Part shown: one piece after another, positions 1 to 32,411 of the stretch
Layout: the number at the start of each line of letters is the position of its first letter
Numbering within the stretch: the first letter of the stretch is position 1
Origin: Mollicutes bacterium
Lineage (GTDB): Bacteria > Bacillota_I > Bacilli_A > Izemoplasmatales > Izemoplasmataceae
NCBI GenBank assembly: GCA_003558105.1
Contig: PWMS01000064.1
Span: 1 to 32,411 of the forward strand
Direction: 5' to 3'
Length of the DNA stretch: 32,411 nucleotides
Translations under genes and position numbers: made by a program
The notes under the pieces: generated by a model
Database searches by the model: none
Told to the model about the DNA's origin: nothing
What the model saw: only the letters and a program-made list of their open reading frames with translations

Positions 1-852
1 ATCTTTAAACCCGAGTTCACGGGCGATGGTTTTGGCTTTTTTTAGTGTTTCAATTGGGGTTGGTTCATGGTTTTTATACTGGTGGGCCGGGAAAAACCGT
101 GATAAGTGTACAGGGGTTTTGGGATGGACAATGGCTATAAGATCTTTAAAGATGTGTCTTAAATTAGTGTCATCATCGTTGATTTCAGGTACAATGCAAA
201 TGGTAATTTCGATATGAACACCCGCGTTGTGTAAATATTCAATTGAATTTAGCACGGGTTGATAATCGCCTTGACAATATTGCTTGTAATCTTGGGCATT
301 GGCGGCTTTGATATCGATATTAATCGCATCCAAGTAAGGCTCGACTTTCTGCCAAGTCGCCTCTGTGGCAAAGCCATTGGATACCCAGACATTCTTAAGG
401 CCTTTTTGGCGCGCCCCTTTCATGATATCTAAAGCATATTCCAAGAAAACGGTCGGTTCAGTGTAGGTATAGGCAATGCTATCGCAATGATGTTCTAAAG
501 CTTTTTTCACATGATAAGCCGCATCCAAAGGATAGCCTTGAACCGGTGCATTGTTTTTAGGCGCCCATGCAATCGAGGCGTTTTGACACCATAAACAACG
601 CATGTTACACCCCATCGCTGCCAACGAATAGCTGAAGGTTTTAGGCATGAATCGGTGTAAAGGTTTTTTTTCAATCGGATCAACTTGCAAAGCAATGGTC
701 TGTCCATAATTTAAAGCATATAGCTTACCTTCAAGGTTTTGTCTAACTTGGCATAAGCCTCTTTGGCCTTCGTCAATCGTGCAAGCGTGCGGACAAACAC
801 GACAAAGGACACGATGGTTATCTAACTTCTTGTATAAGATCGCTTCTTTCAT
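1..852 (-). CDS. AmmeMemoRadiSam-type radical SAM enzyme (3' end cut by window edge)
   Basis: The frame is open from an ATG at 852 to the window edge, giving 284 residues without a stop. Translation shows a Cys-rich N-terminal segment, a GQRGLCQVRQN stretch, DPIEKKPLHRFMP, and then the radical SAM signature CNMRCLWCQN (C-x3-C-x2-C) that binds the 4Fe-4S cluster. Later come AYTYTEP and NIDIKA, as in pyruvate-formate-lyase-activase-like enzymes. This order is typical of the radical SAM member of the AmmeMemoRadiSam set, whose partners are AMMECR1 and Memo proteins and whose reaction is not established. The start is supported by a G-rich ribosome site (AGGGGGG) just upstream and a divergent promoter. 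Neither partner is visible here; they could lie left of the window. The family call is firm, the function unknown. Confidence 0.88.
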   Translation of the reverse strand, partial: MKEAILYKKLDNHRVLCRVCPHACTIDEGQRGLCQVRQNLEGKLYALNYGQTIALQVDPIEKKPLHRFMPKTFSYSLAAMGCNMRCLWCQNASIAWAPKNNAPVQGYPLDAAYHVKKALEHHCDSIAYTYTEPTVFLEYALDIMKGARQKGLKNVWVSNGFATEATWQKVEPYLDAINIDIKAANAQDYKQYCQGDYQPVLNSIEYLHNAGVHIEITICIVPEINDDDTNLRHIFKDLIAIVHPKTPVHLSRFFPAHQYKNHEPTPIETLKKAKTIARELGFKD

Positions 853-893
853 GAAACCCCCCCTAAGGACTTTCACTTCTACTATTCACCTTC

Positions 894-921
894 AGTATAA
901 TGAATTTTTAAATAATATCAA
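894..921 (-). promoter_or_regulatory. Promoter of the radical SAM gene
   Basis: On the minus strand TTGATA (921-916) and TATACT (899-894) are separated by 16 bases, about 40 bases before the ATG at 852. The -10 sits on the near-symmetric AGTATAAT, which also reads as TATAAT on the plus strand. Confidence 0.55.
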
Positions 922-970
922 TGAAGTTCTTATACCAATGAATATTGATTTGATATTTCAAGCGTCTTTT

Positions 971-999
971 TTGCATATATTTTGAATTGGAAATATAAT
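971..999 (+). promoter_or_regulatory. Promoter of the dioxygenase gene
   Basis: TTGCAT (971-976), a 17-base spacer and TATAAT (994-999) make a near-consensus sigma-A promoter. Transcription would start near 1006, right at the AAGGAG ribosome site (1006-1011), so the leader would be only about 15 bases. A second TATAAT at 896-901 with a weak -35 could give a longer transcript. Confidence 0.6.
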
Positions 1000-1020
1000 G
1001 TCTTCAAGGAGCTGATGATC

Positions 1021-2016
1021 ATGAAAAAGCTTAATGGTATCCATCATGTTACCGCGATTACTAGCCAAGCAGAAAAAATATATGATTTTTTTACGTATGT
1101 CCTTGGCATGCGGTTGGTGAAAAAAACAGTCAATCAAGATGATATTGATACCTATCACTTGTTTTTTGCGGATGATATGGGTTCACCAGGAACTGATATG
1201 ACTTTTTTTGATTTCAAAAACGCCGCTAAAGCCCAAAAAGGTAGTGATGAAATCGCTAGAACAGCGTTCCGGGTTCCAAGCGATGAAGCTTTAAATTATT
1301 GGCTTAAACGATTGGATCATTATCGGGTTAAACATACCGGAATTAAAACGTTGTTCGGACACAATATTATCTATTTTGAGGATTTTGATGCGCAAGCTTA
1401 TGCGCTGGTTTCTGATCAAAATAATAAAGGTATCAAACCGGGTATACCGTGGAAAAAAGGGCCGGTACCTGATGCGTTTGCGATTTATGGCCTAGGTCCC
1501 ATTTTCTTAAATATTCGTGATTTAAATAAAATATCGGATGTGTTGATCGATATTTTAGGCATGCGTCTTATACAAACAGAAAAACCTTATTATTTGTTTG
1601 AAATGGGTGAGGGGGGACATGGCGGTCGTGTGGTTGTTAAGCATACGCCCGATTTAAAAAGAGGCGTTCAAGGTGCTGGGGCAATCCATCACGTCGCCTT
1701 TAGAATCGACGATAAAAAAAGCTTAGATGCGTGGACCGATTACCTTGACAAACTCGGTGCGCCAAATTCAGGGTATGTTGATCGCTTTTATTTTAAATCG
1801 CTTTATACAAAACTTTATCCCCATATTCTTTTCGAGTTCGCAACCGAAGGTCCGGGCTTTATTGACGATCAAGAAAGCTATGATACCTTAGGTGAAACCT
1901 TGGCTTTACCACCAGCGTTTCGCGATCAAAAAACCTACATAAAAAGTGTCGTTAGAGCCATCGATACCAAACGTAGCGATAAAATCATAAAAAAAGAGTA
2001 TTTCAATCATGAGTGA
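1021..2016 (+). CDS. Ring-cleaving dioxygenase, VOC/glyoxalase superfamily (MhqO/MhqA-like)
   Basis: A 331-residue protein of two glyoxalase-type halves. The N-terminal half opens with GIHHVTAIT and continues LGMRLVKKTVNQDD and GSPGTDMTFFDF. The second half has IHHVAFRI and FEFATEGPGF. The paired histidines and Glu272 in FEFATEGPGF are the expected metal ligands. The family opens aromatic rings of hydroquinone or catechol type, and relatives in Bacillus (mhqA, mhqO) belong to quinone and electrophile defence; the exact substrate here is unknown. The ATG at 1021 is chosen over upstream ATGs at 982 and 1015 because AAGGAG (1006-1011) is 9 bases before it. It stands alone, divergent from the radical SAM gene and ending before a shared terminator. 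No MarR-type regulator, nitroreductase or hydrolase partner is adjacent. Confidence 0.9.
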   Translation: MKKLNGIHHVTAITSQAEKIYDFFTYVLGMRLVKKTVNQDDIDTYHLFFADDMGSPGTDMTFFDFKNAAKAQKGSDEIARTAFRVPSDEALNYWLKRLDHYRVKHTGIKTLFGHNIIYFEDFDAQAYALVSDQNNKGIKPGIPWKKGPVPDAFAIYGLGPIFLNIRDLNKISDVLIDILGMRLIQTEKPYYLFEMGEGGHGGRVVVKHTPDLKRGVQGAGAIHHVAFRIDDKKSLDAWTDYLDKLGAPNSGYVDRFYFKSLYTKLYPHILFEFATEGPGFIDDQESYDTLGETLALPPAFRDQKTYIKSVVRAIDTKRSDKIIKKEYFNHE

Positions 2017-2136
2017 TTTAAGACCATCAATCCCTATCATGAACAAACATTAAGAAGACGGCTTGATGTTTAAATAGCGAGTGAGAAACGTTATGACAAG
2101 CCCTGCTTAAAAAAGTAGGAAAATCATATAAGCATT

Positions 2137-2168
2137 AAAAAACCGAGGTTTTCAGACCTCGGTTTTTT
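2137..2168. terminator. Bidirectional terminator between dioxygenase and flavodoxin genes
   Basis: Stem CCGAGGT (2143-2149) / ACCTCGG (2156-2162), 6-base loop, flanked by six A on the left and six T on the right, so it works on both strands. The minus-strand gene ends inside it: its stop (2154-2152) is in the loop and its last codons form the 5' arm. Confidence 0.9.
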
Positions 2169-2661
2169 CGTTTTGTAATATGTTGCTAGCGAAGTTTTTT
2201 ATCATGTCGATATTGATTTTTTCTTCGAGTTCACGCTCTTTTGAAAACTCTTCTTTGATTTTATTGACGATAAAGCGCGAAAGTAAAGATTGATTTTCAG
2301 CCCTAAATTCGCCGCCTAAATGTTTGATGAGGCGCGCATGCAAAAGTAAGGCTTGCGGGTAAGACATCGAAAGATATTTATCTAAATCGATATGGGTATC
2401 GACGCCAACAACGTACAGAAAAACATTTTTTTGAAGTAAGATATCCATGTGTTTAATAACAAATTTCCGCATCGGTTTGCGAATATAACCCATATAGATG
2501 GGGGCACCTAAAACGATAGTATCGCATGAAAAAAAGACATCGTCGTCCAAATCTTTTAAACTCATGATGGTGGCCTCGGTGGTAAGATTTTTGTTAATTT
2601 GATAGGCAATATCTTTTGTTACACCACTTTTAGTGGTATATAAAATTAATGTTTTTGACAT
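2152..2661 (-). CDS. Flavodoxin-domain protein
   Basis: 169 residues. The N-terminus is a beta strand followed by an FMN phosphate-binding loop (TLILYTTKSGVT, residues 4-15), then DTIVLGAPIYMG and a C-terminal helical part. The length and the VLGAPIYMG segment suit the HemG-like or flavodoxin_5 group, which bind FMN and donate or accept electrons in the cytosol. The tail is more charged than in a typical flavodoxin. The partner enzyme cannot be told. The start is one base after the stop of the upstream gene (TAA-T-ATG) and there is no clear ribosome site, so translation is probably coupled to that gene. The stop codon lies in the terminator loop. A true protoporphyrinogen oxidase role is unlikely to be decidable from sequence alone. 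Confidence 0.82.
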   Translation of the reverse strand: MSKTLILYTTKSGVTKDIAYQINKNLTTEATIMSLKDLDDDVFFSCDTIVLGAPIYMGYIRKPMRKFVIKHMDILLQKNVFLYVVGVDTHIDLDKYLSMSYPQALLLHARLIKHLGGEFRAENQSLLSRFIVNKIKEEFSKERELEEKINIDMIKNFASNILQNEKTEV

Positions 2662-2662
2662 A

Positions 2663-2905
2663 TTAAAAACGACGAAGGTTGATATATTTAATCAATTCGC
2701 TAGCTAAAAAGGCAGCGACCAGCCATACAAAGAAAATAGAGAAAATATGGACAAACGTCGCAAAAAATAAAGCGGTGGCGCTTGTTAGCATTGCTATAAA
2801 GACTAGGACGGCTACCGTTTGGTGTTCATCGTCGTTGCCTTGAGCGGTAAGGTATCCTGCATAGATACCAAATAAAATATGTAAAATATAAATTGCTAGT
2901 AACAT
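2663..2905 (-). CDS. Small three-segment membrane protein, unknown function
   Basis: 80 residues. Hydrophobic segments at about 1-19, 31-50 and 52-72 are separated by a short acidic loop (GNDDEHQT), and the tail ends YINLRRF. No family is recognised. It is a real gene: AAGGAGGG lies a few bases before the ATG, a TATAAT (2942-2937) is upstream, and its stop is one base from the flavodoxin start, making a two-gene operon. The pairing suggests a membrane partner for the flavodoxin, but that is inference from position only. Confidence 0.7.
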   Translation of the reverse strand: MLLAIYILHILFGIYAGYLTAQGNDDEHQTVAVLVFIAMLTSATALFFATFVHIFSIFFVWLVAAFLASELIKYINLRRF

Positions 2906-2936
2906 AAAGCCCTCCTTAAAAGCATTATCGTGTTAA

Positions 2937-2942
2937 TTATAC
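2937..2942 (-). promoter_or_regulatory. -10 element for the small membrane protein/flavodoxin pair
   Basis: TATAAT on the minus strand, about 32 bases before the ATG at 2905. No convincing -35 is seen (TGTTTT at 18 bases is the best candidate). Confidence 0.4.
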
Positions 2943-2990
2943 ACCATTTTAATATGATTAAAAACACTTTGGCTAGAAAAACTTAGAATA

Positions 2991-3017
2991 ATGCACTTGG
3001 GTGGATGTCAAGTGCAT
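2991..3017. terminator. Inverted repeat downstream of exoA, possible terminator
   Basis: A perfect 9-bp inverted repeat, ATGCACTTG (2991-2999) and CAAGTGCAT (3009-3017), with a 9-base loop. It lies downstream of exoA on the minus strand. It lacks an adjacent U run (the minus strand continues TATTCTAAGTTTTTC), so it may be a weak terminator or a protein-binding palindrome. Confidence 0.4.
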
Positions 3018-3078
3018 TTATGTAACCTTATATGGTTGATAAGAAACGATGCTGATACTTTCATATCAACACCTTATT

Positions 3079-3831
3079 TTAAAGTTTTATTTTTAAAGCA
3101 ACAGGGCAGTGATCACTGCCATAGATATCGTTTAAGATCTCAATATCGATAACCTTATGCATCCACCGCTCTGAAATTAAAAAGTAATCGATACGCCATC
3201 CGGCGTTGCGGTTGCGGGCATTGAAACGGTAGGTCCACCAAGAATATTTTACGGTATCTGGATAACGGGTTCTAAAAATATCGATGAATCCCTCTTTTAG
3301 AAGTTTACTGAAGGACGATCTTTCTTCATCGCTAAAACCAGCATTTTTACGGTTGCTCGCAGGATTCTTAAGATCGATTTCTTCATGGGCAACATTTAAA
3401 TCCCCACTATAAACGACGGGTTTGTTTTTATCGAGTTTTTTTAAATACGCGCGCATATCTTCTTCGAATTGTAAACGGTATTCTAGTCGCTTAAGCTCTT
3501 CTTGGGCATTGGGAACATAAGCCGTCACAAAATAGTAGTCGTCAAATTCTAGGGTAATGATGCGACCTTCATCATTATAATATTTATCATCGATGCCATA
3601 AGAGACATGTTTGGGTTTAATTTTGGTATAAACCAACGTGCCACTGTAGCCTTTTTTATCCGCATCGTTCCAGTATTCATGATAGCCTTCAAAGGCAAAA
3701 TCTTTTTGGTTTTCTTGCATCTTTGTTTCTTGAATCGCAAATATATCGGCATCGATACGATAGAAGAATGCGTCAAAACCTTTTTTTCGTGCCGCTCTTA
3801 ATCCATTAACGTTCCATGTCACAAACTTCAT
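3079..3831 (-). CDS. exoA: Exodeoxyribonuclease III / AP endonuclease
   Basis: 250 residues, the usual size. It cuts DNA 5' to abasic sites and trims 3' ends in base excision repair. Catalytic motifs of the EEP nuclease fold are all present: WNVNGLR (residues 6-12), QETK with Glu35, YVPN (105-108), GDLN with Asp144 and Asn146, AGWRIDY (210-216) and SDH with Asp240 and His241. The start is the family's normal MKFVTWNVNG, preceded by AAAGGA. It lies 15 bases after the coiled-coil membrane gene on the same strand and is probably co-transcribed with it. Confidence 0.96.
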   Translation of the reverse strand: MKFVTWNVNGLRAARKKGFDAFFYRIDADIFAIQETKMQENQKDFAFEGYHEYWNDADKKGYSGTLVYTKIKPKHVSYGIDDKYYNDEGRIITLEFDDYYFVTAYVPNAQEELKRLEYRLQFEEDMRAYLKKLDKNKPVVYSGDLNVAHEEIDLKNPASNRKNAGFSDEERSSFSKLLKEGFIDIFRTRYPDTVKYSWWTYRFNARNRNAGWRIDYFLISERWMHKVIDIEILNDIYGSDHCPVALKIKL

Positions 3832-3846
3832 AAAACAATCCTTTCA

Positions 3847-4878
3847 TCAGTCGCCTATGTTTTCACTTTTTTCTTGGGATTTGTTGATTTTCGCCACAGT
3901 CTTATCTTCTTTTTTCACTTTTTTATTAGCCTTTTTTTCAGCTTTGATTTCTTTTTTGGTTTTCCGACGTTTTTGTTTTGTCTTTTGTACCTTGTTTAAA
4001 AACTCGTCGGTTTCACTCGGCAATGATTCTGTATCGGCCGATTTTTGCATGGCCAATTCTTGTAAGTTAGAGAGGCTTGATTTTAGCCCTTTTGTTTCAT
4101 GAATATTGATCTTCAAGGTTTTAAGGATATCGTCAAAGAATTGATCTTCGCGTTGTTCTTTAACCAAAAGATTGATCGCTTCTTGGGTTGTCTTCGCGCG
4201 TATGTCTTCAAAATAGGTGATGATTTTATCGATATGCTTAATGTATTTTGTCGGCACTTGTGCATTGTTTTCAATGGTTTTTTCGGTATGGTTTAATTCG
4301 CTATTAACCTTGGATAATTCATCTTCCAAATCGTCAATTTCCGCATCGATAATACGGCGATAATCGGCGATTAGATCTTTGGTTTCTTCGTAGGCATCGC
4401 CTAAAGCTTTCCGGTGTTTACGATTGTAACGATAATCACGGCGGTTATATTGCGCTGCGATAAAATAATGGTTAAATCGGATAAAGGTCTTAAAGACAAC
4501 CACCAAGATAATAAGATAGACAGCCGCTAGGACAATTTGAAAAACAACATTATCTAAGATGGTTTGATAAGCAAAGATTTCAAAGAGATCTAAGAGATAG
4601 ATCAGTATAAGCGGCAGGGCTAAAAGGGCACCATATATAAGCATATTACTAAGCCACTGCACAAGATGATGGAAAACATTGCGATGGGCTAATATTTCTT
4701 CTTTTTCTTCAACCAACTGGCCATAAGGAAACGATTTGTGGCGGTCGCTGAGTTTAATCGCGCGCTTTTTTTCGATTTTTTCCTCTAGTTCTTCTTTTTG
4801 CGCACGTAGTTCGTTCGCTTTTTTTATCGATTCGCTAAGATTCGTGATGGCTTTGTATTCACTGTTCTTACTTAACAT
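3847..4878 (-). CDS. Coiled-coil membrane protein with Lys-rich tail, unknown function
   Basis: 343 residues, family not recognised. In order: a charged coiled coil (about residues 17-40), two adjacent membrane segments (about 77-97 and 109-130), a second long helical/coiled region (about 163-205), more helix to about 275, and a strongly basic tail (about 300-330) with KQKRRKTKKEIKAEKKANKK. The low-complexity basic tail could bind nucleic acid, anionic lipid or an acidic protein, but this is inference. The start has AGGAGGG upstream and an extended -10 promoter. It leads a two-gene unit with exoA. Confidence 0.72.
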   Translation of the reverse strand: MLSKNSEYKAITNLSESIKKANELRAQKEELEEKIEKKRAIKLSDRHKSFPYGQLVEEKEEILAHRNVFHHLVQWLSNMLIYGALLALPLILIYLLDLFEIFAYQTILDNVVFQIVLAAVYLIILVVVFKTFIRFNHYFIAAQYNRRDYRYNRKHRKALGDAYEETKDLIADYRRIIDAEIDDLEDELSKVNSELNHTEKTIENNAQVPTKYIKHIDKIITYFEDIRAKTTQEAINLLVKEQREDQFFDDILKTLKINIHETKGLKSSLSNLQELAMQKSADTESLPSETDEFLNKVQKTKQKRRKTKKEIKAEKKANKKVKKEDKTVAKINKSQEKSENIGD

Positions 4879-4908
4879 TGCTTCCCTCCTAAATTCCTAC
4901 TTATCTTC

Positions 4909-4917
4909 ATTATAGCA
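4909..4917 (-). promoter_or_regulatory. Extended -10 promoter of the coiled-coil gene/exoA unit
   Basis: TGC-TATAAT on the minus strand (4917-4909), about 31 bases before the ATG at 4878. The -35 position (TTAAAA at 17 bases) is degenerate. Confidence 0.55.
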
Positions 4918-4955
4918 TGAAAAAGAACGTGTTTTAAAAACTTTTGATTGTGGCT

Positions 4956-4983
4956 TTGCATACGGGAGAGGATTTGTTATAAT
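4956..4983 (+). promoter_or_regulatory. Promoter of the MFS transporter gene
   Basis: TTGCAT (4956-4961), 16-base spacer, then TGT-TATAAT (-10 at 4978-4983) with an extended -10. The leader would be about 21 bases. Confidence 0.65.
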
Positions 4984-5010
4984 GGTGAAGAGTTTTGAGG
5001 AGTGAACCCT

Positions 5011-6285
5011 GTGAAAAGTTTAGCGAGAAGAATAAATAAATACATATACTACGGATGGGTCATTGTTTTTATCAGTGCCGTTGGCCTGTTTTTTTCTGCA
5101 CCTGGACAAACCTATTCTATCAGTGTATTTAAAAATATTTATCAAGAAGAATTCAACGTTTCTAGCTCAATGATGTCGTTGGGCTACACCCTTGCCACGA
5201 TTTTAAGTGGGTCGTTATTGGTGATTATCGGAAGATTTGTTGATAATTATGGTCAAAGACTCATGATGATGATTGTCGGTATATTGTTAGCTTTGACGAC
5301 GTTTTATCATTCTTTTGTCATCAATGTGGCGATGATTTTTTCAGGATTTTTCTTTTTGCGTTTTTTCGGACAAGGCTCGATGACGTTGATTCCCCATTCA
5401 CTCGTCCCGCAATGGTTTGAGAAAAAACGCGCTTTAGCGCTTAGTTTGGAAACGTTTGGCGCATTAATCGCGACCATGACGGTCCCAGCGTTTAACTATT
5501 GGCTTATCACACAAGTGGGTTGGCAAAACGCTTGGCGGGTTTGGGGTGTTGTGCTTTTGGTTGTTTTTGTGCCTATGACCTATATCTTAGTTGTCAATAA
5601 ACCAAGCGATATTGGTTTAACCATCGACAACGGAAAAATCAAGAACGATGAAGACGCTAAAAAAGATGCCCAGAAATTAGAGGATGAAAGTTTTACCCTC
5701 AAGGGGGCACTTCAAACAAAAGAATTTTGGATGATAGGCTTAATGGGCACGGTGGTTCCCTTGTTTTCTACAGGCGTAACCTTCCACTTTTTTGATATGA
5801 TGGCGCTTAGAAACGTTAGTAATGCCCACGCATCATTTATTATTGGTCTCATAGCTTTTCCAGCATTCTTCATGCCGTTTGTAGCGCGACTCTTAATTGA
5901 TAGATATCCTATGAAATATATTTTCTTTGGCGCTTTGATTATGATATTCTTAGCGATGATATGGCTAGCATTTTTCGTCAACGGGGTGATTAGTGCGGTT
6001 GGGTTTATTCTCTTTTATGGGGTTGCTGTGGCGGTAAAAATGGTGACTTTGAATACCATATGGCCCACTTATTTCGGTCGTAAATATCTAGGTTCTATTC
6101 GGGGCGCTACGACGGTATTTATGGTTTTATCCACCGCCCTTGGTCCTTTGCCCCTTGGCATTGCTTATGATTTAACCGGCTCATTTAACATTGCCATCTA
6201 CATCATGATGGGCCATGCCCTAATAGCGATGCTTTTCGCTTTATCGATCCGTCGGCCTCATAAAGTTCAAACCGAATTAGAATAA
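5011..6285 (+). CDS. MFS transporter (OFA/monocarboxylate-like)
   Basis: 424 residues with about twelve membrane segments. The N-terminal part, GWVIVFISAVGLFFSAPGQT, and the loop 2-3 motif GRFVDNYGQR (residues 74-83) match the major facilitator superfamily. The overall look resembles the oxalate:formate antiporter/monocarboxylate group; the substrate is unknown. The start is the GTG at 5011: GAGGAG (4997-5002) lies 8 bases before it, while the GTG at 5002 overlaps that site. A central hydrophilic loop rich in Lys, Asp and Glu (about residues 207-230) separates the two six-helix halves. It is transcribed alone and convergent with the aldehyde dehydrogenase. Confidence 0.88.
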   Translation: MKSLARRINKYIYYGWVIVFISAVGLFFSAPGQTYSISVFKNIYQEEFNVSSSMMSLGYTLATILSGSLLVIIGRFVDNYGQRLMMMIVGILLALTTFYHSFVINVAMIFSGFFFLRFFGQGSMTLIPHSLVPQWFEKKRALALSLETFGALIATMTVPAFNYWLITQVGWQNAWRVWGVVLLVVFVPMTYILVVNKPSDIGLTIDNGKIKNDEDAKKDAQKLEDESFTLKGALQTKEFWMIGLMGTVVPLFSTGVTFHFFDMMALRNVSNAHASFIIGLIAFPAFFMPFVARLLIDRYPMKYIFFGALIMIFLAMIWLAFFVNGVISAVGFILFYGVAVAVKMVTLNTIWPTYFGRKYLGSIRGATTVFMVLSTALGPLPLGIAYDLTGSFNIAIYIMMGHALIAMLFALSIRRPHKVQTELE

Positions 6286-6327
6286 AAGCCTTCTGAGATA
6301 TAATCTTTATCTCAAAAGGCTTTTTTT
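6286..6327. terminator. Terminator between MFS and aldehyde dehydrogenase genes
   Basis: A 15-bp stem with one mismatch (6286-6300 with 6308-6322), 7-base loop, then a run of T to 6327. The 5' arm begins at the base after the MFS stop codon. The reverse strand also ends in a T-rich run, so it can serve the convergent gene. Confidence 0.9.
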
Positions 6328-6329
6328 AT

Positions 6330-7682
6330 TCATTTTAATAATTTCTTGATGAATTTTTCTTGATTTTGATACGGTGGGTAAGCGGGGTTGAAATCAAATA
6401 AGGTCGTCTTTTTTATGTATGATTTATAATGGGAAAATGTATCGAATGAGGTTTTCCCGTGGTAAGCACCAAGGCCGCTTTTACCAACCCCTCCAAACGG
6501 CAGATAAGGACTGGCCACCTGCATGATAGTATCGTTGATGGCTCCATTACCAAAGGAGAGTTCATTAAGTATCCGCGCTTTAGTGACTTTATTTTCGCTA
6601 AATACATAAGTCGCTAAAGGTTTATCTTTTTTTTGCAAGGTATCGATGACTTCATCGATATTTGAGAACGTTATAATCGGTAAGAGTGGTCCAAAGATTT
6701 CTGCTTGCATAATCGCATCGTCCCACGAAATATCACTTAATACGGTTGGACTTATATGTTTTTTTTCAGCTTGGGTTTTACCGCCATAGACAATTTTTTC
6801 TTTATCGATTAAACCGATGAGGCGATCAAAGTGTTTTTGATTAACGATGGATGCCAATTGCTGCTTATCGTTTTCATACATCGATTTAAACGCCTTAATC
6901 AAATATTCTTCAAAGGTGTCTTTAACGCTACTCTCGACATATACATAATCGGGGGCAACACAGGTTTGTCCCGCATTTAACATTTTGCCAAAGGCGATTC
7001 GTTTCGCCGCGATTTCAAGTTTGGCCGTCCCATCCACAATAGCGGGAGACTTTCCGCCTAACTCTAGCGTCACGGGAATAAGACGTTTCGCGGCGGCTTC
7101 ATAGACAATGCCGCCCACCCGAGTTGAACCGGTAAAAAAGATGTGATCAAACGGTAAGTTCAATAGTTTCTCGGTGGTCTTTTTACCACCACATAGGACT
7201 TTGACCACCGCTGGATCAAAGTTTTGTTGGAACATTTTCTCAATGACTTTCTCGGTGTGTGTGGTGAATTCAGATGGTTTTAAAATCACGGTATTCCCAG
7301 CTGCGAGGGCGCCAATCAGTGGTTCGATAACTAGGTGAAACGGGTAGTTATAAGGCCCGATAATCAAGACGGTCCCTTTGGGTTCCTGATAAAGGTAACT
7401 TTTAGAAAATAGATTAAAAAATGGTGTTTTGACTTTTTGCGGTTGCATCCACCGCTTTAAGTTTTTCAAAGCATGATTAAGTGAGTAAAGCACGACCCCA
7501 ATTTCGGTGCTGTAGGATTCGGTGGGGTGTTTGTTCAAGTCTTTACGTAAGGCAACTTTGATTTCTTCTTCGTGTTGTTCAATCGTTGTTTTCAAGGTTA
7601 ATAACAGTTGTTTTCGAAAAGCATAACTTTTGGTTTCATGGCGCAAGAAAAAAGTTCTTTGTTGCTCAAAATACTCATTCAT
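6330..7682 (-). CDS. Aldehyde dehydrogenase, ALDH3-like
   Basis: 450 residues, short for the superfamily and typical of the ALDH3/fatty-aldehyde type. It oxidises an aldehyde to the acid with NAD(P). Visible are the cofactor motif FTGSTRVGG (183-191), the general base Glu207 in LELGGK, the catalytic Cys241 in GQTC, the active-site Asn112 in PYNYPF, and IFGPLLPI and PFGGVGKSG further on. The C-terminus extends past the catalytic core (FIKKLLK). Upstream are GGGAGGGG and an extended -10 promoter. Long-chain or lipid-derived aldehyde is the likely substrate class by family; the exact one is unknown. Confidence 0.94.
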   Translation of the reverse strand: MNEYFEQQRTFFLRHETKSYAFRKQLLLTLKTTIEQHEEEIKVALRKDLNKHPTESYSTEIGVVLYSLNHALKNLKRWMQPQKVKTPFFNLFSKSYLYQEPKGTVLIIGPYNYPFHLVIEPLIGALAAGNTVILKPSEFTTHTEKVIEKMFQQNFDPAVVKVLCGGKKTTEKLLNLPFDHIFFTGSTRVGGIVYEAAAKRLIPVTLELGGKSPAIVDGTAKLEIAAKRIAFGKMLNAGQTCVAPDYVYVESSVKDTFEEYLIKAFKSMYENDKQQLASIVNQKHFDRLIGLIDKEKIVYGGKTQAEKKHISPTVLSDISWDDAIMQAEIFGPLLPIITFSNIDEVIDTLQKKDKPLATYVFSENKVTKARILNELSFGNGAINDTIMQVASPYLPFGGVGKSGLGAYHGKTSFDTFSHYKSYIKKTTLFDFNPAYPPYQNQEKFIKKLLK

Positions 7683-7706
7683 TGTGGTTCCCCTCCCTAT
7701 AGCTTT

Positions 7707-7715
7707 ATTCTAACA
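7707..7715 (-). promoter_or_regulatory. Extended -10 promoter of the aldehyde dehydrogenase gene
   Basis: TGT-TAGAAT on the minus strand (7715-7707), about 25 bases before the ATG. Its -35 position falls within the terminator of the upstream lipoprotein gene and is degenerate. Confidence 0.5.
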
Positions 7716-7745
7716 TAAAAAAGCGCAGAATTAATCTGCGCTTTT
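7713..7745 (-). terminator. Terminator of the lipoprotein gene
   Basis: An 11-bp perfect stem (7719-7729 with 7735-7745) with a 5-base loop, followed on the minus strand by a run of T. It starts 3 bases after the lipoprotein stop codon. Confidence 0.92.
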
Positions 7746-7748
7746 GAA

Positions 7749-9740
7749 TTACTCATCTGAGTTATCATTGCCATTTTCATCGTCATTCTCTTCAATCTCG
7801 TCGATATTGGCGATTTGATAGGTGCTTAGATGATAATCGCTATGAACACCATCGCCATCTCGAAGATCATAATCGACATACAGTTCTATGATATAGGTAT
7901 ACCCTTCTTCCGGTTCATGGGTAAAGCTTCCCGCACCCGGATCAACATTCAATGTATCGATTAATTCAATGTTGCCTTCACCATCATCACGGTAAAGATA
8001 AGCGGTTAAGGAACCTTCAGTCGTGGTATTTTGTGGGTCACTAAAACTAATGTTAAAGCTGATGGTACTCTCTTCTAGGCTAACGCTTTGAATAGAACCA
8101 CTAGGGACACTGTTTTGTGTCGTGGTGAAGGTGTCCTCAAAGATAATGCCCGATTGAACCCCCGCCCCATCTTCTAAATCATAATCGGCTTCAATCACTA
8201 AGCGTACCGTTTGATTGGCCAAAAGATTGTGCAGTTCGAAACTTAAAGTGTCTTTAAACATGGTCGTTTGTTTAAGTCGCTTATCCTCTGTATCATAAAT
8301 GGTAATGGTCATGGTATCATCAACTAGAAGATCCGATAATAATGACGCATCAATCTGCCATATAAAGTATGATTCGGTTTGCGTTTGCGTGGTAACATTC
8401 ACCTCGGGCAGTGCCCGCGGTGGGGTAATGAACTCCAAGGTCCCCAACAAACGTTCGCTTTTTGTCCCCTCACCATCATTCAAATCATAATGACCATAAA
8501 CATGGATGGTAAAGGTGTTGTCGCTTAAGATGTCCACAAAGGTTAATTCGTTTATTTCATCTAATGGGGTTTCTAAGGTTTTGTAGATGTCATCATCGTG
8601 CATTAAAACGATCTCAAGATTTTCGTCTAATAAAACACTGTCAATATCGGTAATGTCAAGATCAAAGGTGATTTCATTATAGTGAGGATCATCTGATAAA
8701 ATATCAATGGTAGGCGCGCTTTTAGAATCGGTCGTGGCTGTAAGGGAAACCTCGATAACGCGGTCGCCTTCACCATCGTTTAAATTATACGAGTATATGC
8801 CGATAATTTCATAGGTATTATCGCTTAATAAAGAGGTGAAATTCAAATCTTCAAGCTTTAGCGTTGTATCGACTAAAGTATCGTCTAAATAAAGCTCAAA
8901 ATGATCAAAACTACCCGTTTCATCTGGATCGTGAATGTCATAATCAAAAACGATACTGGTTTTATCGACATCGATAAGGTCTAAAAAGACCTCAGGCGTT
9001 GTTTTTTCTAAGGTCATGATACTTTCGAGTTCAAAGATCATTTCATCGTCGCTAATAAAACTGCCTTCGCCCCGCTCAAAAGAGGCTAAAACACGCAAGG
9101 TATAAGACGTATTTGACAGCAAATCTGAAAATATATGCGACATTTGGCCACTGCTTAAGGGCACTGTCTCTATTTCACTTCCATCATGATAAAGCACCAA
9201 AGTGGCATCTTCTAAAATGGTATCGTTATCGCGCAAGGTTAGATTTAGACTTACATCTTCTTGGTTTGGCGTGATTGAATTGAGTTCAACCGCCGGTTTA
9301 CTCTCAAGGACGTAAACCTCAAATTGGTTGTTTGCTTGAATACTAATTTCACTAACCCCATCTTCAGGGTGAGTATATTCGATGGCCTCAAGGGTATATG
9401 TTCGTTCACCTGGCACCCTTAAAACATCGAAACCAAAGACGATAAGATGATGACTAGAATCTTCTTCAAAACGACTTTGTCGGTAGGTTGTACCATTGAT
9501 GTTAATTGAGTTAATAGGTAGATTCGATGGGTTATTCAAATGAATTTCAATCATTAAAATATCATTTTTTTCAACCATGTAGGTATCAAAGCTGTCGTCG
9601 CCAGCCAAGGGATTTCTTTCATTGACAAGCATTTCATCAAAAGATGGAATCACGACATCATCGATGGGGTCCTCCCCACAAGCCATTAAAATGAAGGCAC
9701 TCGATATTAAAATAAACAATAGAATTAAACGTCTTCGCAT
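7749..9740 (-). CDS. Surface lipoprotein with five Fn3-like tandem modules
   Basis: 663 residues from the ATG at 9740, chosen because the signal sequence starts there (MRRRLILLFILISSAFILMAC) and GGGAG lies 6 bases upstream; an in-frame start at 9791 has no such support. The lipobox LMAC puts the lipidated Cys at residue 21. After a divergent N-terminal domain (about 30-147) come five modules of about 100 residues (about 149-246, 248-341, 342-443, 444-543, 545-643). Each has a LLSxNTY-like turn followed by an acidic loop: FERGEG (221), YNLNDGEG (318), YDLNDGEG (418), YDLEDGAG (520), YDLRDGDG (624). The last 16 residues are almost all Asp, Glu and Asn. The pattern suits extracellular beta sandwiches, perhaps Ca-binding, for adhesion or surface display; that function is inference. 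It has its own promoter and terminator. Confidence 0.85.
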   Translation of the reverse strand: MRRRLILLFILISSAFILMACGEDPIDDVVIPSFDEMLVNERNPLAGDDSFDTYMVEKNDILMIEIHLNNPSNLPINSININGTTYRQSRFEEDSSHHLIVFGFDVLRVPGERTYTLEAIEYTHPEDGVSEISIQANNQFEVYVLESKPAVELNSITPNQEDVSLNLTLRDNDTILEDATLVLYHDGSEIETVPLSSGQMSHIFSDLLSNTSYTLRVLASFERGEGSFISDDEMIFELESIMTLEKTTPEVFLDLIDVDKTSIVFDYDIHDPDETGSFDHFELYLDDTLVDTTLKLEDLNFTSLLSDNTYEIIGIYSYNLNDGEGDRVIEVSLTATTDSKSAPTIDILSDDPHYNEITFDLDITDIDSVLLDENLEIVLMHDDDIYKTLETPLDEINELTFVDILSDNTFTIHVYGHYDLNDGEGTKSERLLGTLEFITPPRALPEVNVTTQTQTESYFIWQIDASLLSDLLVDDTMTITIYDTEDKRLKQTTMFKDTLSFELHNLLANQTVRLVIEADYDLEDGAGVQSGIIFEDTFTTTQNSVPSGSIQSVSLEESTISFNISFSDPQNTTTEGSLTAYLYRDDGEGNIELIDTLNVDPGAGSFTHEPEEGYTYIIELYVDYDLRDGDGVHSDYHLSTYQIANIDEIEENDDENGNDNSDE
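7812..9296 (-). repeat. Five diverged tandem repeats inside the lipoprotein gene
   Basis: Protein-level repeats of 97-104 residues, recognised by the LLSxNTY turn and the (Y/F)-D/N-L-x-D-G-x-G loop. The DNA copies are well diverged, so this is an old duplication rather than a recent expansion. Confidence 0.75.
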
Positions 9741-9772
9741 ACGTTTCTCCCTTTCCTTGATTTCTAGTCTTA

Positions 9773-9801
9773 ATTTTACCATAGTTACCATAAAACAACA
9801 A
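9773..9801 (-). promoter_or_regulatory. Promoter of the lipoprotein gene
   Basis: On the minus strand TTGTTG (9801-9796), 17-base spacer and TGG-TAAAAT (-10 at 9778-9773). It lies just upstream of the start at 9740 and gives a leader of about 27 bases. Confidence 0.55.
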
Positions 9802-9845
9802 TTATAAAAAGACCAATCGCTTGGGCTTAATCATGAAAAATGGGG

Positions 9846-11027
9846 TTATTTATCTGACTTTTTTAGCCCGCGTTTAATAAGCGGTTTGTCGTAATGGGCA
9901 TTGATATCGTTTAATACGTTTTTAATGTGGGTATCTTTTGGGGCGTCTTTCTGACTTTCAAAAAGATTGATTTGCTTGAAAAGTTCTTCGTTTTTAACCA
10001 AATTTGAAGCACTAACCCCTAAAAGGTGAATAGGAACCACATCGTATAATGTGTCAAATAGATTTTCAACCACTTCAAAAATTTCATAAAAATGATCGCT
10101 ATGATAAGAAAGTGTATGATGTTTGGAATGGTTGTTATAGTCTTTATCGCGAATCGAAACCGCGATGGTTTTAGCTGAGAGACCGTGATTTTTCAAACGT
10201 TCAATAACCCGGTTGGTCAAAGATTCTAAGGCTTGTAACATCTCTTGGTATTCGTGTAAAAACCCTTCAAATGTCTTAGAATTTCCGATGCTTTGGTGTT
10301 TGTTTTCTCTTTTAGGATCTAAGACGCGTTGGTCGTGGCCGTGCGTTTTTTGGACAAAGCTATCGGTTTGATTGCCTAAAAAAGCATGAAGTTTTCGTTT
10401 TGGTTTGAAGGTGGCCAAATCGCCAATGGTTTCAATCCCCAATAGCTTTAAATTGGGAACGGTTTTTTTACCGATTCCATGCAAGGCTTCAATGGAAAGA
10501 GGCCAAAGTTTATCTTTGACATCGCGTTTTCTTAAAATCGTGATACCCAACGGTTTTTTATAGTCGCTGGCCATCTTCGCTAAAAACATATTGGGCGCAA
10601 TCCCAATGGAGACAGGAAGGTCGTATGTATTTAATAGATCATCTTGCATCTTCTTTGCGACATCAAAAGGATGTTGATCGTTTAAGACTTCAGTCATATC
10701 CAAATAGCCTTCATCGATGGAGGCCGGTTCAATTTGATCGGTGTAGGTCTTAAGATAATCAAAAAATAATGTGGAATATTTCTCATATAAAGGAAAATTG
10801 GTTGGCAATACTTTTAGATGCGGACAAAGTTGTTTGGCCTCGCTTAGAGGCATGGCGCTTTTTACGCCATATTTTCTGGCTTCGTAATTGGCCGTGGTTA
10901 ATATACCGCGGTCGTTTTTTGGACCAATGCCAAGCGCGACTTTTTTTAGTTTTGGATTTTCTGCCATTTCACAACTGGCAAAAAAAGCATTTAAATCAAT
11001 ATGGAAAATGACTTTGTATTTTTTCAT
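9846..11027 (-). CDS. dinB: DNA polymerase IV (Y family)
   Basis: 393 residues. It is a translesion polymerase for bypass of damaged bases. The palm motifs are intact: HIDLNAFFASCE with metal ligand Asp11, TTANYEARKYGVKSAMP (44-60), and SIDEGYLD with Asp105 and Glu106. The thumb has LHGIGKKTV and the little-finger domain follows. Near the C-terminus QINLF matches the beta-clamp-binding consensus. The ATG at 11027 is preferred; a TTG one codon upstream is also possible, with AAGGAAAG serving either. No LexA-type operator is evident. It is divergent from a 57-residue membrane gene and has no obvious terminator before the lipoprotein gene. Confidence 0.95.
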   Translation of the reverse strand: MKKYKVIFHIDLNAFFASCEMAENPKLKKVALGIGPKNDRGILTTANYEARKYGVKSAMPLSEAKQLCPHLKVLPTNFPLYEKYSTLFFDYLKTYTDQIEPASIDEGYLDMTEVLNDQHPFDVAKKMQDDLLNTYDLPVSIGIAPNMFLAKMASDYKKPLGITILRKRDVKDKLWPLSIEALHGIGKKTVPNLKLLGIETIGDLATFKPKRKLHAFLGNQTDSFVQKTHGHDQRVLDPKRENKHQSIGNSKTFEGFLHEYQEMLQALESLTNRVIERLKNHGLSAKTIAVSIRDKDYNNHSKHHTLSYHSDHFYEIFEVVENLFDTLYDVVPIHLLGVSASNLVKNEELFKQINLFESQKDAPKDTHIKNVLNDINAHYDKPLIKRGLKKSDK

Positions 11028-11056
11028 CAAACAACTTTCCTTTTTGCGTCAAGTTT

Positions 11057-11064
11057 AGTATAAT
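11057..11064. promoter_or_regulatory. Shared symmetric -10 region between dinB and the small membrane gene
   Basis: AGTATAAT reads TATAAT on the plus strand (11059-11064) and TATACT on the minus strand (11062-11057). It sits between two divergent genes. Neither side has a good -35, so use of both directions is inferred. Confidence 0.4.
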
Positions 11065-11109
11065 GAATAAAGCTAACGAATATGTTACATTCGATATTGA
11101 GGTGAAATG

Positions 11110-11283
11110 ATGCCAAAAAGTCGTAAACGTGTGAAGAAAAAACAGGAAGAAGAAAAACCTGTTTACACTAACCCACTAAAACAAACTTGGGGCAAGACCG
11201 TCGTCATTATTTTGGTCGTTGCATTCCTTTTAGGATTGGTGGCCACGACGATTTTCGTCATGTGGACCGTTATGTTCGGTTAA
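11110..11283 (+). CDS. Small basic single-pass membrane protein, 57 residues
   Basis: 57 residues. A very basic N-terminus (MPKSRKRVKKKQEEEK) is followed by NPLKQTWGKT and one membrane segment (about residues 31-52, VVIILVVAFLLGLVATTIFV), ending MWTVMFG. GAGGTG (11099-11104) is 5 bases before the ATG at 11110; an ATG at 11107 is too close to it. A TATAAT is upstream and a strong terminator starts 3 bases after the stop, so this is a complete, independently transcribed gene. The family is not recognised. The positive-inside rule puts the N-terminus in the cytosol. Confidence 0.75.
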   Translation: MPKSRKRVKKKQEEEKPVYTNPLKQTWGKTVVIILVVAFLLGLVATTIFVMWTVMFG

Positions 11284-11286
11284 ATG

Positions 11287-11309
11287 AAAAGCGCATATGC
11301 GCTTTTTTT
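11287..11309. terminator. Terminator between the small membrane gene and recN
   Basis: Perfect 20-base palindrome (11287-11306) with GCGC stems and an ATAT loop, followed by T to 11309 on the plus strand and a short T run (TTTT) within the arm on the minus strand. It starts 3 bases after the small gene's stop and 1 base after recN's. Confidence 0.88.
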
Positions 11310-12984
11310 ATTTGAGCAAATCCTCGGCGCTTTTTTTAGCCCGTTCACTGACTTGATCGCCTGAAATCATGGCCGCTAAGGTTTCGATACGGCCTTGATG
11401 GTCCAGTTTATCTACATGGGTAAGCGTTTCATCTTTGGTGGTCGTTTTATAGATTTTATAGTGGGTATCGGCTTTAGCGGCTACTTGGGGAAGATGGGTA
11501 ATCGATAAAACTTGCACTTGCTTGGCGATGTTACGCATTTTTTTTGCGACTTGGGAAGCAACATAACCACTTACACCGCTATCAATCTCATCAAAAATCA
11601 TGAGGTTGATGGTCTGTTGGTTGGCCAAAAGTGTCTTCAGTGCGAGCATCATCCGTGATAATTCTCCGCCACTGGCGATTTTTTGCAAGGGTTTTAACGC
11701 TTCTCCTTTATTGAAGGAAAGCATAAATTCCACAGAATCGATGCCGGTTTTCTTAAACGCTTGTGTATTTTTTGGATTTTTTATAGCCTGTGCAAAGCTA
11801 AATTCGATTTTGAACCGGGCATCTTGTAAAGCTAAATCACTGAGTTCTTCACGTAGATTTTTCGCTAAATCATGGGCGAGTTCTTGGCGTTTTTTTGACA
11901 AAGCTTGTGCCTTGGATAAACAAGATGCATGGGTTTTTTCTAGCGTTTGGTACGCTTGATTCAAGGTTTCATCATAGTTGTCAAAAGCGGCGATTTCAGC
12001 TTTGATTTTATCGTGATAATCGTGCAATTCATCCAATTCTTTGTGGTATTTACGGCGCAATGTATCAAGTTCGTGTTTACGTGTTTCAAGGCTTTCTAAC
12101 GTGTCGGGATCAAAATCTAAGTTCTCGAGTTTATCGAATAAAAGACTTTTAATATCGTCTAAATCATAATAAGCGCTATGGAGTCTTTCTTGTTGGTCTT
12201 GATAGCTTTGATCGTAATTTTGGATTGTTTCAAGGGCGCTGGCGGCGTCATAAATATGAGCTAAAGCCCCACTATCTTCGAGATGATCATGGGCATCTTT
12301 TAGGGACTGAAATATTTTATCAAAGTTTTTTAACGTATTGATTTCACTTTCAATGGTTTCCAATTCTCCTGGTTTTAAATCGTAACTTGTGATTTCTTGG
12401 TCTTGATATTTCAACATATCCAAACGCTCTAAGTAAGCGTCTTTTTCTTCTGTGAGCTTTTTATAGGCTTCAAAAGCAGCTAAATAGTCGGTCCGGGCCT
12501 CTTGGTAGGCTTTTTTAAGGGGTAGGATGCTACTTTCGTTCATATCGAGGATAAAAAGATAGTTTTCTTTGGTGAATAGACGTTTGGTATCGTGTTGTGT
12601 ATGGATATCGGCTAAATGTTTGGTTAGAGATTTTAAGGTTTGTAAGGTGATAATCTCACCGTTGACTTTAATGATGTTGCCGCTATTTTTTTTAACCACA
12701 CGTTTGATGAGCATCTCTTCATCTGAGCGGGGAATGCCGTGTTCATCAAGTGCCGCTTTTAAGGTATCGTTCAATGGTTCGAAGATGGCGGTCACCTCAG
12801 CGTCTTCAGCACCACTGCGAATGATGTCGCTTTTAGCGCGATCGCCAAGTAAAAGACCGATCGCATCGATCAGTAGGCTTTTACCCGCACCGGTTTCACC
12901 GGTCAAAACATTAAAGCCGCGATCAAAGGTCACTTCTAAGTTTTCAATAATCGCAAAACGGGAAACGTTTAAATACTTTAACAT
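11308..12984 (-). CDS. recN: DNA repair protein RecN
   Basis: 558 residues, normal size. It is an SMC-like ATPase acting early in double-strand-break repair. Walker A GETGAGKS is at residues 29-36, the ABC signature SGGELSRMMLALK and Walker B LMIFDEIDSGVSG are near the C-terminus, and a long antiparallel coiled coil lies between them. The start MLKYLNVSRFAIIENL is canonical, and AAGGAGG overlaps the last codons of tlyA, 3 bases of gap away. In Bacillus ahrC/argR sits between tlyA and recN; here it is missing. It is the last gene of the nusB unit. Confidence 0.97.
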   Translation of the reverse strand: MLKYLNVSRFAIIENLEVTFDRGFNVLTGETGAGKSLLIDAIGLLLGDRAKSDIIRSGAEDAEVTAIFEPLNDTLKAALDEHGIPRSDEEMLIKRVVKKNSGNIIKVNGEIITLQTLKSLTKHLADIHTQHDTKRLFTKENYLFILDMNESSILPLKKAYQEARTDYLAAFEAYKKLTEEKDAYLERLDMLKYQDQEITSYDLKPGELETIESEINTLKNFDKIFQSLKDAHDHLEDSGALAHIYDAASALETIQNYDQSYQDQQERLHSAYYDLDDIKSLLFDKLENLDFDPDTLESLETRKHELDTLRRKYHKELDELHDYHDKIKAEIAAFDNYDETLNQAYQTLEKTHASCLSKAQALSKKRQELAHDLAKNLREELSDLALQDARFKIEFSFAQAIKNPKNTQAFKKTGIDSVEFMLSFNKGEALKPLQKIASGGELSRMMLALKTLLANQQTINLMIFDEIDSGVSGYVASQVAKKMRNIAKQVQVLSITHLPQVAAKADTHYKIYKTTTKDETLTHVDKLDHQGRIETLAAMISGDQVSERAKKSAEDLLK

Positions 12985-12987
12985 GAT

Positions 12988-13755
12988 TTATGCCTCCTTG
13001 TGTGCCGCATCTACGATGGCTTTTAAATCAGAAATATCTAGGCCTTGGCTGTTTTTTATCCATGCTAAGAACTCAAGGTTACCGCCTTGACCCTTAATGG
13101 GTGAAGGGATTAGACGATGGATGAAGATATTTTTATCTTGCAGTCGTCTTAGGTAATGTTTTAAGATTTTTAAATGATCGGCTGGATGTTTGATAATGTT
13201 TTTTTTGCGGTTTAAATGGCTTTCGAACTGTGGTTTAACCAAAACGATTAGAGGAATATCTTTTAACGATTTAAGGTGAACGATTAAAGGTACAGAGGAT
13301 GTAAAACTCACATCCATGATGGCATAATCAACGGCCTTAAGATCGGCTTTTTGTAAGGAGAGGAAATTGGTCTTTTCCCTTAGGGTAATATTGGGATGTT
13401 CTTTAAGCTTAGGATGCATCTGATTATCACCGACGTCGATGGCGAAAACATGGTTCGCACCGGCTTGTAAAGCACAATCGCTAAAACCGCCATAAGAGGC
13501 ACCGATATCGATAACGTTTAAGCCTTGAAATTCAACGTTAAACGCTTCTAGTGCTTTTTTAAGTTTCAAACCACCGCGAGAAACATAAGGATTGACACTG
13601 GTCAGTACCTTGATTTCCATTGTGGGTGTTACGTTAAATGCCGGTTTTAAAACGACGGTGCCATCGACCGTAACATGCCCATCTTTTATCGCGTTTTGCG
13701 CTTGGTGGCGTGCTTCAAAATCATGGTTGTCGACTAAATGTTTATCCAGTCTCAT
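12988..13755 (-). CDS. tlyA: TlyA-family rRNA 2'-O-methyltransferase
   Basis: 255 residues. An S4 RNA-binding domain (about 1-60) is followed by YVSRGGLKLKKAL and an FtsJ-like methyltransferase domain. The family methylates cytidines in 16S/23S rRNA. The SAM loop reads DIGASYGGFSDC, where most members have Ser-Thr in place of Ser-Tyr. The K-D-K-E set is visible as K in GLKLKKAL, D in DVSF, K in VKPQFE and E in NLEFL. The start overlaps the end of dxs by 14 bases, with GGGAG upstream, so translation is coupled. Older annotations call it hemolysin; that is not supported as its main role. Confidence 0.94.
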   Translation of the reverse strand: MRLDKHLVDNHDFEARHQAQNAIKDGHVTVDGTVVLKPAFNVTPTMEIKVLTSVNPYVSRGGLKLKKALEAFNVEFQGLNVIDIGASYGGFSDCALQAGANHVFAIDVGDNQMHPKLKEHPNITLREKTNFLSLQKADLKAVDYAIMDVSFTSSVPLIVHLKSLKDIPLIVLVKPQFESHLNRKKNIIKHPADHLKILKHYLRRLQDKNIFIHRLIPSPIKGQGGNLEFLAWIKNSQGLDISDLKAIVDAAHKEA

Positions 13756-15601
13756 CGGCCATCTCCCAGATCAACTTTAAAAGGCTAGGCGCGTCGAGTT
13801 GATAGCGCTTCAAAATTTCTACGCGTGAGCCTTGTGGTACAAAGGCATCGTCAAAACCGCGCAGACGAATTTTATTAAACGCGATGTTTTTTTCGGTCAA
13901 GTAACGCAAAATTTCACTACCCAAGCCACCGGATAATGTCGATTCTTCATGGATGATAATCGGTTGGTCAAAGGCAATTTGATTTAAAATATGCTCATCT
14001 AAGGGTTTGAGGTACCTAGCGTTGATTAACGTGATGGCATGTTTGTCTTTTTCGATCAATGTTTTTAATTCATCGATGATTTCTCCAAACGCAATAATGG
14101 TTCCTTTTTCTCCTTTGGTGATGACCTCAAAGCTTGGAGGAATTGGATTGATGTCTTTGAGTTCATAAGGTTTATAAGGGGTGTTGGATTTTGGATAACG
14201 AATGGCGATTGGACCTTGATGTTGATTAAACGCATAGCTATAAAGCCCTAAAAGTTCTGCGCCATCTTTCGGATGCGCAATGGTCATATTGGGAATATGC
14301 ATCAGCATAGGAATATCGTAGATACCTTGATGGGTTTCGCCGTCGCCACCGACAATCCCGGCGCGATCAACGCCGATAATTAAAGAGGCATTATGGCGGG
14401 CTAAATCGTGAATAAGCTGATCGTATGCGCGTTGTAAAAAGGTCGCATAAATACTGAGAAATATGGGCCGTTGATATAAAGATAAAGCGGTGGCCATCGT
14501 TAACGCTGTGGCCTCAGCAATGCCGGTATCGATGAATTTATCGGGGTGCGTTTGGGCAAATTCCTCTAAGCCCGCTCCAGTTTTCATCGCGGGTGAAATG
14601 ACGCGTAATTGTTCATGATTATGCGCGGTCTTCATCAGATACGATGCGGTGATATATTGATAACTACGCATGCCGTTTTCTGTATTTTTTATAGGAATCC
14701 CGGTTTCAATTTCAAAAGGTGGGGTGCCATGCCAATGGCCTAGTTGATCACTTTCACTGAATGAATAGCCTTTGCCTTTGATGGTTCTAAGATGAATGAC
14801 GGTGGGTTTTTGTGTTTTCTTAGCGACGGATAACACCTTTAAAAGCTGTTTAAAATTGTGGCCATCCAAAGGACCAAAATATTGATACCCAAGGGATTCA
14901 AAGGTGTTTTGACCACTTAAAAAACCTTTTAAGCGCTTCTCTATTTTAGTCGCAAAAGGGCGTAAACATTTTGGCATTAGCTTTGTGGTTCCACGTTTTA
15001 AAGAACGGTAGCTGCGCTTCATCCGTAAATTGGTCAATAACTTAGATAAATGTCCCACGTTTTGTGATATGCTCATCTCATTATCGTTTAAGATGATAAT
15101 AGGGTGTTTACTCGGATAATGACCGAGAAAATTTAAGGCCTCCAAAGCGGTCCCACTCGCAAAAGCGCCATCGCCAATCAATGTAATGACATGGCCGATA
15201 TCTTGGTTTATATTCTTCGCAAATAGCAATCCGGCAGCCGCGGCGATTGAGGTTGATGAATGCCCGGCTTCATAGATATCGTGAACCGATTCATCGCGCT
15301 TTAAAAAGCCTGAGAGACCATCGAGTTTTCTAAGGGTAGGAAACATTTTGGCGCGACCCGTTAAAATCTTATGGACATAGCCTTGGTGTCCAACATCAAA
15401 GATCAATTTATCTTTTGGTGAATCAAAGACTTTATGCAAAGCAATCGTCAATTCAACAATGCCCATATTGCTTGCGAAATGCCCGCCGGTTTGGGCGAGC
15501 TGGTGGATAAGAAATTTGCGGATATCATCGCTTAATTTTTCTAAAGCGGGTATATCCATGTCCTTTAGAAACGCGGGGTCTTTGATGTCTTTAACATCCA
15601 T
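13742..15601 (-). CDS. dxs: 1-deoxy-D-xylulose-5-phosphate synthase
   Basis: 619 residues, full length. It joins pyruvate and glyceraldehyde-3-phosphate with thiamine diphosphate, the first step of the MEP isoprenoid path. The diphosphate/Mg motif GDGAFASGTALEALN is at 143-157, GHQGYVHKILTGR at 71-83 and DRAGIVGGDGETHQGIYDI at 412-430. The region that normally reads AEQHAVT here reads AEATALT (362-368): the glutamate is kept but the Gln-His pair is lost. Between the two TPP domains the protein has a basic stretch (about 193-224). The start follows AAGGA 12 bases after xseB. ispA, normally next to it, is absent. Confidence 0.95.
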   Translation of the reverse strand: MDVKDIKDPAFLKDMDIPALEKLSDDIRKFLIHQLAQTGGHFASNMGIVELTIALHKVFDSPKDKLIFDVGHQGYVHKILTGRAKMFPTLRKLDGLSGFLKRDESVHDIYEAGHSSTSIAAAAGLLFAKNINQDIGHVITLIGDGAFASGTALEALNFLGHYPSKHPIIILNDNEMSISQNVGHLSKLLTNLRMKRSYRSLKRGTTKLMPKCLRPFATKIEKRLKGFLSGQNTFESLGYQYFGPLDGHNFKQLLKVLSVAKKTQKPTVIHLRTIKGKGYSFSESDQLGHWHGTPPFEIETGIPIKNTENGMRSYQYITASYLMKTAHNHEQLRVISPAMKTGAGLEEFAQTHPDKFIDTGIAEATALTMATALSLYQRPIFLSIYATFLQRAYDQLIHDLARHNASLIIGVDRAGIVGGDGETHQGIYDIPMLMHIPNMTIAHPKDGAELLGLYSYAFNQHQGPIAIRYPKSNTPYKPYELKDINPIPPSFEVITKGEKGTIIAFGEIIDELKTLIEKDKHAITLINARYLKPLDEHILNQIAFDQPIIIHEESTLSGGLGSEILRYLTEKNIAFNKIRLRGFDDAFVPQGSRVEILKRYQLDAPSLLKLIWEMADETG

Positions 15602-15613
15602 GAAAATCCGTCC

Positions 15614-15838
15614 TTACTGGTCGTCTTTTGGGAGCTCAAAATCCTTTTCTTCATTGTCTTTCATCATTTTTGTCAAGACGTTTTCAGCATCTTTAAGTAG
15701 GCTTTGACAGTGTTTCGATAGTTTGATGCCTTCCTCGTATTTTTTAACGGCTTCTTCTAATGGGAGCTCGCCGCTTTCTAAATGTTTTACGATACTTTCT
15801 AGTTGTTCTAAGGATTTTTCAAAACTTTCTTTATTCAT
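15614..15838 (-). CDS. xseB: Exodeoxyribonuclease VII small subunit
   Basis: 74 residues from the ATG at 15838, with GAGGAGGA 5 bases upstream. An in-frame TTG at 15853 would bury that site. The sequence FEKSLEQLESIVKHLESGELPLEEAVKKYEEGIKL is the family's standard core. It forms a helical hairpin that binds XseA. The start overlaps the xseA stop by 8 bases (ATGAATAA), so the two subunits are translationally coupled. Confidence 0.96.
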   Translation of the reverse strand: MNKESFEKSLEQLESIVKHLESGELPLEEAVKKYEEGIKLSKHCQSLLKDAENVLTKMMKDNEEKDFELPKDDQ

Positions 15839-17111
15839 GGGTATCCTCCTCAATATTGGTCACATCGACATGTAATTTTCCATCTTGCATTTCCATCTCT
15901 AAGTGATCGCCTTTTTGAACGTCTTTAATGCTTTTGATGATTTTACCTTGTTTTTTGGTTAGCGTGTAGCCTTTTTCTAATAACCGTTTGGGATTATACG
16001 CCTCTAAGCGATGATAATGCTCGCGCAAGGCTTGATGTTTTATCTCTAATAAACGTTGATAATTACGATAGAGCTGATGTGAAGCTTCGGCTTTTTTTTC
16101 TAAGGCATCGTCTAGTCTCTTTTTCGGATGGGCGCGGTTTAAACGATGCATCATCTCATCAAAAGCCCGCTCATGGGGTTGTAAAAGACGCATAGGGTCT
16201 TTGAAGATATAGCGGTCTAAGAAACGGTTGACATCGCGCTTACCTTCTTGAATCACTCGATAACTCGCCTCTTGCATGCGGTTTTTCATCCCGTCGATAT
16301 CTTTTAAAAGATTTCTTTGATCAGGAACCGCAATCTCCGCGGCCCCTGAGGGGGTTGGTGCGCGCTCATCAGCGATGAAATCAGCAATGGTGAAGTCGGT
16401 TTCATGACCCACCGCAGAGATGATGGGGATTTGACAATCGTAGATGGCTTGTGCGACGATTTCTTCATTGAATGCCCATAAATCTTCGATGGAACCGCCC
16501 CCACGACCTAAGATAATGAGATCGTTATCGAGATTGGCTTGCGCTTTTTTAAGGTTTTCCACAATTTCATTTTTTGCATTTTCGCCTTGGACAGTAGTCG
16601 GATAAACCAAAATCTTAACCAAGGGATAACGCCGATTGATGATGTGAATGATATCGCGTACCGCGGCCCCTGTGGCTGAGGTTAAAACGGCAATTTGTTT
16701 GGGGAATTTAGGTAGCGGCTTTTTGTGTTGTGAATCAAAAAACCCAGCTTTTTCCAATTTTTCTTTAAGTTGTAGGTAGGCTTGATAGAGGTTTCCAAGT
16801 CCAGTCTCCTCCATGCTTTGAACATAGATTTGATAACTGCCCGCTACTTCGAACACACTGATATACCCTCGTAAAATAACATTCATGCCATCTTTAGGGG
16901 TGAATTTAACCTTGTTGGCTTGAAAGCGAAACATAATCGCTGAAATCGAGGCATTTTCATCTTTTAAGGTAAAATAAAAATGGCCACGTACATTATGTTT
17001 GAAGTTAGAGATTTCACCTTCGATCAAAAGATCTTTAAGATGCTCATCTTGATCGAATTTATATTTAATATATTTGGTTAGTGCGGTAACACTTAAAGGT
17101 TTTGCGGGCAT
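15831..17111 (-). CDS. xseA: Exodeoxyribonuclease VII large subunit
   Basis: 426 residues. An N-terminal OB fold (about 1-100, SVTALTKYIKYKF, GEISNFK, GHFYFTLKD) is followed by the catalytic domain with SATGAAVRDI, GRGGGSIEDLWAFNEE and SAVGHETDFTIADFIADERAPTPSGAAE, then a coiled-coil part that receives XseB. The enzyme degrades single-stranded DNA from both ends. It begins 4 bases after the nusB stop, with AAGGTG upstream. folD, which separates nusB and xseA in Bacillus, is absent. Confidence 0.97.
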   Translation of the reverse strand: MPAKPLSVTALTKYIKYKFDQDEHLKDLLIEGEISNFKHNVRGHFYFTLKDENASISAIMFRFQANKVKFTPKDGMNVILRGYISVFEVAGSYQIYVQSMEETGLGNLYQAYLQLKEKLEKAGFFDSQHKKPLPKFPKQIAVLTSATGAAVRDIIHIINRRYPLVKILVYPTTVQGENAKNEIVENLKKAQANLDNDLIILGRGGGSIEDLWAFNEEIVAQAIYDCQIPIISAVGHETDFTIADFIADERAPTPSGAAEIAVPDQRNLLKDIDGMKNRMQEASYRVIQEGKRDVNRFLDRYIFKDPMRLLQPHERAFDEMMHRLNRAHPKKRLDDALEKKAEASHQLYRNYQRLLEIKHQALREHYHRLEAYNPKRLLEKGYTLTKKQGKIIKSIKDVQKGDHLEMEMQDGKLHVDVTNIEEDTHE

Positions 17112-17115
17112 CTCA

Positions 17116-17520
17116 TCACACCTTTTTCTTTAAGAATTTGGCGAGATTTTCTAATACGCTGTTATTAAAGCTGACGTGCTTTCTATCGCCTTCATCGCTA
17201 AATAGATGGGTTAAATTTAAAGCCTCGTCTATAATGATTTCTATCGGCGTTTCGGTATACATCATCTCGTAGGTTGCCAAGCGTAAAATCGCACGATCGA
17301 CATAGGAAAGTCGTGAAAGTCGCCAGTTGATAAGGTTATCTGTAAGTGCTTGGTCAATGGTTTCTTTATGTTCCAAAATGCCGTTGATGGTGGTTTTGAC
17401 AAACGCTATCTCGCTTTTACTAAAAATAAAATGCTCGTTAAGATCCATCTCATAGAGTTTTGAAATAATATATTGTCGATGTTTTGAACGTTTTCCTTGT
17501 TTTTGCTGTGGTTTTTTCAT
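17116..17520 (-). CDS. nusB: Transcription antitermination factor NusB
   Basis: 134 residues. It is a helical RNA-binding protein that joins NusE/S10 on boxA of rRNA leaders. The family core SYVDRAILRLATYEMMYTETP and IIIDEALNLTHLFSDE is present, ending with FNNSVLENLAKFL. The N-terminus is lysine-rich (KKPQQKQGKRSKHRQ). AAGGAG lies upstream of the ATG, and it is the first gene of the nusB-to-recN unit. Confidence 0.93.
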   Translation of the reverse strand: MKKPQQKQGKRSKHRQYIISKLYEMDLNEHFIFSKSEIAFVKTTINGILEHKETIDQALTDNLINWRLSRLSYVDRAILRLATYEMMYTETPIEIIIDEALNLTHLFSDEGDRKHVSFNNSVLENLAKFLKKKV

Positions 17521-17548
17521 CGCTTTCGCTCCTTATCAATCACTAAAA

Positions 17549-17557
17549 AGTTTACCA
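17549..17557 (-). promoter_or_regulatory. Extended -10 promoter of the nusB unit
   Basis: TGG-TAAACT on the minus strand (17557-17549), about 29 bases before the nusB ATG. The -35 position is only T-rich (TTTTTA at 17 bases). Confidence 0.4.
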
Positions 17558-17600
17558 CAAAACAAGGAAAATAAAAAGAAAAAGCCGAGTCGCTAAAATG

Positions 17601-17634
17601 AAAAAAATGACACAAAGATTACCTTGCGTCATTT
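17601..17634 (-). terminator. Terminator of the rdgB/phosphodiesterase unit
   Basis: An 11-bp stem (17605-17615 with 17624-17634) and 8-base loop, then a T run on the minus strand. The single odd pair is a G-U wobble in the minus-strand RNA. The 5' arm overlaps the stop codon of the phosphodiesterase gene. Confidence 0.88.
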
Positions 17635-18136
17635 AAATATCTAAAGACTGTTGTTTAACGGGTTCGTGTGATTCAGCATCCAACCATGTTGCTTTCACAT
17701 AATCTTCTTCAAACGTTAAAATGCAATAGGTAGCCCCTTCCATGCCTCTAGGACGATGCAAAGCGCCTGGATTGATGATGTATTTCCCAGCGATGTTGGT
17801 TAAGCTCATGACATGGGTATGACCATGCAAGGCCAAATCAGCATCGTGTTCTAACATTTTATGATACAAGGTTTCATACCCGTATTTAACTTTGGTTTTA
17901 TGGCCATGGCTCAAATAAAGCTGCCGGCCGGTAATAGCCATCGTGTGTTCGTGGGTAAAACCCGAGTCAAACGGAAAATTCCCTTTGATAGCGATGATAT
18001 CGTATTTCTGTAAAAATGCTTGTTTGAGTTCACTGTCCCCTAAGCTAATAATGTATTTGGCATCTTCATGGGCTTTTAAAATCGCTTCAAGTCGTTCTTT
18101 ATGACCGTGTACATCACTAAAAACTAAAACTTTCAT
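17633..18136 (-). CDS. YfcE/MJ0936-type metallophosphoesterase
   Basis: 167 residues. Metal-binding motifs appear in order: FSDVHGH, LGDSE, GNFPFD, SHGHK and HGHTH, the set for a two-metal phosphodiesterase of the YfcE family. The natural substrate is not known. The ATG at 18136 (MKVLVFSDVHG) is preferred to the one at 18148, which directly abuts the AGGGGG site. It follows rdgB by 37 bases, as ysnB follows ysnA in Bacillus, and its stop lies in the terminator. Confidence 0.92.
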   Translation of the reverse strand: MKVLVFSDVHGHKERLEAILKAHEDAKYIISLGDSELKQAFLQKYDIIAIKGNFPFDSGFTHEHTMAITGRQLYLSHGHKTKVKYGYETLYHKMLEHDADLALHGHTHVMSLTNIAGKYIINPGALHRPRGMEGATYCILTFEEDYVKATWLDAESHEPVKQQSLDI

Positions 18137-18173
18137 AACTATATACATCCCCCTAATGTAAATATATGTTTTT

Positions 18174-18758
18174 TTAGCGGTTGATATCTTCTAAAAATGT
18201 TAAAACTTTATCTAGGCATTTTTTACGGTGTGATATTTTTTGTTTAATCTTAGGGCCAAGGCAAGCAAGCGTATCATAGTGTCCAACGGGAATAAAGATA
18301 GGATCATAACCAAAGCCATGTTTACCTTCTTGCGCCGTGTGAATATAACCGTGCAAATCCGCTTCAAAAAGATACTCTTGATTTTGCTCATCAATCACAA
18401 CCATGACGGTTTTAAAGGCGGCACTCCGATCAGTGATATCGGCCATATCTTTAAGTAATTTCTCGTTATTAGCTTGATCGGTACCAAGTGAAGAATACCT
18501 CGCAGAATAGACGCCAGGTTTTCCCCCTAAAGCTTCAACTTCTAAGCCTGAGTCATCAGCAAGAACCATGAAGTTGGTAACCTTTTTTAAAGCACGGGCT
18601 TTGATGAGGGCGTTTTTTTTAAAGGTTTTACCGGTTTCTTCAATCGTTTTAAAATCAAAATTCTTTAAAGTGTACACATCGTAGCCAAGCATGCTCAAGC
18701 GAGGTTTAATTTCTTCAATTTTGCCTTCGTTGTGAGAGGCAATCGCAATTTTTCTCAT
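18174..18758 (-). CDS. rdgB: XTP/dITP diphosphatase (RdgB/HAM1 family)
   Basis: 194 residues. It hydrolyses deaminated purine triphosphates (dITP, XTP) to keep them out of DNA and RNA. Family motifs: IAIASHNEGKIEEI at the start, ADDSGLEVEALGGKPGVYSARYS, GFGYDPIF and ISHRKKC near the end. The usual MAEL before that is changed to LACLGPKIK. The ATG at 18758 is chosen for GGAGG 5 bases upstream; an in-frame start at 18776 lies in the terminator's T run. The terminator of the upstream gene ends about 13 bases before this start, which leaves no room for its own promoter. Confidence 0.94.
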   Translation of the reverse strand: MRKIAIASHNEGKIEEIKPRLSMLGYDVYTLKNFDFKTIEETGKTFKKNALIKARALKKVTNFMVLADDSGLEVEALGGKPGVYSARYSSLGTDQANNEKLLKDMADITDRSAAFKTVMVVIDEQNQEYLFEADLHGYIHTAQEGKHGFGYDPIFIPVGHYDTLACLGPKIKQKISHRKKCLDKVLTFLEDINR

Positions 18759-18772
18759 AGAGGCCTCCGATA

Positions 18773-18799
18773 TCAAAAAAGCCTATGCAAAGCAGGCTT
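18773..18799 (-). terminator. Hairpin between ktrA and rdgB, possible attenuator
   Basis: AAGCCT (18779-18784) pairs with AGGCTT (18794-18799), with a 9-base loop and then six T on the minus strand. The 5' arm overlaps the ktrA stop codon. The stem is short, and the next gene starts about 15 bases after the T run, so partial read-through is likely. Confidence 0.7.
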
Positions 18800-19457
18800 A
18801 TTTTTCTGTCCAAGCCGTAAATTTGCTTAAATCGGTATTTTTCCCAACCAAAAGCAATTGGTCTTTGGCTTCGAAACTATCATCGGGTTTGGCAATGATG
18901 ACATCTTTGCCGCGTTTGATCGCAACGAGATTGATGTGAAAACGATCCCTAAGGTCTAAATTGGCGACGGTTGAATCGACAATTTTGGACGTAGCTTCAA
19001 TCACCACGAAACTATGCTCGTCGCTTAAATCATAAAATTCCAATATTGTATCGGTTACAATCCGGTGCGCTAAACGTGTCCCGGTAATGCGTTCGGGTTG
19101 AATGGTTTCATCGGCGCCTAAGCGAAGGACAACTTTTTCATGATAGTTGTTTTGCACTTTAACCGTAATGCGTTTGACCCCGAGTTCTTTTAAAATCAGC
19201 GTCGTTAAAATACTATCTTCGATATCTTTACCAATCGCTACAATCACGTGATCGATGCTTTGAATACCGACTTCTTTTAGCGCGCTTTCATCGGAAGTAT
19301 TAAGCACCACGGCATGGGTTGCGATTTTCGCAACCTTACTGATACGCTCTTGATTGCGGTCAATCACTAAAACTTCATGATTGCTTTTAATTAATTCTTC
19401 GACAACGGCAGAACCAAATCGGCCGAGGCCAATCACTGCGAAGGTTTTTTTCGCCAT
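18798..19457 (-). CDS. ktrA: KtrA/TrkA-type RCK regulator of K+ transport
   Basis: 219 residues. An RCK_N domain binds nucleotide through GLGRFG (10-15), with Asp34 in the LVIDRN strand and STILKELGVK-like helices after it; an RCK_C domain (about 135-215) follows. Such cytosolic rings gate Ktr/Trk potassium channels in response to ATP/ADP or NAD. The membrane subunit (KtrB) is not in the window, and ktrA-ktrB adjacency does not hold here. AAGGATG precedes the ATG, and the gene has its own promoter. Confidence 0.93.
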   Translation of the reverse strand: MAKKTFAVIGLGRFGSAVVEELIKSNHEVLVIDRNQERISKVAKIATHAVVLNTSDESALKEVGIQSIDHVIVAIGKDIEDSILTTLILKELGVKRITVKVQNNYHEKVVLRLGADETIQPERITGTRLAHRIVTDTILEFYDLSDEHSFVVIEATSKIVDSTVANLDLRDRFHINLVAIKRGKDVIIAKPDDSFEAKDQLLLVGKNTDLSKFTAWTEK

Positions 19458-19493
19458 ATTTTATCATCCTTGCTTTGTGTCTTTGTTGGCTTT

Positions 19494-19521
19494 ATCTTAC
19501 CACAAAGAATATACAAGTCAA
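19494..19521 (-). promoter_or_regulatory. Promoter of ktrA
   Basis: TTGACT (19521-19516), 16-base spacer, then TGG-TAAGAT (-10 at 19499-19494) on the minus strand. It is divergent from the protease promoter. Confidence 0.55.
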
Positions 19522-19526
19522 TTTTT

Positions 19527-19556
19527 TTGTACGGGCTTTATAATCCGTGCTATAAT
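19527..19556 (+). promoter_or_regulatory. Promoter of the CPBP protease gene
   Basis: TTGTAC (19527-19532), 18-base spacer and TGC-TATAAT (-10 at 19551-19556). A second TATAAT lies at 19539-19544. The leader is about 13 bases and begins at the ribosome site. Confidence 0.55.
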
Positions 19557-19575
19557 GGTAAAAGAGGTGAACACG

Positions 19576-20301
19576 ATGGGTAAATTGTCGGTAACGTTAA
19601 ATGCAAAAATTGTGATTGGTTATATTATCGCCAATATCATTCTTTTTTTATCGCAAATTATTTTGGTCGTTATTTTTGATGATGCGATCGCTAATTTTGC
19701 GATTTTAGGCTTGATCAACTTGGTTTGGGGCTTATTGTTTGGGGCTTGGTTAGTCTATCAAGCGAAAATTTATCTTTGTATCAATCAATGGTATTATTTT
19801 AAAAGCAACCCCACGCGCAGTATCCTATATATCGTATTAGGGTTTTTAGCTTTGGTGCTGATATCTTTAAGTAGCACAGCTATTCTCATCCATATTTTTG
19901 ACTTTGAGATCGACCCACAAAACCAACAATATATTGTAGAGATTTTAAACAGTGGTGCCGTTGGATTCTTGAGCATGATTATGTATGCGGTTATCTTGGC
20001 GCCAATCATTGAGGAATTGGTCTTTAGAAAAGGCGTATTTGAATTAATAACTAACCGGTTCGGCGTGGTTGCGGCGATTATCGGCAATAGTTTTTTGTTT
20101 GCTTTCATCCATGTGATGTTTGAATTTATCGATCCAGAAACCTCAACACAATATATGAATATTTTACCCTATTTTATTCCAGGTCTCGTTATTTCTATTA
20201 TATATTATCGTTCTGGAAAACTGATTATGATTCCGATTATCATTCATATATTGTATAATGCTATGGGCATATTTGCGATTTTTATCGAAGGTTTATTTTA
20301 A
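19576..20301 (+). CDS. CPBP-family intramembrane metalloprotease
   Basis: 241 residues with about six to seven membrane segments. The Abi/CPBP signature is complete: EELVFRKG (Glu146, Glu147, Arg151), FIHV (His179) and HILYNAMG (His224, Asn228). Related proteins cleave CAAX-like or other membrane substrates, or act in bacteriocin self-immunity; which applies is unknown. The ATG at 19576 is chosen because AGAGGTG (19563-19569) is 6 bases before it; longer in-frame starts run through the promoter. It ends convergently with the ankyrin gene, overlapping it by 9 bases, with no terminator between them. Confidence 0.9.
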   Translation: MGKLSVTLNAKIVIGYIIANIILFLSQIILVVIFDDAIANFAILGLINLVWGLLFGAWLVYQAKIYLCINQWYYFKSNPTRSILYIVLGFLALVLISLSSTAILIHIFDFEIDPQNQQYIVEILNSGAVGFLSMIMYAVILAPIIEELVFRKGVFELITNRFGVVAAIIGNSFLFAFIHVMFEFIDPETSTQYMNILPYFIPGLVISIIYYRSGKLIMIPIIIHILYNAMGIFAIFIEGLF

Positions 20302-21411
20302 AACATGGTTTAATTTTTCGGAACGTTCTAAGATGGTTTGGGTTTCATCATCCAAAGCATCTTTTTTTATGTCGTATACATCGAAAAAAGAGGTGTGTTC
20401 TAACAAGGCTGCATAAAAGACGGCATCACGACCAAATTTATCGATATCTTTGATGTCATGCACACGTTTTAAACATAACCTTAGTAAAAGTTCATCTTTA
20501 TTTAACAGGATATAAAATAATGGTTTATTGCCAAAAAAGTCTTTATCATCGATTTGATAGCCCATGCGTAATAGCGCTTCAGCCTCATCTAATGAGCCTT
20601 TACGTAGAGCTCGATGTAGGGGTTGTTGTTTAAAGGCTTTGGCAATATATGGATGCGTTTCAAACCGTTCAAATATCGTCATGATTTCGCCATAATCTTG
20701 CGCATAATCCTTGGGGTTCAAATTAAAGGTATCCTTAAGATATGTTGGCAGGCCGTATTGAAGATAGCTATCGATCATCAACTCATCGCCGCGTTTAGCC
20801 GCAAGATGGAGAGGACTTTGACGATACATGTTTATAATATAAGGGGTTACTTTCAAATCAAACAGATGTGTTTGCATCGTTTTAAGACCATAACGTGCTA
20901 CTTGATGGTGTAAGTTTTCATGATGCTTGTTAAAGGCGTGGGGCGTGTTACCAAGTTCAAGCGCACGGGTAAATATCTTAATTTTTTTACTGCGAACCGC
21001 ATAAAAGCCTAGGTGTTGGTCTAGATTGTCTTTATGATGGGGCTCAGCGCCAAAATCAAGTAAAAGATCAACGGTTTCTAATGGGCCTTTAGCCGCTGCA
21101 ATCATCAAGGGGGTCCGTCCTTTCAAATCGCTTATATTAACCGCGACGTCAGCTTCAATTAAACTGGTGATGATTTTAGTGTCGCCTAGCGAGGCCGCTA
21201 CATGCAGTGGTGTTTGGCCATGCACATTTTTTTGTTCTTTGTTGCATCCCTTAGATAACAAGAAGTTTACGACTTTTAAAGAACGTTGACGGATTGCATA
21301 AAATAAAGCGTTTTGATGTTGTTCATCCAAAACACTCAAATCCATCGTCTCTAAAACATCAAGGTTACCATTCTTAATTGCTTTTAACATTCGACTCGAC
21401 ATTTCCTTCAC
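20293..21411 (-). CDS. Ankyrin-repeat protein
   Basis: 372 residues, no signal peptide or membrane segment, so probably cytosolic. About nine ankyrin repeats fill it; clear ones include GQTPLHVAASLGD, GRTPLMIAAAKGP, QSPLHLAAKRGD and QPLHRALRKGS. Middle repeats (about 130-190) are degenerate. No enzymatic domain is attached, so it most likely serves as a binding scaffold; the partner is unknown. The GTG at 21411 is chosen for the AAGGG 8 bases before it; other starts within 40 bases are possible. The gene begins only about 40 bases after the hup terminator and has no clear promoter of its own. Confidence 0.87.
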   Translation of the reverse strand: MKEMSSRMLKAIKNGNLDVLETMDLSVLDEQHQNALFYAIRQRSLKVVNFLLSKGCNKEQKNVHGQTPLHVAASLGDTKIITSLIEADVAVNISDLKGRTPLMIAAAKGPLETVDLLLDFGAEPHHKDNLDQHLGFYAVRSKKIKIFTRALELGNTPHAFNKHHENLHHQVARYGLKTMQTHLFDLKVTPYIINMYRQSPLHLAAKRGDELMIDSYLQYGLPTYLKDTFNLNPKDYAQDYGEIMTIFERFETHPYIAKAFKQQPLHRALRKGSLDEAEALLRMGYQIDDKDFFGNKPLFYILLNKDELLLRLCLKRVHDIKDIDKFGRDAVFYAALLEHTSFFDVYDIKKDALDDETQTILERSEKLNHVLK

Positions 21412-21447
21412 AAGCATCACCCTTAATTAAAGCGTACCACAACGCAA

Positions 21448-21480
21448 AAAAAAATACCATATTGAATATGGTATTTTTTT
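21448..21480. terminator. Terminator of hup
   Basis: ATACCATAT (21454-21462) pairs with ATATGGTAT (21466-21474), 3-base loop, extended by A/T pairs, with T runs on both strands. It begins 14 bases after the hup stop. Confidence 0.9.
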
Positions 21481-21491
21481 ATTTCTATGCA

Positions 21492-21764
21492 TTATCTAAC
21501 TGCGTCTTTAAGAACTTTTCCTGCTTTAAATGCGGGAGATTTCTGTGCGTCGATGCGAATTGGTTCACCAGTTCTTGGGTTATGACCAACACGAGGTTTA
21601 CGTTCTCTGACTTCAAAAGTACCGAAACCAGTAAGAACAACTTTGTCGCCGCCAACCAATGATTCTTGAATCGCACCAAGGGTCGCATTCAATGCTGCTT
21701 CTGCATCTTTCTTTGTAAGGCCTGAAGAATCTGCAATTTTTGCTACTAATTCTGTTTTGTTCAT
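21492..21764 (-). CDS. hup: HU family DNA-binding protein
   Basis: 90 residues, the normal length. Histone-like dimer that bends and compacts DNA. MNKTELVAKIADSSGLTKKDAEAAL opens the helical part; GFGTFEVRERKPRVGHNPRTGE is the beta arm with the conserved RxGxNPxTG that inserts in the minor groove; KSPAFKAGKVLKDAVR ends it. AAGGAGG is placed well before the ATG, and a strong promoter fits its high expression. Confidence 0.98.
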   Translation of the reverse strand: MNKTELVAKIADSSGLTKKDAEAALNATLGAIQESLVGGDKVVLTGFGTFEVRERKPRVGHNPRTGEPIRIDAQKSPAFKAGKVLKDAVR

Positions 21765-21802
21765 ATTATGAAATTCCCTCCTTATTTTTTTAACTTACGC
21801 TC

Positions 21803-21831
21803 ATTATAGCAAGTCACAAAGGCGTTTGCAA
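21803..21831 (-). promoter_or_regulatory. Promoter of hup
   Basis: TTGCAA (21831-21826), 17-base spacer, TGC-TATAAT (-10 at 21808-21803) on the minus strand. It is among the best promoters in the window. Confidence 0.7.
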
Positions 21832-21869
21832 GAAAATAGGCCGATTTTAAGGAAAATTTCATGTTTTTC

Positions 21870-22877
21870 TTACTTTTTTGGGGGGTTTTCGGCTTTGATG
21901 TCTCTTGAAAGTAGTCTTGCCACGACATCTTTTGGGGCGATGCGGTTAAAAACAACATCATATATCGCCGTAATGATTGGGGTATCGATAGCATTTTCGT
22001 GTGCCAGACCGTAAGCGGCCTCCGTGGTTCGGATACCTTCGACTACCATGGTCATGGAATCAAGAGTCTCATTTAAGTTTTTTCCCTTACCGATTTTATA
22101 GCCGGCTTGAAAATTTCGCGAATGTGGGGATGTGCAAGTTACAATTAAATCGCCAATCCCGGATAAACCGTATAAAGTTTCCGTATCAGCGCCAAAATGA
22201 TGGTATATTTTGGCCATTTCCACCAGCGCTCTTGACATAAAGGCTGCTAAAGCGTTATCACCCAAGCCTTGACCACGAATAATCCCGGCCGCTAAGGCAA
22301 AGATATTCTTTAAGGAACCGCCGAGTTCAACACCTTTTAAATCGGTGGAAGAATAAACTCTAAAATAAAGCGGGTTATGAAAGAGGTTTTGGGCCAAACA
22401 AGCTGCTTCTTCATTTTCACTAGCAGCGGTGATAGCCGTCGCCATACGCTTGATTACTTCTTCAGCATGTGAGGGTCCTGAGATGGTAATGACATCCTTA
22501 AGATATGGTTGAGGCACCATCGCTTCGATGATTTCACTGATGCGCTTAAAGGTGGAAGGTTCAATCCCTTTTGCGGCATTGATAAATGTTTTTGGGCTAT
22601 TGATATGTGGAACGGCTTCGTTTAAAGCGTTTCTCAATACCTTCGTGGGCACCACAAACAAAAGGACGTCCGCATGGTCAATCGCTTTTTGCATCTTGCT
22701 TGTCGCGGTAATGCTTTTGGCTATCGGCGCATTTAGTTGAAGACAAAGATGCTTATCGTTGATGGTGTTGACGACATCAGCGTTGATATCGTAAACCAAT
22801 ATATCATGTTGGTTATCGCTAAGGACATTGGCGAGGGCCATGCCCCATGAACCACCACCGATAACACTTATTTTCAT
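21870..22877 (-). CDS. gpsA: Glycerol-3-phosphate dehydrogenase (NAD(P)+)
   Basis: 335 residues. It reduces dihydroxyacetone phosphate to sn-glycerol-3-phosphate for phospholipids. NAD-binding GGGSWG is near the N-terminus; SGPSHAEEV, LGGSLKNIFALAAGI with the catalytic Lys, and GLSGIGDLIVTCTSPHSRNF follow. The ATG at 22877 is the family start; a GTG at 22886 is possible but has no ribosome site. The ATG is one base after the der stop (TAA-T-ATG) and lacks a good ribosome site, so coupling to der is likely. No terminator is seen after it. Confidence 0.96.
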   Translation of the reverse strand: MKISVIGGGSWGMALANVLSDNQHDILVYDINADVVNTINDKHLCLQLNAPIAKSITATSKMQKAIDHADVLLFVVPTKVLRNALNEAVPHINSPKTFINAAKGIEPSTFKRISEIIEAMVPQPYLKDVITISGPSHAEEVIKRMATAITAASENEEAACLAQNLFHNPLYFRVYSSTDLKGVELGGSLKNIFALAAGIIRGQGLGDNALAAFMSRALVEMAKIYHHFGADTETLYGLSGIGDLIVTCTSPHSRNFQAGYKIGKGKNLNETLDSMTMVVEGIRTTEAAYGLAHENAIDTPIITAIYDVVFNRIAPKDVVARLLSRDIKAENPPKK

Positions 22878-22878
22878 A

Positions 22879-24186
22879 TTAATCACGCTTTCTTAATATT
22901 ATTTTAATCGGTGTGCCTTGGAAACCAAAGGCTTCACGTAGTTTGTTTTTTAAATAGCGCTCATAGCTAAAATGCATCCATTCGGTATTATTGACAAATA
23001 AAATAAAGCTCGGGGGTTTTGTGTTGATTTGTGTGGCATAATAACCCTTGATAATCCCGCCGCCATGACGTTTGGGTGGGTTCATTTGGAAGGCATCAGA
23101 AATGACGTCATTTAAGACCGACGTCGCGACGCGCTTGGTGTATTCTTTATAGACGTTTGTAATGGTTGGAAAAAGGGTGTTGAGACGGGCTTTGGTTAGC
23201 GCCGATAAAAAGATGATTGGGGCGTAATTTAAAAATTGGAAGTTGTTGCGCATGTCATCTTCCCAGCGATTCATCGTGCGATGATCTTTTTCTAACTTAT
23301 CCCATTTGTTGATGACTAAGATTGAGGCTTTCCCTGTTTCATGGGCGTAACCAGCAATCTTTTTATCTTGCTCTAAGATGCCGCGTTCCGCATCGATGAT
23401 AATCAACGCGATGTCGCTTCTTTCAATGGCGGATAAGGCTCTTAAGACACTGTATTTTTCGGCGGCTTCATAGACTTTACCGCGTTTTCTTAAACCTGCG
23501 GTATCGATCACAACATATTCTTGGTCGTTATGGGTGAATATAGAATCGATGGCATCGCGTGTGGTGCCTTCAATTTCACTGACGATAACACGGTCTTCTC
23601 CAACCAGTGCATTCATCAATGAGCTTTTGCCCACATTGGGTCTTCCAATCAAACAAAGCTTAATGGTATCTTCTTGATAGGGTTCTTCTGTGGCTTCTGG
23701 CAATAGCGCTATGGTTTTGTCCAGTAAATCACCAATACCGATACCATGGTGTGAGCTGATCGGTATCGGATCACCCAAGCCAAGTGCATAAAATTCATAA
23801 AGGGTGTCACTCAATGACACGTCGTCGACTTTATTGACAGCGACCAAAACGTTTTTATCGGCTTTATATAGCATTCTTGCGATGAGTGAATCCTCTTCGG
23901 TAATGCCGCTTCTCACATCGACCAAAAAGATGATGAGATCAGACTCTTCGATCGCGATTTCGGTTTGGGCTTTTATGTCATGAACAAAAGGGGCATCGTC
24001 AAAATCGATGCCGCCGGTGTCGATGATATTAAACCGTCTGCTCAACCATTCACCTTGAGCATAAATACGGTCTCTTGTAAGACCGGGTGTCTCATCGGTG
24101 ATTGCAAGACGCTCACCGATGATGCGGTTGAACAAGGTGGACTTACCCACATTGGGTCGGCCGACAATGGCCACAGATGGGATCAT
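22879..24186 (-). CDS. der: Ribosome biogenesis GTPase Der (EngA)
   Basis: 435 residues with two G domains in tandem. P-loops GRPNVGKS are at 9-16 and about 181-188, with NKVD and NKWD in their G4 positions, then a KH-like C-terminal domain. It acts in maturation of the 50S subunit. The ATG at 24186 ([14 protein letters not shown]) is used rather than the TTG three codons earlier; AAAGG lies upstream. It starts 12 bases after rpsA. Confidence 0.97.
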
Positions 24187-24198
24187 AGTGATCAACCT

Positions 24199-25569
24199 TT
24201 ATTTTTTCATATTTTTAAATTTATCGGCGAATAGTTCTCCAAGGGTTTGTGATTGTTCTTCTTTGTTTTCGCTGCGTAGATGTTTTTTGTATTCATCGCG
24301 CTCTTTTTTATCTTCGTAAGCTTTTTTAGAAATGACCATTTGCCAACGGCGTTGATCGAATTTCAATACGATACCGTTGATGACATCGCCTTCTTTTAAC
24401 TTGTCGCTAACGTTTTCAATGCGTTCTTCACTGATTTCACCAATCGGCAAGAAAGCATACACACCGTGGACTTCGACAAGAGCACCGCGGGATTGAAGTT
24501 CTTTAACCTCACCGCTGACAGCCTCGCCAACCTTGACTTTAACATCTTCCCAAGGGTTGTATTCGAGGTGTTTTTTAGACAGTTGCATCCGTTGATTATC
24601 TGGATCCATCGATAAGATTTGTACATCGATTTCATCGCCAACGTTTACATTGCCCGCAAGGTTAAAACGTGGATCCCAAGAATAATCGTTTTTGTTGATG
24701 ATACCCGCGACATCTTTTTCAACTTCAACTAAAATACCAAATTGCATTTTTTTGACAACTTTACCTTTAACTTTATCCCCAGATTGATGTTTTTTAGCGA
24801 ATTCTTCCCACGGGGTTTTTTGTAAGGCCTTCATCGAAAGTGAAATACGCTTGTTTTTAATCTCAAGGACTTTAACCTCGATTTCTTGACCTTCTTTTAA
24901 AACGTCCTTAGGATGCTTGATTTTGTGATGCGAAAGTTCACTGATATGCAGTAAGCCTTCCACTTCACCCAAGCGAATAAAAGCCCCATAATCCTTGATG
25001 GTGGAGACGGTCCCTTTTAAAACATCGCCTTTGTTGATGCTTTTGAGTTCTTCGGCTTTTCGTTCTCTTTTTTCTTCAAGTTCGACCGCTTTATGGGATA
25101 CAACCAATTTTTTACGGGATATCTCGATAAGTTTAACCTTCATGGTTTGATCGACAAAACTGCTTAAATCCTCGGTATAAGATAAGGAGGCTTCACGGGC
25201 AGGCATAAACATATCCAAACCAAATGCGCGGACGACCAAGCCACCTTTATTACGTTCTTTGACGTGGGCTTCAAAGGTCTCTTCATCTTGAAATTTGGTT
25301 TGTAAATCGTCAAAAATTTCTTGTTTTTCAATGTCAATTCTTGAGAGTAATAAAACGCCGGTTTCGTCGTCTTTTTTCTTGACGATAGCTACAATTTTAT
25401 CGCCTTCATTGTAAAGTTCTTTGGCGCTTCCAACATCTTTGGTGGTAAGATTATCTAGATAGATGGTGCCTTCTGTGGAGTACCCGACATCGACGATCAC
25501 CTCGTTGTCTTTGACTTGGTAGACGGTCCCTTCTACTTTGTTGCCTTCTTTGATGTTTTTAAAGCTCAT
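24199..25569 (-). CDS. rpsA: S1 RNA-binding domain protein (ribosomal protein S1 homologue)
   Basis: 456 residues with five S1 domains (about 4-75, 95-160, 178-247, 264-335, 350-420). The middle ones carry the classic GxVxxIKDYGAFIRLG...GLLHISELS pattern; the second is degenerate. Bacillus YpfD has four, so this is a longer form. It binds mRNA or acts in translation. The N-terminus (MSFKNIKEGNKVEGTV) and the AGAGGAAG upstream fix the start, which overlaps the cmk end by 11 bases. The C-terminal tail (about 425-456) is highly charged. Confidence 0.93.
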   Translation of the reverse strand: MSFKNIKEGNKVEGTVYQVKDNEVIVDVGYSTEGTIYLDNLTTKDVGSAKELYNEGDKIVAIVKKKDDETGVLLLSRIDIEKQEIFDDLQTKFQDEETFEAHVKERNKGGLVVRAFGLDMFMPAREASLSYTEDLSSFVDQTMKVKLIEISRKKLVVSHKAVELEEKRERKAEELKSINKGDVLKGTVSTIKDYGAFIRLGEVEGLLHISELSHHKIKHPKDVLKEGQEIEVKVLEIKNKRISLSMKALQKTPWEEFAKKHQSGDKVKGKVVKKMQFGILVEVEKDVAGIINKNDYSWDPRFNLAGNVNVGDEIDVQILSMDPDNQRMQLSKKHLEYNPWEDVKVKVGEAVSGEVKELQSRGALVEVHGVYAFLPIGEISEERIENVSDKLKEGDVINGIVLKFDQRRWQMVISKKAYEDKKERDEYKKHLRSENKEEQSQTLGELFADKFKNMKK

Positions 25570-26224
25570 GTTTATCTTCCTCTCTTACTTTTGCTTCTAT
25601 AGTTTTTACCACATCGTCAATTTCCATATCCGATGTGTCAATGATAACGGCATCCTTTGCGGGTCTTAAAGGGATGTGAATCCGGTTGGAATCAAATTTA
25701 TCTCGAGCGATGATTTCTTTGCGTAAATCCTCGAGGGGAATGTGAATACCGTTTTTAGAATTTTCTAAGAACCGGCGTTTGGCGCGGGTGGCGACATCGG
25801 CGGTGAGGAAAAACTTGTACGCGGCATCAGGCAACACGTTATACCCGATATCACGACCATCCATCACCACGTTGCGATTTTCAGCTAAATCTTGTTGTCT
25901 TTTTACGAGGATTTTGCGAACCTTTTGATGAGAGCTAACCAACGAGACGTTGTTGGAAACTTCTCTAGAACGAATATCTTTAGAGATATCACGGTTGTCC
26001 ATAAATAAGACGCCGTCTTTATAATCAAAGGTCGTTTGATCAAGAAAGGCAAAGGCGTCTTCATCATTTAACTCTACATTCAGTCGCATCGCTTTTAGCG
26101 TGATTGCACGATACATCGCGCCAGTGTCTATATGCGTATATTCAAATAAGTCAGCCAAGAGCTTAGCAATAGTGCTTTTGCCTGCGCCGGCCGGACCATC
26201 AATCGCAATCTGCACAGTAGACAT
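25559..26224 (-). CDS. cmk: Cytidylate kinase
   Basis: 221 residues. It phosphorylates CMP and dCMP. P-loop GPAGAGKST (10-18), DTGAMYRA and MDGRDIGYNVLPDA are canonical. It leads the cmk-rpsA-der-gpsA unit. The ATG at 26224 follows a GAGGTG site. The overlap with rpsA (ATGAGCTTTAA) suggests coupled translation. Confidence 0.96.
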   Translation of the reverse strand: MSTVQIAIDGPAGAGKSTIAKLLADLFEYTHIDTGAMYRAITLKAMRLNVELNDEDAFAFLDQTTFDYKDGVLFMDNRDISKDIRSREVSNNVSLVSSHQKVRKILVKRQQDLAENRNVVMDGRDIGYNVLPDAAYKFFLTADVATRAKRRFLENSKNGIHIPLEDLRKEIIARDKFDSNRIHIPLRPAKDAVIIDTSDMEIDDVVKTIEAKVREEDKHEL

Positions 26225-26251
26225 TTGATCACCTCATTAAAAATCATTCCC

Positions 26252-26260
26252 ATTATAACA
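26252..26260 (-). promoter_or_regulatory. Extended -10 promoter of the cmk-rpsA-der-gpsA unit
   Basis: TGT-TATAAT on the minus strand (26260-26252), about 28 bases before the cmk ATG. TTGAAA lies 15 bases upstream, shorter than ideal. Confidence 0.55.
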
Positions 26261-26350
26261 CAAATGACCTTTTTTCAATAACACTATTTTACGTTATTTG
26301 AGATAGGATTTCAAAGAATATTTAGTATTTTATATAGATGAAGTTTATTC

Positions 26351-26379
26351 TTGATAATGTAAGCGCTTTTTGATATACT
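26351..26379 (+). promoter_or_regulatory. Promoter of the membrane pyrophosphatase gene, with cre-like palindrome in the spacer
   Basis: TTGATA (26351-26356), 17-base spacer, TGA-TATACT (-10 at 26374-26379). The spacer holds TGTAAGCGCTTTTT (26358-26371), which matches the CcpA cre pattern except for the final CA. The leader is about 53 bases. Confidence 0.6.
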
Positions 26380-26438
26380 TTTCACAAATGTGACCTCAAA
26401 TTTTTTATATCTATAACAACAACTAGGAGGGATCCGTC

Positions 26439-28475
26439 ATGAGCGGATTTATCGCGATCGCCCTCGTATTTAGTATTTTGGCCATGCTTTATGCGGCGGT
26501 ACTGTTTTACAAAATTAAGAAAATTAAAAAAGGCAATGCAAAAGTTGTCGAAATTTCAGGCTATATTAGAGAAGGTTCCATGGCGTTTTTATCTAGACAG
26601 TATAAAATACTAGGCGCCTTTACGATTCTATTTTTTGTTGTAATTGGTTTTTCGATTAGCTTTCAAACGGCGGGGGCTTTTGCCTTCGGGGCCGTCTTAA
26701 GCGGACTGGCTGGTTACCTAGGTATGCGTGGGGCCGTAGCCGCAAACTCACGTGTCGCAACGTCTGCGGAATCAGACGGTATGAACAAGGCCTTGGATAT
26801 CGCCTTTAGTGGCGGAGCGGTAATGGGCATGGCCGTGGTTGGCCTTGGCCTAACTGGTTTAATCGTTTATTATTTGATTGGTACCCACCTATATAACCTA
26901 GGGACTGAGGAAGTTGCACAAGTCTTGACGGGATTCGGACTCGGCGCTTCACTGATTGCACTCTTTGGACGCGTCGGTGGTGGCATCTATACAAAAGCGG
27001 CCGATGTTGGGGCTGACTTGGTCGGGAAAATCGAAGCGGGTATTCCTGAAGATGATCCGAGAAACCCGGCTGTTATTGCCGATAACGTTGGCGATAACGT
27101 TGGCGATGTTGCCGGCATGGGCGCAGACTTGTTTGAATCTTACGTCGGTTCAATCATTGCGGCGATGACGCTTGGTTCAATGCTAATTGGTTTAGGTGGG
27201 ACGGCCTATCCGATTCAAGGCGCGTTATTCCCTATCTTCTTAAGTGCTTTTGGAATTGTTGCTGCGATTTTAGGTACAATGACAATTCGCACCAAAGAAG
27301 CGGATGAACCACACAAAGTTTTAAAAAAGGGCACGTATGTAGCGGGTTTCTTATTTCTTGTATTCACGGTGTTTTTAACGTGGTTTTATGTTCACGAAGG
27401 TTATTTTGTGAACTTTGGACCTCTAGTCGCCATCATTGCCGGTTTGTTCGTCGGGATTATGATTGGCGTTATCACAGAGATTTATACTTCCAGTGACTAT
27501 CAACGGGTTAAAGCCATTGCCAAACAAAGTGAAACCGGTCATGCGACCAATATCATTGGAGGCCTTTCTATTGGGATGGAATCAACCGCGATTCCCATTC
27601 TTCTCATCAGTGCTGTGATTATGATATCCTATCAAGTCGCAGGCTTATACGGGATTGCGCTTAGTGCGGTAGGCATGCTCGCCACAACCGGGATGACCAT
27701 CGCGATCGATGCTTATGGACCAATCGCGGATAACGCGGGCGGCATCGCAGAGATGAGTGGCATGGATAAAAACGTTCGTGATATCACCGATAAGCTTGAC
27801 AGTGTCGGTAATACCACCGCAGCAATCGGTAAAGGTTTTGCGATCGGTTCAGCGGCTTTAACCTCACTTGCTTTATTTAGCGCTTTTGTAAAAGCGGCCG
27901 GATTAACGGCCATCGATATCACCAACCCGCGCGTCATCATTGGGATGTTAATAGGCGCGATGTTACCCTTCTTGTTCAGTTCATTAACCATGAGCAGCGT
28001 CGGGCGTGCCGCCGGTAAAATGATCGATGAGGTCAGACGACAATTTAGGGAATTCCCCGGGATTATGGATAGAACCGAAAAACCGGATTATGCCCGTTGT
28101 GTCGATATCTCAACCAAAGCAGCCTTGCTTGAAATGATTGCCCCAGGGATTTTGGCGGTCTCTTCGCCTTTACTCATTGGCTTTATACTTGGTGCAGAAG
28201 CCTTGGGTGGCTTGCTTGCAGGCGCCTTGGTCTCAGGTATCAGTATGGCGATTTTCATGGCCAACAGCGGCGGGGCTTGGGATAATGCCAAGAAATATAT
28301 TGAAGAAGGTAACTACGGCAATAAAGGGGGCTTTGCCCATAAAGCTAGTGTCACCGGTGATACCGTCGGCGATCCCTTCAAGGATACCAGCGGTCCTTCC
28401 ATCAACATCTTAATCAAGCTGATGACCATTATTTCTTTGGTCTTTGCCGCTTTGTTTGGTACCGGTATTTTATAA
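26439..28475 (+). CDS. hppA: K+-dependent membrane-bound pyrophosphatase, ion pumping
   Basis: 678 residues with about sixteen membrane segments. It couples pyrophosphate hydrolysis to ion export. The catalytic loop holds [14 protein letters not shown] (188-201) and DNVGDNVGD (215-223), and the second Asp cluster ends with [13 protein letters not shown] (641-653). Ala461 in [10 protein letters not shown] marks the K+-dependent class, which lacks the Lys seen in K+-independent forms. Glu233 in ADLFESY is at the place where Na+-pumping members carry Glu, whereas plant H+ pumps have Gly there; so Na+ transport is suggested, not proven. AGGAGG is 8 bases before the ATG. It is transcribed alone with a UUCG-loop terminator. 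Confidence 0.96.
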
Positions 28476-28480
28476 TCTTT

Positions 28481-28508
28481 AAACACTGACTTCGGTCGGT
28501 GTTTTTTT
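28481..28508 (+). terminator. Terminator of the pyrophosphatase gene
   Basis: A 10-bp stem (28481-28490 with 28495-28504, one G-U pair) closed by a TTCG tetraloop and followed by T to 28508. It starts 5 bases after the stop codon. Confidence 0.95.
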
Positions 28509-28539
28509 AAAAAAAAAGCAATCACGGATGGATTGCTTT
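28509..28539 (-). terminator. Terminator of the LspA-like gene
   Basis: AAAGCAATC (28515-28523) pairs with GATTGCTTT (28531-28539), 7-base loop, then a long T run on the minus strand. The 5' arm is coding and the TGA stop (28524-28522) falls at the loop edge. Confidence 0.88.
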
Positions 28540-29049
28540 ATCGGATGGTGTTGGGCTTTTAGAAAATTTCTTTTGTAAGATTTTCTTAATGGGGTTATAA
28601 AGGACAATCATGGTTTTAATTAAAACCATAACCAACAAGATATAAAGACTAATATCGTGGGCAACGGTGCTTTGGTCAATCATAACTTCTTTGCTTAAAC
28701 GGCCATGAATACTAAGATGGTTTACGACTTGATTTTCTAGACCGTATAATGTTCTTAGGAAGTTAAACTGTACAAGTATCATCAATCCTAAGCCATAGAC
28801 AATCGTGAGTCGTTTTTCTTTTTTAAGGAGCAATGCGATTAAAACCAAACCATAAAATATACTCAACCATGGTGTAAATGAAAAGCCGCCTTGGGCACTT
28901 TCGAAATGAAGCCTTAAAAAGGTACGGCTGACTTCGACATTTTCAAAAGACCCTGTCGTGCGTAACGTGAAAAACGTAAACGCCATTTGAAAGACAAGCA
29001 ATGAGACAAGCACAATCAAATCTTTTTGAAACATGTTCAATTTTGACAT
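28522..29049 (-). CDS. Four-segment membrane protein resembling a degenerate lipoprotein signal peptidase (LspA)
   Basis: 175 residues. Membrane segments are at about 10-30, 57-76, 81-100 and 130-150. The order and some residues look like LspA: FLRLHFESAQGGFSF in place of the NxGAAFG loop, YGLGLM in the third segment, a QVVNHLSIH in place of VVDFI, and TVAHDIS in place of FNxADS. The catalytic Asp of the NxxD motif is missing (FNFLRT), so it would not be an active peptidase by known rules. This reading is inference. The ATG at 29049 is used, with only a weak GTGGG upstream; the true start could differ. Its neighbours are unrelated. It has its own promoter and terminator. If not LspA-like, it is simply an unknown membrane protein. 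Confidence 0.6.
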   Translation of the reverse strand: MSKLNMFQKDLIVLVSLLVFQMAFTFFTLRTTGSFENVEVSRTFLRLHFESAQGGFSFTPWLSIFYGLVLIALLLKKEKRLTIVYGLGLMILVQFNFLRTLYGLENQVVNHLSIHGRLSKEVMIDQSTVAHDISLYILLVMVLIKTMIVLYNPIKKILQKKFSKSPTPSDKAIHP

Positions 29050-29111
29050 TGGCAAGACCCACTTTCTAAATCAATACATGATGATTGTGGTGTCATTTTT
29101 TATGCACACTC

Positions 29112-29120
29112 ATTTTAGCA
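29112..29120 (-). promoter_or_regulatory. Extended -10 promoter of the LspA-like gene
   Basis: TGC-TAAAAT on the minus strand (29120-29112), about 63 bases before the ATG, with no good -35. The rest of the 190-base gap (29050-29239) holds only the rluB terminator and A/T-rich DNA. Confidence 0.45.
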
Positions 29121-29195
29121 CGCCTAACAAAATATAGAAAGGGATTTCCCAAAGAAAACGGTTTTATGTATGACAAATTTTTTGTTGGTAAAAGT

Positions 29196-29222
29196 ATAAA
29201 AAAAGGCCATTTATGGCCTTTT
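29196..29222 (-). terminator. Terminator of the efp-CNNM-rluB unit
   Basis: AAAAGGCCA (29201-29209) pairs with TGGCCTTTT (29214-29222), 4-base loop, and T run on the minus strand. It begins 17 bases after the rluB stop. Confidence 0.9.
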
Positions 29223-29239
29223 TAGATGATGAAAGCGTT

Positions 29240-29977
29240 TTAATTATCGTGTTTTTGGCGGTTTTTCATCGCCAGGACATGAAGTTGTTTAATCTCATGT
29301 GGTTTTAAGGGGCGGACGTCGCCTTCTTTTAATCCTTCTAAGGTGATGATGCCAAAGCGAATGCGTTTAAGTTTGATAACGGGGTGTTTTTCGTTTTCAA
29401 AAACTTTTTTAATGTGATGGTATTTGCCTTCGGTGACGATAAAGTGCAAACGTGTGGTCTCTTTCGCCTTGTTATATTGAACTTGTGTTATTTTCGCGGG
29501 GGCGGTTTTTTGTCCGTCTAAAAAGACGCCTTTTTCAATTTTGTGTGATGTGTTTTTTCGTAAAAAGCCCTCAACCGTAACTTGGTATTCTTTTTGAATT
29601 TCGTGTTTTGGGTGGATCATCTTTTGGGTGAAGTCCCCATCGTTGGTCAACAGCATCACGCCGGTGGTATCAAAATCGAGGCGGCCCACAGGAAAGATGC
29701 GGGCACTGGTTTCGATAAAATCCAAAACGACTTTACGATCTTTCTCATCATCGGTAGTAGAGATGACCCCTTTGGGTTTATAAAAGACATAATATTCTTT
29801 TTCTTCTATTGTAATCGGTTTACCATCAACAAGGATGATATCGTCATGATTGGCTTTCGTGCCTAAGGTTGTGACGACGTGATCGTTGAGCTTGACGCGG
29901 CCGTCTAAAATAAGGGTTTCAGCTTTACGTCTTGAACAAAGGCCACTTTGTGCGATGAGTTTTTGAATCCGTTCCAT
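29240..29977 (-). CDS. rluB: RsuA/RluB-family rRNA pseudouridine synthase
   Basis: 245 residues. An S4 domain (about 1-60, ERIQKLIAQSGLCSRRKAE) precedes the synthase domain. GRLDFDTTG (98-106) carries the catalytic Asp101, with KPKGVIS before it and EGKYHHIKKVF after. The family modifies 23S or 16S rRNA; RluB (23S U2605 region) is the usual assignment in Firmicutes, but RsuA-type specificity cannot be excluded. GGAGG is well spaced from the ATG. It begins 17 bases after the CNNM/CBS gene. Confidence 0.93.
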   Translation of the reverse strand: MERIQKLIAQSGLCSRRKAETLILDGRVKLNDHVVTTLGTKANHDDIILVDGKPITIEEKEYYVFYKPKGVISTTDDEKDRKVVLDFIETSARIFPVGRLDFDTTGVMLLTNDGDFTQKMIHPKHEIQKEYQVTVEGFLRKNTSHKIEKGVFLDGQKTAPAKITQVQYNKAKETTRLHFIVTEGKYHHIKKVFENEKHPVIKLKRIRFGIITLEGLKEGDVRPLKPHEIKQLHVLAMKNRQKHDN

Positions 29978-29994
29978 AGTTTGCCTCCAGGCAA

Positions 29995-31335
29995 TTATTC
30001 GGCGTCTTCATCAATGGGTTCAACGATGAGATGAACATACTTAATGCGCCGTTCTTTGATTTCTTTGATGGTAAAGGTCAGTTTAAAGTTATGCCCTTTT
30101 TCATTGTGGTCATATGAGATCATTCTTTGAATCATGCTATAGGTCAAATCAACCTCAGGTAAGGATTCGAATTGTTCAAAAAGGTAACTACCTAAGGTCT
30201 TTTCTTCTTTTTCTGGGGGTTCGCCCAAATGCAATTCTTCAAACAAATCGCCCAGTTCTATATCGGCGTTAATGCCGTATTCGTGTTCACTGATTTGTTT
30301 TAAAAATTCATCGTCGATATCGTCGTGTTCGTCATAGATCTCACCGACCAATTCTTCTAAGGCATCTTCCATCGTAACGATGCCGCTGGTACCGCCGAAT
30401 TCATCGCTGACAATCGCTAAATGTGAGTTTTCTCTTTGTAAGGTTTCAATTAGGGTATCGGCCCGCATTGACTTAGAGACAAAGATGGGTGGGTTCATGA
30501 TTTCCTTAACGATAATCGGTTTTTCTTGAATGATATGGGTGAAGAAATCGCGTTCATTTAAAATGCCGACGATTTTGTCGCGATCCTTTTTATAGACAGG
30601 CAAACGCGAAAATTGGTGGTCAAAGAATTTCTTTTGGATACTCTTTGGATCCTCATCGATTTCCACCGCAACCATATCGACTCGGGGGGTCATAATTTCA
30701 TAGACTTGTTTTTCACCAAGGTCTAAGACACTTTGCAACATTTCAGCTTCTTCTTCGTCGATGGAGCCTTCTTCTTCCATGGTATCGATAATGGTTTCTA
30801 GCTCATCTTCACTGACGCTGATGGTAACGCGATTATCGGATTTTAAAAACAACGTCTTGATCTTTAAGAAAAACCAAACAATCGGTTTAAGGACTTTCAT
30901 CACCATCATCATAGCCCCGCTGATGCGGACCGCAATGATATCAGAATGCATCTTCGCAAAGCTTTTTGGGATGATTTCACCAAAGATTAAAATGATGGTG
31001 GTCATCACCACCGTATTGGCGATGGTCACCAAGGTTTCACTATCTTGAAAAATGGTCGCAAAAATGCTCGCACTGATGGTGGCTAAAGCCACATTGGCGA
31101 GATTGTTGCCGACCAAGATGGTGGTTAATACGCGGTCGAATCGTTCGTGAATCCAAAAGGCTTTTGTCGCCCCTTTTTTACCTTCTTCAATAAATTTCTT
31201 AATGCGAATAGGGTTGAGTGAAGAATAGACGGTTTCACTCATTGAAAAGAAGCTTGAGATCGATAATAATATCACAAGCAAGACAATGCTTATCGGGGGA
31301 ACGGCGCTAAGCATGATCGCATCCGGTATGTCCAA
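29995..31335 (-). CDS. HlyC/CorC-type CNNM-CBS transporter-like protein
   Basis: 446 residues. A CNNM membrane domain (about 10-190) with the SSFFSMSETVYSSL and FGEIIPKSFAK motifs is followed by paired CBS domains (about 205-330) and a CorC_HlyC domain (about 345-430). Family members take part in Mg2+ or Co2+ efflux/homeostasis; old hemolysin names are not informative. The start is the TTG at 31335: AAGGAG (31350-31345) lies 9 bases before it and overlaps the efp stop (TAAGGAG), while the next ATG, seven codons later, would cut the first segment. Confidence 0.92.
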   Translation of the reverse strand: MDIPDAIMLSAVPPISIVLLVILLSISSFFSMSETVYSSLNPIRIKKFIEEGKKGATKAFWIHERFDRVLTTILVGNNLANVALATISASIFATIFQDSETLVTIANTVVMTTIILIFGEIIPKSFAKMHSDIIAVRISGAMMMVMKVLKPIVWFFLKIKTLFLKSDNRVTISVSEDELETIIDTMEEEGSIDEEEAEMLQSVLDLGEKQVYEIMTPRVDMVAVEIDEDPKSIQKKFFDHQFSRLPVYKKDRDKIVGILNERDFFTHIIQEKPIIVKEIMNPPIFVSKSMRADTLIETLQRENSHLAIVSDEFGGTSGIVTMEDALEELVGEIYDEHDDIDDEFLKQISEHEYGINADIELGDLFEELHLGEPPEKEEKTLGSYLFEQFESLPEVDLTYSMIQRMISYDHNEKGHNFKLTFTIKEIKERRIKYVHLIVEPIDEDAE

Positions 31336-31348
31336 GAAACTTCACTCC

Positions 31349-31906
31349 TTAGGCTTTCGTACTGTATTTGCCCGTATGGGTATTAATAATGATGGCTTCG
31401 CCTTCATTGATAAACAGTGGTACTTGTAGTTTATAGCCGGTCTCAACGACGGCATCTTTGGTGGTGTTGCTGACGGTATTGCCGCGTACACCAGGCACGG
31501 TTTCGGTAACGATCAATTCAACTTTCTCAGGTAAATCGAGACCTAAAAGTTCATTTTCAAAGACAATGACGTTAACGTCCATGCCTTCTTTTAAGAAGTT
31601 TTGTTCATACTCGATTTGATCTTGGTGAATTTCTCTTTGTTCGTAGGTATCGGTATTCATGAAAACATATTTTTCACCCTCGGCATAAATATATTGCATC
31701 GGAAGTTTTTCAATCATCGCGGTTTCTACTTTTTCACCCGCACGCCAAGTTTTATCGGTGATGGTGCCGGTGCGCAAGTTTCTGAGTTTACTTCTGACAA
31801 AGGCGGGGCCTTTGCCTGGTTTTACATGTTGAAATTCGATAATCTGATAGATGTTGCTCTCGTGTTGAATGGTCAATCCGGTTTTAAAATTGTTAGTGGT
31901 AATCAT
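31349..31906 (-). CDS. efp: Elongation factor P
   Basis: 185 residues. It relieves ribosomes stalled at polyproline. The loop PGKGPAFVRSKLRNLRTG (30-47) carries Lys32, the position modified in Bacillus EF-P. The two OB domains end with VQVPLFINEGE-like VPLFINEGEAIIINTHTG. The ATG at 31906 (MITTNNF) is chosen over the one at 31915, which abuts the AAAGGA site. Confidence 0.97.
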   Translation of the reverse strand: MITTNNFKTGLTIQHESNIYQIIEFQHVKPGKGPAFVRSKLRNLRTGTITDKTWRAGEKVETAMIEKLPMQYIYAEGEKYVFMNTDTYEQREIHQDQIEYEQNFLKEGMDVNVIVFENELLGLDLPEKVELIVTETVPGVRGNTVSNTTKDAVVETGYKLQVPLFINEGEAIIINTHTGKYSTKA

Positions 31907-31934
31907 TTCAATCATCCTTTTTGTCTATGCATAT

Positions 31935-31963
31935 AGTGTACATGTTTTCGGTTTTTTTGTCTA
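31935..31963 (-). promoter_or_regulatory. Promoter of the efp unit
   Basis: TAGACA (31963-31958), 17-base spacer, TACACT (31940-31935) on the minus strand. The -35 includes the TAG stop of the upstream gene. The leader is about 22 bases. Confidence 0.5.
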
Positions 31964-32411
31964 TTTTTTTTCAAACCAAGCGCGGCTTGTCAACTGATTG
32001 AAGCCACTGATAATGTCTTTAAATACAAATTTAACGCGCATCTTTTTGGAACCCTGCATGAAAATCATATCACAACTGAAGATTTCTTCCAATGGTTTAA
32101 AGTTGGTTTCCATAATGGTGGCTTTTTGAGATATTTTTCTAAGTGTCGAAACAGAAGTACCTAGCAATTGTACATCGTCTTCATCATGTTTTGTGATAGA
32201 GAAAATCTCAACATGCGACACATCTTTAAACAGCATCATTGCATCATCCGTTTTCATCGCTTCAAAATGCGTGTTTTCTGGGAAATCAGGTTTTAAATCA
32301 ATGTGGGAAAGATAAAATACCGCGTGGCGGTCTTGTAAGAAACGCACTTTCTCTACCGTCGTATTATAAAGCAGGATATCTTCGATAAAGCCTGGGGTGA
32401 CATGTTTAAAC
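31961..32411 (-). CDS. Unknown protein (5' end cut by window edge)
   Basis: The frame is open from the right edge through the TAG stop (31963-31961), giving at least 149 residues. Reading starts upstream of any ATG with FKHVTPGFIEDILLYN, so the real N-terminus is outside; the GTG at 32347 is unlikely to be the start. The sequence is rich in beta-type residues and ends TSRAWFEKK, with no membrane segment and no recognised motif. It has no terminator before the efp promoter. Confidence 0.7.
   Translation of the reverse strand, partial: FKHVTPGFIEDILLYNTTVEKVRFLQDRHAVFYLSHIDLKPDFPENTHFEAMKTDDAMMLFKDVSHVEIFSITKHDEDDVQLLGTSVSTLRKISQKATIMETNFKPLEEIFSCDMIFMQGSKKMRVKFVFKDIISGFNQLTSRAWFEKK

Follow-up and report, generated by a model that had tools for sequence, protein, structure and literature searches.

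The window analysed here, a stretch of 32,411 nucleotides from a member of the Izemoplasmataceae in a soda-lake genus related to Candidatus Izimaplasma, encodes a well-supported Fn3-array lipoprotein. It belongs to a family-wide, unannotated Izemoplasmataceae lipoprotein that combines a lipobox, an Ig-like N-terminal domain and 5 to 26 Fn3 modules. Its fold is not new, its loop is not confined to the lineage, and the evidence gives no support for calcium binding. With a probability of about 0.75, we believe that this protein is a secreted, lipid-anchored surface rod that serves as a structural or adhesive component of a cell without peptidoglycan, a reading that draws on sequence comparisons and predicted structures.

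The five modules at 7812-9296 are encoded on the minus strand, and the plus strand there is stop-rich. The whole open reading frame spans 7749-9791 on the minus strand (680 residues), and its likely ATG start at 9740 is preceded, with a gap of 6 nt, by AAGGAAAGGGAG at 9758-9747. The mature lipoprotein would comprise 643 residues and is strongly acidic (D+E 22%, K+R 4%, pI about 4). The features of the locus are as follows.

7749-9740, minus strand: lipoprotein gene; the frame opens at 9791 and the likely start is ATG 9740 (MRRR...)
9678-9740, minus strand: signal peptide and lipobox LMA-C38 (LMAC, residues 35-38), from sequence
9303-9677, minus strand: N-terminal Ig-like beta domain, residues 39-163 (about 125 residues), predicted from alignments and AlphaFold2 (AF2)
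8997-9296, minus strand: Fn3 module 1, short FG loop FERGEG at 9063-9080, from the HMM; Pfam fn3 match below threshold
8715-8996, minus strand: Fn3 module 2, FG loop YNLNDGEG at 8766-8789, from the HMM and AF2
8409-8714, minus strand: Fn3 module 3, FG loop YDLNDGEG at 8466-8489, from the HMM and AF2
8106-8408, minus strand: Fn3 module 4, FG loop YDLEDGAG at 8160-8183, from the HMM
7812-8105, minus strand: Fn3 module 5, FG loop YDLRDGDG at 7848-7871, from the HMM
7752-7811, minus strand: acidic C-terminal tail with no anchor or cap domain, from sequence
7719-7745, minus strand: terminator-like hairpin with 11 pairs and a trailing T-rich stretch, directly 3' of the stop codon
9846-11030, minus strand: DNA polymerase IV gene, a conserved upstream neighbour by comparison of 21 loci

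An earlier note on this DNA, made from the letters alone, had described five repeats at 7812-9296 together with a lipobox and an acidic tail, and all three are borne out, the interval corresponding exactly to modules 1-5. When scored with a module HMM trained on 178 modules from other genera, with the genus of the window left out, modules 1 to 5 reached 59, 48, 68, 49 and 65 bits, whereas the best domain among 200 shuffled proteins reached 7.1 bits with the same HMM. Similarly, the pattern [DN]LxDGxG occurs four times in the protein, against a mean of 0.003 over 5000 shuffles and a maximum of one per shuffle. The loop sequences had been read correctly for modules 2-5, as had the weaker FERGEG in module 1, and that description lacks the domain of roughly 125 residues that separates module 1 from the lipobox. 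Given that pairwise identity among the five modules is about 23%, and that no tandem repeat was found at the DNA level in the module region, the modules are old.

Structure prediction, which the note had proposed as a check on its inference of Fn3-like beta sandwiches, yielded repeated Fn3 sandwiches. The AF2 model of modules 2-3, built from a 99-row alignment, has a pLDDT of 97.3 and a pTM of 0.85, and the matches listed by Foldseek against the PDB were all Fn3 arrays or Fn3-containing chains (sDscam, PTP-delta, fibronectin, titin, NCAM) with E values near 1e-6. TM-scores over the two-module pair are 0.3-0.5, probably because the inter-module angle differs. A sequence-profile search matched human fibronectin 1fnh (E 2.2e-6), and a single-protein search of PDB sequences returned only a weak Fn3 match, to the netrin receptor DCC (E 0.31). 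The joint model of the N-terminal domain and module 1 (pLDDT 94.6) has Ig-Fn3 pairs as its fold matches. A new fold is ruled out by the AF2 model and the Foldseek matches, and we conclude from the models and profiles that the modules are divergent Fn3 domains.

Two further features of the modules bear on this assignment. The turn described previously as LLSxNTY is the tyrosine corner of Fn3, a motif of the L-x-P-x-T-x-Y type that lies ahead of strand F and is represented among 213 modules by Leu62 (69%) and Tyr68 (86%). It is evident in modules 1-3 of the window (LLSNTSY, LLSDNTY, ILSDNTF) and degenerate in the last two, being weak in module 4 (LLANQTV) and giving way to EEGYTY in module 5, so the claim that every module carries it stands only in part. 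At the core position of strand B, Phe (49%) and Val (19%) predominate over the same 213 modules instead of the canonical Fn3 Trp, a residue that is common but not obligatory in the Pfam fn3 family. Because of the fold and profile matches, we retain the divergent Fn3 assignment despite the missing Trp.

The suggestion that the lineage uses an undescribed module is only partly upheld. Among Pfam and NCBIfam models, none reaches its cut-off with the window protein (Pfam fn3 gives 21.3 bits against 25), modules 2-3 of the window alone have no Pfam match, and searches of PHROGs and plasmids returned nothing for this protein. On the other hand, the fold is a known one, fn3 scores 32-52 bits in homologues and passes the cut-off in some full ones, fn3 is the most frequent Pfam family match among two-module segments (23 of 99), and the loop is found in many families of the class. 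No earlier description of this lipoprotein was found in the literature searched.

Matches were found in 49 of the 150 genomes searched, the window genome included, and 35 of the 49 lie in its family. Each of the 21 homologues that were read has a lipobox-type Cys after an N-terminal hydrophobic stretch, followed by the N-terminal domain and between 4 and 26 modules, or 5-26 in those with a complete C-terminus, for a total of 213-214 modules. Early modules correspond positionally across species. Of the 213 modules, only 12 find their best match inside their own protein. The largest homologue, of 2816 residues and 26 Fn3 modules, is encoded in G027 (L043 5769-14216), probably the genome of the cultured strain Xianfuyuplasma coldseepsis zrk13. 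Its modules 9-13, 15-19 and partly 21-25 are mutually similar, which suggests from sequence that the extra copies arose by block duplication of about six modules. We also considered a distal tip module conserved across the family and rejected this possibility, since the last module has a mean conservation of 0.281 compared with 0.257-0.367 for the others, despite one 70% pair within the genus of the window.

The profile also has matches outside the family, in 68 of 395 genomes across the class (family included), with recurrent YDLNDGxG loops. One example from another family of the class is a lipoprotein of 4693 residues in which 19 modules were detected, with YDLNDGxG loops (G205, L088 2596-16674). 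A module-bearing protein outside the Izemoplasmataceae additionally has CBM_4_9 and Bact_surface_Ig-like domains, and there the Pfam fn3 cut-off is passed. Because Fn3 arrays in many further families of the class carry it too, the loop is not specific to this lineage.

In 20 of 21 loci the upstream neighbour is DNA polymerase IV, no more than 150 nt away in 19 of them, and the remaining locus is at a contig edge; the polymerase gene usually sits in a recN-polIV block with dxs before it, and the neighbours of the lipoprotein gene are housekeeping genes. The gene is cleanly absent from one congener (G005, L104 2677-2757), where about 80 nt separate polIV from the aldehyde dehydrogenase gene that comes next, and it is missing in all three genomes examined of another genus (g5); the slot beside polIV in these genomes is either empty or occupied by another small gene. 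These absences indicate that the gene is not essential, and thus that it is conserved yet dispensable. Elsewhere in the window, the minus strand encodes what is, as judged by eye, a 375-residue ankyrin-repeat-like protein (20293-21420), flanked by CPBP-like membrane protease and HU-like genes, and a 343-residue membrane protein with a coiled coil and lysine-rich ends (3847-4878), which is found near the same locus in several relatives.

The signal peptide, the lipobox Cys and the presence of Lgt, which was found in 47 of the 49 genomes, are those of a bacterial lipoprotein. The peptidoglycan transpeptidase PF00905 was found in none of these 49 genomes, with a positive control search, and the cultured relative zrk13 is reported to have no distinct cell wall (PMC8397711). 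We propose that Sec export and processing by Lgt and Lsp would anchor Cys38 on the outside of the single membrane, with the Ig-like domain at the membrane. Each domain of this kind is about 3-4 nm long. Five tandem Fn3 domains would accordingly place the acidic tip some 15-20 nm out, a rod of up to 26 modules in relatives might reach about 90 nm, and module gain and loss could tune its length. The most likely role that we infer for it is that of an adhesive or coat component on the surface of a cell without a wall, and the carbohydrate-binding domain in the other-family protein fits an extracellular location.

The earlier note had further proposed an unusual, perhaps Ca2+-binding, loop. In the AF2 model of modules 2-3, DLNDGEG bridges strands F (65-75) and G (82-92), the final two of each module, and the DLxDGxG loop is thus, by this model, the ordinary FG turn of Fn3. 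Its residues could act as an Asp/Asn turn cap, with Gly in left-handed positions and the leading Tyr packed on the sandwich. Across 213 modules this loop is well conserved (Tyr76 81%, Asp77 64% with Asn 24%, Leu78 72%, Asn79 43%, Asp80 80%, Gly81 66%, Gly83 69%), as is the BC loop (Asp23 91%, Asp25 65%). In established Fn3 topology, the BC and FG loops share one pole, which adjoins the preceding module. Conserved aspartates in both loops at such a junction, together with the appearance of SiiE among the fold matches of the N-terminal domain and module 1, would be expected of an adhesin in which Ca2+ bound where modules meet rigidifies the rod, as in SiiE or cadherins. We nevertheless consider such calcium stiffening unlikely. 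Positions within the FG loop are mutually coupled (phi 0.13-0.28), whereas the BC-loop aspartates show no positive coupling with those of the FG loop (phi -0.16 to 0.10), a weak test that ignores relatedness among modules; by this measure, the co-conserved junction Asp cluster that characterizes Ca2+-binding Ig adhesins was not found. Neither EF-hand, DxDxDG nor dockerin spacing was found in the loop. Moreover, Asp80 and Asp77 are as frequent in soda-lake species (82% and 65%) as in the cold-seep genus of zrk13 (76% and 67%), even though soda lakes are poor in Ca and Mg (PMC6146748). The lack of BC-FG coupling and the equal conservation in low-calcium soda lakes speak for a structural hairpin turn rather than a calcium site. 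Salt adaptation is likewise not favoured as the origin of the loop, because the loop also occurs in a non-soda genus and in other families.

A different possibility is that the array captures substrates, binding a polymer from the environment, for instance DNA or a polysaccharide, and keeping it near transporters or nucleases. Cultured Izemoplasma do break down extracellular DNA (PMC8397711), and CBM_4_9 accompanies the modules in the other-family protein noted above. However, the strong acidity of the homologues checked (pI near 4, D+E 16-27%, K+R 3-8%) disfavours DNA as a ligand. Furthermore, no Pfam domain besides fn3 scores above its threshold in either the window protein or four full homologues, and the adjacent genes serve housekeeping functions. 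We therefore regard this role as quite improbable. Still more doubtful is the proposal that the main length-variable surface coat of wall-less Izemoplasmataceae, in place of the lost wall, is made by a separate and so far unnamed Fn3 subfamily whose FG turn is stabilised by metal.

With a lipid-anchored surface rod as the preferred reading, a fold and a name can now be given to an unannotated surface lipoprotein found throughout the family, its 26-module version has been located in a cultured strain, and there is no need to invoke an undescribed module with a calcium loop. Annotation throughout the class would benefit from a dedicated HMM for the DLxDGxG Fn3 subfamily.

Three known systems provide useful comparisons. 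The bacterial Fn3-like modules of CbhA from C. thermocellum (3pdd) form a secreted Fn3-like pair that is among the fold matches of modules 2-3, but modules of that type are linkers in glycoside hydrolases, whereas no enzyme domain was found here. The giant Ca2+-binding Ig adhesins of the SiiE type resemble this protein in their long tandem Ig-fold rod, and there is a weak fold match to the model of the N-terminal domain and module 1; the protein described here differs in its lipid anchor and wall-less cell, and a shared Ca2+ site is unsupported. The closest counterpart is the Fn3 domain itself (Pfam PF00041). Despite the mostly Phe or Val residue in place of the strand-B Trp, the fixed DLxDGxG turn and the sub-threshold Pfam score of the window protein, the modules share with it the seven-stranded order, the tyrosine corner before strand F and an FG loop with a terminal Gly, and it provides their best fold and profile matches in the PDB.
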